The notes beneath the pieces are model-generated. The model searched no databases, had not been told where the DNA came from, and saw only the letters and a program-made list of their open reading frames with translations. Below, in pieces: positions 1-64,000 of a stretch of 64,000 nucleotides of DNA (the first letter of the stretch is position 1; each line of letters begins with the position of its first letter). Both the position numbers and the translations under genes were made by a program. Source of the stretch: Pirellulales bacterium (lineage in GTDB: Bacteria > Planctomycetota > Planctomycetia > Pirellulales > JANQPP01); contig JANQPP010000071.1 of assembly GCA_028289405.1 (NCBI GenBank), positions 1-64,000 of the forward strand, in the 5' to 3' direction.

Positions 1-1
1 T

Positions 2-328
2 CGCGCGTTGGGCGCTAAACAGAAGGACATCACTCGGCAGTTTCTCATTGAAACGGTCGTGCTCTCGGTGGTGGGCGGAGCCACGGGAATCCTGGGCGGG
101 CTCACCTGCGGGCCGATGGTTTCTTGGTTGCGTTACATGGTGCAACGCGCCGCGCCCGCCACGATGGAAGCCCTGCCGGAAGTGGTGCAAGATATCCACC
201 CGATCGTCGTCTCCTGGTCGATTCCGCTGGCGTTCGGTATTTCGGTCGCGGTGGGCGTGGTATTTGGCCTCTACCCTGCGATGCGTGCGGCTAGCATGGA
301 TCCCATCGAAGCCCTGCGGCACGAATAA
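2..328 (+). CDS. ABC transporter permease, MacB/FtsX type, C-terminal fragment
   Basis: Only the C-terminal part is present; the reading frame is already open at the first bases of the window, where it reads R-A-L-G-A-K, and it ends at TAA 326-328. The R-A-(L/I)-G-A motif followed by Q-F-L-I-E is the usual signature just before the last membrane segments of MacB/FtsX-like permeases. Two or three hydrophobic segments follow (one near the start, one around the I-P-L-A-F-G-I stretch), and the tail R-A-A-S-M-D-P-I-E-A-L-R is the standard cytoplasmic end of the family. These permeases sit in the inner membrane and work with an ABC ATPase in macrolide, lipoprotein or peptide export; the substrate cannot be told from this fragment. 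The gene converges on bioF. Confidence 0.85.
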   Translation, partial: RALGAKQKDITRQFLIETVVLSVVGGATGILGGLTCGPMVSWLRYMVQRAAPATMEALPEVVQDIHPIVVSWSIPLAFGISVAVGVVFGLYPAMRAASMDPIEALRHE

Positions 329-365
329 CAGGTTTGCCGCCGGTGTTTTTAGAACAGGTGGTTCC

Positions 366-1538
366 TTACAATCCTTGCCTTGGAGCGGCAGCGAGCGCCT
401 CCGTCAGTCGTCCCAGCATGTCTGGCGTATGGGCCGCCGACAGGCTGACTCGCAGTAGCGCCTGCCCCTCCGGGACCGAGGGTGGTCGAATCGCCGGGAC
501 AAAGCATCCTTGGTTCCGCAAATACTCAGCCAGGTTCATGGCCCTGGCTGAGTCGCCGATGTGTAGGGGGATGATTTGGCTCTCGGAGTCACCGACATCC
601 CACCCCAAATTCCGCCAATATTCACGCGTCTTGGCGACCTTGTCGAGCAGAGTAATTCTTCGTCTCGGTTCGCTCCGCACGATGTCCAGCGCGGTGACCG
701 CCACCTCGGCTGCCATGGCGGGAAAGGCCGTGGAAAAAACATACGGGCGCGCTTTCTGAAAAAGCCAGTCGATCAAAGTTTGCTTTCCGCAGACGAATCC
801 GCCGATGCATCCAAAAGCCTTGCTTAGCGTGCCGATCCGAATGTCCACATCGGCTTCGACCTCAAGCTCTTCGCACAGGCCCCTGCCATGGGATCCGAAG
901 ACACCGGTGGCATGCGTTTCGTCGACCATCAACATCGCCTCCCAGCGTTTGGCCAGGTCAGCCAAGTCGCGGAGCGGAGCGATGTCCCCTTCCATGCTAA
1001 ACAAAGAATCGGTCACGATCATGCGGCGTCGCGCGGGGTTTTCGCTGAACAGCTTTTCCAAGTACTCCGTATCGCGGTGCGGATAAATGTGAATATCGGC
1101 TCGGGAAAGCCGGCAGCCATCGATGAGGCTGGCGTGGTTTAAGGCATCCGAAAATATCGCGTCCCCCGGGCCAACCACAGCGGGAATGGTGCCCATGTTG
1201 GCCGCGAAACCACTCGGAAACAGCAGCGCTGCCTCGGTCCCCTCGAACTCGGCTAGCGCTCGCTCCAGGGCATCATGCCCAACCGCCCGGCCACAGATGA
1301 GGGGGCTAGAGCCGGCCCCCCAACCTTCGGATACGAGGGCAGTCCTTGCTGCCCGAACCAAGCGTTCATCATTGGCCAGGCCGAGATAATCATTGGATCC
1401 AAAGTTAGCCAACTCCCGGCCGTCCAGCGTGATGACGGGGCCTTGCGGTGTGTCACGGCGAGTTGTCCGCCGCCGCAGTCCGCGATGGTCCCAATCATGC
1501 AGCGCGGCTTTCAGCCAGGCGAGGCGATCATTTGACAT
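366..1538 (-). CDS. bioF: 8-amino-7-oxononanoate synthase (KAPA synthase)
   Basis: A 390-residue PLP enzyme of the alpha-oxoamine synthase family, which condenses pimeloyl thioester with L-alanine to make 8-amino-7-oxononanoate in biotin synthesis. Visible features are F-G-S-N-D-Y-L-G near residue 47, the substrate loop G-W-G-A-G-S-S-P around 72, the PLP-ring aspartate D206 in V-D-E-T-H-A-T-G, and the Schiff-base lysine K240 in G-T-L-S-K-A-F-G. The length matches the family. Glycine C-acetyltransferase (Kbl) and serine palmitoyltransferase are close relatives, and the D-E-T-H-A-T-G form is also seen in Kbl-like proteins, so bioF is the best but not the only reading. No other biotin gene is in the window. 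The ATG at 1538 has no clear Shine-Dalgarno sequence. Confidence 0.85.
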   Translation of the reverse strand: MSNDRLAWLKAALHDWDHRGLRRRTTRRDTPQGPVITLDGRELANFGSNDYLGLANDERLVRAARTALVSEGWGAGSSPLICGRAVGHDALERALAEFEGTEAALLFPSGFAANMGTIPAVVGPGDAIFSDALNHASLIDGCRLSRADIHIYPHRDTEYLEKLFSENPARRRMIVTDSLFSMEGDIAPLRDLADLAKRWEAMLMVDETHATGVFGSHGRGLCEELEVEADVDIRIGTLSKAFGCIGGFVCGKQTLIDWLFQKARPYVFSTAFPAMAAEVAVTALDIVRSEPRRRITLLDKVAKTREYWRNLGWDVGDSESQIIPLHIGDSARAMNLAEYLRNQGCFVPAIRPPSVPEGQALLRVSLSAAHTPDMLGRLTEALAAAPRQGL

Positions 1539-1643
1539 GGTTGTATAGGAGGGGGCGCACTTCGCTTTGAATGATCAACAGATGTGGTTTCATCGCTCGG
1601 CGCGGAAGCCTGGGCCAAGATTTCGCGCTGGATATTTTGGCGA

Positions 1644-2840
1644 TCAAATGGCCTGGGAGCCATGTACAGGCGGGCGAGGCTGTGAGTCATTTACTCTTTC
1701 GACAAGCGCCATGAGGGCAGCTTCAAAAAGCTGCCCCGCATGTTCCCAGGTGTGCTTACACGCCGTGGCATAAGCACGTTGTGACAAATCGCGCCACGTG
1801 GCGCCGGACATGCGGCAAACACGGAGGATCGCTTCCGTCATTTGTTCCGCGTTTTCCGGCTCCACGAGGATTCCTCCTCCATCCCGCAACATGTCTTGAG
1901 CACAGCCAGCAGGTGTCGCGATGACTGGCGTGCGACAGGCCATGGCTTCCAGGACGGGCAGCCCAAATCCTTCTCGCCGGCTCGCGAACAGCCAGGCATC
2001 GCAGCTCGCATAGAAATCCTTCAGGCGATCTTGGGGAGGCCGGTAGGTAAAAGAGGCGGACTCCGGCAGCGCGAGCGATTCGGTGGGATGCTGCGCACCA
2101 AATGCGACCAATTTCAACTCCGGGATGGTTTGCCGAGCTCGATGGTAAGCACGCAGGGCGATGTCACTCCCTTTGATTGGCGCGGTGGAAAAGACGAAGC
2201 CCACCGTGGGCGCCTGCTGCTTGTCCCGCGATGGCGCGAAAAATCGCTGCGCGTCCACACCGTTGGGAACGCAGGCCACATCGTTATCGCCGTATTCGTC
2301 CCGCGCGATCTGTTGCAACCATTGTGCGACGACGATTTTCCGCAGGGGCAAGGACCAAGTGGCTTTTAACCTGGCAATCTCTTCGTCATTGCCCAGGACA
2401 TCCACCTCGTACCCTTGCAGGAAGTAAGCCTTCGCGCCTTTGCTCGGCGACAGAGCGGCAACCCATTCCGCCGTTTCCCACCATGTTGCCACGACCACAT
2501 CGGCATCGGGGACATCGGCATCGGTGATGGGCCGCCATCGGGAGAGCGCACGATGTGAAATTGCCAGATCGTCAAAATGCGAGTGCGTGGGCCGAGTGCC
2601 CGTCGGTGGTGGGGTCCCCTTGACCCAACTTCGGCATCGTTCCTTCCAGGAGGGACGTCGCGGACCGGTCGAGATCACGAACACATCGTGGCCACGACGC
2701 TGCAAATATTCGGCGTGCATGGCCACGACGCGGATTCCCCCGGCCATATTTACCTTCGGCATCACGAATGTGATTTTCATCTCGCTGTGCGTGCCATATT
2801 CGTCGCGTCGTAACGCTCCGTCCGGCTTGGACGGACGCAT
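1644..2840 (-). CDS. glycosyltransferase, GT4 family
   Basis: A 398-residue GT-B fold glycosyltransferase. The N-terminal Rossmann half begins M-K-I-T-F-V-M-P-K with the N-M-A-G-G-I-R acceptor-side glycine loop. The C-terminal half carries the nucleotide-sugar site, with the E-x7-E type motif in S-R-R-E-G-F-G-L-P-V-L-E-A-M-A around residue 285-300, as in GT4 enzymes. It probably transfers a sugar in surface polysaccharide or glycolipid synthesis; donor and acceptor are unknown. Two starts are possible. ATG 2840 directly abuts the stop of the upstream EVE gene and has GGAGG five bases before it. ATG 2780 begins at the conserved M-K-I-T-F strand. I chose 2840 because of the ribosome site, but the first 20 residues are not family-like. 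Confidence 0.85.
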   Translation of the reverse strand: MRPSKPDGALRRDEYGTHSEMKITFVMPKVNMAGGIRVVAMHAEYLQRRGHDVFVISTGPRRPSWKERCRSWVKGTPPPTGTRPTHSHFDDLAISHRALSRWRPITDADVPDADVVVATWWETAEWVAALSPSKGAKAYFLQGYEVDVLGNDEEIARLKATWSLPLRKIVVAQWLQQIARDEYGDNDVACVPNGVDAQRFFAPSRDKQQAPTVGFVFSTAPIKGSDIALRAYHRARQTIPELKLVAFGAQHPTESLALPESASFTYRPPQDRLKDFYASCDAWLFASRREGFGLPVLEAMACRTPVIATPAGCAQDMLRDGGGILVEPENAEQMTEAILRVCRMSGATWRDLSQRAYATACKHTWEHAGQLFEAALMALVERVNDSQPRPPVHGSQAI

Positions 2841-3356
2841 TCAACCCTCCGCCGTGTCGACCGACCGAGCGAGTTTTCGTGATAACCGCAACACGGTCTT
2901 GAATTCATCCTTGGTGACCGGTTGTACCGACAAGCGGGAACCTCGCCGCAGTAGCTCCATCTCTTGAAGTGTAGGCTCCTCGCGCAACATGTCCCGTGTC
3001 AAAGGGACGGGAAAAATCTCCACCAGCCGCAGATCGACCATCTGCCAAATAGGATTTTCTGGCGAAGCTTTCGGGTCGTAATGCCCTTCGCTAGGGTCCC
3101 AAGCGGTGTGATCGGGGTAGGCTTCCCTTACCACTTCCGTGACCCCCACGATCGAGGCGGGATCGGTGCTGGAATGATAGAACAGTACTCGATCCCCTTT
3201 TTTCATCCCGTCACGCATGAAATTGCGTGCCTGATAGTTACGCACCCCATCCCAGCAGGTCGTTTGGTCCGGCGCATCCGCCAGATCTTGAATGGAGAAA
3301 CAGTCTGGCTCACTTTTCACGAGCCAAAGGTTCTTGGAAGGCTTTTCTTTGGGCAT
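2841..3356 (-). CDS. EVE domain protein (thymocyte nuclear protein 1-like)
   Basis: A 171-residue protein that is almost entirely one EVE domain, a PUA-related fold that binds modified nucleobases in DNA or RNA. The signatures are W-L-V-K-S-E-P near residue 11, then W-D-G-V-R-N-Y-Q-A-R-N-F-M and V-L-F-Y-H-S in the middle, all close to the human THYN1 and bacterial EVE consensus. The start is set at ATG 3356 because the family begins a few residues before W-L-V-K-S-E-P; the frame stays open upstream to 3455, but that extension is not conserved. The stop codon touches the ATG of the glycosyltransferase, so the two are probably translationally coupled although functionally unrelated. EVE proteins often accompany restriction or modification systems, but none is seen here. 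Confidence 0.88.
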   Translation of the reverse strand: MPKEKPSKNLWLVKSEPDCFSIQDLADAPDQTTCWDGVRNYQARNFMRDGMKKGDRVLFYHSSTDPASIVGVTEVVREAYPDHTAWDPSEGHYDPKASPENPIWQMVDLRLVEIFPVPLTRDMLREEPTLQEMELLRRGSRLSVQPVTKDEFKTVLRLSRKLARSVDTAEG

Positions 3357-3782
3357 GGGTGCAGGTTCGAAATGTTCTGGGGGGATGGCGAGTGATTTCC
3401 AAATTAGCTCCAGGAGAGTGAACCCGGATGTCACGGTCCGGGAGCATCGAAGCAAACGGCCAAGTGTTCGCCGATATTCACCTCGAGGTCCGTGCCTCTC
3501 ATGTTGACTATTTCTACCAAAAGTCGAAAGCCACCAAAATCGGGTCCATGTCGATGAGTTGGCCGATCGATATTTGATTCGAAGGCCCCTGGCACCTCGA
3601 AAGCCGCTGAAAAAAGAACAAGTGGTCCATCTTGACGGGCCATTCAGCCATTTGACTGGAGGGTCGATTACGCCATAATCCGGTTACCGGCCTTGAAGGC
3701 CCCTCTCGACGTGATTGCAAGCCGCCACGCTTCCCACGCCAGCATCTTGCGTGGGTTACACGAATAAATCCCGGAGAATTGA
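3357..3782. other. intergenic region, no supported gene
   Basis: This 426-base stretch separates the leftward EVE gene from the rightward epimerase gene, so it should contain both promoters. I see no convincing -35/-10 pair, hairpin or RNA gene. Short open frames exist (for example 3431-3643 on the minus strand) but have no recognisable motif or good ribosome site. Confidence 0.6.
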
Positions 3783-4676
3783 ATGTTCAGGAATCTCAAT
3801 ACCCAAGGGATGCGGATCTCCAACCAGGGGAGCGAAGCCATTGAGCTGGCGCTCACTCATGGATTCAAGGGGATCGATGTCGACATCCTGGAATTCAAGG
3901 AGCAGGTGGAGAAAAAGGGCTTCGATGGAGCGCGGCGGCTGCTCAAGAGTGCGAAACTCAAATTTGGCAGTTTTCGCCTACCGATTGAGCTGACGACCAA
4001 ACCCGGCGCTTTCAAGTCCGAATTGATCAACCTGGCGGACATCGCCAAACTCGCCGCGGAATTGGGCTGCAAACGCAGCGTCTTGTCGCTGGTACCCTTT
4101 CACGACGAGCTACCCTACCACGAAAATTTTGAACAACATCGCGAACGGCTCAACGAAATCGCGGGCGTGCTGGAGCCGCATGAGATTCGCTTGGGGCTGG
4201 AATTTCACGCCCCGAAGAATCTGCGTGAAGGCAAAGCCTTTGAATTCCTGGCCAATTTGGACTCGGTATTGACCCTGATTCAGATGGTCGGCTCTTCGAA
4301 TGTCGGGCTTTGCCTAGATCCCTGGCAGATATACGTCGGTGGTGGTGATCTGGAAAAAATTCGGGGGCTCCCCGTCGAGCAGATTGTCTGTGTCCAGCTT
4401 GCCGACGCACCGGCGGATCAGCCCGCGGACTCCTTGCAGGAAAAGGACCGACTCCTTCCCGGCGAAACGGGAACGGTGGATCTCGTGGGGACCCTGCGTA
4501 TGCTCCAGGAAATGGAATACGATGGACCAATCACTCCGGCTCCGGATTGGTCGCACTTGCGCGGCAAACGCTTGGAATCGCTTGTTCGCGACATGGGCAG
4601 CGCCTTGGACCGTTTGTGCGCGGAAGCCAAATCCAGCGATGCACCACGGAGCGAGCTTTACGAGCCGTCGGCGTAG
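3783..4676 (+). CDS. sugar phosphate isomerase/epimerase-like TIM barrel
   Basis: A 297-residue protein of the xylose-isomerase-like / AP endonuclease family 2 TIM-barrel superfamily. Characteristic features are the strand pattern G-I-D-V-D-I near the N terminus, L-G-L-E-F-H-A-P in the middle (a metal-ligand Glu and His on one strand), V-G-L-C-L-D-P-W-Q with a metal-site Asp, and V-C-V-Q-L-A-D-A-P followed by L-L-P-G-E-T-G-T-V-D near the C terminus, where the family usually has H-x-(D/K)-D and a P-G-x-G-x-(I/V)-D-(F/W) turn. The substrate of these enzymes cannot be predicted from sequence. The ATG at 3783 has GGAG eight bases upstream. The gene stands alone, 150 bases before the small acidic protein gene. 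Confidence 0.85.
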   Translation: MFRNLNTQGMRISNQGSEAIELALTHGFKGIDVDILEFKEQVEKKGFDGARRLLKSAKLKFGSFRLPIELTTKPGAFKSELINLADIAKLAAELGCKRSVLSLVPFHDELPYHENFEQHRERLNEIAGVLEPHEIRLGLEFHAPKNLREGKAFEFLANLDSVLTLIQMVGSSNVGLCLDPWQIYVGGGDLEKIRGLPVEQIVCVQLADAPADQPADSLQEKDRLLPGETGTVDLVGTLRMLQEMEYDGPITPAPDWSHLRGKRLESLVRDMGSALDRLCAEAKSSDAPRSELYEPSA

Positions 4677-4826
4677 CTTCACGATCATTTGGTGGCCTTG
4701 ATCTCCCAGCTCCTTCACTCGTTCGTCCCGGCAAACACGCCATTACGCCATAAGTGGAACTTGAAACACGACGTTCGCCCTGCTGCGATTCTCGGTCACC
4801 GATCCCACAATCACGGAGTTAGCGCG

Positions 4827-5111
4827 ATGTCCCAAACAGAAAACCGTTCGATTTCAGTCCGTACCGAATTTCCACACGAGTATGGCGACCCCCCTACAGG
4901 CTCCGCATTCTCCGCAGCGGAAGTCATCGCTTCCCAGGATGCCGAGTTCGATGAAGAGGACTTCGACGAAGACTTTGATGACGACTTCGAAGATGACGAC
5001 GAATTCCTGCGGGAATTGGAAGCGGAATTCGAAAGTGACGGGGAAAAACCGGACACTGGCGCGAACTCCGGCCAAGGGAAGCAGGAAGTTGAGACGGATG
5101 AAAAGGAGTAG
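4827..5111 (+). CDS. small, highly acidic hypothetical protein
   Basis: A 94-residue protein I do not recognise. Residues about 38-75 are almost only Asp, Glu and Phe in a D-F-D-E-D-F-D-D-D-F-E rhythm, followed by a short helix-like stretch F-L-R-E-L-E-A-E-F; the rest is polar and probably disordered. There is no signal peptide or membrane segment. The start is placed at ATG 4827, which has GGAG nine bases upstream; an in-frame extension to 4689 has no support. The stop at 5109-5111 is three bases from the punA ATG, and the punA ribosome site lies inside this gene's last codons, so the two are co-translated. It could be a metal- or nucleic-acid-mimic accessory protein, but that is a guess. 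Confidence 0.7.
   Translation: MSQTENRSISVRTEFPHEYGDPPTGSAFSAAEVIASQDAEFDEEDFDEDFDDDFEDDDEFLRELEAEFESDGEKPDTGANSGQGKQEVETDEKE
5103..5108 (+). promoter_or_regulatory. ribosome binding site of punA
   Basis: AAGGAG, six bases before ATG 5115, lies within the last codons of the upstream acidic-protein gene. It favours ATG 5115 over the in-frame TTG at 5112 as the punA start. Confidence 0.75.
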
Positions 5112-5114
5112 TTG

Positions 5115-5969
5115 ATGGCCAGTGATTACTTCTTTGATATCCACTCCGCCGCCGAATACGTCCGCAACCAGTGGAATACGAAACCCCATGCCGGCATCAT
5201 CCTGGGTACCGGTTTAGGAAGCTTGGCCGAGGAAATTCAAGCGGATGCGACGTTCGACTATGAAGACATTCCTCATTTTCCTCGTTCTACTTCGATCAGC
5301 CATGCCGGAAATCTGATTTGCGGGAAACTGCGCGGCGTTCCCGTGATCGCCATGGAAGGGCGTTTTCACGCCTACGAAGGATACACCTACCAACAAATCA
5401 CCTTTCCCGTGCGGGTCATGAAGGCCCTGGGGGCTGAACTGTTGGTCGTTTCCAACGCCTGCGGCGGGATGAATCCGAATTACCGCTGCGGCGATATCAT
5501 GGTCATTGATGACCACATCAATCTGATGAGCGGAAACCCTCTGATCGGGGAAAACGACGAGCGGCTCGGTCCTCGCTTTCCGGATATGTCCCGTCCCTAC
5601 GACCCACTGCTCGTCGATCGTGCTTTGGAAATCGCGCGAAAAGAAAATATCGTGGCCCACCGTGGCGTGTACGTCGCGGTGACAGGCCCAAACCTGGAGA
5701 CCCGGGCCGAATATCGCTTTCTACGGACAATTGGCGCCGATGTTGTCGGCATGTCGACGGTTCCCGAGGTCCTGGTGGCGGTGCATGCCGGGATGCGGGT
5801 GCTGGGTTTGTCGGTGATCACGGACATGTGCCTCCCAGACGCCCTCCAGCCAGCCCATGTGGAGGAAATCCTGGCCGTGGCAGCAGAAGCCGAGCCCAAG
5901 CTCCGACACCTCGTATCGCGGTGCATCGAGGAAGAACGGACCGCGCTATCTGAAAATCTTGCCACCTGA
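5115..5969 (+). CDS. punA: purine nucleoside phosphorylase, trimeric type
   Basis: A 284-residue cytosolic enzyme that cleaves inosine and guanosine with phosphate into base and ribose 1-phosphate for purine salvage. It shows the trimeric (PNP-I/MTAP) family landmarks in order: G-T-G-L-G-S-L near residue 29 for phosphate, S-H-A-G-N, the [10 protein letters not shown] phosphate/ribose loop, [10 protein letters not shown], and the base-site region [17 protein letters not shown] with its Glu and Met. The length is typical of the family. It is tightly coupled to the acidic small protein before it. The alternative, S-methyl-5-thioadenosine phosphorylase, is less likely because the sequence follows the PNP form N-A-C-G-G-M-N. 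Confidence 0.93.
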
Positions 5970-6135
5970 GTCATGGCACCATGAAGCTGGCTTAGGGTAC
6001 CGAACTTGCTCCTCGGGCTATGTCTCCTTCTGGTTGCCCGTGATCAGCGGCGATTGAAAAATCCGGCGCCGCGTGATTTACTTCTTGGGCCACCCTTCGA
6101 ATTGATCACCTACTCTTCATGGACTGCCCTGGACC

Positions 6136-9100
6136 ATGTTCGAACCGGTCGAAAGTTCCGTTCGCTTCCCGCAATTGGAAGAACACATCGCCCGATTTTG
6201 GTCGGATAAAGGCATATTCGACAAATCGTTGCGGCAGCGCGCCAATGGCCCACGATTTGTCTTCTACGAAGGCCCTCCAACCGCGAATGGGCTTCCCCAT
6301 CCTGGCCACTGCCTGACGCGGGCTATCAAGGATCTCTTCCCTCGTTACCGAACCATGCGCGGATACCTCTGCGAGCGGAAGGCGGGCTGGGATACGCATG
6401 GGCTCCCCGTGGAAGTCGAGGTCTGCAAGGAACTGGGCATCCATTCCAAGGAGGAAATCGAAGCCTTCGGGGTCGAGCCCTTCATCCATCGCTGCATGGA
6501 AAGCGTGTTCCGCTACACGCGCCAGTGGGAACGCTTGACCGAGCGAATCGGGTTTTGGATTCACCTGGAAGAAGCCTATGTCACCTACCATCAGAGTTAC
6601 GTGGAAAGCGTTTGGTGGGCGCTGAAGAATCTTTTCGAGCGCGACCTGCTCTATCAAGGATATAAGATCGTGTGGTGGTGGGCGCAAGGAGGAACCGCGC
6701 TCAGCTCCGGAGAAGTCGGCCAAGGATATCGGGAAGTCGCGGATCCGAGTGTTTTCGTACGATTCCCTCTGGTGGACCAGCCCGGAGAATCGCTGCTCGT
6801 CTGGACGACCACGCCCTGGACACTTCCTAGTAATCAGTTCGCGGCGGTGCACCCGGAATTGACCTACGCCCGCGTCAAAGACACGGAGTCGGGCGAAATT
6901 TTATTACTAGCCCAAGATTTGGTGGAACAGGTCGCGGCGAAAGCCAAACGGGAATGGAGCGTCCTGGGCACACTCCCTGGGCGTGATTTGATTGGGCGGC
7001 GCTATGAGCCTCCCTTCCCTTATTATTACGCGCAACATGGGGACCAGACGGGGAAGCTTCGGTCGGGCGGCACCGAACCGCTGGCTTGGCGCGTCGTGGC
7101 GGCCGACTTCGTGACCGTCGAAAGCGGCACCGGCATTGTCCATCAAGCTCCCGCTTTTGGCGAGGTTGATTACGACATCTTGCTAGCGGAGCAGGAGCGC
7201 TTCGTGGACGGCGAAGGTCCACCGTTGATTTGTGCGGTGGCGTCCGACGGAAAATTCACCAGCGAAGCCCCCGATTACCAAGGCAAATGGGTTAAGGATG
7301 CGGACAAGGAAATCGTCCGTGCGCTCCGCGACCAGCGACGATTGTTCCACCAAGAACAGTACCTGCACGACTACCCCTTCTGTTGGCGGGCCGAGGAAGA
7401 CCCACTGATCCAATATCCGCGACGAAGTTGGTTTGTGCGGACCACGCAATACAAGGACAAAATGCTGGCCAATAACGAGCGGATCCACTGGTATCCCGGT
7501 CATATCCAGCATGGCCGCTTCGGCAACTTCCTGGAGAACAATGTCGATTGGGCTCTCTCGCGAGAGCGGTATTGGGGGACACCCTTGCCGATTTGGGTCT
7601 GCGAAGAAACAGGACACGCCGAGGCGATTGCCAGCTACGACGAACTGCTCGCCAAACCGAGAGTCCAAGGCACGGAAGTTTGGCAGGCAGCCAAACAGAA
7701 AAATCCGGAACTGTCGGACCATCTCAAGGTCCACAAACCGTACATTGACGCCGTCACCTACGACTCGCCGAAGGCTTCCGGCAAGCGGATGCGGCGCGTG
7801 CCCGACGTGATCGATTGCTGGTTTGATTCCGGCGCGATGCCCTTCGCGCAGTGGGGGTATCCACATACCGGTCGGGAGAAATTCCAACAGCAGTTTCCCG
7901 CCGACTTTATCAGCGAGGCGCTCGACCAAACGCGGGGCTGGTTCTACAGCCAACTCGCGATTAGCACGCTGCTATTCGGTGATGAAAATGACACCCAGGA
8001 TACGGACCGCCCGCTCACGGCATGGCCTCACCCGTTCGCGCACTGCATCGTCTTGGGACTGATGCTCGGCGAGGACGGGGCGAAGATGTCCAAAAGCAAG
8101 CGGAATTATCGCGAGCCGCAGGAGATTCTCAACAAGTACGGAGCCGACGCACTCCGCTGGTACTTTTTCGCGAACCAGCCCCCTTGGACGGCCATCCGCT
8201 ACAGCGAGCAAGCTATCAAGGAAAGCATTCCCGATTTCCTGTTGCGAATCTGGAATGTCTACAGCTTCTTCATCATCTATGCCAACATCGACCACTTCGA
8301 ACCGGGAAAGCTCCTGGCTGGTTCGCTGGATCAACTGGAGTCGGACGAACTCGCGCCAGCCGAAGGCTACCGCCCAGTGGCTGAGCGAGTGGAACTCGAC
8401 CGCTGGGTCCTCGGTGAGTTGTACAAAACTGCCGCGCTGGTGGCCGACCGCATGGACCATTATGACAGCTATGCCGCGTGCGGACACATCACGGCCTTTG
8501 TCGATGGGCTGAGCAACTGGTACGTGCGCCGCAGTCGGGACCGGTTTTGGAGTAGCGAACACAACCAAGACAAACTCGACGCCTACTGGACACTGTACGA
8601 AGCCCTGCTGGTCACCAGCCGCATGGTCGCGCCGTTCGTGCCGTTCCTGGCGGAAACCATCTGGCGAAATTTGGCTGTTTCACAATTTCCGGGAAGCGTC
8701 CGGGAAAGCGTGCATCTGTGCGACTTTCCGGAAAGCCCGCCACGAGTCGTCGACGAAGAACTCTCGCAACTCATGGCGGTTGTCCGGGACGTCGTCTCCT
8801 TGGGACGCAGCGCGCGGATGTCAGCCAAGCTCAAAGTGCGGCAGCCGCTGGCCAAGGTGGAGATCGTCCTGGCCGACCGCAGCCAGCAGGCCGACTTGGA
8901 AAGCCACGCGGACCTGATCCGTGAGGAACTGAATGTCAAGGAAGTAGAATTCATTCAGGACGCGGACCAGTACATTTCCTATCAAATCCTGCCCGACTTA
9001 AAGGTGCTCGGACCGCGTTTGGGCAAGCGGCTCCCCCTAGTCCGCAAAGCGCTCGATCAGGCGGATGCGCAGCAGCTTCATCATGATCTGGAAAACGAGG

Positions 9101-9558
9101 GAAAAATCACGCTGCCGTTGCCCGATGGCGACGTCACACTCACGCCGGACGATGTGCAGATCCGTTTGCAAGCCAAAGAGGGGTGGGCGGCTGCCCAGGG
9201 CCATCATTGCGTGGTGATTCTCTCCACGGAGTTGTCCGAGGAGTTATTGGAAGAGGGCCTCGTTCGTGATTTTGTGCACTTCGTGCAAAGTGAACGGAAA
9301 CGGCGAGAACTTGAATATACGGACCGCATTCTCCTCGGCGTCGTTGCGACGGATCCGAAGTTGACCAAGGCATTGGACCAGTGGTCCGATTACGTAAGGC
9401 GCGAAACCTTGGCTACCGAACTTGATAGCCAGGCGCTACCGGACGTGGAGCCCAAGGAAATCAAAGTCGGGGACGGAACGGCGGAGCTCTATTTGGCCGT
9501 TTCCACCGCGAAAACTTCGGACGCAAAATCGGCTTCCTCAGCGGACGGCGAGCAATGA
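6136..9558 (+). CDS. ileS: isoleucyl-tRNA synthetase
   Basis: A 1140-residue class I aminoacyl-tRNA synthetase that charges tRNA-Ile. The HIGH-type motif is H-P-G-H at about residue 55, inside G-P-P-T-A-N-G-L-P, and the K-M-S-K-S loop is followed by K-R-N-Y near residue 652. The [13 protein letters not shown] block and the editing domain ([11 protein letters not shown]) are intact, and a tRNA-binding C-terminal region follows. The length and the form of the motifs fit the longer, eukaryote-like IleS class (often called IleS2), some members of which are naturally mupirocin-tolerant; whether this one is cannot be read from sequence. The last four bases overlap the start of purN (ATGA). Confidence 0.95.
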
Positions 9559-10178
9559 TCGAACCGCTCCGCTTGGCCGTGCTGATTTCGGGCACTGGGC
9601 GCACTCTGAAGAATCTCCTGGATGAGATTTCCGCGGGCCGGCTACCCGCGCGAGTGGAACTGGTCATCTCCAGCCATGCCGAGGCAGGTGGTTTGGAATT
9701 CGCCCGGGCGGCGGAAATCCCGGCCCAGGTTTTCCCCGCGCAGGGACGCTCCTCGAAGGAGTTGAGCGCCGCGATTTTCGCGGCTTGCCGTGAAGCACGG
9801 GTCGATTACGTCCTTATGGCCGGCTTCATCAAGCACGTCGAGATTCCTGACGACTTCACGAACCGCGTGCTCAACATCCATCCCTCGTTGATCCCCGCCT
9901 TCTGCGGGCAAGGGTACTACGGAGCCCGCGTGCATCGCGCGGTGCTCGAATTCGGGGCGAAGGTGTCCGGTTGTACGGTCCATTTCGTGGATAACGAATA
10001 CGACCACGGGCCGATTATCCACCAGGAAACGGTGGCCGTGCGGGATGACGACACGCCCGAGTCGCTAGCGGCCCGGGTATTCGAGGCGGAGTGCCGGGCG
10101 TATCCCACGGTTTTGCGCTGGCTTTCCGCCGGCCAATTGGAAGTCCACGGTCGGCGTGTCGCACGACGTGACGTGTAG
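9555..10178 (+). CDS. purN: phosphoribosylglycinamide formyltransferase
   Basis: A 207-residue GAR transformylase, which passes a formyl group from 10-formyltetrahydrofolate to glycinamide ribonucleotide in purine synthesis. The catalytic triad is visible: N107 and H109 in L-N-I-H-P-S-L-I-P and D150 in N-E-Y-D-H-G-P-I-I. The N-terminal phosphate loop reads L-I-S-G-T-G-R-T-L rather than the more common S-G-x-G-S-N, a mild departure. The ATG overlaps the ileS stop by four bases, so it is probably translated from the same message. With punA 3.6 kb away, purine genes are loosely grouped here. Confidence 0.94.
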
Positions 10179-10207
10179 TGCGTTCCGTAGGGCGAACGGG
10201 GGTTGAC

Positions 10208-10408
10208 TCAATCGCCGAAGAATTTCCCGAGGAAGTCGTCGTCCAAGAGACCGAAGTTGTCTTTCAGGATCGAAAAATCGGTTAAGTCAACATCGCGGTC
10301 GAGATCCCCTTGGCCGAAGGTTACGCCTTGCCCGAAGTGGTCCTTTAGTACGGACAAGAACACATGGCCACGACCATGCTGATGGAGTAAATTAGAAGAA
10401 TTGCCCGC
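10208..10408 (-). pseudogene. remnant of a dockerin-like C-terminal repeat
   Basis: The minus strand is open from 10408 to the TGA at 10208-10210. It encodes F-L-S-V-L-K-D-H-F-G, then G-D-L-D-R-D-V-D-L-T-D-F, then S-I-L-K-D-N-F-G and an acidic tail. This is the paired calcium-loop repeat (G-D-x-D-x-D-x-x-D-x-x-D-F and a following K-x-N-F-G helix) common at the C termini of large secreted planctomycete proteins (dockerin type I-like). The start of the first repeat and the whole N-terminal protein are missing: a stop at 10409-10411 precedes it, and purN lies beyond. I read it as the last fragment of a deleted gene. A short expressed peptide from GTG 10363 is possible but unlikely. Confidence 0.6.
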
Positions 10409-10430
10409 CTATCCTCGAGAGGGGAGATTC

Positions 10431-13400
10431 ATGCCCGCCTTTCTCCGTGTGCCACTGCTCAGAGCAGCGCTAACCATCGTTTGGCTGCCAAGTTTGGCCT
10501 TTGCCGCCGAGGACATATCGCCCGAGGAACGCGAATTTTTCGAACAGGAAGTTCGTCCGATCTTGGTGCGCCGCTGCCAGGAATGCCATTCGGCGAAAGC
10601 AGAAGACCTGGAAGGCGATTTGCGGCTCGATTCGCGTGCCGGCTGGGAGGAAGGGGGTTATCAAGGTCCGGCAATCATCCCGGGCAAGCCAGAAGAAAGC
10701 CTGATCATGCGGGCCGTCCGTTACGATGACCCGGACTTGCAGATGCCGCCACAATCCAAGATGCCCCAGCGGGAAATCGAGATCCTGCGCAAATGGATCG
10801 CGGAAGGCGCTCCCGATCCGCGGACCGAATCGCAGGCCGAGGAATCAACTCGGGAAGAATTCGACTTGGCGGAGCGCAAGGAGGATCATTGGGCCTGGCA
10901 GTCGATCACGCAGCCAGGCACACCGGAAGTAGGCCAACGGGATTGGCCCGCCGATTCGCTGGATGCTTTTATCTTGGCGCGGCTGGAAGAAGCGGGGCTG
11001 GCACCTGCGGAGCAGGCCCAAAAAGCGACTTGGTTGCGGAGAGTTACGTTCGCCTTGACGGGCTTGCCCCCCACCATTTCCGACATCGAGGCATTTTTGG
11101 CCGATGATGCTCAAGAGGCATATGAACGGGTCGTGGATCGGCTGTTGGATTCTCCTCACTACGGGGAACGCTGGGCCCAGCATTGGCTCGATCTGGTCCG
11201 CTACGCCGAAACACGGGGCCATGAGCAGGACTTCGCCATCCCCGAGGCATATCGCTACCGGGATTACGTGATCCGGGCCTTCAACGCGGATGTCACCTAT
11301 GACCAATTCGTCACCGAGCACATCGCGGGCGACCTGGTCGATCCGCCGCGAGTGAATCCCGGCCTACGGACCAACGAATCAATTCAAGGAACCGGCTTTT
11401 GGCACCTGGGGGAAGCGACGCACAGTCCTGTCGATATTCGCGGGGACGAAGCGGACCGCGTGGCGAATCAGATCGATGTGTTTTCCAAAACGTTTTTGGG
11501 CCTGACGATCGGCTGTGCCCGCTGCCATGACCATAAGTTCGACGCGATCACCACGGCGGACTACTACGCGCTTTGCGGTTTCCTCCAGAGTTCGAGTTAT
11601 CACCTGGCGGATGTCTCCGATCCGGTGGCCCAACAGGCGGCTGCCGAAGCATTGGGATCGTTGCGTGAAAAACAGGGGCCGACAGTCCTGGACGCCTGGA
11701 AGGAATACCAGTTATCTCAGCTAAAGGGTGCGGAAGAGTATCTAACCGCCGCACTGGAGATACTCTCGAGTCTTTCCAAAGGCCTCCAGACCGACGAAGA
11801 AGAAGCGATAAACGAAACTTCCTCCGCGATTCAAGAGGCCGCTCAAAGCCAGGGATTGGATCCGGTCCGTCTCCAGACCTGGGCCAGGCAACTGGCCGAT
11901 GCGGAGCGTGATCCTTCCCATCCACTGCATGCCTTTGCGCGGATTTCTCAACGGCTGAATAAACACCAGGCGCTGGACACTTTGCGGGAAGAGATATTGA
12001 AGGAGTGGCAAGCGGACTTGGAAGCCGTCAAGCAACGGGCGAAAGACCAAAAAGTCGTGGCGACCGTGGAACAAGGGGAACGCAACTACGTCAGCCAGGA
12101 ACGCGACTTCACGCCCGAAGATGTGAGCCTCGACTATGCCCAACCCGGACCGGACGATTGGCTCGTCGTCGGCCAGCGGTTCGGGCATGCTCCCCGGCAG
12201 CCAGGAGAAGTATTCTTTGGAGATTCCGCGGAAAAAGCCGTACGCTGGCTGGCCGAAGAGCCGGCGGCGGCCAGTGATTACCTTTCAGCGAAGTTTTCGG
12301 GGATGCTCCGCACGCGGACGTTCGAAGTCGCCGGCGATACGCTGTGGTACCGCTATCGGGGCAATGCCAAGGTTTTTCTGGTGGTCGACTCCCACCGCGT
12401 CGTGGCAGGACCACTACACGGCGTCGTGAAGCAGGAACTGAAAGGGAATCACGAATTCCAATGGTTCGGGCACAATGTGCGGGATTACATCGGCCACCGA
12501 GTGCACGTGGAATTCACCCCTCTGGAAAATTTCGAACTGAGCCGGATCCAATTTGGAGCGGACGAACCGCCTGCGGAAGTGACGGCTCATCCGGAGACTC
12601 TCTCGCTAATGCGCGAACCCGCCGTCAATGACCTGGCGGCACTGGCGGTGAATTGGCGGCAGATATTGGCCGATGCCATCAGCCGAGCGGTTTCCGGAGA
12701 AATGGACTCATCCTGCTCAGCCGCCGACGCCCGACTCGTGAATTGGTGGCTGGCGCACGAAGAGTTGGGAGACATGGATGTGGCAGCCGGCGCGAAACTT
12801 CAAGCGGCGTTTCGCGAGTTCCAAGCCCGGCGAGAGGAAATCGAGGCGACAATCCCCGAGCCAACTCCCGCCTTAACGCTCATCGACGGCAGTGGTGAAG
12901 ACGAGTTCGTGCATATTCGAGGCAGTCACCGGCAGCTCGCCGCGACGCCAGTGACGCGAAGGTCGATCGCCGTCCTTGATGGTGAAGGTCCGCTAATTTC
13001 TGGGCGAGGGAGTGGCCGGATGCGACTCGCCCAGCGGCTGGTCGCGGAGGATAACCCGCTGGTAGCGCGGGTCATGGTCAATCGCCTATGGCATCACATG
13101 TTTGGCCGGGGCTTGGTCCCCACCGTGGACGATTTCGGCGCGATGGGGCAGCCGCCGAGCCATCCCCTGCTGTTGGATCACCTAGCCAGCACCTTCATGG
13201 CGGACGGCTGGTCCATCAAGCGGCTACTGAAGCGCATGGCGCTCTCCAGCACCTACCGCATGTCGAGCTATCCAGGCGATGCCCGCGCCGAACAGTTCGA
13301 TCCCACCAACCGCTTGCTGCATCGCATGCCGATTCGGCGGTTGGAAGGGGAGGCCGTGCGGGATAGCTTGCTCGCACTGTCGGGGGAATTGGACGATCGG

Positions 13401-13895
13401 CTGTTCGGCCCCAGTGTAATGGTCCACATCACGTCGTTCATGCGGAGCAATCGCAGCCCCTCCGGCAGCGGGCCGATGGATTCGGATGGACGGCGGAGTA
13501 TCTATATCGAGGTCCGCCGCAACCATCTGTCCCATTTCCTCTCGGCCTTTGACCGACCAGTTCCCTTTACAACCATCGGCGGGCGGATGGTCTCGAATTC
13601 CCCGGCGCAACCTCTGATCCTGCTCAACGACCCATTGGTCCATGAACAGGCCCGGCTCTGGGCGGAGCGATTGTGCTCTCCAGAAAACGAACCCGCGGCG
13701 GCACGCATCGAACGGGCCTATCTGATGGCACTGGGCCGGCCTCTCGAGTCGTGGGAAATGGATTTGGCGTGCGAGTTTTTGAACGTCGACAACCCGCATG
13801 CGCCGTGGATGGTTTCGAATGAAGAGGACCTCCAAGCGTGGGCCGACTTCTGCCACACACTGATCAACATGAAGGAATTCATCTTTCTTAATTGA
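10431..13895 (+). CDS. secreted planctomycete-cytochrome / DUF1549 / DUF1553 protein
   Basis: A 1154-residue exported protein of a family that is hugely expanded in Planctomycetota. A signal peptide spans about residues 1-25 (hydrophobic core A-A-L-T-I-V-W-L, ending A-F-A-A). The planctomycete cytochrome C domain follows, with the haem motif C-Q-E-C-H near residue 46. DUF1549 begins around S-L-D-A-F-I-L-A-R-L (residue 180) and contains the C-A-R-C-H motif near 364. The C-terminal DUF1553 holds R-L-V-A-E-D-N-P-L-V-A-R-V and N-R-L-W-H-H-M-F-G-R-G near 880. The start is ATG 10431, with GGGGAG four bases upstream. The biochemical role is not established; pairs with DUF1501 proteins, as here, are thought to act at or outside the cytoplasmic membrane, often in polysaccharide degradation loci. 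Confidence 0.93.
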   Translation: MPAFLRVPLLRAALTIVWLPSLAFAAEDISPEEREFFEQEVRPILVRRCQECHSAKAEDLEGDLRLDSRAGWEEGGYQGPAIIPGKPEESLIMRAVRYDDPDLQMPPQSKMPQREIEILRKWIAEGAPDPRTESQAEESTREEFDLAERKEDHWAWQSITQPGTPEVGQRDWPADSLDAFILARLEEAGLAPAEQAQKATWLRRVTFALTGLPPTISDIEAFLADDAQEAYERVVDRLLDSPHYGERWAQHWLDLVRYAETRGHEQDFAIPEAYRYRDYVIRAFNADVTYDQFVTEHIAGDLVDPPRVNPGLRTNESIQGTGFWHLGEATHSPVDIRGDEADRVANQIDVFSKTFLGLTIGCARCHDHKFDAITTADYYALCGFLQSSSYHLADVSDPVAQQAAAEALGSLREKQGPTVLDAWKEYQLSQLKGAEEYLTAALEILSSLSKGLQTDEEEAINETSSAIQEAAQSQGLDPVRLQTWARQLADAERDPSHPLHAFARISQRLNKHQALDTLREEILKEWQADLEAVKQRAKDQKVVATVEQGERNYVSQERDFTPEDVSLDYAQPGPDDWLVVGQRFGHAPRQPGEVFFGDSAEKAVRWLAEEPAAASDYLSAKFSGMLRTRTFEVAGDTLWYRYRGNAKVFLVVDSHRVVAGPLHGVVKQELKGNHEFQWFGHNVRDYIGHRVHVEFTPLENFELSRIQFGADEPPAEVTAHPETLSLMREPAVNDLAALAVNWRQILADAISRAVSGEMDSSCSAADARLVNWWLAHEELGDMDVAAGAKLQAAFREFQARREEIEATIPEPTPALTLIDGSGEDEFVHIRGSHRQLAATPVTRRSIAVLDGEGPLISGRGSGRMRLAQRLVAEDNPLVARVMVNRLWHHMFGRGLVPTVDDFGAMGQPPSHPLLLDHLASTFMADGWSIKRLLKRMALSSTYRMSSYPGDARAEQFDPTNRLLHRMPIRRLEGEAVRDSLLALSGELDDRLFGPSVMVHITSFMRSNRSPSGSGPMDSDGRRSIYIEVRRNHLSHFLSAFDRPVPFTTIGGRMVSNSPAQPLILLNDPLVHEQARLWAERLCSPENEPAAARIERAYLMALGRPLESWEMDLACEFLNVDNPHAPWMVSNEEDLQAWADFCHTLINMKEFIFLN

Positions 13896-13928
13896 AGAAT
13901 TTTCGCGCACCCTAGACGAGGTTCCACC

Positions 13929-15350
13929 GTGCATTGTGGCCGATATCTTCCGCCCCCTTTATCTCGCCGGCAGTTTTTGTCGCGGTGCGGGCAGGGCTTT
14001 GGTGCTTTGGCGTTTGCCGCCTTACAGGCCGAACAGGCTGAGGCGCGGGGCACTTCGCCTCTCGCGGTGAAGCCACCGCACTTCCCGCCCAAAGCGCGTA
14101 ATGTCATCTTTCTTTACATGGACGGCGGGGTATCGCAAATCGACAGTTTCGATCCGAAACCGCTGTTGGACCGCGAGCACGGAAAACCGTTCTCCGCCAA
14201 GATCGAGCCGACGCAATTCGACAACATCGGCACTACGCTGAAGTCTCCTTGGAAATTTCGTCCTTATGGGGAAAGCGGCATTCCCGTGAGCGATCTGTTT
14301 CCTCACGTGGGAGAGTGCGTGGACGACTTGTGCATCATCCGCTCGATGGTCTCCAATTTTTCCGAACACAACACGGCCAACTATTTCCTGCATTCGGGAA
14401 TGGGCATGCAAGGCCGCCCCAGCATGGGCGCCTGGATCGGCTACGGCTTGGGGACCGAAAATCAAGAACTCCCCGGCTACATCGTGGTCAACGGCGGTTT
14501 GATTCCTTCGGGGGGAATCGATTGCTTTGGCAGTGGCTTTCTACCGGCGACGTATCAGGCCACCATGTTTCGTCCCCGCACCGAGCCGGTGGCCAACATT
14601 TTGCCGCGTGAAAACCCGCCTTCACGTCAGCGGGCCAAGTTGGACATGCTGCGTCGGCTCGACCAGGGTGTGCTCGAGCGTTATGGCGAAGTCGACGCCG
14701 TGGAATCAGCGATCGTGAATTACGAATTGGCCTTTCGCATGCAGGCCGCCGTCCCCGAATTGACGGACTTGAGTACCGAAAGAGCGGCCACCAAGCGGCT
14801 CTACGGCCTCGAAGCGGAATTCGAGCCGACCCGCCTCTTTGCCCAGCAGTGCCTACTCGCGCGGCGGATGGTGGAGCGGGGAGTGCGTTTCGTGGAATTG
14901 ACTTGTCCCCGTACCAAGGGGAACGACCGCTGGGATGCCCACAGCAACCTTCGCAAGAACCACCGGGAAAATGCCTTGGCCACCGACCAGCCCATCGCCG
15001 CCCTGCTGCGCGACCTCAAAACGCGGGGCCTGCTCAACGAGACCATCGTGGTCTGGGCGGGCGAATTCGGTCGGACACCTTTTGCCCAAGGGAGCGATGG
15101 CCGGGACCACAATCCCTTCGGTTTCACGATCTGGGCCGCTGGCGGTGGCTTCAAGGGCGGATTTACCTACGGCGCGACCGACGAATTCGGCTACCGCGTG
15201 GTGGAAAACCGCGTGGAAATCCATGACCTGCACGCCATGATCCTGCACCTGCTCGGGCTGGAACATACCAAGCTTACCTTCCGTTTTGGTGGGCGGGACA
15301 TGCGATTGACCGACGTGCATGGGCACATCTGGGAAGATTTGCTGGCGTGA
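13929..15350 (+). CDS. DUF1501 protein with Tat-type signal
   Basis: A 473-residue protein of the DUF1501 family, related to the alkaline phosphatase/sulfatase fold. The N terminus reads P-L-S-R-R-Q-F-L, a twin-arginine motif, followed by a hydrophobic segment to about residue 38, so it is probably exported folded. Internal marks include N-V-I-F-L-Y-M-D-G-G-V-S-Q-I-D-S-F-D-P-K near 58 and W-A-G-E-F-G-R-T-P in the C-terminal half, both typical of the family. It starts at GTG 13929, 33 bases after the DUF1549/DUF1553 gene, and the two form the standard planctomycete pair. The catalytic activity of DUF1501 proteins is unproven. Confidence 0.92.
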   Translation: MHCGRYLPPPLSRRQFLSRCGQGFGALAFAALQAEQAEARGTSPLAVKPPHFPPKARNVIFLYMDGGVSQIDSFDPKPLLDREHGKPFSAKIEPTQFDNIGTTLKSPWKFRPYGESGIPVSDLFPHVGECVDDLCIIRSMVSNFSEHNTANYFLHSGMGMQGRPSMGAWIGYGLGTENQELPGYIVVNGGLIPSGGIDCFGSGFLPATYQATMFRPRTEPVANILPRENPPSRQRAKLDMLRRLDQGVLERYGEVDAVESAIVNYELAFRMQAAVPELTDLSTERAATKRLYGLEAEFEPTRLFAQQCLLARRMVERGVRFVELTCPRTKGNDRWDAHSNLRKNHRENALATDQPIAALLRDLKTRGLLNETIVVWAGEFGRTPFAQGSDGRDHNPFGFTIWAAGGGFKGGFTYGATDEFGYRVVENRVEIHDLHAMILHLLGLEHTKLTFRFGGRDMRLTDVHGHIWEDLLA

Positions 15351-15406
15351 TTCCACTGGCAAGCAGCACGGCTTTTTTGACCACAACAACCCAAGACGAG
15401 CGTCGC

Positions 15407-15434
15407 TTGCCACTCCAGCCGCGTTCCCTATACT
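15407..15434 (+). promoter_or_regulatory. putative sigma-70-type promoter of the sdh operon
   Basis: TTGCCA (15407-15412) and TATACT (15429-15434) are separated by 16 bases, about 165 bases before the sdhC start. Both hexamers match the consensus at five or four of six positions. It is the only convincing pair in this gap. Confidence 0.5.
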
Positions 15435-15563
15435 ACTTACACATGGGGGAACAAACTCCTAAGTTAGACGGACAAAACCCACTCCCGCGTAGGCCCCTAG
15501 GCATGTTTCCGCCGAGAGGTTCGCGGGCACCAAGACGGAGTTTTGCCTGAGTGCTCTTTATGA

Positions 15564-15580
15564 CGTGACCGTGGGTCACG
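15564..15580 (+). promoter_or_regulatory. perfect inverted repeat just before the sdhC ribosome site
   Basis: CGTGACC, three loop bases GTG, then GGTCACG form a perfect 7-bp stem ending directly before GGTAGGA and 19 bases before the sdhC ATG. In RNA it could occlude the ribosome site; in DNA it could be a repressor operator. There is no U-tract, so it is not a terminator. Confidence 0.45.
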
Positions 15581-15599
15581 GGTAGGAATCTCCAAGCGC

Positions 15600-16406
15600 A
15601 TGACGGATTCGCAGCCTTCGCCTTCGTTTCTCGCTCGCCACGAATTTCTCATTCGCCGGTTGCATTCGCTCAGCGGCCTCATTCCGGTGGGCGCTTATAT
15701 GGTCGTGCATTTGCTGACCAATGCCAGTGTGCTGGCGGGTGCCGCGACATTTCAGGCCAACGTGGATCGGATCCATTCGTTGGGACCAATTTTGCCGCTC
15801 GTGGAATGGACGTTCATTTTCATTCCCATTCTGTTTCATGCCATCTTGGGAGTGGCGTTTATTTGGGGGGCGGTTCCCAATACCAGCGACTACCCCTATT
15901 CCAGCAACATTCGGTACATGCTTCAGCGGGCCACGGGGATGATCGCGTTTGCCTTCATCGCTTTCCATATCTGGCACTTACACAAGTACGGCGAGCCCTT
16001 TGGCGGAGGCGCCTTCGACCCGCACCACGCCACTTCCACCGCCGGAACGGCTATCCAGTCCGCGTTATGGATCCAACTCGCCTACGCGGTCGGTGTCCTG
16101 GCTTGCGTCTATCATCTGGCCAACGGTATTTGGACCATGGGCATCACTTGGGGCGTGTGGACTAGTTCCGAGGCGCAGCGGAAGGCAAGCTACGCGTGCG
16201 GAGGATTTGGCGTACTTCTCGCGGTCGTGGGGCTGGCGGCGCTTAGCGGTTTTCGCATGGTGGATGTCGAGGAAGCCGCGGCGGTGGAAGATCGCCTGGA
16301 AACTCACCGAAAAATTGCCGAGGGTGAAGTGGCCTGGGGTGAAGAGGAATCCACCGAGGAGGGGTCCGAAACGTCCGGCGATTCACCAGATGTTTCGTCT
16401 CCCTAG
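15600..16406 (+). CDS. sdhC: succinate dehydrogenase cytochrome b558 subunit
   Basis: A 268-residue integral membrane subunit that anchors succinate dehydrogenase/fumarate reductase and carries haem b and the quinone site. It matches the single-polypeptide b558 type (Bacillus, epsilon-proteobacteria and Planctomycetota). The first helix has R-R-L-H-S-L-S-G-L-I-P-V-G with a candidate haem histidine, and further His occur in M-V-V-H-L-L, I-L-F-H-A-I-L-G, F-H-I-W-H-L-H and V-Y-H-L-A-N-G at the expected helix positions. Five membrane helices end near residue 215. The C-terminal 45 residues are a charged Glu-rich tail, longer than usual. sdhA and sdhB follow at 98 and 56 bases. Confidence 0.93.
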   Translation: MTDSQPSPSFLARHEFLIRRLHSLSGLIPVGAYMVVHLLTNASVLAGAATFQANVDRIHSLGPILPLVEWTFIFIPILFHAILGVAFIWGAVPNTSDYPYSSNIRYMLQRATGMIAFAFIAFHIWHLHKYGEPFGGGAFDPHHATSTAGTAIQSALWIQLAYAVGVLACVYHLANGIWTMGITWGVWTSSEAQRKASYACGGFGVLLAVVGLAALSGFRMVDVEEAAAVEDRLETHRKIAEGEVAWGEEESTEEGSETSGDSPDVSSP

Positions 16407-16504
16407 CCCGTGTTGAGCCAAGGTTTTTCGGGCGGCCACGTTTTCCTACCCGAATGTTCGTGGGAACGTCCGACGCCTCGAATTGAAAACAGAAAGTAAA
16501 CGAC

Positions 16505-18529
16505 ATGCCGAAACAACGGGTGATGGTCGTGGGCGGAGGTTTGGCCGGTTTGGCCGCCACCATGCGGTTCGCGGAAATGGGTATTCCGGTCGACCTCATG
16601 AGCCTGACCCCCGTGAAGCGTTCCCACAGCGTCTGCGCGCAAGGCGGAATCAATAGCGTCAACGACCAGACTCGTCAATTGGGCGACAGCGAGTGGAAAC
16701 ACTTCGACGATACGGTCTATGGAGGGGACTTTCTTCAGCACCAGCCCCCCGTGCATGAGATGGCCCTCTGGGCACCCAGAATCATCGACTTGATGGACCG
16801 TCTGGGTGTCCCCTTCAACCGCACTCCGGAGGGCTACCGCGATCAACGGCGATTCGGCGGCACTCTTTACAAACGCACCGCCTTTTCCGGTGCGACGACC
16901 GGACAGCAATTGCTATACGCCCTGGATGAACAGGTTCGACGCTGGGAAGCCGAAGGGCTGGTGACGAAGTACGAATTTTGGGATTTCCTCGGTCCGATCC
17001 TGGATGACAACGGCATCTGTCGAGGTTGCGTGGGCCAGAATTTGACCGATATGGAGATCCGGTCGTTCCCCGCCGATGCGGTGGTCTTGGCGACCGGGGG
17101 ATGCGGATTGATCTATGGCCGCTCCACGATGTCCATGGCGTGCAATGGCAGTGCCGTCAGCCGCGCGTTTCAGCATGGCGCCCTTTACGGAAATGGCGAG
17201 TTTGTTCAAGTACATCCCACCGCCGTGCCCGGCGCGGACAAGCTCCGCTTGATGAGCGAAAGCGCCCGGGGAGAGGGAGGGCGTGTCTGGGTGCCCCGCA
17301 AGCCACAGGACCCGCGTGATCCCAGGGAAATCCCCGAGGCAGAACGTTACTTTTTCCTGGAAGAACGTTATCCGGCATACGGCAATCTGGTTCCCCGCGA
17401 TATCGCCACGCGCGAGATCTTCAACGTTTGCATTTATGAAGGCTTGAGCGTTGAGAAAGAACGTCCCTGCGTTTACCTGGATTTGACCCACCTGCCTCGT
17501 ACTACGTTGGATTTAAAGCTAGGCGGCATTCTAGAGATTTACGAAAAATTCCAGGGTGTCGACCCGCGCGACGTGCCGATGAAAATTTTCCCGGCCGTGC
17601 ATTACACCATGGGCGGATTGTGGGCCGACTACGAACGTACCAGCGAGGGCCGCTTGGACATCGGTTCTCCGAAGAATCAAGCCACGAATATCCCGGGCCT
17701 GTTCGCCATCGGCGAGTGTGACTATCAATACCATGGCGCGAATCGTCTCGGCGCGAATTCGCTGCTGAGCTGTATCTTTTCGGGATTGATCGTAGCGCCG
17801 GGCATCGAAAATTTGCTCAAATCTTCCTCGCATGGCGCTAGCGACGATCAGCCGAGCAGCTTGTGGAACGCGGCGCAAGAGAAATACCAGCAAGAGCATG
17901 ACGCTCTGTTGAATCGCTCCGGGGGGGGCGAAAACCCGTATTTGATCCACCAGGAGTTGGGGGAAACGATGACCAAGGCAGCCACGGTCGTGCGGCACAA
18001 CCGCGATCTGTCGGCCGCACTTGAAAAAGTCCGCGAGCTACAGGAACGCACCAGTAGATGTTCGCTTTCGGATACGGGCAACTGGACCAACCAAAACGTG
18101 GTGTTCACCAAGGCTCTGCAAGACATGTTTCCCTTGGCGAAGACCATTTTGGAAGGCGCCCTGGCCCGGGATGAATGCCGGGGTGCGCACTTCAAACCCG
18201 ACTTCACCATGCCGGGCATTGAAGCGGAGGATCCAGCGGAACGCCGCCGCGAAGCGGAAAAGTGGTGCGACCGCTTTGCCGAAAATACGAAGAAGTGGCT
18301 CAAGTCCACCGTCGCCGAATGCGGAACAGATAGCGAGCCGAAATTGAGGTATGAGGACGTGGATACTTCGCTGATACCTCCGCGGCCAAGATTGTATGGT
18401 TTAGTAGGTGCCGAAGTCATTGAAGAAGTCTGGAAAGAACGGGTCGCCGCGGGCAGTCAAGCCACGTCATCACGGCCCAATGGCGAGAAGGCGGAGGCCA
18501 CCAAGCATTCCCCTTCCACGGTAGGTTAG
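16505..18529 (+). CDS. sdhA: succinate dehydrogenase flavoprotein subunit
   Basis: The 674-residue FAD subunit that oxidises succinate to fumarate in the TCA cycle (or the reverse). The N-terminal dinucleotide motif is V-V-G-G-G-L-A-G-L-A-A near residue 8. The FAD-linking His region is H-S-V-C-A-Q-G-G-I-N near 40. Active-site regions include G-E-F-V-Q-V-H-P-T-A and S-E-S-A-R-G-E-G-G, and the capping segment H-Y-T-M-G-G-L-W. H-G-A-N-R-L-G-A-N-S-L-L-S closes the FAD site. The length is on the long side and fits the Bacillus-type enzyme. It is the second gene of sdhCAB. Confidence 0.96.
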   Translation: MPKQRVMVVGGGLAGLAATMRFAEMGIPVDLMSLTPVKRSHSVCAQGGINSVNDQTRQLGDSEWKHFDDTVYGGDFLQHQPPVHEMALWAPRIIDLMDRLGVPFNRTPEGYRDQRRFGGTLYKRTAFSGATTGQQLLYALDEQVRRWEAEGLVTKYEFWDFLGPILDDNGICRGCVGQNLTDMEIRSFPADAVVLATGGCGLIYGRSTMSMACNGSAVSRAFQHGALYGNGEFVQVHPTAVPGADKLRLMSESARGEGGRVWVPRKPQDPRDPREIPEAERYFFLEERYPAYGNLVPRDIATREIFNVCIYEGLSVEKERPCVYLDLTHLPRTTLDLKLGGILEIYEKFQGVDPRDVPMKIFPAVHYTMGGLWADYERTSEGRLDIGSPKNQATNIPGLFAIGECDYQYHGANRLGANSLLSCIFSGLIVAPGIENLLKSSSHGASDDQPSSLWNAAQEKYQQEHDALLNRSGGGENPYLIHQELGETMTKAATVVRHNRDLSAALEKVRELQERTSRCSLSDTGNWTNQNVVFTKALQDMFPLAKTILEGALARDECRGAHFKPDFTMPGIEAEDPAERRREAEKWCDRFAENTKKWLKSTVAECGTDSEPKLRYEDVDTSLIPPRPRLYGLVGAEVIEEVWKERVAAGSQATSSRPNGEKAEATKHSPSTVG

Positions 18530-18585
18530 CCCTGCTCGGCCTTCCAGTATTCCGGTAGCTCGACGAGTAGGATGCGAGTAAACGT

Positions 18586-19434
18586 ATGATCAGTCCAGCC
18601 AAGCAGTCGATTCCTGATGTCTTTGATGTCCGTATTTTGCGGCAAGACGGTCCGGGAGAAAAAAGCTACTGGGAGCGCCACCGCGTTACCCACCAGCCGG
18701 ATATGAACGTGATCAGCGTTTTGCAGCAAATCGCCGCTCGCGCGGAAACGGAGGAGGGGAAAAAGGTTTCGCCAGTCGCCTGGGATTGCAACTGCCTGGA
18801 AGAGGTGTGCGGTGCCTGCACGATGCTGGTCAATGGCCGCACTCGGCAGGCTTGTTCGGCGCTTGTGGATAATCTGCTGCAAGAACAGCCGGATGGAATC
18901 GAACTTCGCCCGATGAGCAAATTCCCCGTTGTGCGAGATTTGGTCGTGCAACGCGACCGGTTGTTTCGAGCACTCAAAAAAGTCAAAGCTTGGGTTTCGG
19001 TGGACGGGTACTTCGACCGTGGCCCTGGACCGCAACAGTCTCCCGCCGACCAGCAGACAGCCTACCCGTTAAGCCAATGCATGAGTTGCGGCTGTTGCTT
19101 GGAGGCTTGCCCGCAATACACGAAGATCGAGGTCACGCGCCGCGAAGGAGAAAGCGAGGCCGATTTCAAAAAGCGTGAAGCAGCCGCTTTCGATCGCGGA
19201 TTTATCGGCGCTCACGCCATTAGCCAGGCGATACTCTTCAATATCCATCCCACCGGCAAGATGAACGCCGGTGAGCGGCTCGATGCTCTGACGTCCGAAG
19301 GCGGTCTCCAGATCTGTGGCAATGCCCAAAACTGTGTCGCCGTCTGCCCCAAGAGTATCCCGCTCACCACTTCCATCGCCCGCGCGGGTCGCGCCACCAC
19401 GTTGCATTCCTTGAAGAAATTCTTTGACCGGTAA
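18586..19434 (+). CDS. sdhB: succinate dehydrogenase iron-sulfur subunit
   Basis: A 282-residue protein carrying three Fe-S clusters that relay electrons from the flavin in SdhA to the quinone site in SdhC. The [2Fe-2S] site is C-N-C-L-E-E-V-C-G-A-C near residue 65-75 and has an extra acidic pair compared with the usual C-R-E-G-I-C-G-S-C. The [4Fe-4S] site is C-M-S-C-G-C-C-L-E-A-C-P near 165, and the third cluster uses C-G-N-A-Q-N-C-V-A-V-C-P near 245. All ligands are present. It is the last gene of the operon and converges on the kinase-tubulin gene after about 95 bases. Confidence 0.95.
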   Translation: MISPAKQSIPDVFDVRILRQDGPGEKSYWERHRVTHQPDMNVISVLQQIAARAETEEGKKVSPVAWDCNCLEEVCGACTMLVNGRTRQACSALVDNLLQEQPDGIELRPMSKFPVVRDLVVQRDRLFRALKKVKAWVSVDGYFDRGPGPQQSPADQQTAYPLSQCMSCGCCLEACPQYTKIEVTRREGESEADFKKREAAAFDRGFIGAHAISQAILFNIHPTGKMNAGERLDALTSEGGLQICGNAQNCVAVCPKSIPLTTSIARAGRATTLHSLKKFFDR

Positions 19435-19529
19435 ATTTGCCTGCGATTTCAATGCCGATGGCGTTCCGAAACCGCATGCTTGGCTGCTGGCACTCGTCGG
19501 CATGTCGTGCCCGATCACGTCTCGCCGCG

Positions 19530-22500
19530 TCAGGTAGCACACGGCTCTTGAAGCTTTTGCCACTCCACATCGGAACGCGTTCTAAGACGAGCTGCCGCTT
19601 GGATGTAGTCGTCGCGCCCATTAACGAGAGACGCCGCGATGGGGGCTAATGGCAATTGTTCCGCTTCCCAGCAAATCGTGAAATGAGACTGGTTGGACGC
19701 GATGTGGGTTGGTTCCACGCCGCCGGTCGCGGCCACCAAAGCTTCGCGTAACCGATCCTCGGCGGCCTGTTGGGGCGTGACGAGTAGCAAGCGCCGGATT
19801 CCACCACTAAAGAGCAGTGAAGGATTCGCGGCCTGTACGAGTTGCTTCAAATCAATGACGGGGCCATCCGCCGGTTCTTCCTCTTCTTGGTCCGGTTCCG
19901 ACGAGGCAACCACGGCCTCCACGACGTCGATGGATTGGAAGATTTCCGAGACCAATCTCCCCGCCATTTGCCGCGCGGCATCAATGAAGGCATCTCGCGC
20001 TTCTTGGCCATGCGCCCCCAAGTGTTCAATCCCTTCAGCGGGCTGCATGTATTGCTCCTGGAGTTCCTGATCCATTCGGGCGGAGAACTCGGAGCGGTTT
20101 TTTTCGAATTCATGAATCGCACGAGAAGCGACCCAGGCGGCGCCATCATCTTGCTGCTCGTAATCCGCCAAGACGGAATCCCATGAGGCGGGAGCACGAA
20201 ACTCTTTCCCGATTTGCGAGAGTTCATGGCGTAAATCGGACACCCGATCCCGCTCGGCCGTAAGATTGGAACCCATCGTGTGAAATGATTTGCGGGCCTT
20301 CAGCAAAAGGCTCTCATGAACCTTCCTCTGCAAATAGAAAGCGAGGCATTCAGTTAGTTGCGAGATCTCTAGGTTATATGCCGCCAGCGTGTTCTTCTTT
20401 TTCTTGTCAGTCACGCCAGTGGGGATGGCCGCGACGAATTCCTTGATCGTGTGTTGTATTTGTGCCAATTTTTCCGCGAGCAGCGTGTCCTGCAATTCGG
20501 AGGCTTCTGATAGCTTTTCAATCAGCTTTTGCGCGGCGGTGAAACGGCGACCGGGAGTATTCATTACAGTGTGCAGTAGTTCCCGGATCTCGTTCTTCCA
20601 TCGAGAAATTCTTTCGCCGAAGTGATCGACCATCCGCTGCTGAAGATCGGTGACGAACTCGATCTCCAAGTTCGCGATCTCGCTGCCCGGAGAAAAGGCC
20701 GTATTCAGCGTGATAATGCCCTTGCGCAATAATTCCCAGTTCTCTTCTCCGCCATAGCGCTCTCTGAGCCAGCTTTCGACTTCCTTGGCGCAGGCCAAAG
20801 TGATCTTATGCGGTTCCGCCGTCAGCATGGGCTGCAATTCTTCATCCAGTGGGCTCAACACACCCTCGAAGAAAGATTCCACCGACAGCGGGGACTTCTC
20901 TTCGGTCGACGAAGTTGAACCCTCCTTGGGGTCAGAATTCGCCTCTTCGCCGCGCTTCTTGCCTCCCAATACCGTCGTGGAGCGGGGAGTTTCCGTCCAA
21001 TGCCGAACCACGTGGGAAGCTAGAGATTCAGCCATCAGCGCCGTGGCTTGCGGGCATGAACCGCCAAATTCGCTTGTCCCGAACGAGCGCAGGCTGGCAC
21101 GCTCCATTCCTTTTCCTGGTTGTACGGCATCGTTCCGGCAGCGTTCGAAATATCCACCGCCGCAGGTCACGTCGAGATACAAATACGTGGCCACGTTGTT
21201 GGCGGCGGAATTCAACAATTCATCGTTCAGCCCATCCCCCAAATGCACAAGGTAATCGTCGCCAAAAAACTCGGCGGCGGCTGGCAACGCGGAGAGCCCC
21301 AATGCTGGCTCTCCTGGATGTCCACCACCGTATAAGTAGTGGTGGAGTTCTTCCAAGCAAGCATATGCGTTCGCCGAGGCCAAATCCTTGCCCGTGGTCC
21401 GCCGGTTAGTGGAATGTAACAATAAAGTCGCGACATCCGCCTTGGAGAGGCCCGCCTTCACCAACAGATCTCGGGCTAGGAATGCCAAATCCGGAATCAT
21501 CCCGCTGCCCGTGCCGCCGGCAATCGAGCCGAGCAATACGATCCGCGGGCACTCGTCTCTTACTTCTAGGCCCAAAGACTGGGACGTGGCTTGGATCGAC
21601 TCGGGGTTGCTCAATTGCCGCAACGACTTTTGGAGGCGGTCGACCACGATGTGGGCATGGTCGATCAAAGCAAGCCGTCCGAGAGGACGCAATCCTTCCG
21701 TTTGTAGCGATTTGGGAATGTTGTAGAGCCATCTCCGGCTCAGCCAGGAAAAGAATTTTTGCGTGTCGGAGCGGTAGTCCTGTGGGCGTCGCAGAGGCGT
21801 GGCGATCAAATCCTCGGGAGCGAGTCCCTTTCCTTCTGGTCCCCGTGCGAATTTCAGCATCGATTTCTGATCGGTATCAATCAGCAGCGTCCGCAAGGCC
21901 GGCAATTTTTGCGGATCCCCGAAATGCTCTTCCAGGCGATGCCTCAGTTGTTGCAGGACGCGGCCTGCCGTTCCGCCTACTCCCAGTACCAAAGTCGGCC
22001 GAAACCCGATCGAAAATTCTTCTGGAGAAAACCCATCGACGTCCACGACATCCGGCCGAACCATATTGCCCACGATCTCGGTGGGCCGCACGCTAGGCAC
22101 AGCCGAACCGGGCATGACTTCCGTTGCCATATGGGCAGGAGAAGCCTCTGACCGCAAATTCGTGGAGCGAATTGCCGTGTTATGCTGAAGATCCGGCGTG
22201 CCCCCCGCTCCGTGCTGAATCTCCGTTCGCGCGTTGGGATCGGACCGAGATGCGCTCGACACGTCTTCTGGTGCGGTATTGGGAGCCGCCGGTGGAGACG
22301 CGGCTACCTGGCCGGCGCTGAGCAACGTATCCACGAATTCCTTGCAGGACGCGAAACGTTCTTCTGGCTTTTTGGCCAGCGCCCGGGCCACCACGGCCTG
22401 GTCGGACAATGGCAAGCCCGCCAAACGAGGCCGGCTTTGCAAGTGCTGCACGGCGAGTTGAGCCGCCGTGGTTCCCGGGAACGGCAGCACCCCGGTCAGC

Positions 22501-23114
22501 ATTTCCTGGTATACGATCGCCAAGCTGTATTGGTCACTATGGCGGCTAGGCTGATCATCGAAGGACTCGGGCGAAGCATAGACCGGGGTGAGTCCGCCCA
22601 TGAGCGACACGTTCGTCGCCTCGATGTCCTTGACGAGCCCGAAGTCGGCAACTTTGACCCGCCCGCCGAGCAACAACAGGTTCTCGGGTTTCACGTCGAG
22701 ATGCTGCAGGGCATGCTTCTCGTTCATGAAATCCAGCGCGTCCGCCGTATCGCGTAAATAAACCAATAACTCCTCGCGCGGAATGCCGCTGAGTCCTTCG
22801 ACTTTGCATTCATCGAAGCGCTCTTTCAGGCTCATCTCCGCCAATTCGGTGACGATCACCAACTGGCCGTCGACGACTTCAATTCGCTCCAAAGAGAGCA
22901 GGAATGGGTGCCGAACTTCCTTGACCCGGTTGAGCGCCTTCAGTTCTCGCGAGGCCCGTTCGTCGTCGAGGAATCCATAGACGAATTTGATGGCCTTGGT
23001 CAGGCCACCCGGCGCCGAAGCTCGCCAAACTTCACCGTATCCCCCGGTTCCGATCCTTTCGGAAATTGTGTATCCCAAGATGGGTTCATCGGAAGTGAGG
23101 GTCAGGTTTCGCAC
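19530..23114 (-). CDS. serine/threonine kinase fused to a tubulin-like domain
   Basis: A 1194-residue fusion. Residues 14-270 are a Hanks-type kinase with glycine loop G-T-G-G-Y-G (22-27), lysine K43, catalytic loop H-L-D-V-K-P-E-N with D140, and D157-F-G; the usual Arg before the catalytic Asp is Leu, so it is a non-RD kinase. After a low-complexity linker (270-365), residues 370-760 form a tubulin/FtsZ-like GTPase domain: a Rossmann start G-V-G-G-T-A-G at 378, L-I-D-T-D at 411, and the signature G-G-T-G-S-G at 533-538. The C-terminal 430 residues look helical and coiled. No membrane segment is visible. It lies 54 bases after the FHA gene on the same strand, so the FHA module may read kinase phosphorylation. 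Whether it polymerises is unknown. Confidence 0.88.
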   Translation of the reverse strand: MRNLTLTSDEPILGYTISERIGTGGYGEVWRASAPGGLTKAIKFVYGFLDDERASRELKALNRVKEVRHPFLLSLERIEVVDGQLVIVTELAEMSLKERFDECKVEGLSGIPREELLVYLRDTADALDFMNEKHALQHLDVKPENLLLLGGRVKVADFGLVKDIEATNVSLMGGLTPVYASPESFDDQPSRHSDQYSLAIVYQEMLTGVLPFPGTTAAQLAVQHLQSRPRLAGLPLSDQAVVARALAKKPEERFASCKEFVDTLLSAGQVAASPPAAPNTAPEDVSSASRSDPNARTEIQHGAGGTPDLQHNTAIRSTNLRSEASPAHMATEVMPGSAVPSVRPTEIVGNMVRPDVVDVDGFSPEEFSIGFRPTLVLGVGGTAGRVLQQLRHRLEEHFGDPQKLPALRTLLIDTDQKSMLKFARGPEGKGLAPEDLIATPLRRPQDYRSDTQKFFSWLSRRWLYNIPKSLQTEGLRPLGRLALIDHAHIVVDRLQKSLRQLSNPESIQATSQSLGLEVRDECPRIVLLGSIAGGTGSGMIPDLAFLARDLLVKAGLSKADVATLLLHSTNRRTTGKDLASANAYACLEELHHYLYGGGHPGEPALGLSALPAAAEFFGDDYLVHLGDGLNDELLNSAANNVATYLYLDVTCGGGYFERCRNDAVQPGKGMERASLRSFGTSEFGGSCPQATALMAESLASHVVRHWTETPRSTTVLGGKKRGEEANSDPKEGSTSSTEEKSPLSVESFFEGVLSPLDEELQPMLTAEPHKITLACAKEVESWLRERYGGEENWELLRKGIITLNTAFSPGSEIANLEIEFVTDLQQRMVDHFGERISRWKNEIRELLHTVMNTPGRRFTAAQKLIEKLSEASELQDTLLAEKLAQIQHTIKEFVAAIPTGVTDKKKKNTLAAYNLEISQLTECLAFYLQRKVHESLLLKARKSFHTMGSNLTAERDRVSDLRHELSQIGKEFRAPASWDSVLADYEQQDDGAAWVASRAIHEFEKNRSEFSARMDQELQEQYMQPAEGIEHLGAHGQEARDAFIDAARQMAGRLVSEIFQSIDVVEAVVASSEPDQEEEEPADGPVIDLKQLVQAANPSLLFSGGIRRLLLVTPQQAAEDRLREALVAATGGVEPTHIASNQSHFTICWEAEQLPLAPIAASLVNGRDDYIQAAARLRTRSDVEWQKLQEPCAT

Positions 23115-23168
23115 GTTGGTTGTCTCGTACGCGAGAGTGATTCCCTAGAAAAGGGAAATTGCATTTTT

Positions 23169-24329
23169 CTAGCGTCGGCCGCGGGGGAAGAACGAAGCCA
23201 GATCACGGATCGGAACAGGCGAGCTAAAAAATTCGCCCGATGCGAGTTGACAGTCGAATTGCTGGCACAAATCGGCCTGGATCGCGGATTGCACACCGGT
23301 GGCGATGACTTGACAATCGGCTTCTCGTCCTCGCTGCACAAGGTTTTCAAATTGCTTTTGCGCTTGGGAACCTCGGTCGCTTCGTTGCACGACCGCTGGG
23401 TCGAGCAGCAAATATTCGGGAGCCGCCTGCTCGAGTGCATCCCAGGCATGGAAACTCGCAGAAATGCCGCCGTAAGCAACGGAGACATCCCGGTCACGCA
23501 GACGAGCGTGAATACTTTGGAATTCTCCTTCCGCCTCGAGGACGCGCGCCGGAAGTTCCATGACGAGTTGCTGTCGCAGGTCAAGGCGCTCTCGCAAGGC
23601 ATACAGATCATCGACAAAAGTGGGATCCACCAATTCTGCGGCGTAAAGTCGCAGAATCGCGAACAACTTTGCCGGAACGTTCGAGAATTCCTCCGCGGCG
23701 ACCATACGTTGAAGCTGAAGCACGCGCCGCAACAACCGGCTGTGGGCCATTTTCAGGCTGCGTTCCACCAGCTCTTCCACATCGGCGGAAGCGAAGGAGT
23801 TTCCTTCAAACTCACAGCCCACGTACTCCTCCGTACCGAGATTTCGAATGGGCCGATATAGATTGCTGACGCAACGCTGTGTGACGAGTTCATGCAATCG
23901 CCGAAGCTGCAGCACGTTCCGTGAGGGACGCACCACGACTGGTTCGGGAACCGTTTCTTCTGAACGCAGGACTTGCGTAACGTTTTTCGACGACACGGAA
24001 GACGTTTCCCAGCGAAAAGCCATTTCGACATCCGCGAAGGCGATCATGTCGCCGTTCTGCAGCGTCGCCTTCTGAATACGCCTGCCATTGACATGCGTGC
24101 CGTTGGTACTGTTGAGATCTTCCAGGCAAATCACGTCGTCGGCGTGACGGAAGACGGCATGCTCCCTAGATACGCGGGTGGATTCGATGCGCAAATCGGC
24201 CGTGTCTCCGCGGCCGACGGTAAATGGGAAACAGGCGATCTCCACATGTTCTGGCAGACCGGCAACGTCCGAAACGCGATCCAGACAAGGGGAGGTCGTC
24301 GAAGGCTCATGGAGGCATTGTGTCTTCAT
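23169..24329 (-). CDS. FHA domain fused to a degenerate EAL domain
   Basis: A 386-residue cytosolic protein. Residues 31-108 are an FHA domain, a phosphothreonine reader, with V-G-R-G at 38, S-R-E-H-A at 54 and N-S-T-N-G at 73. Residues about 150-380 follow the EAL phosphodiesterase fold throughout, but the active site is gone. The EAL motif reads E-F-E (173-175), the catalytic D-D-F-G is A-Y-G-G (285-288), the K of K-x-D is Leu (L308), and A-E-G-V-E is A-T-G-V-Q (343-347). It therefore should not cleave c-di-GMP but may bind it or a partner. It is the likely first gene of a unit with the kinase-tubulin gene and is divergent from a pseudo-GGDEF gene. Confidence 0.82.
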   Translation of the reverse strand: MKTQCLHEPSTTSPCLDRVSDVAGLPEHVEIACFPFTVGRGDTADLRIESTRVSREHAVFRHADDVICLEDLNSTNGTHVNGRRIQKATLQNGDMIAFADVEMAFRWETSSVSSKNVTQVLRSEETVPEPVVVRPSRNVLQLRRLHELVTQRCVSNLYRPIRNLGTEEYVGCEFEGNSFASADVEELVERSLKMAHSRLLRRVLQLQRMVAAEEFSNVPAKLFAILRLYAAELVDPTFVDDLYALRERLDLRQQLVMELPARVLEAEGEFQSIHARLRDRDVSVAYGGISASFHAWDALEQAAPEYLLLDPAVVQRSDRGSQAQKQFENLVQRGREADCQVIATGVQSAIQADLCQQFDCQLASGEFFSSPVPIRDLASFFPRGRR

Positions 24330-24908
24330 CGCGCTATCCGCTGGATGAATTCGATTGTAACCATGTACGAGGGTAAACAGCCCTTCATATCCGAGGACGA
24401 AGCAAATGATCCATCAGCGGGCTTTCGAAAATTCTCTGATAATGCAAATAGAGAGGCGTGTCTGGTCTAGGACTTGTCGCGTGAAAATAAATTCGTTCCG
24501 TGTATGAAATTTTTTGGAAGCCTACTTGACCGCGCTTCCAGCGTACGCGCCGCACATTGGGTCACCATCCCTGCGGGTGCCAGGCGGTGAAGCGGATGTG
24601 TCTGCAATACCGCCTCGCCATGCACGGCTTTTCAACTATAGCTTAAAGCCCATGGCCAAATGCTCCTTTTCTGTTCGGTTCACAGCCTCTCTTGCTACCG
24701 AGAGACCGAAGTTGGCCATGGACTTGAAGTTCCGTCTCCAAGCGGAGAATCGCTGGACACAGGGCGTGACCGGCAGATTGTCGGATTCCAATTCCGCGTG
24801 CTAACTCGTGTGCTGGAATAACTCAACCTGGGAAAGCATGTACTAAGATTGGAAAGCCACGCTTTGCGCATGCTAAAGCCTTGCCACGAAATTCGAGCCA
24901 CCCACACC
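24330..24908. other. divergent intergenic region, no supported gene
   Basis: These 579 bases separate the leftward FHA/kinase unit from the rightward pseudo-GGDEF gene and should hold both promoters. I found no strong promoter pair, hairpin or RNA gene. Open frames inside it (such as 24514-24804) have no family features. Confidence 0.6.
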
Positions 24909-26321
24909 ATGAGTAGTCATATGCTCACTGTCTTGGCCGTGACGCCGGATCGACAAATGTCACGTTATTTGACCCGATGTTTGTCCGCTTTCGGCTACGA
25001 GGTCTTGCAGGCCACCGATGGCCAAAGTGCCCTGTCGGCCTTTCGTGGATACCACATCGACTTCCTGCTATTAGACAGCGAGCTCCCCCAGGAGACACAG
25101 GAGCAGTTATTTTCCCAAACGGGCGACCGAAACGCCGACCAATCGGCATACACGATCTACCTGCAAGATGCGGAACAAGAATCGCAAGACGCCTCCGAAG
25201 GTTCGGATTGGCCTGCCGATGACATGCTGAAGAAGCCGGTGGTCGTCGGAGAGCTGTTGGCCCGGCTCCGTGCCGGTGCACGAGTCCTGGAATATGAACG
25301 ACGTCTGCAGAATTTGAACGGCGTGGATCACGTCACCGGAACGTTGCACGTGAGCGAATTTCACCAACGTCTCGCTGGCGCGATTGCGTTGAATTCCGAG
25401 AACACAGGCGCCGTCGCCGCGTTGGATGTCGATTTTTTCGAAGGCCTCACCAACGCCTATGGGGCATGCGTGGCCAACCGTGTGTTGCGGCAAATTGCCG
25501 ATATTTTGAACACGCATTGCACGGACGGGGCGACGCTGTCGCGTTTGGAAAACAATCTCTTCGCGATCTTGCTTCCGGGAAATAACGTGCAAACCGCCAT
25601 CGCATGGGCAAACAAAGCTCGAGAGGAAATCGCGTCCACGGATTTCCAAATCGGCAGTGAATGGCCGAGAATCACGGTTAGTTCGGCGGTCGCCAGTTGG
25701 GGCCGGGGCCAAGTCACTCCTGGTGACGTGATCAAACGGCTGCGTGAGGGAGTTCGAAACGCCAAAGCCTCGGGAAGAAATTTGGTCGTGGATTGCCAAG
25801 CCATTCGCCAGGAGACTTCTGAGATGTCGGATTTGGCACTTCCCGGAAAACTCTTTGAGAACACGACGGCGATCGACATCATGACCCCGGTAGTCTTGAT
25901 GTTGCGTGGAGATGACTCGCTAGAACGGGCTACCGCCCTTTTTGAAAGCACGGATTTGCCAGCGCTGGTTACTTGTGATCACGGGGGTAAATTTTTGGGA
26001 GTATTGACTCGAGAGGACATCGAACAACTTCCTGCGGAAGACCGTGAATCCACGCAGGCTCAAGGGTACTTGCAAACGGATGTCAAATGTTTCTCGGACT
26101 CGGCCAACTTTTCGGAATTGATGGAATTCTTCACGAAAAATGCGGATTCATTGGCCGTTGTGACCGAAGACGAAGAGCCCCTAGGCCTGATCAATCGGAA
26201 TTCATTGGTCGCACTAAGTATGCCTCTGAACGACCGATCATTCGCTCCTCGAGACGCGCGTCGCTCGTCGAGCGACTATCTGCGCGTACCGGATCTTTGC
26301 GCGGTGGGCGACGTGGCCTGA
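24909..26321 (+). CDS. receiver / pseudo-GGDEF / CBS protein
   Basis: A 470-residue protein. Residues 6-125 are a receiver-like domain with D56 at the phospho-acceptor position and K108/K109 near the conserved lysine. Residues 140-300 follow the diguanylate cyclase fold (A-L-D-V-D-F-F-E-G-L-T-N-A-Y-G corresponds to the usual D-x-D-x-F-K-x-x-N-D-x-x-G), but the signature G-G-D-E-F is replaced by E-N-N-L-F at 214-218, so it cannot be an active cyclase. Residues 320-435 are a CBS pair beginning I-M-T-P, which usually senses adenylate nucleotides. The start is ATG 24909, the first methionine before the receiver fold; 24921 is also possible. It is probably a regulator paired with the next gene, which has the same domain order and an intact cyclase site. 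Confidence 0.82.
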   Translation: MSSHMLTVLAVTPDRQMSRYLTRCLSAFGYEVLQATDGQSALSAFRGYHIDFLLLDSELPQETQEQLFSQTGDRNADQSAYTIYLQDAEQESQDASEGSDWPADDMLKKPVVVGELLARLRAGARVLEYERRLQNLNGVDHVTGTLHVSEFHQRLAGAIALNSENTGAVAALDVDFFEGLTNAYGACVANRVLRQIADILNTHCTDGATLSRLENNLFAILLPGNNVQTAIAWANKAREEIASTDFQIGSEWPRITVSSAVASWGRGQVTPGDVIKRLREGVRNAKASGRNLVVDCQAIRQETSEMSDLALPGKLFENTTAIDIMTPVVLMLRGDDSLERATALFESTDLPALVTCDHGGKFLGVLTREDIEQLPAEDRESTQAQGYLQTDVKCFSDSANFSELMEFFTKNADSLAVVTEDEEPLGLINRNSLVALSMPLNDRSFAPRDARRSSSDYLRVPDLCAVGDVA

Positions 26322-26540
26322 TCCATCTCCAGAAGGTCGCGCCACGCGATTTCACAAGATGCTCCCCTTGGCAGGATCCCTCTCTTCGCATAGGAAGTAT
26401 CCCACGGACTTTTCCGAGAAGAAACAGACAAAACTAGCGAACGGGCCAAAAACAGAGCGTACAATTGCTGAAGGAGCACGCCTCGCAAGGCCCTCTAGTT
26501 TGGCGTTTCAAAACACACTGGCAGCTACGCCATCCCCTTC

Positions 26541-28199
26541 ATGGATTCACATTTTCGTCAAATCCTGGTCGCGGAGAGCGATCCGCATCTGCGGCAACAG
26601 TTATCCGCCTACTTGTCAGCTTCGGGCTATCAGGTGAGCGAAGCCTCTGATGCGGACGAGGCGTTGCATCTCGCCCGACGGGAATGCCCTCACTTTCTGA
26701 TTGCGTCCGAAAAGTTGGCCAACGGCAACGGCATGGAACTTTGCCAGCGGATCCGTGAGTCCATTCTGCCGCATTACGTTTACATGATCCTCCTCACGGA
26801 GCAAGAAGGGGACAACACTCGTCTGGCGGGACTCAAATCCGGCGCCGATGATGTGCTGCCCCAACCTTGGGATCACGAAGAACTTCTCTGGCGACTCTGG
26901 ACCGCGGACCGGATTTTGGCACGGGAGCGCCGGCTTTCCGAGCTCGCCATGACCGATGCGCTTACGGGAATTCCCAATCGCTTGCGGTTCACCGAAGCAC
27001 TCGCCCGTGAATTCGAACGCGCCCTCCGGCATCAGGCGCCACTCTCCTGCGTGCTAATCGATTTGGACCATTTCAAGACCATCAACGACCTGCATGGCCA
27101 TGCCGTGGGAGATGCCGCGATCAAGGCCGTCGGGCTGTTATTGAGCAGCCACAGTCGAGTCTGGGACCATGTGTGCCGGTTCGGCGGTGAAGAGTTTTGC
27201 GTCGTGCTCCCCGAAACTTCCGCCGAAGAGGCGGTCCGATGGGGAGAACGGATGCGCGCATCCATCACGAATCTGGATGTCAGGGCGGGTAGCGGTTCGG
27301 TCAACGTGTCCGCCAGCTTTGGCGTGGCATCACGGGACGAAGGAACGCGAAGCGTCAAGGACATGCTGGCTCGCGCGGACGACGCCCTACGGTCGGCCAA
27401 ACAAGCAGGGCGAGACCGGGTCTGGCATGCCTCCTGGCGGAAAGACGCAGGCAACCATTCTCAGGGCGAGGTGGCTCGGGCTTTTGATCCCTTCGCGGAC
27501 AAACAGGCCCGCGATATCATGATGTGCCCCATCATAACGCTGAATGAATCGGATACCGTAGCGACCGCCGCGGACTATTTCCTGCGGATGCGGGTAAATT
27601 CCTTACCGATTGTCAATGATGTCGGGTTATTGACCGGCATTATTTCGGAAAAAGACTTGATGATTCTCGACCTGGTGGGAGACGCCTGGAAAACCCCCGT
27701 CCGCCAGGTGATGAAAACGAATGTTGTCTCCTACGAGGAAAACACGCCGGCCCGCATTGTTTACGAATTCCTCTGCCGCCTGACCATTCGTCGTGTGATT
27801 GTCGTGCATCAAGGAAAACCGGTGGGCGTGATTAGCCGGGGAAGCATTCTCCGCTGGTTCGGCAATTGGGGAGAAATCCGAGAATACCTTCCCCGAGAAG
27901 AGCGTTTGGCCTCCGAAGAATTCCATCATCGGCGGTCCAAAAGCCTGTTGGTGGAATGGGTGCAACGCCTGGCGACTCAAGTTTCCGAACTCCAGCGCAC
28001 GGTTGCCATGGATGAATTCGACTTCGTGCCCAGCGTGGTCGATCATGCCACTCGGATTCAAGAACTGACCAACGATCTGTTGGCCAGCACGCAGATTCAC
28101 TATTTCGCGGCAGCCGATTCGGTACGCGGAATACCGCCGCTGCCGGTACCACCGGTCGTATCCTCACCGGAAACTCCCGACGACGCTTCTCGACGATAA
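26541..28199 (+). CDS. pseudo-receiver / GGDEF / CBS diguanylate cyclase
   Basis: A 552-residue protein with the same layout as its neighbour but the opposite defects. The receiver (residues 6-125) has Ser at the phospho-acceptor position (S56) and Gln instead of the conserved Lys (L-P-Q-P), so it should not be phosphorylated. The GGDEF domain (135-297) is intact: D-L-D-H-F-K at 174, G-G-E-E-F at 215-219, and the allosteric I-site R-V-W-D at 206-209, exactly five residues before it. It should make c-di-GMP with product inhibition. Two CBS repeats follow (323-380 with D-I-M-M-C-P, and 385-440 with V-M-K-T-N). The C-terminal 100 residues are helical, then Pro-rich. It converges on holA. Confidence 0.88.
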   Translation: MDSHFRQILVAESDPHLRQQLSAYLSASGYQVSEASDADEALHLARRECPHFLIASEKLANGNGMELCQRIRESILPHYVYMILLTEQEGDNTRLAGLKSGADDVLPQPWDHEELLWRLWTADRILARERRLSELAMTDALTGIPNRLRFTEALAREFERALRHQAPLSCVLIDLDHFKTINDLHGHAVGDAAIKAVGLLLSSHSRVWDHVCRFGGEEFCVVLPETSAEEAVRWGERMRASITNLDVRAGSGSVNVSASFGVASRDEGTRSVKDMLARADDALRSAKQAGRDRVWHASWRKDAGNHSQGEVARAFDPFADKQARDIMMCPIITLNESDTVATAADYFLRMRVNSLPIVNDVGLLTGIISEKDLMILDLVGDAWKTPVRQVMKTNVVSYEENTPARIVYEFLCRLTIRRVIVVHQGKPVGVISRGSILRWFGNWGEIREYLPREERLASEEFHHRRSKSLLVEWVQRLATQVSELQRTVAMDEFDFVPSVVDHATRIQELTNDLLASTQIHYFAAADSVRGIPPLPVPPVVSSPETPDDASRR

Positions 28200-28227
28200 G
28201 CAGGTTCGTCCGAATTCGATCCTGCAC

Positions 28228-29289
28228 CTATCCACCCGTTTGGTGGAAAGCGTAAGGGGTCGCGATAAACATCAGCAACTTTTCCAATTCGAGCCTGGCT
28301 CGTTCCGGTGAGGAGCTGTCTCCTTTCAAAGCCAAATCCATGGCCAGCAAATAGGCCATGAGCTTCCGAGCCCGTTGACGGCCTAGCCAACGAAGCTGCG
28401 CTTCCGATTTGGCCAAGGCGAAGGGCTTGACGCCGCAGCGTTCCAATGCGGTCCGTAAGCCTATGCGACGGTTTTCCGCCTCCGCCTGCTCCAACAGGAG
28501 CGTCGCTTGAGAGAGGCGGCGCAGCGAAAAGGCAATCTGGCTGAAGATGGCCAAGGCGGTTTCTCCCGAAACCAATAACCGTTCCAGACTTCGCAGCGCG
28601 TCCTCGATTTGGCCAGCCAAAGCGGCATCCAGCAGGGACCAAACGGTTTTGGTTCCCCACCCCGCCGAAAGCTCGCGCACAAGGTCAAGCGAAACGGTTC
28701 CCTTTGCCGACACACTTGCCGCTAGCTTCGCCAATTCTTGATCGAGGATGCCCAGCTCCGTGCCCATGATCTCCGTAAGTTGCTCCGCCGCCGCCCTCTC
28801 AAGCTTGATGCCGTATCGGGACTTGCCCCATCGAACCAGCCAACTCTTGGCCCGCGCCGCTGTGACTGGTTGGCAAGCAATGGCCAGGCCTAGGCGATCG
28901 ACCAGCTTCGCCAAGCGCGTCGCGCTATTCCAAGTCATGACGTCGAGGACGAGTGCCGCCTGAGTAGCAATCGATTCGACCAGCGTTTCCATCGCCGCCC
29001 GATGCTTCGTGACAAATGGATCCGCTTGCTCCACGACCACGAGCCGAGTTCCACTTCCGAACAGGTCCCGCGTACTCAGATCATCCGCCACGTCACGAAA
29101 GTCCGCCGTGGGACCTTGATGCCGGCAGGCAGCCGCGTCCCGTGCTTCTTCGCCCCATACCCCCCGCTGAATGAGTTGGAGGCATTCCCGTTTAAGAAAA
29201 ACCTCCGCCCCATACAGTGCGTAAACGGGCCGAGCAGGTAACGGCTGGCATTCCGTCAACAGCTCCAGGGCATCCTTCTTCTTGGCCAT
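28228..29289 (-). CDS. holA: DNA polymerase III delta subunit
   Basis: A 353-residue clamp-loader subunit, which opens the sliding clamp during replication. The N-terminal half has the family pattern V-Y-A-L-Y-G-A-E-V-F-L-K-R-E-C (the non-ATPase counterpart of a Walker region) and L-F-G-S-G-T-R-L-V-V-V-E-Q-A-D. The C-terminal collar region contains E-L-S-A-G-W-G-T-K-T-V-W-S-L-L-D-A and L-L-V-S-G-E-T-A-L-A-I-F. Length fits. The start is ATG 29289 (M-A-K-K-K-D-A-L); the frame continues upstream to 29358 without conserved sequence. It follows the oxidoreductase gene on the same strand after 77 bases. Confidence 0.85.
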   Translation of the reverse strand: MAKKKDALELLTECQPLPARPVYALYGAEVFLKRECLQLIQRGVWGEEARDAAACRHQGPTADFRDVADDLSTRDLFGSGTRLVVVEQADPFVTKHRAAMETLVESIATQAALVLDVMTWNSATRLAKLVDRLGLAIACQPVTAARAKSWLVRWGKSRYGIKLERAAAEQLTEIMGTELGILDQELAKLAASVSAKGTVSLDLVRELSAGWGTKTVWSLLDAALAGQIEDALRSLERLLVSGETALAIFSQIAFSLRRLSQATLLLEQAEAENRRIGLRTALERCGVKPFALAKSEAQLRWLGRQRARKLMAYLLAMDLALKGDSSSPERARLELEKLLMFIATPYAFHQTGG

Positions 29290-29366
29290 GTTTTCGCCCT
29301 GCGGTGGATCGGAGGATCGAATTCGCTGCTGGCTACGGTTTCCGCCCCGGTTGAGCACGCAACGCC

Positions 29367-30359
29367 TTATGGCGTGAGCACGATTTTACCCGCCAGTGTG
29401 CCGGCTTGGCCGACGGTGTTTTCCTCCTGAAGTTGATGTGCTTGTGCCGCATCAGAAAGGGGAAGTACACGGTCGATCCGAGGCGGCAGCTTCCCTGCTT
29501 GCATCCAAAGGTTGATATCCTCGGCAGCTTCGCGCTGTTCTTCCGGCGTCGCGGCGAACATCACGAAGCCGTGGAGCGAACATCCCTTCACATAGAATGG
29601 CCCCACAGGGAAGGTAGGACGTGCTTCCCGCCCCGCCATGAGGATCATCCGGCCGCGCTCAGCCAAGAGTTGCACGGCTTCCTCGAAGTCGGGTTCACGA
29701 CGGGTTTCCCAGTAAACATGCACGCCATCGGGCGCGAATTGTTGCACCGCCTCCGTAATGGACTCCGTACGATAGTTGATGGCCAGTTCGGCTCCCATTT
29801 CGTAACAGGCCGCAACTTTTTCATCGGTCCCCGCCGTTGTGATCACGTGTGCCCCAATGGCACGGGCCATCCTTACGACCGTGGAGCCGACGCCGCCCGT
29901 GCCTCCGTGAACGAAGATCCATTCTCCAGGCTGCAAGCGGGCTTCGCGTACCAGCCCGAGGTGTGTCGTGATGCCCACCAATGCCAGCGCCGCGGCGGCT
30001 TGGTCTTCCACTCCCTCCGGCGTCGGATAAAGCCATTTCTCCTCGACGGCGGCATACTCAGCGAACGTACCCTGCCGGCCAAGCAAACCTTGGTTTGAAC
30101 ACCAAACACGATCCCCTGGCTGAAAACGTGTAACGTTCGGACCCACGGCCTCCACGGTCCCCGCCAAATCGCATCCCACGATAAACGGCCGAGGCAGTTC
30201 GAACTGCACGGCGCCGGCGCGGATGTAAGTGTCAATCGGGTTCACGGCGACCGCGCCCACGCGGACCAGCACCAGATCATCGGCTGCTTCGGGTTGCGGC
30301 AGATCGCCAAATTGAATGCGGTCAGGTGGTCCCGTCTCTTCGATATATGCGGCTTTCAT
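29367..30359 (-). CDS. NAD(P)H-dependent quinone oxidoreductase-like, MDR family
   Basis: A 330-residue zinc-free medium-chain dehydrogenase/reductase. The N-terminal GroES-like half contains V-A-V-N-P-I-D-T-Y-I-R and V-G-C-D-L-A-G-T-V-E-A-V-G. The cofactor half has V-H-G-G-T-G-G-V-G-S near residue 150, the nucleotide loop, and Q-L-L-A-E-R-G-R-M-I-L-M later. No structural or catalytic zinc ligands are visible, which points to the quinone reductase/zeta-crystallin group rather than to alcohol dehydrogenase. It probably reduces quinones or enones with NADPH in the cytosol. The specific substrate is unknown. Confidence 0.87.
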   Translation of the reverse strand: MKAAYIEETGPPDRIQFGDLPQPEAADDLVLVRVGAVAVNPIDTYIRAGAVQFELPRPFIVGCDLAGTVEAVGPNVTRFQPGDRVWCSNQGLLGRQGTFAEYAAVEEKWLYPTPEGVEDQAAAALALVGITTHLGLVREARLQPGEWIFVHGGTGGVGSTVVRMARAIGAHVITTAGTDEKVAACYEMGAELAINYRTESITEAVQQFAPDGVHVYWETRREPDFEEAVQLLAERGRMILMAGREARPTFPVGPFYVKGCSLHGFVMFAATPEEQREAAEDINLWMQAGKLPPRIDRVLPLSDAAQAHQLQEENTVGQAGTLAGKIVLTP

Positions 30360-30866
30360 GCGATTTAGCCCTCCACGCGGATTGATGAGGAAAGGTCGAA
30401 CCAGTCTCTCCCTATTTACTCAATGGCACGCACGACGGCCAGAGGCGGAAGCCAAGGATTCGCGCCTTCATCAGTGTTCAGTACGTGACAGCTCTTCTGA
30501 TTCACACGGCATCAGCGGCAAACCGCTCAATTGTGAATTCGGGCTTCCGTCGAACTGCCGCAGCCCCAAAACCGGCATCGGAGCTTGGGCTCAGCTTGGG
30601 CTCACTAGGCCACGGTCAAGAATCGCAACCGCTCCGACTGTGCAAGACATAGCGAAGATTTCATTGATCGCCCCGGAAAAGAGTTAGAAAAATCGGCGCG
30701 TATTTCCAGGTTCTGGCATTGGCTTTTTGCGAACACGCCATGACTTTTTGGAGTATTCTCGGAAAACGACGTACACTTATCGAAACCAAGATCCAGCACG
30801 CCAAGCGGCCAGCAGTTGGACACTGTCATAGGGTACTTTTGGCAACTCAGACTTAGGCATCATTGC
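30360..30866. other. divergent intergenic region
   Basis: These 507 bases lie between the leftward oxidoreductase and the rightward receiver-GGDEF gene. Apart from a short tandem repeat at 30582-30603 I see nothing definite: no RNA gene, no clear promoter, and the open frame 30316-30687 overlaps the oxidoreductase start and has no family features. Confidence 0.6.
30582..30603. repeat. perfect 11-bp tandem duplication
   Basis: AGCTTGGGCTC occurs twice in direct contact (30582-30592 and 30593-30603). It may be simple slippage or a two-copy binding site. Confidence 0.6.
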
Positions 30867-31793
30867 ATGGAGCACCCGATTCAAATCCTGCTTATCGAAG
30901 ATAGTGATTTCGACGCCAAACTGGTCGCCAATGTGCTAAGGCGTACGCCGGAGCTTCAGGTATCCCTTGATCACGTGGAATCGCTGGGGACGGCGGTCGC
31001 GACCCTGCATGAGAAGCATTATGACGTGGCCATCCTAGATCTTGGTTTGCCCGACAACGCGGGCCTCGAGGCCGTCCCGAAGCTGAAAGCTGCGGCGCCA
31101 GCCACCCCGGTCGTCGTGCTCTCGGGCCAAAATGATGACGAAATTGCCGTGGAGGCGATTCGCCGCGGTGCTCAAGAATATCTTTCCAAAGAACACGTGA
31201 TGGGCCATCTTTTGGTCCGCGTTGTGCGTCATTCGATAGCCCGGCAGAAGCAGCTTATCGATGCCCAAGCCCAAGCACTAACGGACGTCTTGACCGGCAT
31301 CGGAAACCGTCGAGCTTTCGATATGGAATTGACACGTCGACTAGGAGATTTCGCGCGGCATCGGACCCCCGTTTGCGTGGCGATATTCGATATCGACCAT
31401 TTCAAACGTATCAACGATACCAGAGGACATGACATCGGCGATCAAATCATCCAGCAAGTGGCGTCAACCCTGGAAAACGAGGTGCGGGCCACGGACTTGG
31501 CCACCAGGTTTGGAGGGGAAGAATTCGCCGTTATTTTTCCTTCGACCCGTTTGACGAAAGCCACGCCTGTCGCGGAAAGAGTTCGTATCGCGATCGGACG
31601 CGAGTGCGATAAACGCGAAGATCTGGACGTCTCGGTAACCACGAGCTGCGGGGTCGCGGAGGTGGTTAACGGAGAGGACGGGCAATGCCTGCTGCGACGC
31701 GCGGATGAGGCCCTTTATGCCGCCAAGGATCATGGGAGGAACTGTTGCCAGGTCCATACCGGACAGCATGTCCAGCCCATGCAATTCGCCTAA
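30867..31793 (+). CDS. receiver-GGDEF response regulator, diguanylate cyclase
   Basis: A 308-residue two-domain cyclase of the PleD/WspR kind without extra domains. The receiver (residues 5-125) has acidic pair E11-D12, phospho-acceptor D58 in A-I-L-D-L-G and K108. The GGDEF domain (135-300) has F-D-I-D-H-F-K-R-I-N-D at 174, the intact site G-G-E-E-F at 216-220, and the inhibitory I-site R-A-T-D at 207-210, five residues before it. It should convert two GTP to c-di-GMP when phosphorylated, and be product-inhibited. ATG 30867 is chosen because the receiver begins at once after it; the frame extends to 30816 without conserved sequence. It stands at the head of a large cluster of receivers and kinases. 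Confidence 0.92.
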   Translation: MEHPIQILLIEDSDFDAKLVANVLRRTPELQVSLDHVESLGTAVATLHEKHYDVAILDLGLPDNAGLEAVPKLKAAAPATPVVVLSGQNDDEIAVEAIRRGAQEYLSKEHVMGHLLVRVVRHSIARQKQLIDAQAQALTDVLTGIGNRRAFDMELTRRLGDFARHRTPVCVAIFDIDHFKRINDTRGHDIGDQIIQQVASTLENEVRATDLATRFGGEEFAVIFPSTRLTKATPVAERVRIAIGRECDKREDLDVSVTTSCGVAEVVNGEDGQCLLRRADEALYAAKDHGRNCCQVHTGQHVQPMQFA

Positions 31794-32282
31794 CAACACC
31801 GGATAAAACTCCGGAATTCTCGCGAGTTCCTTGCACAAGTCAGCAATCCGCGAACGGATTTGCCGCGATGCTAACCACCGGCGGCTACCACCTTTCCGGC
31901 ATGACGCTCCATAGACGCATGCACTTCATTGCTTTTTCGCGGGCATAAGGTATTTAGTTAAAGGAGAGTGTCTACTCCCGCCAGACTGAATCCCTCGTGA
32001 AAGCCTTCCTTTACTCTGCATTGCCCCTGCCACGCCGCCTTGTTGGCCTGCACCAACCAAAGCTGTCTCCGACATGTAACATGACGCACGATCCGCGCCG
32101 GCTGACTCGTTTGCCGTGGCTGCAACGGAGGTTACTCCCAAAGCGCCGCCGCATCCCACAATGTGTTGCATTCAACTCAACGTCACACGTTGGGCACAAC
32201 ATTCTCGTGCCAGATGTACTTTGAATCCTTTGATTTGCCACCTTTGACACCGCATTGATAGCAATTGGAAGGAAAAACAACA
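31794..32282. other. intergenic region, no supported gene
   Basis: These 489 bases separate the cyclase from the receiver/kinase cluster. There is a weak promoter-like pair near 31929-31956 but no convincing signal, RNA gene or coding frame. The last 20 bases hold AAGGA before ATG 32283. Confidence 0.55.
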
Positions 32283-32747
32283 ATGACGAACACCATGACC
32301 ATCAACTCGACACCTCTATCTCAGCATGATCTGTTTGCGACGAAAACGCCTCGCATTCTGTGCGTGGATGATGATCCGGATTTTCAAACCACAATCGAAC
32401 TCCGCATGCGGAACTACGACGTGGAAATAGAGCATGCATTCTACGGAATGCAAGGAATCGCCGAGGCAATGCATTCCTCCCCTGACTTGATCCTCGTCGA
32501 CTTTGCAATGCCCAACGGCAATGGCGAGTATTTTTTGGATTGCATTAAAGGACACGACACCACGGAGCATATTCCCGTGATCGTGCTCACCGGCATGCGC
32601 GATCCCATGCTGAAGAATCGAATGCTTCATGCTGGAGCGTCGGTTTTCTTACAGAAGCCAGTCCAATTTGATGAGTTGTTGCATCACATCAGCCGATTCA
32701 TTCATCTTCGCGAGGCCAACTCTTTGGGAGGCTTGAATTATGAATGA
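32283..32747 (+). CDS. stand-alone receiver domain protein
   Basis: A 154-residue response regulator with only a receiver domain (residues 22-145) after a 20-residue polar N-terminal tail. The acidic pair is D29-D30, the phospho-acceptor D73 (L-V-D-F-A-M-P), and the conserved lysine K125 in L-Q-K-P. No output domain is present. The start is ATG 32283, with AAGGA upstream; a TTG at 32265 is also in frame. Its last eight bases overlap the start of the receiver-histidine kinase gene, so translation is probably coupled and it may exchange phosphate with that kinase. Confidence 0.9.
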   Translation: MTNTMTINSTPLSQHDLFATKTPRILCVDDDPDFQTTIELRMRNYDVEIEHAFYGMQGIAEAMHSSPDLILVDFAMPNGNGEYFLDCIKGHDTTEHIPVIVLTGMRDPMLKNRMLHAGASVFLQKPVQFDELLHHISRFIHLREANSLGGLNYE

Positions 32748-34323
32748 GGGGACCGTGAAGGTGCTCCTGCTGGAAGATGACGTGGATGACTATCGCCTCG
32801 TGGCCAAACGGCTCCGCCAAGAGCGGTGCTACTTTTCCATCGACTGGGCGGAGACCTTGCAGGCGGCCATCGAAAGGCTCAGCCGGCATTCTTACGACAT
32901 CGTGCTGGCTGATTTGTCCGTGCCCGACAGCTTTGGACTCGACACGGTTTCTAGCCTCCGGAAACGGAGTGGCCGGACTCCAATCATCATACTGACATCC
33001 CTCGACGACGACACCTTGGGAAGTGATATCCTCACCGCCGGGGCTCAAGATTATCTCGTCAAGGGGGAGCTCGGCGGCCGTGCCGTACCCCGGGCCATCC
33101 ATAACGCTATCCAACGGCAGCAAAGCCTAACCGAGATCAACAACTTGTTGGCTGAAGTGAACGCAAGCCGGGAGTTGCTAGCCGAGCAAACTCAGCTTCT
33201 GGAAAGCAAAAATAGAAGGCTGCGCAAACTCTACAAAACGGCCCACCGGTTTGTGGACAATGTCTCGCACGAATTTCGCACTCCGCTCACCGTGGTAAAG
33301 GACTACGTGACACTCGTGCGTGATGGATTGGTTGGGGACGTAAATGACGAACAACGCCGAATGCTCGATATCGCCGGAGTGCGGGCAGATGAGTTGAACA
33401 ACATGGTCGACGATATGCTCGACATCAGCAAACTAGAATCCGGTTTGTTAGGGGCTTGGCGGCGTAACTGCCACGTATCCGACATCATTCATTCGGTTCG
33501 CCCGGTTCTCGAAGCGAAAGCCAAGGTCAAGGACATCGAATTCCATATCTCACTCGATGAAGACCTCCCACAGGTGTATTGTGATCAAGACAAAGTAATC
33601 CGTGTTATCATCAACCTCGTCACTAATGCCATGAAGTTTTGCGGGGAACCAGGTTCGGTTCAACTGTGGGCTCAGCAAAACGACAGCCCTCCAGAAGTCG
33701 TGGTTGGCGTCACGGACAATGGGCCAGGAATCGGTGAAGAGAGATTGTCCGAAATATTCAAACGATTCAAGCAATTGGAAACCAACTTCAAAGATAGCGG
33801 CAAGGGTTTTGGCTTGGGCTTAAGCATTGCCAAGGAGCTGGTTGACCTGAACTTCGGCGAGATGCACGTCGAAACGGAATTGGAACGGGGCAGTACCTTC
33901 TCTTTCACCTTGCCCGCGGCTCGGCCGGTGGAAGTGATGCGGCGATACCTGGAAAGAGCGGCCCGCTTGGGCCACGATTCGACCGTCGTGTCCTTTGTTT
34001 CGGCTTGCGTTCATGACTCAGTTTGCGAAAGCGCATCGGAAGATTTGAACGCTTTTTTTAACTACCTCTTGCGACGAAACGATCTACTATTCCAGCGCGA
34101 CAGCCATTGCTGGCTGTACATCGTCCCCACTCCTAGGCTGGAACTCAATCGTTTCGTGGCCCGCGCCGGCCGTGAATGGCAAAAAACGAACCGCAATCGA
34201 CCTTTCGGCAAACTGCCAAAATTTGAAATGCAAGTTGAAGGCACGTGGGCTATCGCGGATCAACACGAAGTCATTCTCGATCAGTTTTGCCACTTGTTCG
34301 GAAAAGAGGCCGTCCATGCGTGA
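32740..34323 (+). CDS. hybrid receiver-histidine kinase with C-terminal extension
   Basis: A 527-residue soluble kinase with an N-terminal receiver (residues 6-125, acidic D13-D14, acceptor D58, lysine in Y-L-V-K-G-E). A coiled linker (126-170) follows, then a HisKA domain with phospho-acceptor H177 in N-V-S-H-E-F-R-T-P and a HATPase domain (280-392; N box N-L-V-T-N-A-M-K-F, G1 D-N-G-P-G-I-G, G2 G-K-G-F-G-L-G-L). Residues 395-527 are an extra module I do not recognise with certainty; its spacing (V-V-S-F-V-S, then R-R-N-D-L-L-F, then W-L-Y-I-V-P) resembles a degenerate GGDEF-type fold. There is no sensor or membrane region, so input probably comes through the receiver. It overlaps genes on both sides. 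Confidence 0.9.
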   Translation: MNEGTVKVLLLEDDVDDYRLVAKRLRQERCYFSIDWAETLQAAIERLSRHSYDIVLADLSVPDSFGLDTVSSLRKRSGRTPIIILTSLDDDTLGSDILTAGAQDYLVKGELGGRAVPRAIHNAIQRQQSLTEINNLLAEVNASRELLAEQTQLLESKNRRLRKLYKTAHRFVDNVSHEFRTPLTVVKDYVTLVRDGLVGDVNDEQRRMLDIAGVRADELNNMVDDMLDISKLESGLLGAWRRNCHVSDIIHSVRPVLEAKAKVKDIEFHISLDEDLPQVYCDQDKVIRVIINLVTNAMKFCGEPGSVQLWAQQNDSPPEVVVGVTDNGPGIGEERLSEIFKRFKQLETNFKDSGKGFGLGLSIAKELVDLNFGEMHVETELERGSTFSFTLPAARPVEVMRRYLERAARLGHDSTVVSFVSACVHDSVCESASEDLNAFFNYLLRRNDLLFQRDSHCWLYIVPTPRLELNRFVARAGREWQKTNRNRPFGKLPKFEMQVEGTWAIADQHEVILDQFCHLFGKEAVHA

Positions 34324-34876
34324 CCTTGCGACGGTCCTCATCATTGAACGCGACACGGACCTCGCGATGGGGGCCGCGCGATGGTTGTCCGGCGAAGGGT
34401 TTCAAACCTTGACTTCGCAGGGCGGAATGCACGGCATTCGCCTGGCACTAAATCACCGACCGCAAGTCATATTGCTCGATACGGGCGTAGCTCCCGTCAA
34501 GGGACGCCCATTCTTGACCTTTCTTAAGGAGAACAGCAACACCGCCACGACATCCTTGATCTTGTTTTCCACGGATGCCAATACTGCAGAAACAGCCGCC
34601 ACGACGAGCATTCGGTTTTTGGTTACCAAACCATTCCATCCGGCAACATTAATCCGAACCGTACGAGAGGGGCTCGATCATTTCGCCCTGAAAAACACCC
34701 ATCGCGTCGCCGTGCCCCACTACCAGCGCCGGCCCGGTGTAAATCCGGTTCGACATGTTGCTCGCGGATTCCTTTCACGTGATTGTCGACGAAACACCAT
34801 CACCACGACAAACGTAATGATTGGAGCGGAAACCAGACATGTCCAAGCGAGTTCTTTTGGTCGACGACGAACCTGA
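34316..34876 (+). CDS. stand-alone receiver domain protein with basic tail
   Basis: A 186-residue protein. Residues 4-122 form a receiver with an E-R-D acidic patch at 11-13, D55 as phospho-acceptor in L-L-D-T-G, and K105 in V-T-K-P-F. The loop after D55 lacks the usual M-P, reading V-A-P-V-K-G, and residues 123-186 are a basic, probably unfolded tail rich in Arg, His and Thr. ATG 34316 overlaps the end of the upstream kinase by eight bases. The tail overlaps the next receiver gene by 38 bases in another frame, so the last dozen residues may not be under independent selection. Confidence 0.82.
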   Translation: MRDLATVLIIERDTDLAMGAARWLSGEGFQTLTSQGGMHGIRLALNHRPQVILLDTGVAPVKGRPFLTFLKENSNTATTSLILFSTDANTAETAATTSIRFLVTKPFHPATLIRTVREGLDHFALKNTHRVAVPHYQRRPGVNPVRHVARGFLSRDCRRNTITTTNVMIGAETRHVQASSFGRRRT

Positions 34877-35270
34877 AGTGCGCCACGGCGCAAAGCTCTG
34901 GCTTTCCGCGGCGGGCTACCAGACCAGCGAAGCCCGCGATGGAGAGCAGGCCATCGCCGCCGCGGTCCATGACAAGCCCGATGCCATCGTGCTTGATGTA
35001 CGGATGCCGCAGACGGATGGCTTCACGGCAATGTCCGAATTACTTCGGAGAAAGGATACGAAGCACATTCCGATTATCATGCTCTCCGCCAGCCTGGTCG
35101 ATCAACAGCGCGCGCTGGACGCCGGCGCGCGGTTTTTTCTGACAAAACCTTATGCTGGCGACAAATTGGTCGCGGCGGTGAACGCCGCGGTCTTAAATAG
35201 CCATCAACCACCTCCCCCTGTATTCGTGAAAAGATCCACAGGAGAACGCGCATGTCCCGCCGAATTCTGA
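34839..35270 (+). CDS. stand-alone receiver domain protein
   Basis: A 143-residue CheY-like protein. The receiver fills residues 3-122 with acidic residues D9-D10-E11, phospho-acceptor D53 in L-D-V-R-M-P and K103 in L-T-K-P-Y. A 20-residue Pro-rich tail follows. The start is ATG 34839, with GGAG upstream; the in-frame ATG at 34821 would add six residues. Its end overlaps the next receiver gene by 19 bases, continuing the chain of overlapping signalling genes. Confidence 0.9.
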   Translation: MSKRVLLVDDEPEVRHGAKLWLSAAGYQTSEARDGEQAIAAAVHDKPDAIVLDVRMPQTDGFTAMSELLRRKDTKHIPIIMLSASLVDQQRALDAGARFFLTKPYAGDKLVAAVNAAVLNSHQPPPPVFVKRSTGERACPAEF

Positions 35271-35653
35271 TCATCGATGACGACAAATCGCTTTCTGAAT
35301 CCATTGCCACGCGCTGCCGTGCCATGGGTTTGGAAGCCGAAACGGCCGCGAACCCTTTAACAGCGATCACGATCGCTAATGAACGCCCCGTGGACATCAT
35401 CTGCTTGGATGTCGAGATGCCCGCGGGCAACGGGCTAAGCGTAGGTGAGTTTTTCGCTACCGATCCTTCGACCGCCAACAAGCCGATCATCATTCTCACC
35501 GGCCGCAAGGACGAAAGCACGAAACAACGCTGCGGCGAGCTACAGGCCCGATACGTGCATAAATCTCCGAATTATTGGGAACCACTTCAGGCAGCAATTA
35601 CCGAACTGCTGGACATCTCACCCAAGTCGTCGCCAGCCGCCGCCAACGCGTAG
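35252..35653 (+). CDS. stand-alone receiver domain protein, first of a duplicated pair
   Basis: A 133-residue receiver-only protein with D9-D10-D11, acceptor D53 in L-D-V-E-M-P and K104 in V-H-K-S-P. It shares with the next gene the rare strings D-V-E-M-P-x-G-N-G-L-S-V and I-I-I-L-T-G-R-x-D-E, a Cys in R-C, and K-(S/C)-P-(N/D)-x-W, so the two are tandem paralogues. The conserved Lys is followed by Ser-Pro-Asn instead of the usual Pro-(F/Y/V), which changes the alpha4-beta5 face used for partner contacts. GGAG precedes ATG 35252. Confidence 0.9.
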   Translation: MSRRILIIDDDKSLSESIATRCRAMGLEAETAANPLTAITIANERPVDIICLDVEMPAGNGLSVGEFFATDPSTANKPIIILTGRKDESTKQRCGELQARYVHKSPNYWEPLQAAITELLDISPKSSPAAANA

Positions 35654-35692
35654 CTTGGCTGCACGTACCCCACCAGACCAAAGTAGTCGCCG

Positions 35693-36079
35693 ATGAAACG
35701 CATTCTTATCGCCGATGATGACCTGGAACTGGTCCAGCTTCTTTCCCTCCGCTGCACGCATCTGGGGTTTGAAGCAATCTCCGCGACGAACGCCATGGAG
35801 GCGCTGCGCCTCATTGACGATGCGAAACCAGACTTGGTAATCTTGGACGTCGAGATGCCCCTGGGCAACGGACTCAGCGTCTGTGAGATGATGTCGTCTC
35901 ATGAGCGATTATTGGCGATCCCCGTCATCATTCTTACAGGCCGCCAAGACGAAGAGACCATCCGCCGCTGCCACCAGCTTTGTGCATACTACGTCCTCAA
36001 ATGTCCGGATATCTGGTCACGGGTCGAGCCGATTTTGCAAGAAGCCTTAGGTTCTGAACCGGTTACCGCTGGCGATTAA
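35693..36079 (+). CDS. stand-alone receiver domain protein, second of a duplicated pair
   Basis: A 128-residue receiver-only protein with D8-D9-D10, acceptor D52 in L-D-V-E-M-P and K103 in V-L-K-C-P-D. It is a clear paralogue of the preceding gene, 39 bases upstream, and has the same unusual residues after the conserved Lys. Two Cys (R-C-H-Q-L-C and K-C-P) are present on the partner face. No output domain. It ends before a 130-base gap that precedes the CHASE kinase. Confidence 0.9.
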   Translation: MKRILIADDDLELVQLLSLRCTHLGFEAISATNAMEALRLIDDAKPDLVILDVEMPLGNGLSVCEMMSSHERLLAIPVIILTGRQDEETIRRCHQLCAYYVLKCPDIWSRVEPILQEALGSEPVTAGD

Positions 36080-36209
36080 TGCGGAGATTGATTTCTCTAC
36101 TCTTATTTATTGTCGAAGGTCTTCCGGGATTTCCAGTGAGACCTACGCATAAGTCTGTCCACGCGCGTATTTACAATTCCCCAACTGGCACGAAGAGGCG
36201 TAGGGAAAC

Positions 36210-38528
36210 GTGAATTCGGCTATAAAAGGCAGACGGGATCGCAGCGAAGGATTCGAAAAAGACTCGGCGGTTGCGAGAAGCGAGTTGGTACGTGCTTCCG
36301 CATTTCATTGGATGCATTGGATCATTATTTCACTGCCAATTCTGCTGACTTTTTTTGCCTGGAGTTACACGAAATCGCAGCTCGAAGCTCGGACAAAAAA
36401 TCAGTTCGAGCGAGAAACCGAGCAGGTCGTGGAACTCATCTTGGAGCGGATGAAGAAATATGAAGACGCCCTTTGGGGTGGCGTAGCACTCGTCGGGACA
36501 CTGGGGGGTGACATTGACTATGATTCCTGGAAAAACTACGCCAATAGCATCGAGCTCGAGCAAAAATACCCGGGAATTAACGGCATTGGTGTCATCCACG
36601 CACTAACTGAAGGCGAACTTCCTCCGTATCTCGCCGCGCAAAGGCAGCTCCGCCCGGACTACCACATACACCCAGCCCGCGAAGCCAGCGACTTCTACCC
36701 TATTTCATATATCATCCCCGTCGAAGGAAATGAGCGGGCGGTTGGGCTGGATATAGCCCATGAAACCAACCGCCGGACAGCGGTACGCAAGGCTCGCGAT
36801 TCCGGCGAAGCCCGGATTACGGGCCCCATCACATTGGTACAGGACAGCAGCAAGACTCCCGGGTTTCTTCTTTACGCGCCGTACTATGAGGGCGGGAAAC
36901 CTGCAAATGTTCAAGAGCGGCGGTCACGGTTCTCGGGAATGATCTACGCGCCGTTCGTGGTTAAGAAGCTCATGCGCGACGTGTTGGAGAAGGAACGGCG
37001 GCACGTGGGCATCCGTTTGGTCGACGGAGAAGACACGCTTTACGATGAACACGTCAGCACGGAACCGGATTATGATCCCGATCCCCTTTTTCGACATGAG
37101 ATGGAAATCCCGGTTTATGGAAGAACTTGGACCTTTGACATCTGGAGTACGCAGTCCTTTCGAAGAGCCGCGGCAAACCACTTGCCATTAACGATTCTCA
37201 TCAGCGGCCTGGCGATCGATGGGCTTTTGGTCCTGCTTTTCTTTTCGATTTCCCGGGCGTCCCAGAAAGCCTTGCGTTATGCGGATTCAATGACTTTTCA
37301 ACTCGAATCCAACGCGGAAAAGCTCCGGCGCCACCAAGAGCTACTAGCCCTACATGCCCAACAGTTGAAAGAATCAAACAGAGCACTTGAACGCTCGGAA
37401 AAACGATTTCGCGCGACTCTTGAATCTTCTCCCACGGCGATGATTTTGGTTAGCCATGAGGGGAAAGTCGTGCTCATGAACACCGAAGTGGAGAAGTTGT
37501 TTGGCTATTCACGCGGGGAACTCTTGGGAAAGCCCATCGAGACCCTCGTTCCAGAAAGATTTCGGCAGAATCACCCGCATCAACGCGACAGTTTTTTTGC
37601 GAATCCGTCCGTTCGTCGAATGGGTGGTGGCCGCGACCTGACCGCACTACGTAAAGATGGCAGTGAACTTTATGTCGAGATCGGTCTCAATCCCGTGGAA
37701 ACCGAAGAAGGCCGGTTCGTCCTGTGCGCGATTGTCGATGTCACGGGGCGGAAGCGTTCGGAGAAGCGAATGCGGAAGGCCAACCGCGCGCTCGCGCAAA
37801 GCAACTCGGAACTTCAGCAATTCGCCTACGTCGCTTCTCATGACTTGCAGGAACCCTTGCGGAAGATTTCGGCCTATGCTCAGCTTCTACGCGAGGAATA
37901 CGGCCAACAACTGGACGAAGAAGGCCGGCAGTATCTGAATGTCGTGACCAAAGGGGCAGAACGTCTGAAGGTGCTGATTAGTGACTTGTTATCATTTTCA
38001 CGCATCAACACAAGAGGCAGACCATTGGTTCCCACGGACGCGAATCAATGTCTTCAAGTCGCTCTGGAACAACTGGAATTGACTATTGACGAAAATGACG
38101 CCCAGATCACTTGGGACCACTTCCCCTCCGTGCTGGCGGACAGCAGCCAGCTCATTCTGCTATTCCAAAACCTCCTGAAAAACGCCATAAAGTACAAGAG
38201 CGAGGCTACGCCGGAAGTTCATGTCGGCGGACGCGACCTGGGCAAACAATTCGAATTCGCCATTCGCGACAACGGGATTGGCATTGATCCCCAATTCCAT
38301 GAACGGATTTTTCAAATCTTCCAACGTTTGCATAATTCCCGAGAATACAGCGGTACGGGGATCGGATTGGCAAGCTGCAAACGAATCGTCCAGCGTTTTA
38401 ACGGCCAGATGCGCGTGGAGTCCGCATTGGGAGCAGGAAGCACGTTCTATTTCACCTTGAACAAATCCAATTGCGAGAAACGCCATCATGACGGAACGGA
38501 AAAATTCGACGCCGTTGCAACCAATTGA
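36210..38528 (+). CDS. membrane histidine kinase: CHASE-PAS-HisKA-HATPase
   Basis: A 772-residue sensor kinase. Membrane helix one spans about residues 36-53 and helix two about 325-348. Between them lies an extracytoplasmic CHASE domain with G-I-N-G-I-G-V-I-H and A-V-G-L-D, the type that binds small extracellular ligands. A coiled linker is followed by a PAS domain (400-515, L-E-S-S-P-T-A-M-I-L-V start and G-Y-S-R-G-E-L-L-G-K). The HisKA box is A-S-H-D-L-Q-E-P-L-R with H544, the phytochrome-like subtype, and the HATPase domain runs to about 755 (N box N-L-L-K-N-A-I-K-Y, G2 G-T-G-I-G-L). The next gene, an Rcp1-like receiver, overlaps it by 41 bases and is the probable phosphate acceptor. Confidence 0.93.
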   Translation: MNSAIKGRRDRSEGFEKDSAVARSELVRASAFHWMHWIIISLPILLTFFAWSYTKSQLEARTKNQFERETEQVVELILERMKKYEDALWGGVALVGTLGGDIDYDSWKNYANSIELEQKYPGINGIGVIHALTEGELPPYLAAQRQLRPDYHIHPAREASDFYPISYIIPVEGNERAVGLDIAHETNRRTAVRKARDSGEARITGPITLVQDSSKTPGFLLYAPYYEGGKPANVQERRSRFSGMIYAPFVVKKLMRDVLEKERRHVGIRLVDGEDTLYDEHVSTEPDYDPDPLFRHEMEIPVYGRTWTFDIWSTQSFRRAAANHLPLTILISGLAIDGLLVLLFFSISRASQKALRYADSMTFQLESNAEKLRRHQELLALHAQQLKESNRALERSEKRFRATLESSPTAMILVSHEGKVVLMNTEVEKLFGYSRGELLGKPIETLVPERFRQNHPHQRDSFFANPSVRRMGGGRDLTALRKDGSELYVEIGLNPVETEEGRFVLCAIVDVTGRKRSEKRMRKANRALAQSNSELQQFAYVASHDLQEPLRKISAYAQLLREEYGQQLDEEGRQYLNVVTKGAERLKVLISDLLSFSRINTRGRPLVPTDANQCLQVALEQLELTIDENDAQITWDHFPSVLADSSQLILLFQNLLKNAIKYKSEATPEVHVGGRDLGKQFEFAIRDNGIGIDPQFHERIFQIFQRLHNSREYSGTGIGLASCKRIVQRFNGQMRVESALGAGSTFYFTLNKSNCEKRHHDGTEKFDAVATN

Positions 38529-38958
38529 AATTCTATTGATCGAGGATGATGACGACGACGTCTTGCTAATGAAAAAAACTTTTGAACGCGATCGAATATT
38601 CAATCATATTCACCGCGTGGAAGATGGCATTGAAGCCATGGAATTTCTGCGGCGTGAAGGAAAATTCGCCGATGCCGTTCGCCCCGATCTCATCCTGTTG
38701 GACTTGAACATGCCGCGCAAGGATGGCCGGCAGGTCCTTAAAGAAATCAAGGACGACTCGGATTTACGGCGAATTCCCGTGATCGTGCTCACCACCTCCG
38801 ACGACGAAAGCGATATCATCGAAAGCTACGAACATCGCGCCAACAGCTATGTCACTAAACCGGTTGATCTGATTCAATTCAGGGAGGCTTTGAAAACGAT
38901 CAAAGAATATTGGTTCAGCGTCGTCAAGCTTCCGTCGGCGGGATCGAACAGGAAGTAA
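38488..38958 (+). CDS. Rcp1-like stand-alone receiver
   Basis: A 156-residue receiver of the Rcp1 type that typically partners with phytochrome-like kinases. It has the long acidic run E-D-D-D-D-D at 19-24, acceptor D72 in L-L-D-L-N-M-P-R-K-D-G and K124 in V-T-K-P-V-D. The insertion R-R-E-G-K-F-A-D-A-V-R-P before the D72 strand is a hallmark of the subfamily. Its start lies inside the 3' end of the CHASE kinase gene (41-base overlap), a strong sign that the two form one signalling pair. Confidence 0.93.
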   Translation: MTERKNSTPLQPIEILLIEDDDDDVLLMKKTFERDRIFNHIHRVEDGIEAMEFLRREGKFADAVRPDLILLDLNMPRKDGRQVLKEIKDDSDLRRIPVIVLTTSDDESDIIESYEHRANSYVTKPVDLIQFREALKTIKEYWFSVVKLPSAGSNRK

Positions 38959-39025
38959 CCGCCGATTGCCGTATCCGTCAGACTATCATCTCTCTTGCTT
39001 GCAGCATTCCGTTGCCCTCGGGAAA

Positions 39026-39856
39026 TCAGTCTTCCCGCTCGGATTCGGGTAGTTGTAGCAACTCCGGATCCAGTGAGACGGAGATCCCCTCCTTGGGAAT
39101 CGGCTCTTTCAGCGTCCACAAAATGGCCTGAGTCACCAGGCGTTGATACTCGGCTAGCTCCCAGTTGCGGTGAAAATGGAGGCAGACGAATCCGAACGAC
39201 CGCCCGCCATCGGGCCGGGGCCAGGCCCAACACGCGGTTTCAGTCTCTCCTTCGATGGTCGTCTGCAACAGCGGCTGAAGTTGTTCACGGTCGGATAGAA
39301 AATCGAGCTGGTAGTAAAACTCGTCGTTCACGCGAAAATCCGTGATGCCACGCGTGATGGGATGATCCTTGTCCACCACTCGTAGATCTTGCTCCCCGAC
39401 CATCCACTTGCGCTGAGGGCCGCCGCGTGTTCCTCCCAGCAACCGCAACTGCCCCGGGATGTATTTGGCTTCCTTCGCTCCCACCGCCCAGTGCAGCGCC
39501 ACGATGCCCCCACCGCGCTCGGCAAGCCGCAGTAATGCCTCGTAACGGCGAGAGTCCATCTGCATCCAGCGGGCGCCCTGGGTGACATACAACACCACGC
39601 CATCCGCTTTTTCCAGGAGGATCGGCCCCTCAAGCCACGGCTCATCCGCACTAAGTTCAACCGTCTTGATGTGAGAAAACGGCTGCATCAGGTGCGACAT
39701 GATGCGGACGCCCGCCATGAATTCGTGCGTTTCGGGCCGATGGCCATCCGGCCCTTGCCCAATCAGGAGTAACGTTTTCTCCTCGCCTTGCGCGGAAGAG
39801 TAAAACAAGGTCGCGAACATCACGCTGAGGAAAATTCTAGCGGAAGGACAAAGCAT
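39026..39856 (-). CDS. secreted ThuA-like domain protein
   Basis: A 276-residue protein of the ThuA-like (trehalose utilisation type, class I glutamine amidotransferase-like) fold. A signal peptide covers roughly residues 1-25 (I-F-L-S-V-M-F-A-T-L-F-Y, then S-A-Q-G). The mature part shows A-D-G-V-V-L-Y, G-G-G-I-V-A-L-H-W-A-V-G-A and the family pattern D-H-P-I-T-R-G-I followed by D-E-F-Y-Y. The start is ATG 39856, with GGGAG nine bases upstream, rather than GTG 39877. ThuA-like proteins are abundant in Planctomycetota, often next to dehydrogenases or DUF1549 proteins; their activity is unsettled. This copy stands alone. Confidence 0.87.
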   Translation of the reverse strand: MLCPSARIFLSVMFATLFYSSAQGEEKTLLLIGQGPDGHRPETHEFMAGVRIMSHLMQPFSHIKTVELSADEPWLEGPILLEKADGVVLYVTQGARWMQMDSRRYEALLRLAERGGGIVALHWAVGAKEAKYIPGQLRLLGGTRGGPQRKWMVGEQDLRVVDKDHPITRGITDFRVNDEFYYQLDFLSDREQLQPLLQTTIEGETETACWAWPRPDGGRSFGFVCLHFHRNWELAEYQRLVTQAILWTLKEPIPKEGISVSLDPELLQLPESERED

Positions 39857-40049
39857 GAGATCGGCTCCCAGGTTCACTGAGCAAAGCGGAATATCGCGAG
39901 GTACGGATCGGCTTGCAGCGTGTTTCGCTGCACCATATGCCGAGCAAGACTTCAGAGAATACGGCCCTCCGCGGCAAAGTGCAACAAATCAGAACTTTGC
40001 ATTGCAACGATATGCAAGCTGAGCTATCGACTGGCCGCGAATGCTCTGA

Positions 40050-40952
40050 TCAAGATTGCTTCGATTTGTCTACGGACGCGCGGTCCACGAGGAGGACGTT
40101 AGTCGTCAAATCATCGAGGACCTGGCCGTGCAGGCTCTTGGAAGAGAGCTTTTCGCAAATGCGTTCGATTTTTCGGGCGGACTCTGGCAGCTTACCGAGA
40201 TGATAGACTGGTTCGCCACGGCTCACTGCCGGCAACGTGGTCATGCCAATCACGACGCCATCAAATGGTGCCGCAAGCACGTTGCGTTCACGCCCAAGCA
40301 AACTCGTGTTCGTGGCTAGGGCTTCCCCTTCGCGGACAATCTCACCCGGCGTGGACCCATTTGGTCTGTTCAATCACGACTTGAAATGGCAGGGGCTGAT
40401 GCTCTCTCTCGACCATTTTCAGATCCACGAGCACGTTCCGAATACCGCGCAGCGCGGTTTCGACGATACTCGGCTCGACTTTCCACACCTCCCCCCTTCG
40501 ACGATAATGGCGGGGCAACTCGCCTTGCAGGCTTCACGGCGGAGCGCTCCCGCTGGTCCTCGGCCTGCGAGGATGAACTCACAGCCGAAAGTCTTGACTA
40601 AAGACAATACTTCTTCATGGTTAATATCCGCGCGGACATTCGGAAAATTCGTGCGGCGGACAGCGGCGGTGTGCAAGTCGATGCCAAAGTCGGCCCGACC
40701 CACGATTTCAGCAGACCCCCGCACGGTGTGTTTGGTGTCCCGTTGAATGGAATACACAAGAAAATCGACGAACTTTTTTCCTTCCACCTCTTCGCGAATC
40801 TTCAGATTGAAGGCGTGCAACGAGGAAAACCAGGCACCCGTGTCGATCTTGGCCTTCACGCGTTCGATCGATATTTCGGGAAGCGCGACCCATTCCCGCC
40901 AGCCAATGAGTGGACGCTGGACCGACCGCTTTTTGCCCGTCGACGTTCCCAC
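40050..40952 (-). pseudogene. decayed fusion of a RimB-like protease and an M14 deacylase
   Basis: Read leftward, the first 88 or so residues match the RimB/retropepsin-like ATP-dependent zinc protease family (R-P-L-I-G-W-R-E-W-V-A-L-P and K-A-K-I-D-T-G-A-x-x-S-S-L-H-A). After G-S-A-E-I-V-G-R the sequence switches without a break to the middle of a succinylglutamate desuccinylase/aspartoacylase (M14) protein: G-I-D-L-H-T-A-A-V-R-R-T-N-F-P, then G-R-G-P-A-G-A-L-R-R-E-A-C. The frame is lost at a six-C run (40491-40496), where a shift restores G-E-V-W-K-V-E-P. It is lost again near 40350-40358, where about ten residues are missing before T-P-G-E-I-V-R-E-G. The C-terminal end then continues to 40050. 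Normal RimB, M14 and an ATP-grasp RimK gene are often neighbours; here the middle has been deleted. It is certainly non-functional as a deacylase. Confidence 0.85.
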
Positions 40953-40963
40953 GGCGACAGGGG

Positions 40964-42265
40964 TTAAACCTTGAGGGAACGGTTTTTGTATTCGGCGGGA
41001 AGCTCCCGTTCCGTGGGACCGGTGTAGATTTGGCGGGGCCGGTCAATCCGTTTGGTGTCCGAGAAGTGCATCTCCCGCCAATGAGCGATCCAGCCGGGCA
41101 ATCGGCCCATGGCAAACAACACCGTGAACATTTGCACGGGAATGCCAATGGCGCGATAGATCACGCCGGAATAAAAGTCGACGTTTGGATAGAGACGGCG
41201 TTCGACGAAGTAGGGGTCAGAGAGCGCCACTTCTTCCAATTCTTGCGCGATTTCGAATATCGGATCTCGAACGTGCAGCTTCTTCAGGATGCGGTCACAC
41301 GCCGCCTTGATGATCTTCGCGCGCGGATCGTAGTTCTTGTACACACGGTGGCCAAAACCCATGAGCCGGAAGTCATTGTGTTTGTCTTTTGCCATGTTGA
41401 CGTATTTGGCCACGTCACCGCCGTCATTTTTAATCATCTCTAGCATGGCCACGCAGGCTTCGTTGGCACCGCCATGCAAGGGGCCCCAAAGCGCGCAGAT
41501 CCCTGCGGAGATCGAAGCAAAAAGGTTGGCATCGCTGGAACCGACCATGCGGACGGTCGACGTGCTGCAATTTTGTTCGTGATCCGCATGCACGATCAAC
41601 AGCATATTTAGCGCGTCCACGAATTCTGGATCCGGCTCGAAAGGTTCCGAGGGGACGGCAAACATCATCTGCAAGAAATTCTCGCAGTAGGTGAGATCGT
41701 TCCGTGGATAGATGAACGGCTGTCCGATCGATTTTTTGTAGCTGAAGGCCGCGATCGTCGGCAGCTTTGCCAACAGCCGCACGATGGAAATCTCGACCTG
41801 CTCAGGATCGCGCGGGTTGAGCGAATCCTGATAGAAAGTTGAAAGCGCGCCGACGACCGAACTGAGGATCGCCATGGGATGCGCGTCGCGCGGAAACCCG
41901 TTGTAAAAGCTCCGCATGTCCTCATGCAGCAGCGTGTGCCGCCGCAAGGTATGCCGAAACTGTTCAAGTTGTTGGGTATCGGGAAATTCGCCGTAAATCA
42001 ACAGGTACGTCGTTTCAATGAAGTCGCAATGGGCGGCGATTTCTTCGATCGCGTATCCGCGGTATCTCAAGATGCCTCGCTCACCATCCAGATAGGTGAT
42101 GGCGCTGGTGGCCGCTCCCGTGTTGACGTATCCCTTGTCGAGGGTGATGTGCTTGGTTTGGCTTATCATCCCCGAGATATCAATGGCCCGTTCGCCCTCG
42201 CTCCCCTCCACGATGGGAAATTCGAATTCCTTGCCAGCCACCTGTAACTTGGAAACCTCGCCCAT
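40964..42265 (-). CDS. gltA: citrate synthase
   Basis: A 433-residue enzyme that joins acetyl-CoA and oxaloacetate at the entry of the TCA cycle. The catalytic histidines lie in W-G-P-L-H-G-G-A-N-E and G-F-G-H-R-V-Y-K-N-Y-D-P-R-A, and the N-terminal beta-strand domain with I-T-Y-L-D-G-E-R-G-I-L-R-Y-R-G-Y points to the type I, NADH-sensitive hexameric form. The start is ATG 42265, with AAAGGA upstream; an in-frame extension to 42382 crosses the likely promoter and is not real. A good promoter lies about 80-110 bases upstream. The C-terminal end R-S-L-K-V is 12 bases from the RimB/M14 remnant. Confidence 0.96.
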   Translation of the reverse strand: MGEVSKLQVAGKEFEFPIVEGSEGERAIDISGMISQTKHITLDKGYVNTGAATSAITYLDGERGILRYRGYAIEEIAAHCDFIETTYLLIYGEFPDTQQLEQFRHTLRRHTLLHEDMRSFYNGFPRDAHPMAILSSVVGALSTFYQDSLNPRDPEQVEISIVRLLAKLPTIAAFSYKKSIGQPFIYPRNDLTYCENFLQMMFAVPSEPFEPDPEFVDALNMLLIVHADHEQNCSTSTVRMVGSSDANLFASISAGICALWGPLHGGANEACVAMLEMIKNDGGDVAKYVNMAKDKHNDFRLMGFGHRVYKNYDPRAKIIKAACDRILKKLHVRDPIFEIAQELEEVALSDPYFVERRLYPNVDFYSGVIYRAIGIPVQMFTVLFAMGRLPGWIAHWREMHFSDTKRIDRPRQIYTGPTERELPAEYKNRSLKV

Positions 42266-42599
42266 CGAGGCATTCCTTTCCGCGTTAGAACCCAGTTCAC
42301 CACACGGCCCGCAAGAGGCACGTGGATTGCAATTTACCGTTGGCAGTCTACCCGAGAACCGTCTGTTGGACAATTCTCCCAACTCCCCACATTAACCAGG
42401 ATTCGTTCTTGAGGCGCGGGCCGAATGCCAAACCTTAGCCATCATCGCGGTGGTGCCATGCTGTTTGTCCTTCGCGCAACTCGCGGAATTCCCCGTCGCT
42501 TTGTTGCGGTTCGACGTAGTAGCCGGTAGTATTGCGCAGTCTGGGTGTTTGAGGAAAAGCTGCGATCGTTTGGGTTCGGGAGTATCCGAGGAATTTCTT
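42266..42599. other. divergent intergenic region between gltA and the esterase gene
   Basis: These 334 bases hold the gltA promoter (42345-42373, minus strand) and the ribosome site of the esterase, GAGGAA at 42588-42593, six bases before its ATG. No gene or RNA is seen. Confidence 0.6.
42345..42373 (-). promoter_or_regulatory. putative sigma-70-type promoter of gltA
   Basis: On the minus strand TTGTCC (42373-42368) and TAGACT (42350-42345) are 17 bases apart, with a predicted start near 42338 and a leader of about 70 bases before ATG 42265. It is the best promoter match in the gap. Confidence 0.5.
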
Positions 42600-43328
42600 A
42601 TGAAACGCGTTCATTTGGCACTATTTCTCGCGTTGGTGTGGAACATTGCGGCCTCGTCGGCCCCTGGCGCCAATCCGGGTCAACAAACGCCGAGTTTGCT
42701 CGAATACACGGTCACCCATCGAATCCCGTATTTGCTCTACTTGCCGCCGGGATATGAAGACCAAGATGCCTGGCCGTTGATCCTGTTTCTACATGGGGCA
42801 GGTGAACGAGGAGACGACTTGGAAAAGGTAAAAATCCACGGCCCGCCGAAGCTCATCAGCGAGGGACAAGAATTCGAATTCATCGTGGTTTCCCCCCAAT
42901 GCGCCGCGGAAAAACGCTGGGATGCGGAGTCCCTCTCCCGTTTGCTCCAGGAGATCGAGTCTCAATACAAAGTGGATCCCGACCGGATCTATGTCACCGG
43001 CTTGAGCATGGGAGGGTTTGGGACCTGGAGTCTGGCGCTAGCAAACCCGGAAAAGTTCGCGGCCATCGCCCCGATTTGTGGTGGAGGGGATCGCCAGCGG
43101 ATTCGTCGCTTGCGGAACTTGCCCACTTGGGTGTTCCATGGAGCAAAAGACTCGGTGGTGCCTTTGGAACGGTCCCAGGAACTGGTCGACGCGCTCCAAG
43201 CCTTGGACGCGCCAGTGAAATTCACCGTGTACCCCGAAGCCGAGCACGATTCCTGGACGGAAACGTACAACAACCCCGAACTCTACAAGTGGTTCCTGCA
43301 GCATGAGCGGAGAACGGGGACCGATTGA
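42600..43328 (+). CDS. secreted alpha/beta-hydrolase esterase
   Basis: A 242-residue exported esterase of the phospholipase/carboxylesterase and prolyl-oligopeptidase-like group. A signal peptide covers about residues 1-22 (L-A-L-F-L-A-L-V-W-N-I-A-A). The oxyanion region is L-F-L-H-G-A-G-E-R-G near residue 63, the nucleophile Ser sits in G-L-S-M-G-G-F-G-T-W near 137, the Asp in F-H-G-A-K-D-S-V-V-P, and the His in A-E-H-D-S-W near the C terminus. All triad residues are present. It resembles feruloyl/acetyl-xylan-esterase-type planctomycete proteins; the true substrate is unknown. ATG 42600 is fixed by GAGGAA six bases upstream. Confidence 0.88.
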   Translation: MKRVHLALFLALVWNIAASSAPGANPGQQTPSLLEYTVTHRIPYLLYLPPGYEDQDAWPLILFLHGAGERGDDLEKVKIHGPPKLISEGQEFEFIVVSPQCAAEKRWDAESLSRLLQEIESQYKVDPDRIYVTGLSMGGFGTWSLALANPEKFAAIAPICGGGDRQRIRRLRNLPTWVFHGAKDSVVPLERSQELVDALQALDAPVKFTVYPEAEHDSWTETYNNPELYKWFLQHERRTGTD

Positions 43329-43434
43329 GGGTGCTTTGCCGGCACCGATGCCAGTGATCCAGCAGGGCGATCTTCGCGTGAAGTCTCCAGCGAAGAGTAG
43401 CTGGAAGCTGGCCAAAGAGATCCGCGTGCCTTCA

Positions 43435-45492
43435 TTATCCACCGCTGCTTCGTTCGTCGGCGGCTTCATCGGAATCGTCCGTCTCGTCCTCGTTGGACGC
43501 CGCATCATGCTCCTCGGAGGTCACGCCTTCCGGCGCGGTGGTGGAGGCATCGGGAGCGGCCTCGGAACTTGGTGCGGACGGCGTGGCGGAGGATTGATCG
43601 CTGCTATACGACGGGGTGCGTTCAGTCGTCTTGCTTTGCGTCCGTGATTCTGAAGTACCGGAACCGTTGTCAATAAAGGCCACTTTCAGTCGTTCGATCA
43701 CTTGATCGATCAATTCCGTTAGCAAGCCGTAGGCACGTTCGGTGAACAATCCGGCGGCCAAGCCGAAAAAGGCGCTGGTATAGGGGTTCAGCACGAAAGT
43801 CGTGCCGCCGGGATTCAGCAGGAACACGGCCCGCCCGCTGCGTATCATGAGAAACGTGATCAGTCCCGCCCCCAAGCCAAGTCCGAGGTCCTTGAACGTG
43901 AAGACATTGTCGTCACGCATGGCGGCGATAATCGCGCCAATGCACCCCGCGACGATGACGACGAACGACAGCAGCAGATCACTGCTCTGGTAGCGAATGA
44001 AAAAGACGTGTCGTGCCACCAAGCCCGCGGCGTCCAGATCCCCGGTCGCAGGCGCCGAATCTGAGTCCATACCGATTCGGAGCAGCCGCCGCTTCAGTCC
44101 GTTGAGTGTGTGGCGTTCGGATTCCGCACCGGTGGCGATCAACACGTTGGCGGCGGAGCGAATTTCGTAGAGGCGCTGCAGCTCGCTCTTCGGATCGTTC
44201 GCGGGCGTGGCGTTGGCGTTTTCGCCGGCGGACACGATTCTCTGTTGGGACTCGTCCATCCGGCCTTGAATGTTCGCCACCAACTGCTGCCGCCCCTGAA
44301 CCTCCGAGGCGGCGATCATCGATAGCACCACGCAAGCCAGCATGAACGCGATGACGCAGAGAATCAGTACGTTTTCTTTCGTGAATAGCTCACTGAGGTC
44401 ACGCCACTTGATCGGCTTGCGATACGAGAGCCGCAGCTTGGCTTCGTCCAGCTCGCCGGCCAACCGATCGCGTTCCAGCGACAGTTCTTGTTGAGCGGCT
44501 GCGGCTGCGATCTGGGTGGTGCGCAGTTCCTTCTCAAGTTGGTCCCGTTCATTCCCGAATTGGTTCCGCTGATTCGCGGTCGTCGCCACATCGTCCAGGG
44601 CTTTTTTGAGATCTCGCGAGAGATTCTCGCGTTCGGCTCGGAGTCCGGCGAGTCGCTCTCGGAGTGTCCCAAGTTCATCTAGAACGTCAGGGCTGGGCGC
44701 TTCAATTATTCGTTGTTCGATCTGCTCTTTGAGCTGGGCCAGTTCCTTTTCGCGCGATTCGATTTGCGCGGCCAGTTCCGATTTCTCTTTGGCAAGCTGC
44801 TGGACATACTCACCGCTGGCTTGGCCCAGCCGGGCGTCGAGTAGCGGTTTCCATTCTTCGTACCAATCGGGCGGATCCCCGTGCCAGTAGTCACCCAGCG
44901 GCCCGTCCGCGGACGGATCGATGCTTCGTCCTGGGTTTCCGGGTTTCCCGAAATTCTTGCGGCTCAAAGCCTCGAAATCGCGTGGTGCGGCGTCGTGGGC
45001 GGCGAGTCCTAAGGCGACGAAGGTGTTGGCGGCGCCTTCGGCGGCGGTGCCAGCGGCGATGGCGGCGATTCCGGCGGCGGCCGCTGCGGCGTTGGTGTCG
45101 TGGGCGGCTTCGGCGGCTTCGGCGGTTTCGGCGACGCGGACGGCATAGACGGCGGCGAGGGCGGCGGCGTGGGCGGCTTCGGCTTTGGCGGCTTCGGCGG
45201 CTTCGGCGGCGATGAACAGGTCGTTCTGTTCGAGTTTTTCGCCCTGGGCAAATCGCGAGGCCAGTTTCAACGCGTTCTCAGTCGCTTGGACAACTTCTTC
45301 GCCCGCTTCGCGCAGGACCGGCTGGACGCGACGCGCGCAGCGGACCGCGTACGCCACCAGGGCTCTCCTCGGCAGGGTCCGGAGTTTCTCCTCGGAGGGA
45401 AGACCCGATTTTTCGGGCGCGGAGGGACTCGCCGATGAAGCCATGGCCGGCGTTTTCTTTGTCGCCTTCTTTCCCGATTTCTTCTGGACCAT
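43435..45492 (-). CDS. large membrane protein with Ala-rich helix and coiled coil
   Basis: A 685-residue protein I do not recognise as a named family. The order is a Lys/Ala-rich basic N terminus (1-40), an extremely Ala/Glu-rich stretch with A-E-A-A-E-A-A-K repeats (about 85-150), and a small segment with W-H-G-D-P-P-D-W-Y-E-E-W. A long coiled coil follows (210-370, E-K-E-L-A-Q-L-K-E-Q type heptads), then one membrane helix (about 378-398). A 110-residue loop leads to a hydrophobic region with three more helices (about 505-600). The last 75 residues are acidic and Ser/Thr-rich. It looks like an anchored scaffold with a coiled stalk. ATG 45492 is chosen; ATG 45537 is possible. It is divergent from a small membrane protein gene. 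Confidence 0.7.
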   Translation of the reverse strand: MVQKKSGKKATKKTPAMASSASPSAPEKSGLPSEEKLRTLPRRALVAYAVRCARRVQPVLREAGEEVVQATENALKLASRFAQGEKLEQNDLFIAAEAAEAAKAEAAHAAALAAVYAVRVAETAEAAEAAHDTNAAAAAAGIAAIAAGTAAEGAANTFVALGLAAHDAAPRDFEALSRKNFGKPGNPGRSIDPSADGPLGDYWHGDPPDWYEEWKPLLDARLGQASGEYVQQLAKEKSELAAQIESREKELAQLKEQIEQRIIEAPSPDVLDELGTLRERLAGLRAERENLSRDLKKALDDVATTANQRNQFGNERDQLEKELRTTQIAAAAAQQELSLERDRLAGELDEAKLRLSYRKPIKWRDLSELFTKENVLILCVIAFMLACVVLSMIAASEVQGRQQLVANIQGRMDESQQRIVSAGENANATPANDPKSELQRLYEIRSAANVLIATGAESERHTLNGLKRRLLRIGMDSDSAPATGDLDAAGLVARHVFFIRYQSSDLLLSFVVIVAGCIGAIIAAMRDDNVFTFKDLGLGLGAGLITFLMIRSGRAVFLLNPGGTTFVLNPYTSAFFGLAAGLFTERAYGLLTELIDQVIERLKVAFIDNGSGTSESRTQSKTTERTPSYSSDQSSATPSAPSSEAAPDASTTAPEGVTSEEHDAASNEDETDDSDEAADERSSGG
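45010..45215. repeat. low-complexity GGCGGCTTC-type repeat tract
   Basis: Imperfect short repeats of GGCGGCTTCGGCGG type fill this stretch and encode, on the minus strand, the A-E-A-A-E-A-A tract of the large membrane protein. The same DNA read forward gives G-F-G-G-F-G repeats, a pure shadow. Confidence 0.75.
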
Positions 45493-45717
45493 CACGGTAC
45501 TTCTGTTTTGCTCGCACGGATCAAGTGTTGGGGGCATTGGCCCAATCCGTGGCCGTCATCATCCTCGTTCATGACATTCCGTTGTCAAGGAAAATCTCCG
45601 CCCTTTCGAAAGCGGGCTGGCGGCGGGTAGAATCACGCTGCGGTGGGCGATGCCTATTCCCGTAGGTGACACGGTCCCGGCCCACGGTTGGCCGGCGGCC
45701 AGGAGGAGACCGAGGAC

Positions 45718-46110
45718 ATGTTTGGACCGAGCGCTGGAGAAACCGGATGCATGATCACGGCAGTCGTATTCGGAACGCTCGCCGCGATGCTGTTCCTCTT
45801 CTTCTATCTGGTGCCCGCGGACTACGTGCTGGAGATCCTCCGGCTGGGCGCCGTGGTCGTCGTGTTTGGCTTGGCGATTTCGTTAGTCATGGGGCTCTGG
45901 AAGCTCGTGCTTGACGCGCTAGGAAATGACCAATCCTCGAACGCGAAGGCACTCATTCGGCTCGTGGGCGGAGCGGACCTGCATGGTGAACTGCCCGAGG
46001 GGATCGTGGTTCGGCTCAGGGGAGTCGGGCTATCGGGAACGTTCGTCGTGCTGTTGATTGCCGTGGCGCTGTCCTACTTTATCCTCAATGCCCCGGGATT
46101 GAACCGATAG
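45718..46110 (+). CDS. small membrane protein, unknown
   Basis: A 130-residue protein with three predicted membrane helices: about residues 13-33 (I-T-A-V-V-F-G-T-L-A-A-M-L-F-L-F), 38-60 (L-G-A-V-V-V-V-F-G-L-A-I-S-L-V-M) and 107-125 (F-V-V-L-L-I-A-V-A-L-S-Y-F-I-L). A polar loop with G-G-A-D-L-H-G-E-L-P-E lies between the second and third. I recognise no family. ATG 45718 has GAGG upstream within AGGAGGAGACCGAGG; an ATG at 45688 would add a polar ten residues. It is divergent from the large membrane protein, and the shared promoter region suggests but does not prove a common role. Confidence 0.6.
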   Translation: MFGPSAGETGCMITAVVFGTLAAMLFLFFYLVPADYVLEILRLGAVVVVFGLAISLVMGLWKLVLDALGNDQSSNAKALIRLVGGADLHGELPEGIVVRLRGVGLSGTFVVLLIAVALSYFILNAPGLNR

Positions 46111-46292
46111 CCGTCAACGTTGCAGATCGCTGAATCGGCTGTGGTTAGGTGAACAGCATGCGGAACGTGGAATCTCATTCAAGACATGTCTGCTAGCGTC
46201 CGGCCTGGCGAAATTATGCCCCTGAAATCGCCGCACATGATCCGCGATATGAAGCACGAGCGGAGAAAGCCCGAGTCCGAGGCGGACGGGAA

Positions 46293-47189
46293 TTAGCTTG
46301 TTACCACGGAGTGCGCGGCTAGGGGTCCACCCAGCGATCGGATGATCGTGGCGGTGGGCCCAGCCTTGTTGAGCACATAAAAGTGGATTCCCGGAATTCC
46401 CGCTTCGAGCAATTCGGCCAACTGCCGCGTCGCGAAATCGATGCCGACTTGCGTTTGGGCTTCCACATTCTCGCCACATGCCTCCAGTTGGCTGATCAAG
46501 GAGGCAGGCAGTTTCGCCTTGCAGAGCGAAGTGATCTTCTGAATCTGTGCTAGCCGCAGGATCGGCATCACACCGGGGACGATCGGCACGCGAATTCCCG
46601 TAGCCGCACAGCGATCTCGGAACCGGAAGAAATCCTCATTGTCATAAAAGAGCTGCGTGATCACCACATCGGCGCCGGCATCCACCTTTTGCTTGAGATA
46701 ACGCAAGTCAGTTTCCGGGCTCTCGGCCTCCATGTGTGTTTCTGGGTACCCCGCCACGGCGATGCCGAAATTTGGGAATTCGGACCGAATCAGCGACACC
46801 AATTCGTTGGCGTACGCAAGTCCGCCCTCGATTGCCTGGAACGTGGTTTCCCCTTTGGGCGGATCCCCCCGCAGCGCCACGATATGGTCCACGGAGCGCT
46901 CCGTGGCTTCCCGCAAGAAGTTCCGCAAATCCTCGACACGGGATTGGACGCACGTCAGATGGGCTGCCACGCTCACCCCGTGTTCCTGTTTGACCCGCGT
47001 GACGACATCCAGTGTTTTTTGCCGAGTGGAGCCGCCAGCACCGTAGGTACACGTCACATAACTTGGGCGGAATTGCATCAGCTCTCGAACTTGGCGAAAT
47101 AATTCCTCCTCGGACTTGGGAGTCTTGGGAGGAAAAAGTTCGAAGGAGAGGCCGAATTTGTCCGCGCCGTAGGCTGCCGAAAGTTTCAT
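46293..47189 (-). CDS. metF: methylenetetrahydrofolate reductase
   Basis: A 298-residue FAD enzyme that reduces 5,10-methylene- to 5-methyltetrahydrofolate for methionine synthesis. The TIM-barrel landmarks are all visible: L-S-F-E-L-F-P-P-K-T near residue 14 with the catalytic Glu, V-T-C-T-Y-G-A-G-G-S-T-R near 45, A-H-L-T-C-V, L-R-G-D-P-P near 104, and D-V-V-I-T-Q-L-F-Y-D. The length matches the bacterial catalytic domain without the eukaryotic regulatory half. The gene stands alone; no riboswitch is evident in the 111 bases upstream. Confidence 0.95.
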   Translation of the reverse strand: MKLSAAYGADKFGLSFELFPPKTPKSEEELFRQVRELMQFRPSYVTCTYGAGGSTRQKTLDVVTRVKQEHGVSVAAHLTCVQSRVEDLRNFLREATERSVDHIVALRGDPPKGETTFQAIEGGLAYANELVSLIRSEFPNFGIAVAGYPETHMEAESPETDLRYLKQKVDAGADVVITQLFYDNEDFFRFRDRCAATGIRVPIVPGVMPILRLAQIQKITSLCKAKLPASLISQLEACGENVEAQTQVGIDFATRQLAELLEAGIPGIHFYVLNKAGPTATIIRSLGGPLAAHSVVTS

Positions 47190-47300
47190 GAATCCGTGAA
47201 GTATCCGATAAGAAATTGACTTGGAAAAATCGTGGACGAGTCCATCTTCTGGACTGGAATGGAGCCAGCGAATGACCCCTTTCCCATTTCGCTTCGGTTT

Positions 47301-48539
47301 TTACAGCGAAAGAGGTTCTCCCGCCAGTTGCCGTTCCCGCCCGGTCAAGGCGTACATGGCGTGCAAAAGCTGAACATCGCAAGGGCGTTGCTCCACGTTA
47401 CGACGGGCAAACATGCGGGCTTGCGTCTGCACCATGACGTCCACCGGCAATTCCGAAATCTGGCCAAAAGAGCGGGCGTAATTCACGAAGCTGGGTACGT
47501 TCGTGGTCACGAAGCCGTATAGCATGCTGCAAACGCCGATCACTTTTCCCGTGAAGATGCTGGTATTGATCGCGGTCTTGGAATAGTCGCCGACGATGCA
47601 GCCCACGAACTGCATGTTCGATGCTACGCGCCGGCCATTGTACTCCATGTTCACCGTGCCGTAAGTGTTCTTGAGGTCGCTATTGCATGTCCCCGCGCCC
47701 AGATTGATCCAGCTTCCCAGGTAGCTATGCCCCAGGAATCCATGATGCTGCTTGTTGGTATAGGGCTCGATAATCGAGGCTTCAACCTCTCCTCCGACTT
47801 TCGTCGTATGCCCCAAGGCGACGGCATCTTTGAGCGAGGCATGTTCCAAGATACGCGCCTTTTCGCCCACGTGGACAGGCCCTCGCAGCAAGCAATAAGG
47901 CCCCACGTTCGCGCCCTTTTCCAACACGATTGGTCCGTCCCGTGTGTCGGTCACGACATAATCACCGATTTCCGCGCCTTCCACGGCAAAAACTCCGGGC
48001 CGGACTTCGCGGTACGGTTTACGTTGAATTCGGTCTTGCAGATTCTCGGGCAGTATGGCCAGATGGTTCCGGAGGACATCGTGGGGATAAGACAGCAATG
48101 GAAGCTCGACGTCCCAGGCTGGCAAGTCGAGCGTCCTGAGGTGGTCTTCCAGTGAGCTGCCGCCGAATTGCGGTCCAGAGGATGGTTGGCTTTCGCGCGT
48201 CAACGCGGCGGCCACACTTCCGTTGACTTGAGCGAAGCCGGGTTCTGCTTTCTGAATCAGCCGCCGGAGCGTTTCCCGCGTGGCGACCGAGGGGACCAGC
48301 CGCGCGTTCACGAACAGCGCGAGACCGGACGCGTCCGGCGAAGATGGTAAAATGTCGGGGAAATCGGCGAGGACCGTCTCCCACAGATGAGGCCGGGCAC
48401 TCGAGCGGATTTCTTCCGACAACTCGCGCAGTATGTCGATTAGCCGGTAACTGCCGCAGGAAACAGCAAAGGCTGGTCGTCCAATCGTGATCGGATAAAG
48501 CTGCTCGACTTGGCTATCTTCAAAAACGACGATGCGCAT
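47301..48539 (-). CDS. GlmU-like sugar nucleotidyltransferase family protein
   Basis: A 412-residue protein of the NTP_transf_4/GlmU-like type known from Bacteroidota and Planctomycetota. The N-terminal half (I-V-V-F-E-D, then L-Y-P-I-T-I-G-R-P) lacks the classical G-x-G-T-R nucleotide loop of GlmU. The C-terminal half (about 190-370) is a left-handed beta helix of hexapeptides containing G-E-K-A-R-I-L-E-H-A-S and L-G-H-S-Y-L-G-S-W-I-N-L-G-A-G-T-C-N-S-D-L, as in the acetyltransferase part of GlmU. It may activate or acetylate a sugar phosphate; a substrate cannot be given. ATG 48539 is preferred over the GTG just before it because GGGGAG is seven bases upstream. Confidence 0.85.
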   Translation of the reverse strand: MRIVVFEDSQVEQLYPITIGRPAFAVSCGSYRLIDILRELSEEIRSSARPHLWETVLADFPDILPSSPDASGLALFVNARLVPSVATRETLRRLIQKAEPGFAQVNGSVAAALTRESQPSSGPQFGGSSLEDHLRTLDLPAWDVELPLLSYPHDVLRNHLAILPENLQDRIQRKPYREVRPGVFAVEGAEIGDYVVTDTRDGPIVLEKGANVGPYCLLRGPVHVGEKARILEHASLKDAVALGHTTKVGGEVEASIIEPYTNKQHHGFLGHSYLGSWINLGAGTCNSDLKNTYGTVNMEYNGRRVASNMQFVGCIVGDYSKTAINTSIFTGKVIGVCSMLYGFVTTNVPSFVNYARSFGQISELPVDVMVQTQARMFARRNVEQRPCDVQLLHAMYALTGRERQLAGEPLSL

Positions 48540-48561
48540 CACGCGCTCCCCTCAATCGATT

Positions 48562-48726
48562 TCAGGCGGCCACGATTCGTTTCCAGCGCGTGCTATTGCG
48601 TAAGGAGATCTTTTCCTTCGGATGGCTCACCGGTCCACGCACTTGAAGCAGCTCGCGGCGGACTACCCATTTCAACATAGCATGCGACATGCCCGGCGCA
48701 CTCCGTTCGGTCCATTCAATCCGCAT
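48562..48726 (-). CDS. possible small basic protein upstream of the GlmU-like gene
   Basis: A 54-residue open frame that begins M-R-I-E-W-T-E-R and ends K-R-I-V-A-A 22 bases before the start of the GlmU-like gene on the same strand. It is basic, with a V-V-R-R-E-L-L-Q-V-R-G-P stretch, and no family is recognised. An earlier ATG at 48747 adds seven residues; AGGCGG precedes the 48726 start weakly. Its position directly ahead of a conserved gene and its orderly composition argue for a real leader-type or small protein, but the evidence is thin. Confidence 0.4.
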   Translation of the reverse strand: MRIEWTERSAPGMSHAMLKWVVRRELLQVRGPVSHPKEKISLRNSTRWKRIVAA

Positions 48727-48911
48727 GATCCGCCTGCTAGCCGACATAGGGTACGGGATCGCTGCGACAATAACGGTCGTCCCCGCCCGGAACCTCTCGC
48801 CGCGGCTGTTGCCAGACCACTTGCGCTCGCTTGCACTTTTGGGTGTGGTGCGTCATTCTGCCCGACTCGTGAAACGAAATTTCGAAGCCGTGAGATTGAG
48901 GGTAACCCGAC

Positions 48912-49715
48912 ATGAGGGAGATGGGAGTGGCGCGGGAAGCGGCGCGGGCCGCCGCCCGGGTATTGATGGAGCATTTTCGCGGCGATCTGATGGTGCGCCA
49001 CAAGGACGCCAACCGGACGTATGATTTGGTCTCGGAAGCCGATTTGGCTTCCGAGCGGGCCCTCGTGGAAGTGCTCCGAGATTCCTGCCCGGAGCATGCG
49101 ATCTTGAGCGAGGAATCGCACCATGCCGAGGCGAGCAGCGAGCATCTGTGGATCGTGGATCCTCTGGATGGCACGAACAACTATCTGCACGGCATTCCTC
49201 ATTTCGCCGTATCCATCGCGTACTATCGGCATGGCGAGCCGACTTGTGGAGTCATCTACAATCCGGCCCGCGAGGATTGGTACGAATCCACGAGGGGGGA
49301 AGGAGCGTTTCACAATGGCCAGCCGGCCCGAGTGGCGGAACATACGGCGCTCGACAAAGCCCTTGTGGGCGTCGGCTTTTACTATGACCGGGGCGCGATG
49401 ATGGAGGCCACTCTGGCGGCGATTCGCGATCTATTCCGTCACCACATCCATGGCCTGCGGCGAATGGGTACCGCTTCGCTCGACTTGGCTCAGGTTGGAA
49501 CCGGATTGTTCGGTGGATTTTTCGAATACGAACTCTCCGCGTGGGACTTCGCGGCGGGGCGGCTCTTCGTGGAGGAGGCTGGCGGTAAGATCACCGACTG
49601 CTTGGGCCAGCCGCTACCACTTGCCCGGTCGAGCCTGCTGGCCTCCAATGGGACATTGCACGCGGACTTGTTGAAAATCGTGCGGCAGCATTACGAGTCG
49701 CTACACTCCGCGTAG
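48912..49715 (+). CDS. inositol monophosphatase family phosphatase
   Basis: A 267-residue magnesium-dependent phosphatase of the SuhB/HisN family. The metal and catalytic residues are visible: S-E-E-S in the N-terminal third, D-P-L-D-G-T-N-N-Y near residue 80, and W-D-F-A-A-G near 215. The length fits. Family members dephosphorylate inositol 1-phosphate, histidinol phosphate, fructose-1,6-bisphosphate or PAP, and the sequence alone does not separate these. ATG 48912 has GAGGG upstream. It may share a message with the PhyH gene 24 bases downstream. Confidence 0.9.
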   Translation: MREMGVAREAARAAARVLMEHFRGDLMVRHKDANRTYDLVSEADLASERALVEVLRDSCPEHAILSEESHHAEASSEHLWIVDPLDGTNNYLHGIPHFAVSIAYYRHGEPTCGVIYNPAREDWYESTRGEGAFHNGQPARVAEHTALDKALVGVGFYYDRGAMMEATLAAIRDLFRHHIHGLRRMGTASLDLAQVGTGLFGGFFEYELSAWDFAAGRLFVEEAGGKITDCLGQPLPLARSSLLASNGTLHADLLKIVRQHYESLHSA

Positions 49716-49739
49716 TTCATCTTCAGTCGAGGTGCCCAT

Positions 49740-50579
49740 ATGGCCGAACGGCAAGAGTTCCAAATCATCCCCGATGAGAATGATATTACGCGGCTGGAGC
49801 GGGATTTTCGTTTTTGCCCTGCCGACGTCGCGCAGGCCGAGACCTTTTCTCAGGAACAGGTGGAACATTTTAATCGAGAAGGATACGTAAAAAACCTTCG
49901 AGTCTTTGATGCCGAGGAGATCGTCTCGATCCGTGAATATTTCGACGGTTTATTGCAAGCGGAACTGGCACGCGGTGGTGACAGCTATTCCATCAGCACG
50001 GCACATCTCAAACATGGCCGCGTGTACGATCTGCTCACCGATTCCCGCATCGTGGCCTACGTCCGGGATCTGCTCGGTCCGGATGTGATTGGCTGGGGTT
50101 CTCACTTTTTTTGCAAGATGCCCGGCGATGGCCGCCGCGTGGCCTGGCATCAAGATGCCAGCTACTGGCCGCTAAGTCCTTCCCGCACGGTCACGGTGTG
50201 GCTGGCCATCGATGATGCGGACGTGGACAACGGTTGCATGCGGTTTCTGGCCGGTTCCCATCATTTTGGACATCTGACCTACGTGCAGAGCACTCCGGAA
50301 GAGCACAACGTGCTCGATCAGACCGTGGAAAACGCTGAGCAATATGGCTCGCCCGTCGATGTCGAAATGGCGGCGGGGGAGATTTCGCTGCATAGCGATC
50401 TGCTGTTGCATGGCTCGGAAGCTAATAAGTCGTCGCGGCGGCGCTGTGGACTGACCTTGCGATATTGCGCGACCGAGGTACGGGCGGCTCTGGATTGGAG
50501 CCAAAAAGGGGTCATCGTTAGCGGGTCCGATGCGAGTGGGCATTGGGCCAATCCGCCACGCCCTAGCGACTCGGACTGA
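49740..50579 (+). CDS. phytanoyl-CoA dioxygenase (PhyH) family protein
   Basis: A 279-residue Fe(II)/2-oxoglutarate dioxygenase. The iron-binding facial triad is visible as H-Q-D in A-W-H-Q-D-A-S-Y-W-P near residue 140 and a distal His in L-L-L-H-G-S near 220, with a 2-oxoglutarate-anchoring Arg in the R-R-R-C-G-L-T-L-R stretch. Bacterial PhyH proteins hydroxylate varied small molecules, so the substrate is unknown. ATG 49740 has GAGGTG five bases upstream. Its last 17 bases overlap the end of comEC on the opposite strand. Confidence 0.9.
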   Translation: MAERQEFQIIPDENDITRLERDFRFCPADVAQAETFSQEQVEHFNREGYVKNLRVFDAEEIVSIREYFDGLLQAELARGGDSYSISTAHLKHGRVYDLLTDSRIVAYVRDLLGPDVIGWGSHFFCKMPGDGRRVAWHQDASYWPLSPSRTVTVWLAIDDADVDNGCMRFLAGSHHFGHLTYVQSTPEEHNVLDQTVENAEQYGSPVDVEMAAGEISLHSDLLLHGSEANKSSRRRCGLTLRYCATEVRAALDWSQKGVIVSGSDASGHWANPPRPSDSD

Positions 50580-53148
50580 GCGGTCCCCAATTCAACTTCT
50601 TGCGTGGCTCCACGTCCGAGTCCGAAAGAAATGCGGATACATACAATTGTCCTTGATGGACCTCGGCGGTCACCGCTCCACGGATGGCAGTGTGCCAAAC
50701 GCGGGCATCCGTCCGTTTTTGGAAACCTCCATCGCTCGGAGTGAGATATCTGCTACCGCCACTGACGAAAATATGTTGAGGCTGGCACCAATCCAAGAAT
50801 TCCACGGGATTGCTCGCGAGACTGCCGTGATGCGGCGCCAAAAGGACATCGCAGTGCCAAGGCTCCTCGGACATCACATCGTACAGACCTTCGTCTTCGA
50901 GATCCCCCGTGAGCAGAAAGCGGAAATCTCCGCATTCGATGGCCAGCACCAGGCTATTCGCGTTGTCCGAGCCCGGAATACCATCACTCGTCGGATGGAA
51001 GACTTCCACGCGGCAATCGCTATGCGTGCGGAAACGATGGTCACTCCAAACCGAGCGGACTGGAATTCGTTTCGCCTTCAAGGAGTCCAACGTTGCTCGC
51101 AAAGCTGGACCCGGCGCACGCAGTGTTGTCGGTGACGAATAGACATGGCCGATGGAGAATTTTTCGGCCAAGTGGGGCAGCGTATTGAAGTGGTCGGCAT
51201 CGTCGTGCGAGATGATCACCGCGTCGAGGTGCGTGATTCCTTTCGACCAAAGAACGCTTTCAATCGTCCTGGCTCCAGATTCTGGTGAGCGCAAGGTGCC
51301 CGCGTCGTAGAGCATGGTTCGCTGCCCGGGCAGTTCCAGCAGGACCGATAGCCCATGGCCCACGGAGATCGCGGTCATGGCCAAGCGGCCACGTTGGAGA
51401 ACGTGGCGCTCGTAGGCGGGGACCAATAACCCCAACGCCACCCAGATGATCAGCAACCAGCGAATTTGTCTGGGAGAGACCAGTATCGGGATCCCAGAAA
51501 CGCCCAACCAGAGGAGTGTATACCATCCCACTAGCCACCAATCGGAAGGTCCCGGAACCCAGGCGTACGTTCCTGGCCACTCGGCAATGGCCGTCAGTAA
51601 TTGGGGGAAGAAGGAGAAAATCGGCTGAAACATGCCGGCGACAAGCGGCGCGAGAGGCGGAATCCCCCATCCCACGATTGCCAAGATGAACACTCCCAAC
51701 AGGGCCAGCGTGCAGGGAATCGATAGCAAGATCGAAAGGGGGATACCCACCCAAGATACGATATGAAAACGGGCCGCGATCAGCGGCATGGTCGTCAACC
51801 AGATGGTCAGGGAAATCAGCGTGGCGAGTCTCATGACATCCACCACTCGCCGAGTTCTGCGGGCAAGTGGCGTTCCCGTTTGCCAAGCCAAGGCATGCCA
51901 AGGATTCTCGGCACGACGGAGCCTCCAGAAACGGCCGCACCACATGATCGCGGCCATCGCCAAAAACGAAAGCTGTGTTCCCGAGTTCAACAGCGATGAC
52001 GGATTGACGGCCAAAATGGCCAGGCCAGCCAGGGCCAGCGTATTGAACGAGAGTCTCCGTCGGCCTTGCACACGCCCGAGCAGGCGAGCCCCACACAGTG
52101 TCCACACGAGGATCATGGCCCGCAGCGCGGGAGGGCGAGCGCCCGTGTAAAGCGTGTACAATCCGGTCACAGCGATGATGACTAGCCACAGATGAGTGCG
52201 GCGCAGTGGAAAGCAACGTCCCAACGCGTAGAACATGCTCCCCACGATGCCCACATGCAGGCCAGAGACTGTCAACAGATGCAGGCACCCGGTTCGCGCG
52301 AAGGCATCCCATTGCTCGTCGGACATCTCGTCACGACTTCCCAGCAATAATGCCTTGGCGACACCCCGTCCCGGCTCTTCGACCCAACGGTCGAGCACCG
52401 CATGTCCGGCTTGCCTGGCTTTTGACAACCAGCGGCTTGGATACCAGCCCGATCCCGATTCGATGACGCTCACACACAACGGGTGGTCCGTGCCGACGAT
52501 GCAAGCGATTCCTGCCGATCGTTGATGTTTGGCATAATCAAACTCGCCAGGGTTTCCCGACGGGCGGGGGCGCTGGAGTTGGCCGAAAATTGAAAGTGAG
52601 TCTCCGGGACGGATCCCCAACAGATGTCCTTGGGAATGAAGGGCTACACTCCCCGTCGCCGGGATCCAAACTTGGCCGTCACGAATCGCCGATACACGAA
52701 TCCGGAGCCGCGACCGATCGTAAGTCGGGATGATGCGTCCCGGATCAAATGCAGGTGCCGCGATCGTGCGCGGCGCTTCGAGGGCGATTCCGCGTAGTGC
52801 CACCGGCCGCGCCTGTTCCCCTGCCCAACGCGCAATGTGAAGCTCGGGGAACCAACGCCAGTGCGCGGCGTGCCAACCGCCGGCAGCGGAAAAACAGGCG
52901 GACAGCAAACAACAGGTCGCCGCGCGTTCCCAGCCGAAACGCCACGCCGCGACCCAAGCGATCAACAGTCCGAAAGCGGCAGCAAATACGGCAGGCGGAG
53001 AAAGCGCCCACAAAAAATGATCCAAAAGAATCCCGCCGCTGGCCGCGAGGAATACAAAGACCAAGGGCTGGTAGGGAATACCCGTGCTCTCGCGCACAAT
53101 GGCTGGCGCGGAAGCGAGCGGTCTTTTCGAGGATAGGGAGGTAGGCAT
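50563..53148 (-). CDS. comEC: ComEC/Rec2 DNA-uptake channel protein
   Basis: An 861-residue integral membrane protein that carries transforming DNA across the cytoplasmic membrane. The N terminus has two membrane helices followed by an OB-like DUF4131 domain (about 60-220). The competence domain (250-530) starts at the hallmark L-T-V-S-G-L-H-V-G-I and has many helices with Y-T-L-Y-T-G-A-R-P-P-A-L-R-A. The C-terminal metallo-beta-lactamase-like domain (from about 580) keeps I-I-S-H-D-D-A-D-H-F and L-L-T-G-D-L-E, so the putative nuclease site looks intact. No other competence gene is in the window. The 3' end overlaps the PhyH gene by 17 bases, tail to tail. Confidence 0.92.
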   Translation of the reverse strand: MPTSLSSKRPLASAPAIVRESTGIPYQPLVFVFLAASGGILLDHFLWALSPPAVFAAAFGLLIAWVAAWRFGWERAATCCLLSACFSAAGGWHAAHWRWFPELHIARWAGEQARPVALRGIALEAPRTIAAPAFDPGRIIPTYDRSRLRIRVSAIRDGQVWIPATGSVALHSQGHLLGIRPGDSLSIFGQLQRPRPSGNPGEFDYAKHQRSAGIACIVGTDHPLCVSVIESGSGWYPSRWLSKARQAGHAVLDRWVEEPGRGVAKALLLGSRDEMSDEQWDAFARTGCLHLLTVSGLHVGIVGSMFYALGRCFPLRRTHLWLVIIAVTGLYTLYTGARPPALRAMILVWTLCGARLLGRVQGRRRLSFNTLALAGLAILAVNPSSLLNSGTQLSFLAMAAIMWCGRFWRLRRAENPWHALAWQTGTPLARRTRRVVDVMRLATLISLTIWLTTMPLIAARFHIVSWVGIPLSILLSIPCTLALLGVFILAIVGWGIPPLAPLVAGMFQPIFSFFPQLLTAIAEWPGTYAWVPGPSDWWLVGWYTLLWLGVSGIPILVSPRQIRWLLIIWVALGLLVPAYERHVLQRGRLAMTAISVGHGLSVLLELPGQRTMLYDAGTLRSPESGARTIESVLWSKGITHLDAVIISHDDADHFNTLPHLAEKFSIGHVYSSPTTLRAPGPALRATLDSLKAKRIPVRSVWSDHRFRTHSDCRVEVFHPTSDGIPGSDNANSLVLAIECGDFRFLLTGDLEDEGLYDVMSEEPWHCDVLLAPHHGSLASNPVEFLDWCQPQHIFVSGGSRYLTPSDGGFQKRTDARVWHTAIRGAVTAEVHQGQLYVSAFLSDSDVEPRKKLNWGPLSPSR

Positions 53149-53199
53149 CGGGGCCGGCCCAAGGCTTTTACCGCTTTGGCCGGCGGCCGGATGTGGCCT

Positions 53200-55044
53200 C
53201 TACCGGTGCCGAGATGCGGAAAAACCGGTCGCTGGAATTTGGGACATGCGCTCCGTGGCACGCTCTCCGGCAAGCCTTTGCGCGAGTGCTTGCCGGTGAT
53301 GGCCCACGATGAGTACCTGCCCTTCCTTGAGAAAACGGGGGGCCTTGGCCACCACCGTTATACTCGCTTTGAGCGGCGAGGAAAGTTTTTCCAATTCGTG
53401 GTCGGTCGTGAGTAGCAGGCCGTGTGGGGTATCAAGCAAGAATTGATCGACCTCTTCCAGCGTCTCCAACCTGGGAATCGTCTGGCCGGCATAGTACACA
53501 TAGCTCGGCTCGACGAGGCCCCAGGATACCAATTCGATCTCGTCCGGTTGTTCGCGTAGCCATCCCAACAATTTGGGGCTGCTTTGGTATTGGGCGATTC
53601 GAGGAGCCCCCCAACCGGCTCCCAAGGCGAGAAACAATCCAGCGGACAAAGCAAATGCTCCCGCCGCATGGGCGGTTTTATGGCGGTAGAAGTACCAGGC
53701 CCCCAGCGCCCCGCCAGCCAGAGGAATCATTCCCAACAGGCCAATCGCAAACTCTCGCGGTAGGAACCAGTACGCGGCGATGGTTCCACCGACCAGAATC
53801 AGGGCACCCTGAATGCCCAAGAGCACGAAACTGGCCATCCACCACTTGTGCGACAACCCGCTCGCGTCGCTACTGAAGCGATGTAGTGCCAAGCCCAACA
53901 GCACCGCCAAGGCGGGATAAACGGGCAGAATATAGTTGGGCAGTTTGGTCTGAGCGAGGGAAAAGAACACCAAGTAGACGGCTGCCCAGATGCACAAAAA
54001 GGCGACTCCGGCACGAGACGCGGGATTTTCGCGACTCTGTTCACGGACCGCTTTCCCGGCTGGCACCAGGAAGTTTGACCAAGGGAAAAAACCGATCAGC
54101 AGCGCGACCAAATAATAGACCACCGGCCCACGGTGACCTTCCATGGGTTGCAAGAACCGGCCCAGGTTGTGCTCGCCCAGGAATCGGGAGACAAACGCTC
54201 CGTCGGTCTTCCAGGCTACGGATAAATACCAGGGCAAGGCCACGCAGCCCACGATGACCAGCGCCGTCAACGGACGTGCCGCCCAGACAGAGTGGACCAA
54301 GTTCGCGGGCGCCAGCCACGCGAATTCTTGTTTGGCCCGTTCCCACCAAGAACCGGCGGATGGTGTTTTGGCATTATTCATGAGGGCCTTCGAGAGATTG
54401 GCTCGATTCCATGCCAAATACAGGACGATCACTGTTGTCGGCAGCAGCACGCCCACGGGCCCCTTGGCTAATACCGCCATGCCCATCAGCGCGTAAGACA
54501 CCGCGAAATGCCAAAATGACGGAGCCAGCAACCGGTCTGGATTTCCTTGGTGCGAAGGAGCTTCTTCCGGGCCGGTTTTGGGAAACATCCCCAGGACGAA
54601 GACGGAAAGCGCTGCCGTCGCGAAAAAGATCAAACAGGCATCCGGCGTCGCGGCACGGGCGATGACCACGAAATTCAGGCTCGTGGCGATCACCAGGCCA
54701 GCCCACAGACCCGCCCCAGCGCCGAACAGTCGGCGTCCCACATGGTACGTGAGCAACGTGATCCCCAGCCCGAGTAGTGCCGAACCAAATCGGGCGCCGA
54801 ATTCGTTTTCGCCGAACACGGAATACGCCGCCATCATCACCCAGTACAGCAGCACCGGCTTATGAGGGCGTAGTTCACCGTTGAAAGTGGGAACAATCCA
54901 GTCGCCATTCTTCTTCATTTCCACCGCGCAACGGGCATTCCGCGGTTCGTCCCGGTCCCACAAGCCGGCCTTGCCGAGGTTCCAAAAGAAGAGGCATCCC
55001 GCCACGGCGCAGAGCAAAGCTTGATGGCGCAAAGAATTGGACAT
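53200..55044 (-). CDS. glycosyltransferase, GT39/ArnT-like membrane protein
   Basis: A 614-residue polytopic membrane protein of the GT-C superfamily (dolichyl-phosphate mannosyltransferase/ArnT type). The first loop carries the catalytic acidic pair in G-L-W-D-R-D-E-P-R-N-A-R near residue 30, followed by G-D-W-I-V-P-T-F-N-G and K-P-V-L-L-Y-W, all typical. Around 11-13 helices follow, and a soluble C-terminal portion of about 100 residues. It probably moves a sugar from a polyprenyl-phosphate donor to an extracytoplasmic acceptor such as lipid A or a protein. The start is ATG 55044 with AGGGGA upstream; the longer open frame to 55146 is not family-like. comEC is 51 bases downstream. Confidence 0.9.
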   Translation of the reverse strand: MSNSLRHQALLCAVAGCLFFWNLGKAGLWDRDEPRNARCAVEMKKNGDWIVPTFNGELRPHKPVLLYWVMMAAYSVFGENEFGARFGSALLGLGITLLTYHVGRRLFGAGAGLWAGLVIATSLNFVVIARAATPDACLIFFATAALSVFVLGMFPKTGPEEAPSHQGNPDRLLAPSFWHFAVSYALMGMAVLAKGPVGVLLPTTVIVLYLAWNRANLSKALMNNAKTPSAGSWWERAKQEFAWLAPANLVHSVWAARPLTALVIVGCVALPWYLSVAWKTDGAFVSRFLGEHNLGRFLQPMEGHRGPVVYYLVALLIGFFPWSNFLVPAGKAVREQSRENPASRAGVAFLCIWAAVYLVFFSLAQTKLPNYILPVYPALAVLLGLALHRFSSDASGLSHKWWMASFVLLGIQGALILVGGTIAAYWFLPREFAIGLLGMIPLAGGALGAWYFYRHKTAHAAGAFALSAGLFLALGAGWGAPRIAQYQSSPKLLGWLREQPDEIELVSWGLVEPSYVYYAGQTIPRLETLEEVDQFLLDTPHGLLLTTDHELEKLSSPLKASITVVAKAPRFLKEGQVLIVGHHRQALAQRLAGERATERMSQIPATGFSASRHR

Positions 55045-55263
55045 CCGGGAATCCCCTTCATGCATTGTTTCGGGCACGCATCGTACACACACAACGTTGG
55101 CGCGAGTGGGGACTTTAGAGAAACCATGGCCATACGGCAATGTCATTTCGCGAGATTTGTGGCCGATGTGGTTTGGGGCACGCCAGCAGTGTCAGCCCTG
55201 TCGCCGTTCGGCTAAGCTTGATGAGGGCTCCGCACACGTGAATTGTCGTGAGGAAATTCTTTG

Positions 55264-58200
55264 ATGGCCACGACGGAAGTTCCGTCCAGCGAAGTTCTGC
55301 ACCTGTTTCATCCCGTCATGCGGATGTGGTTTCGTGGAGCTTTCGCGGAACCGACCGGTGCGCAACAACAAGCTTGGCCCGCCATCGCGGGCGGAAAACA
55401 TACGCTGCTATTGGCCCCAACAGGCTCGGGCAAGACGCTTGCGGCGTTTTTGGTAGCACTCGACCGGTTGATGTTTCGCCGTGAAACCGACGCGACCGAG
55501 CCGGGGATCCGCGTGCTGTATATCTCGCCGCTGAAGGCGCTCGGAGTGGACGTGGAGCGCAACCTGGCATCGCCGCTGGCCGGCGTGCGCGCCGTGGCGG
55601 AGCGTGAGGAAGCGGAATACCACTTGCCCAGCGTCGCCGTTCGTTCGGGAGACACGCCCCAGAAAGACCGCTACCAAATCTTGCGGCATCCTCCCGATAT
55701 TTTGATCACCACTCCCGAATCGCTGTACCTCATGCTCACCTCGCGAGCACGAGAAACTTTACGGACGGTGGAGACGGTGATCGTGGATGAGATTCATTCA
55801 CTCGCGTCCACCAAACGTGGTGCCCACTTGTTTCTCTCCTTGGAACGTTTGGAGGATCTGCGGCGGGAAAAGGACTCAGAGCTTACGGCGTGCCAGCGGA
55901 TTGGGCTCTCCGCCACGCAGCGCCCGCTGGAGGAAATTGCCCGGCTGTTGGGAGGCGCGGAGAGTTCAGACTCCGTCGATTCGCCACTTGTGCCCCGCGA
56001 AGTGGAGATCATTGAAAGCGGACGGCGGAAGCAGCTTCAGCTTGAAATCCACGTCCCCGTGGAAGACATGGCCCGTCTCGGGGAGGAAATGCCGTCAGGA
56101 CCGGCGGCTGCGGGACTGCCGATCCCTTCGATTTGGCCGTCGATTCATCCACGGCTGGTGGAACTTATCCGGCAGCATCGCAGCACGATGATTTTCGTGA
56201 ACAGCCGCCGGCTGGCCGAGCGGTTGGCGCTAGCCATCAACGAACTGGCCGACGAAGAATTAGCCCTGGCCCACCATGGTTCGATCGCCAAGGATGCCCG
56301 CCGCCAGATCGAGGACCGGCTCAAGCTGGGATCGTTGCCCGCCATCGTGGCCACCTCCTCCCTGGAATTAGGGATCGACATGGGGGCGGTGGATCTGGTG
56401 ATCCAGATCGAGGCGCCTCCTTCAATCGCGTCGGGAATTCAACGCATCGGACGGGCTGGGCATCAAGTGGGTGCCCCCTCCACGGGCGTCATTTTTCCCA
56501 AATATCGAGGAGACCTGCTCGCTTGCGGCGCCGCGGCGGCACGGATGATCAACGGTGAAGTCGAGGCGACCTATTATCCCCGCAATCCGCTTGATGTTCT
56601 CGCGCAGCAGCTCGTGGCCATGGCCGCCCAAGGCGTGGTGTCCGTGGGTGATTTGTACCGCACGGTCCGCCGCGCGGCCCCGTTTCATGAATTGCCTCGT
56701 TCATCATTCGAAGGCGTGCTCGATTTGCTTTCGGGCCGCTACCCGTCGGATGAATTCGCCGAACTCCGGCCACGCATCACCTGGGACCGCGTGGCCCAGG
56801 TCGTCCAGCCGCGCAAGGGGACGCAGCGTGTGGCCGTGGCGAATGCTGGCACCATCCCCGATCGCGGGTTGTACGGCGTATTTCTCGCCGATGGGGCGGA
56901 AAACGGCAGCCGCGTAGGTGAACTTGACGAGGAAATGGTCTTCGAAACCCAGCCGGGAGATGTGTTCCTATTGGGAGCCTCTTCTTGGAAGGTCGTCGAT
57001 ATCACGCACGACCGTGTGCTGGTCGTGCCGGCGCCTGGTGAACCGGGACGCATGCCGTTTTGGCGTGGCGATGGTCCAGGGCGTCCGCTGGAATTTGGAC
57101 GAGCCATCGGACAACTGGCCCGAGAGATGGCCCACCAGCCGGAAGAAGAGGCGATCGACGACCTGACGGAGAACCATGCGCTTCAGCCGACGGCGGCGCG
57201 AAACCTTTGGAAGTATCTGCGGGACCAATCGGAAGCGACCTGCGAAGTCCCCAGTGATACGACGCTGGTCGTGGAGTCTTTTCTGGATGAAGTCGGCGAC
57301 TGGCGGGTCGCGGTGTTGTCTCCGTTTGGTTCCCGAGTGCACGCACCGTGGGCCATGGCGATTGCCGGCAAGCTGCGAGAATTGTCGCCACAAGAAGTGG
57401 ATTGGATGTGGACCGACGACGGCATGGTTTTCCGCCTGCCGGAATCGGACCAGCCTCCTCCCGCCGATCTCTTCTTTCCGGGTCCAGAGGAGATCGAGGA
57501 TCTGGTGGTGCGGGAACTCAGCGGTTCGGCACTCTTCGCGGCACGCTTCCGCGAAAATTCCGCCCGCGCTTTGCTGCTCCCCAAGCGTCGTCCCGGCAAA
57601 CGTTCTCCGCTATGGCTCCAACGGCGAAAGTCGGCGGATCTGCTTGCCGTGGCGGCGCGCTACCCGAATTTCCCCATGTTGCTGGAGACCTACCGCGAGT
57701 GCCTGCGAGATACGTTCGATCTGCCTGGGCTGCGGCGTCTCTTGCAAGAGATTCGTCAGCGGAGTGTCCGCGTGCATGCCGTGCAAACACAAACCGCGTC
57801 GCCCTTCGCGGCCTCGCTGCTGTTCAGCTACACCGGCAATTTTCTCTACAACGGCGACACCCCCTTGGCCGAGCGCCGCGCGCAGGCACTGTCTCTCGAC
57901 CATGCCCAATTGCGGGAACTGTTGGGGGATGCGGAACTGCGGGAGTTGCTCGATCCCGAATCAATCGACGTAATTCAATGGGAACTTCAGCGGCTGGACC
58001 CGCGATTTCATGTCGGACACATCGATGATCTGCACGAACTACTGCTCAAACTCGGTGACTTGAGCCACGACGAACTTCTGGCACGCACGAAGGAGATGTT
58101 ACGAGAGGGAGACACGGTCGCGACGTGGCTGCGGGAACTGGAGGCGGCACGTCGCGTCGTCCACGTCCGCATCGCTGGTGAGACAAGGTACGTGGCTGTC

Positions 58201-59793
58201 GAAGATGCGGGACGCTACCGCGCGGCACTCGGCGTCATCTTGCCGCCGGGCCTGCCGGAAATTTTTTTGGAAGCCCCGGAAGATCCCTGGTCCGACTTGG
58301 TATCCCGTCACGCCCGCACGCATGGCCCGTTTCGCGTGGAGGAAGTGGCCGCCCGGTTCGGCGTGGGAGTGGCCAGCGTGCAAGAAGCGTTGCGGCGTTT
58401 GGTTCAGCGTGGACGAGTGCTGGAAGGAGAATTCCTTCCCGGCGGACGGGAACGGGAATGGTGCGACGCGGATGTCTTGCGGCGAATCAAACGCCGATCG
58501 CTCGCGCGTTGGCGCAAACAGGTCGAGCCAGTCTCCCCAGCGGCGTTTGCCCGTTTCCTAGGCCAGTGGCAAGGATGCGGCCAACCTCGGCATGGTCTGG
58601 ATGGGATTTTGGATGTCGTGGAGCAGTTACAAGGAATCCCGTTGCCTGCTTCCACTTGGGAACGCGACATCCTCCCCTGCCGTGTGGCCGATTTTCGTAC
58701 TCCCCAATTGGATGAACTGTGCGCGGCGGGCGAAATCGTTTGGCGGGGATTCGACAGCCTGGTCGGAGGGGATGGCAAGATTGCCCTCTACCTGGCCAAT
58801 CACTTTTTGGTTTTGGCTCCGTCGCCGCAACCGGCGGAGGGGGAACACGTCGAGACGATCCGCGCGTTGCTGGCGGAAAAAGGTGCCCTCTTTTTCGATG
58901 ATCTTCAGCGGCAAATCGGCGGTTTTCGGAATGACGTGCTCCAATCGCTCTGGGATCTGGTCTGGTCTGGCGAAGTGACAAATGACACATTGGTCCCCTT
59001 GCGTTCCCTGCGGCGAGGGGAAAAACGCCAACGCAGTTCCCAACGATTTCGCTCCCGCCGCGTGGCACGCACGCCAGGCTCCGAAGGGCGTTGGTCTTTG
59101 TTGCTCACTCCCCAGGCCACTTTGCCGAATCCCACGGAGCGGCAAACGCAGCTCGTGCGGCAACTTCTCGACCGCTACGGCGTGCTCACTCGGGAAGCCG
59201 TCGCGGCGGAAGGCGTCTCGGGAGGATTCGCGGGCATCTATCCCATCCTGAAGGCCATGGAAGAGGCCGGGCAAGCGCGGCGCGGCTATTTTGTGGCCGG
59301 CTTGGGGGCCGCGCAGTTTGCCCTTCCGGGTGCCGAAGATCGGCTGCGCCAATATCGTGACGACGACCACGCATTAAAAGATTCGCCGCCAAATATTTTA
59401 GCGGCCACGGATCCGGCCAATCCTTACGGGGCGGCCTTGCCGTGGCCTGACACCTCCGAATCCACGGGCCGTCCGCAGCGTGCGGCCGGTGCCCGCGTCA
59501 TTTTGTGGCATGGGGAATTGATCGGATATCTGGCCCGCACAGGCCAGGCACTACTGACCTTTTTGCCTTCCGATAGCTCGGAACAACGCTCCACGGCCCA
59601 AGCATTGGCCGCGGCACTAGTTGACTTGGCGACATCGGGGCAGCCCGTCTTGCTGGCGAAAATCGATGGCGGATCTCCCGTCGAAAGCCCGTTTGCCGAA
59701 TTCTTGCGTTCGGTCGGATTCGTTCCCACATCGCGTGGCCTCCTGCACAAAGGAAACGTGACCTCCCCTCTCACCCACACGAATAAGTCCTAA
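55264..59793 (+). CDS. lhr: full-length ATP-dependent helicase Lhr
   Basis: A 1509-residue SF2 DNA helicase. RecA-like domain one has A-P-T-G-S-G-K-T near residue 57 and D-E-I-H near 177; S-A-T-Q is motif III. Domain two has the motif IV-VI series including I-F-V-N-S-R-R-L-A-E-R, A-T-S-S-L-E-L-G-I-D-M-G and Q-R-I-G-R-A-G-H. After the winged-helix and Lhr-specific core (to about 860), a long C-terminal region follows, giving the same size as the E. coli protein rather than the short Lhr-core. The extension contains several winged-helix-like blocks. It acts in DNA repair with 3'-5' polarity in studied homologues. ATG 55264 has GAGGAA eight bases upstream. The Nei-type glycosylase follows 44 bases later. 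Confidence 0.95.
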   Translation: MATTEVPSSEVLHLFHPVMRMWFRGAFAEPTGAQQQAWPAIAGGKHTLLLAPTGSGKTLAAFLVALDRLMFRRETDATEPGIRVLYISPLKALGVDVERNLASPLAGVRAVAEREEAEYHLPSVAVRSGDTPQKDRYQILRHPPDILITTPESLYLMLTSRARETLRTVETVIVDEIHSLASTKRGAHLFLSLERLEDLRREKDSELTACQRIGLSATQRPLEEIARLLGGAESSDSVDSPLVPREVEIIESGRRKQLQLEIHVPVEDMARLGEEMPSGPAAAGLPIPSIWPSIHPRLVELIRQHRSTMIFVNSRRLAERLALAINELADEELALAHHGSIAKDARRQIEDRLKLGSLPAIVATSSLELGIDMGAVDLVIQIEAPPSIASGIQRIGRAGHQVGAPSTGVIFPKYRGDLLACGAAAARMINGEVEATYYPRNPLDVLAQQLVAMAAQGVVSVGDLYRTVRRAAPFHELPRSSFEGVLDLLSGRYPSDEFAELRPRITWDRVAQVVQPRKGTQRVAVANAGTIPDRGLYGVFLADGAENGSRVGELDEEMVFETQPGDVFLLGASSWKVVDITHDRVLVVPAPGEPGRMPFWRGDGPGRPLEFGRAIGQLAREMAHQPEEEAIDDLTENHALQPTAARNLWKYLRDQSEATCEVPSDTTLVVESFLDEVGDWRVAVLSPFGSRVHAPWAMAIAGKLRELSPQEVDWMWTDDGMVFRLPESDQPPPADLFFPGPEEIEDLVVRELSGSALFAARFRENSARALLLPKRRPGKRSPLWLQRRKSADLLAVAARYPNFPMLLETYRECLRDTFDLPGLRRLLQEIRQRSVRVHAVQTQTASPFAASLLFSYTGNFLYNGDTPLAERRAQALSLDHAQLRELLGDAELRELLDPESIDVIQWELQRLDPRFHVGHIDDLHELLLKLGDLSHDELLARTKEMLREGDTVATWLRELEAARRVVHVRIAGETRYVAVEDAGRYRAALGVILPPGLPEIFLEAPEDPWSDLVSRHARTHGPFRVEEVAARFGVGVASVQEALRRLVQRGRVLEGEFLPGGREREWCDADVLRRIKRRSLARWRKQVEPVSPAAFARFLGQWQGCGQPRHGLDGILDVVEQLQGIPLPASTWERDILPCRVADFRTPQLDELCAAGEIVWRGFDSLVGGDGKIALYLANHFLVLAPSPQPAEGEHVETIRALLAEKGALFFDDLQRQIGGFRNDVLQSLWDLVWSGEVTNDTLVPLRSLRRGEKRQRSSQRFRSRRVARTPGSEGRWSLLLTPQATLPNPTERQTQLVRQLLDRYGVLTREAVAAEGVSGGFAGIYPILKAMEEAGQARRGYFVAGLGAAQFALPGAEDRLRQYRDDDHALKDSPPNILAATDPANPYGAALPWPDTSESTGRPQRAAGARVILWHGELIGYLARTGQALLTFLPSDSSEQRSTAQALAAALVDLATSGQPVLLAKIDGGSPVESPFAEFLRSVGFVPTSRGLLHKGNVTSPLTHTNKS

Positions 59794-59837
59794 TTGACCA
59801 AGGCCCGGCACATCTCATCAAATGGAGTAAAAGAATC

Positions 59838-60641
59838 ATGCCGGAAGGTGACACAATCTTTCGAGCCGCTTGTACGCTACGCGCGGTGCTGGAGAACCGG
59901 CGAATTGACGCCGCCACGAGCCAGGACCCGGCCATCCGCGCCGACGCATTGATTGGGCAAACCGTGACTTCCGTGGAGGCAAGAGGCAAACATCTGCTCT
60001 TGCACCTAGACAGCCATTCGGCGATCCACTCCCACATGGGCATGACCGGATCTTGGCACATTTACTCCACAGGCGCAGCTTGGCGCAAGCCCCAATCCAA
60101 GGCTTCCCTCGTACTTTCGGTCGAACGCACGGAAGTAGTTTGCTTTTCGCCAAAAACGTTGGAAATCCTTTCGACGGACGCGCTGCGGCGGCATCGGTTT
60201 CTGACGAATTTGGGGCCAGACCTGTTAAAAAATCCCTTTCCCGAGGAGGAGGCGTTGCAAAGATTCCGGCAGTGCGGGCGGCTGACGCTGGGCGATGCCG
60301 TGATGCACCAAGGAATTGTGTGCGGCGTGGGAAATGTCTACAAATCGGAAGGCTTGTTTCTCACGAACATGTCTCCCTTTCAAGTCGTGGACGAATTTAG
60401 CGACGAGCAATTGCTCGATTTGCTGAAAGAGCTTCGCGGCTTGATGCGTCGAAATTTGCAAGGCTTCCGCCGGAGGACACGGTTCGCTGCGGACGGATCC
60501 TCCTTGTGGGTCTATAGCCGGTCCGGAGAGCCCTGCCTGAAGTGTGGCCAACTCATTCGCATGCAACGCCAAGGGAACTTAGGTCGATCCACCTATTGGT
60601 GCCCTACTTGCCAAACGCTGGAAACTTCGGCGGTTCCATGA
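59838..60641 (+). CDS. nei: Fpg/Nei family DNA glycosylase, Nei-type
   Basis: A 267-residue base-excision-repair enzyme. After removal of Met the N-terminal Pro, followed by E-G-D-T, is the Schiff-base nucleophile; P-E-G-D marks the Nei (endonuclease VIII) branch rather than Fpg, which has P-E-L-P. Further landmarks are A-R-G-K-H-L-L-L-H with the beta-hairpin Lys, the H2TH region around G-D-A-V-M-H-Q-G-I-V-C-G-V-G-N-V-Y-K-S-E, and a C-terminal zinc finger C-x-x-C ... C-P-T-C-Q. It should remove oxidised pyrimidines and nick the strand. It resembles the actinobacterial Nei2 group. It lies directly after lhr and overlaps rsmD by four bases. Confidence 0.93.
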   Translation: MPEGDTIFRAACTLRAVLENRRIDAATSQDPAIRADALIGQTVTSVEARGKHLLLHLDSHSAIHSHMGMTGSWHIYSTGAAWRKPQSKASLVLSVERTEVVCFSPKTLEILSTDALRRHRFLTNLGPDLLKNPFPEEEALQRFRQCGRLTLGDAVMHQGIVCGVGNVYKSEGLFLTNMSPFQVVDEFSDEQLLDLLKELRGLMRRNLQGFRRRTRFAADGSSLWVYSRSGEPCLKCGQLIRMQRQGNLGRSTYWCPTCQTLETSAVP

Positions 60642-61303
60642 GGGGCAAAAAGAAACCTCGTCGTTCCGCGTCTCGGAAAGCGGCTCGCCCGTCGCGCCAT
60701 GAAATGCCGCCGGAGCCGCGAGATATCCGCATCATCGGAGGGAATTTCCGTGGACGGAAATTGGCCGACACGGGATCTATCCGCACGCGGCCGATGAAGC
60801 ACCGCTTGCGAGAGGCACTTTTTAACCTCTTGCGAGACGAAATTTCGGGCCGCTTCGTGCTCGATCTGTTCGCTGGAACTGGAGCAGTGGGCTTGGAAGC
60901 GATCAGCCGTGGCGCGGGACAGGCACTGTTCTTGGAACAGCACCGTGGAATGGGCCAAGTCATCCAGCAGAACGTGGAGTTATTAGGTATCTCCGCACTA
61001 TCCGAGGTTGTGATCGCGGACACGTTCACCTGGTGCCGACAAGATCCGGCCTTGCCCAACCATCCTTGGCTGGTTTTTTGTTGTCCGCCGTACGAGTTGT
61101 ACGCGAGCCAGGCGGAGGAACTGAAGTCCATGCTGGAGTGGATCGTAGCGAAAGCACCCACGTCCAGCACGATTGTAGTGGAGGCGGAACTGCCGTACGA
61201 TCTTAGGCAACTCGGGATCGGCACCGATTGGGAAGAGCGGGCCTATCCGCCGGCGGTTATTGGGATCCATCGCATAAATCGCGACTCCGAAGAGGTCTCC
61301 TAG
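60638..61303 (+). CDS. rsmD: 16S rRNA guanine-N2 methyltransferase RsmD-like
   Basis: A 221-residue SAM methyltransferase that in the family methylates G966 of 16S rRNA. A basic tail of about 30 residues precedes I-I-G-G-N-F-R-G-R-K-L. The SAM-binding motif is V-L-D-L-F-A-G-T-G-A-V-G-L-E-A near residue 80. The catalytic motif, usually (N/D)-P-P-Y, here reads C-C-P-P-Y in V-F-C-C-P-P-Y, and the family D-R-V-R-E is H-R-L-R-E; both changes are conservative enough for activity but weaken the call slightly. The ATG overlaps the nei stop by four bases, so it is co-translated with nei. Confidence 0.82.
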   Translation: MRGKKKPRRSASRKAARPSRHEMPPEPRDIRIIGGNFRGRKLADTGSIRTRPMKHRLREALFNLLRDEISGRFVLDLFAGTGAVGLEAISRGAGQALFLEQHRGMGQVIQQNVELLGISALSEVVIADTFTWCRQDPALPNHPWLVFCCPPYELYASQAEELKSMLEWIVAKAPTSSTIVVEAELPYDLRQLGIGTDWEERAYPPAVIGIHRINRDSEEVS

Positions 61304-61346
61304 CACCGAAGCTGTTTTCCTCGCGATTCGAAAGGCACGGCAAGTC

Positions 61347-61712
61347 ATGGAAGTGCGAAAACTCAACGAAGTGGAAGCTTTCACGACCAAGGATGGTTCG
61401 GAGATCCGCGAGCTCCTGGCCTATCGCAATTCGAGCATCCAAAAGCAAAGCCTGGCCGAAGCCCGCTTGCCGCCCGGAGCCAGCACGACGCCCCACTTCC
61501 ACAAGATCACGGAAGAGATTTACTACATTCTCTCGGGACAGGCTCGGATGCAAATCGGCGAAGAGGCCCGCGACGTGCAGCCGGGAGACGCGATCGCTAT
61601 TCCTCCCGGCGAAATGCATACAATCACCAACACGGGAGAGGACACGTTGGTCTTCTTGTGCTGTTGCGCGCCGCCGTATGAGCATGACGATACCGTGCTC
61701 ATGCCCGAATAA
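61347..61712 (+). CDS. small cupin domain protein
   Basis: A 121-residue single-domain cupin. The metal-binding motifs are G-A-S-T-T-P-H-F-H-x4-E (with the HxH and Glu near residue 50-58) and P-G-E-M-H-T-I-T-N near 92. It may bind a metal and act as a small isomerase or dioxygenase, or simply as a binding protein; the family is too diverse for a substrate. It follows rsmD by 43 bases and may belong to the same message, though the functional link is unclear. Confidence 0.87.
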   Translation: MEVRKLNEVEAFTTKDGSEIRELLAYRNSSIQKQSLAEARLPPGASTTPHFHKITEEIYYILSGQARMQIGEEARDVQPGDAIAIPPGEMHTITNTGEDTLVFLCCCAPPYEHDDTVLMPE

Positions 61713-61934
61713 TCGGCAGGCTCGCCTTGTTCTCCCTGGTTTGAAAATCTAATCCCCGGCACGGCACAATCGTCGTGACCCTTCCCTCCCGAACCATGAA
61801 CACTCCCGCAGCGCCTCATAATGCGCATTCCGCGACAATCCCGCTCGATTCCGTCCCCGCGCCGCCCGATCTAGCAACAAAAGACGGGTCCATTTCGGTG
61901 GACAGGGAGGGAAGCTGGCTCGGGAAATCTCCGC

Positions 61935-64000
61935 ATGGCGCACCAAGAGCAGAAAAAACGAGGAATGCTTCTGCACGCGGCGTTGCTGATCGTGTTTCTG
62001 GCCACGATTTGGCTGCCTCGAAGCTGGGACGACCGCCCATTACGCGATGCGTGGTCACGTCAGATGAATGCCCGACCCTCCATCGAGATTTCCCGGGCGG
62101 CAAGGGCCAGGGTCACGTCGCCACCGATCATGCCTCAGCCCCAGCCGGTAGTGTTGGAATATACGCCGCGAGTGGCCATGAGGGACGATCCCCTTTTCCC
62201 TTCGCCGAATGTGGACGATCTCCGCGAACATTTGGAATTGGCTCCAATAAACGAGGATCCACCGGGCCGTCCAGGCAATAACTTTCCGACGCGAGAGGAA
62301 CCTTCCTCACTCAGTTTTCCGACGGAGGAGCCTTCCAGCCCGGTGGCTGAACCTTCCGCGCCAAAGCTGCCCGAGGAAGCTCCGCTGTTTCCGCCACCTA
62401 AGCGGCCGATCTTGAAACAGCAGCCGGAACCAAGCCACATCGTGGAGCCCGCCGAGGTTCCCCAAGTGCCGAGTGTGTGGGCCACACCGCAGGCGCTGCA
62501 AAACATGTTGGATGAGTTGGTCGCCGAGTGTGAAAGTGGCGAGTGGGCCTTGAACGTGGACCAACGACTCCAGGAACTGGTCAACGCTGGCGCGGAAAAT
62601 GATCAGCGAGTCGTGGACATTCTTGAAGAACTAGCAGATCTCGCCCAAAACGGGAAGAAGCTGTCACGGCAAGAACGGCGTCTGGATTTGAGAACCAAGA
62701 TCGCAAGGGCGGAACACGCCCTCTCTCGCCGGCTGCGAGTTTGGGAAGCGGCTTGGACGCTTTCCCACCTGGAAACTTTGGAAAAGTCGGACTCGTCGGA
62801 CATGACGGCGGAAGCTGGCTCGCTACACCCAGAGAATCTACTCGCCTCGGTTTCACAGGTCGACCAACGTCTGCGGAGTATGCCGCAAGGGGATGCCTGG
62901 CGGACCTACTTACGCTTACCGGATTTGTCTCGGCTGGACCAATTGCCCCAAGAACAGGCCAGCGGCGTGGCACGTGGTGTCCTGCATCGGCTTACCAACG
63001 TTCGGCTAAGCCGGGCTCAGCGGAATGTTTTGTCGGAACCTGCGTTCGTGACTCTCCGCCGCAGCTTGAAGCCCTGGGCCGGAGCGTCCATCGATCTCGC
63101 CACGTTCTTGGCCAAGGTCGAGGAATATGAACTGCAACGGGAGCCAAGCCAAGCCTACTGGCTGGCGAAAACCCAAAGAGCGCTGTCCGTGGGCGAACAG
63201 GACAACGTCGAGTTGGCCCGGACCTTGGAACGGAATTATCGCAACGCCAACTTCCGTGTCGCCATCAGTGACAAGCTCATCAACCGTTTCCTGCCGGGGG
63301 ATACCGTCAGTGACGATCCCGTGCGGGACATGATCGTCGGCGTGCCCGTCCGTGGCCGCAGTACGACGAACACGGATCTGCGGGTGCGTTTACAGCCCGG
63401 GAAGGGAGAATGGCGGATCGCGCTCGAGGCGGTAGGAGAGGTATGGTCCAGTACGAGCGCGGCAAGCGGTCCGGCCGTCTTACACACACGCGGCCAAACC
63501 GATTTCCTGGCCCGCAAGTGCATCGTGGTCAACCGTGGCGGACTCCATGTCAGCCCCGCGGAGGTCCAAGCTCGGAGCAATTCACGGCTGGTCGACGTGC
63601 GGACCGACTACGACGGCGTGCCGCTGATAGGATCTCTGGTTCAGAACATTGCCCGCTCACGCCATGCCGAAAACCGCTGGCAGGCCAATCGAGAAGTGGA
63701 ATACAAGGTCGAAGGCAAAGCGGCAAGGCAACTGGACGAGCGAGTTTCTGGTGGGATCGCCAACGCCGAGCAGACTTTCCAGCGTGCCGTGGACCGACGT
63801 CTACAATCGCTGAAAATGGACTGGGAACCGATTGAGCTAATGACCACGGACCAGCGGGTTATCGCGCGGGTCCGAGTAGCCGGAGATCATCAATTAGCGG
63901 CGCATACGCCTCGTCCACAAGCACCGGCCGACAGTTTCGCCAGCATTCAAGTGCATGAAACGTTGTTCAACAATCTGCTTGCCCGCTTGGGACTGGAGGG
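61935..64000 (+). CDS. large N-terminally anchored protein, cut by the window end
   Basis: The frame is open from ATG 61935 to the last base, giving at least 688 residues with no stop; a TAG lies just upstream of the ATG in frame and no other start intervenes. Residues 11-27 are one membrane helix (L-L-H-A-A-L-L-I-V-F-L-A). A Pro/Glu-rich segment (about 75-175) with E-E-P-S-S and A-P-K-L-P-E-E follows, then a helical region and, after about residue 400, beta-rich sequence containing G-V-P-V-R-G-R-S-T-T. No named family is recognised. It looks like an envelope protein with a single N-terminal anchor and a large outer part. The C terminus is outside the window. Confidence 0.7.
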   Translation, partial: MAHQEQKKRGMLLHAALLIVFLATIWLPRSWDDRPLRDAWSRQMNARPSIEISRAARARVTSPPIMPQPQPVVLEYTPRVAMRDDPLFPSPNVDDLREHLELAPINEDPPGRPGNNFPTREEPSSLSFPTEEPSSPVAEPSAPKLPEEAPLFPPPKRPILKQQPEPSHIVEPAEVPQVPSVWATPQALQNMLDELVAECESGEWALNVDQRLQELVNAGAENDQRVVDILEELADLAQNGKKLSRQERRLDLRTKIARAEHALSRRLRVWEAAWTLSHLETLEKSDSSDMTAEAGSLHPENLLASVSQVDQRLRSMPQGDAWRTYLRLPDLSRLDQLPQEQASGVARGVLHRLTNVRLSRAQRNVLSEPAFVTLRRSLKPWAGASIDLATFLAKVEEYELQREPSQAYWLAKTQRALSVGEQDNVELARTLERNYRNANFRVAISDKLINRFLPGDTVSDDPVRDMIVGVPVRGRSTTNTDLRVRLQPGKGEWRIALEAVGEVWSSTSAASGPAVLHTRGQTDFLARKCIVVNRGGLHVSPAEVQARSNSRLVDVRTDYDGVPLIGSLVQNIARSRHAENRWQANREVEYKVEGKAARQLDERVSGGIANAEQTFQRAVDRRLQSLKMDWEPIELMTTDQRVIARVRVAGDHQLAAHTPRPQAPADSFASIQVHETLFNNLLARLGLE

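Follow-up and report, generated by a model that had tools for sequence, protein, structure and literature searches.

A conserved pair of a kinase-tubulin fusion and an FHA-EAL protein, in two forms, in a planctomycete order

Genes and features of the locus

The window analysed here is a stretch of 64,000 nucleotides from a Pirellulales bacterium (contig JANQPP010000071.1). On its minus strand, a gene for an FHA-EAL protein (FE) is followed, after a spacing of 54 bases, by a gene for a kinase-tubulin fusion (KT); the coordinates of both open reading frames agree with a preliminary description of this DNA, which had placed an FHA-EAL neighbour on the same strand at this distance. The features of the locus are listed below.

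19530..23114, minus strand: KT open reading frame, 1194 aa, GTG start
22320..23072, minus strand: Hanks-type kinase domain of KT with HLDVKPEN (non-RD) and DFG (PF00069)
22002..22313, minus strand: KT linker, residues 268-371, mostly of low model confidence
22113-22127, minus strand: ATEVM in the KT linker
22071-22085, minus strand: PTEIV in the KT linker
21006..21992, minus strand: Tubulin_2 domain of KT (PF13809)
21501-21518, minus strand: GGTGSG (T4 loop) of KT, residues 533-538
19899..20882, minus strand: long helical region of KT, residues 745-1072, from the secondary structure of the model
23169..24329, minus strand: FE open reading frame, FHA and degenerate EAL, 386 aa
24036..24221, minus strand: FHA domain of FE, residues 37-98 (Pfam, 71.2 bits)
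23967..23981, minus strand: VTQVL directly after the FHA domain of FE; TQVL fits the KT-linker motif described below
23217..23741, minus strand: degenerate EAL of FE, residues 197-371 (Pfam, 66.5 bits, profile positions 65-236)
24849..26321, plus strand: divergent gene for a response regulator, a GGDEF-like part without the GGDEF motif (LENNLF) and two CBS stretches
26541..28199, plus strand: neighbour gene for a response regulator, a GGDEF part (GGEEF kept) and CBS; counted as a neighbour only

Pfam matches and the secondary structure of a model give KT the order kinase, linker, Tubulin_2 (FtsZl1), helical or coiled-coil region and a small alpha/beta end domain, the coiled coil being our reading of the helix lengths in the model. 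The full-length model reached a pLDDT of 83 and a pTM of 0.64. The Pkinase match covers residues 15-265 (96 bits), and the Gly loop, Lys, Glu, catalytic Asp, Asn and DFG are invariant in all 49 proteins of the kinase alignment (A2). The Tubulin_2 match, the only one in the genome of the window, covers residues 375-703 with 118.9 bits against a curated cut-off of 27. Together with the GGTGSG at residues 533-538, these matches bear out the earlier claim of a Hanks-type kinase fused to a tubulin/FtsZ-like domain with an intact signature. Since stretches resembling T1, T3 and T4 can be read in it, the tubulin part of KT may bind GTP. Such binding may not be general, because among 122 KT and tubulin proteins the T4 loop is exactly GGTGSG in 52, reads GGTGGG in 29 and is changed further in the rest, clearly so in several.

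In FE, the FHA residues G39, R40, S54, H57, N76, G77, N81 and G82 do not vary among the 50 proteins aligned (A1), and the first five of these are the Gly, Arg, Ser, His and Asn of the FHA phosphopeptide face. The EAL domain was scored at 12 positions, eight of which we take to be catalytic. Of the eight, the FE of the window keeps two, and of the 12 it keeps three, namely the Glu in ExL, the Glu in the 'VMELP' strand and the Asp that lies two residues beyond the Lys position. At the other positions, N replaces the Arg of ExLxR, R replaces the Asn, A the second Glu, GG the Asp pair, L the Lys, T and Q the two later Glu, and S the Gln. This residue-by-residue scoring agrees with the earlier description of an EAL without its Asp pair, Lys and Glu. 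The FE model (pLDDT 83) matches EAL phosphodiesterases of the PDB, with 2r6o (TMt 0.85) and 4lyk (0.78) among the matches listed.

Linkage of KT with FE and two forms of the unit

The order of the comparison set was taken to be Pirellulales. At E 0.001, Tubulin_2 was counted in 14 of the 294 genomes sampled from the phylum (11 of these above the cut-off), 138 of 297 from the class, 82 of 196 from the order and 18 of 81 from the family f4. We compared 120 neighbourhoods: 84 from the order, 15 from f4 together with that of the added genome G194, and 20 from other families of the class, picked from the class list of Tubulin_2. The 84 order neighbourhoods came from 88 Tubulin_2 places after the window, G593:C242 and G579:C96 had been left out and two pieces of G675 merged; G593:C242 was added later as locus L292. 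Of the 19 places in f4, 15 were used (G713, G486, G449 and G699:C161 were left out). The order loci L125, L158 and L159 gave no tubulin match by custom profiles and stand outside all linkage counts.

FE lies within 2.5 kb of 73 of the 79 kinase-bearing KT genes of the order (72 of 78 and the window). The other six lie at most 2.2 kb from the contig end on the FE side, and for two of them FE is present there in truncated form. In f4, FE is found beside all 15 KT. The kinase-less tubulin genes (three in the order, one in f4) are all without FE. Across the 196 order genomes, both genes occur in 73, Tubulin_2 alone in nine, FE alone in five and neither in 109 (Fisher p 5e-37, uncorrected for relatedness; FE cut-off about E 1e-66, the matches of G591, G602 and G598 being partial). 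Among the nine genomes with Tubulin_2 alone, G461, G570 and G640 have no kinase by custom profiles, G337 and G586 have weak tubulin matches, G488 has a good Pfam match that the custom profiles missed, and the locus lies at a contig end in G601, G643 and G645. The preliminary description had proposed checking the co-occurrence of the two architectures, and they prove to be anything but rare together. From linkage and co-occurrence alike, KT and FE belong together and are a conserved unit in the order. In the other families of the class, FE is beside one of 22 KT and farther off from one more; as the remaining 20 have none, KT can work without FE.

Scoring of 87 FE proteins (those shorter than 330 aa, at L160, L087, L128 and L076, were left out) divided them into two forms with no intermediates. 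Form A (46 of 87) keeps 12/12 residues of the EAL, which by its sequence looks intact, a phosphodiesterase that has every catalytic residue. Form B, to which the FE of the window belongs (41 of 87), keeps at most five of the eight catalytic residues. The two differ in gene order as well. Each of the 41 form-B FE genes immediately precedes KT on the same strand, and no AAA gene separates the two; at the 46 form-A loci an AAA gene adjoins KT or FE follows KT, the AAA gene being unlabelled in a gap of 1.4 kb at L161 and L175. The exception is L292, where an intact FE lies directly upstream of KT. The 31 distinct FE proteins examined that are away from any KT all keep the 12 residues; a second FE in the genome of the window (L200, 9185-10336) is one of these 31. 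Four genomes (G352, G367, G626 and G593) carry one fusion of each form.

In form B, no scored position is kept in half of the 41 proteins. The best kept is the second Glu (19); the Gln is kept in 11, the Glu of ExL in 10, the Lys in 7, the Asn in 3 and the Arg of ExLxR in 2, and 28 of the proteins have Gly in place of the second Asp. The losses vary between form-B lineages. In trees of KT, form B is spread over several clades; a single origin of form B is not supported by these trees, and the AU test of a single form-B clade is split, such a clade being rejected for 22 rows (p-AU 0.0197) but not for the full 28 used (0.106).

When neighbouring genes were clustered over 121 stretches, only KT, FE, an AAA ATPase (75 loci) and a GGDEF family (47 genes in 45 loci) reached more than 12 loci among the 30 largest neighbour clusters listed. 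With one AAA protein as the query, relatives turned up in 139 of the 196 order genomes. Those of the KT type (E 1e-148 or better, a cut-off picked after the table had been inspected) occur in 71 of the 82 genomes that have Tubulin_2 and in none of the 114 that lack it; the linked AAA genes of G443 and G600, split in the latter, fall short of this value. The genome of the window has two AAA relatives, both on contigs other than that of KT. The AAA protein itself gives weak general AAA matches at best, and we read its N-terminal part as winged-helix-like.

The divergent GGDEF-family gene, where labelled, lacks the GGDEF motif at all 36 form-B loci that have one (of 41), and the gene at 24849-26321 of the window is the best match at 32 of the 35 others. 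The six labelled GGDEF genes of form-A loci all keep the motif and are of a different build, with no clear receiver part. We infer that the divergent GGDEF-like gene works with the KT-FE pair.

Proposed working of the unit and rival readings

A short motif, T[QE][VLIM][MLIFV], is common to the KT linker and FE. It occurs in 20 of 86 linkers of FE-linked KT, where shuffling gave an expectation of about 1.9. The enrichment is seen in form A (11 of 45, shuffled mean 0.88) as in form B (9 of 41, 0.99), none of 1000 shuffles being as high; these shuffles ignore relatedness. Order KT without a scored FE have the motif in one of nine linkers (shuffled mean 0.18), and KT of other families without FE in one of 20 (0.41). 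In FE, the motif preceded by Met stands at the N-terminus of 25 of 40 distinct form-B proteins versus 1 of 46 of form A, and follows the FHA domain in 12 of 41 versus 0 of 45. In the window, KT carries the motif within ATEVM and PTEIV and FE within VTQVL; the N-terminus of this FE, KTQCL, falls outside it. As written, the motif is missing from 66 of the 86 linkers. It was defined after these sequences had been viewed and the rows are related, so that it counts as a lead rather than as the outcome of a blind test. As far as it goes, it suggests docking between KT and FE.

From these results, we propose that the unit is an assembly under the control of phosphorylation, with a tubulin-like GTPase as its base, a reading to which we give a probability of roughly 0.45. 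The KT kinase would phosphorylate threonines in motifs of this type, both in its own linker and in FE, and the FHA domain of FE would dock on the phosphorylated linker; alternatively, it might fold back onto the motif of FE itself, which would switch FE off. The state of assembly would depend on GTP bound to the tubulin domain. In form A, docking would recruit to KT a phosphodiesterase whose catalytic residues are all present, usually beside the partner AAA ATPase, whereas in form B, that of the window, FE would serve as a docking scaffold that links KT to the response regulator-pseudoGGDEF-CBS protein.

Although apparently dead, the form-B EAL is still under selection, since its dN/dS is 0.01-0.30 in 40 of 42 pairs (the 40 that gave a value). 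For the form-A EAL the range is 0.03-0.10 in seven of eight pairs (the seven that gave a value); in these comparisons the synonymous distances are often high or saturated. In several sets form B exceeds the range of form A, which fits a partly relaxed selection, and selection on the form-B EAL is perhaps weaker. That the EAL is selected while its scored positions are unconserved speaks, as judged from sequence, rather for a structural role than for a c-di-GMP pocket that has been retained. More tentatively than the assembly itself, we suggest that in form B the c-di-GMP-making and c-di-GMP-breaking domains would both be dead, and that selection would maintain them as a pair of non-catalytic scaffolds, read by phosphorylation, around the kinase-tubulin GTPase.

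The preliminary description had proposed here a unit under the control of phosphorylation and c-di-GMP, and the genes do form a unit (73/79). That the pseudo-EAL is a c-di-GMP receptor controlling KT, as this implied, appears unlikely to us for form B. LapD and FimX, both of which were among the matches found for FE, are non-catalytic EAL receptors and thus precedents; the EAL fold is kept in the FE model (the matches to 2r6o and 4lyk), and of the GGDEF genes near KT and FE in the window two keep GGEEF. The reading is weakened because the scored pocket positions are unconserved in form B (the Arg, Asn and Lys, for instance, are kept in few of the proteins), and because the motif is gone from the divergent GGDEF-like gene at every form-B locus where one is labelled (36/36).

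Equally improbable, in our view, is that KT forms a cytoskeletal polymer whose filaments are regulated by FE. Tubulin_2 belongs to the FtsZ/tubulin superfamily (PMC2875224), and Makarova and Koonin thought filaments likely by the habit of that family (PMC2875224). A profile of 32 tubulin parts found two weak matches among PDB sequences, in which T1 and T4 are placed on the CetZ-like 3zid and on FtsZ 4b45 (E 0.19 and 5.5), and a long helical region is predicted to follow the tubulin domain. Against this, the same authors did not confidently identify T6-H7 in the family (PMC2875224), and the single NxDxx[DE] string of the window's KT (residues 726-731) lies in a stretch of low model confidence and is at most a candidate T7 loop. 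A comparison of the whole KT model with a viral fold library was uninformative on the tubulin part, as the 50 matches listed were kinases or unnamed.

Less probable still is that the unit belongs to the tubulin/GTPase type of defence-like conflict systems. Among such systems, proteins that join tubulin to a coiled coil and have vWA and GTPase partners have been described (PMC7159879), and the KT kinase domain matches kinase models of PADLOC such as PD-T4-6 and mad6. Yet the PADLOC matches are confined to the kinase domain, with none in FE, and among the 30 largest clusters listed the neighbours recurring in more than 12 loci are the four families named above. We consider it very improbable that the pseudo-EAL is a leftover on which selection acts little or not at all, only the FHA domain mattering: the losses do differ by lineage and dN/dS is raised over form A in several sets, but the low values in 40 of 42 pairs and the fold kept in the model of the window's FE speak against it.

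Known systems and meaning

The preliminary description knew of no described system of this composition. This does not hold for the kinase-tubulin fusion, which has been published (PMC2875224, PMC9871819, PMC11032199). It does hold, within the literature we searched, for the conserved unit around it. Makarova and Koonin (2010) reported four planctomycete members of the FtsZl1 family with an extra N-terminal kinase (PMC2875224). A reviewer of that paper pointed out that in Pirellula staleyi the gene has a diguanylate phosphodiesterase gene (Psta_0487) as its neighbour, to which the authors answered that such neighbours, found in one or a few organisms, cannot be implicated (PMC2875224). The proteins described in that source resemble KT in having Tubulin_2 followed by a coiled coil; here, however, the FHA-EAL neighbour is conserved over many families, and the vWA, GTPase and OmpA partners given there (PMC2875224) are not among the four recurrent neighbour clusters, KT, FE, AAA and GGDEF. 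Papers on planctomycete kinases state that, of the partner domains confined to cytoplasmic kinases, the tubulin-like domain is the commonest, and mention an N-terminal kinase on Tubulin_2 proteins of planctomycetes, while the FHA-EAL protein, the AAA partner and the two forms go unmentioned in the sections available to us (PMC11032199, PMC9871819).

What appears to be new is the conserved unit around the fusion, together with its two forms, for neither of which we found a description in the open-licence literature. As far as the literature searched shows, no function of FtsZl1 has become known since 2010. To our knowledge, planctomycetes mostly lack FtsZ. In these bacteria the unit offers a conserved and testable link that connects a kinase with a tubulin-like GTPase and with c-di-GMP domains, and its two forms a natural comparison between an apparently active and an apparently dead version of one partner.

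Two further kinds of known protein come close to FE. LapD and FimX share the EAL fold with it and were both among its matches; they differ in that the scored pocket positions are unconserved in form B and that FE has an FHA domain instead of their input domains. GarA and OdhI of actinobacteria are small FHA-protein switches that answer to a Ser/Thr kinase, and the FHA domain of FE matches their structures in sequence. FE differs from them in having an EAL domain and in being paired with a kinase-tubulin fusion, whose kinase would phosphorylate it.

Degenerate and intact FHA-EAL proteins

Among the 41 FHA-EAL proteins with a degenerate EAL domain, the form to which that of the window belongs, the EAL Asp pair has Gly at its second position in 28, a change more uniform than the other losses at the scored EAL positions. 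In five genomes (loci L283-L287) the immediate neighbour of an intact FHA-EAL gene encodes a kinase some 960-970 aa long, and at L294-L296 an intact FHA-EAL adjoins a larger kinase ORF.

Tubulin_2 copies in other families of the class

Genomes of family f108, inferred to be Gemmataceae-like, carry 1 to 4 Tubulin_2 matches each, often 2 or 3, and five of the loci fetched from the other families of the class (L176-L195) hold a tandem pair of kinase-tubulin genes.

Other genes of the window and its genome

Two relatives of the AAA ATPase, a frequent third partner of the kinase-tubulin and FHA-EAL genes, lie unlinked to the kinase-tubulin gene in the window's genome, and the one at L199 is similar to the widespread version:

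L198, 9221-10567: AAA relative
L199, 8845-10365: AAA relative

The window itself also contains:

15600-19434, plus strand: three ORFs resembling succinate dehydrogenase subunits (translation only)
26541-28199, 30816-31793 and 32740-34323, plus strand: signalling island (domain make-up and translation)

The island comprises two response regulators with GGDEF domains bearing GGEEF and, on a reading of the translated sequence, a fusion of response regulator and histidine kinase.
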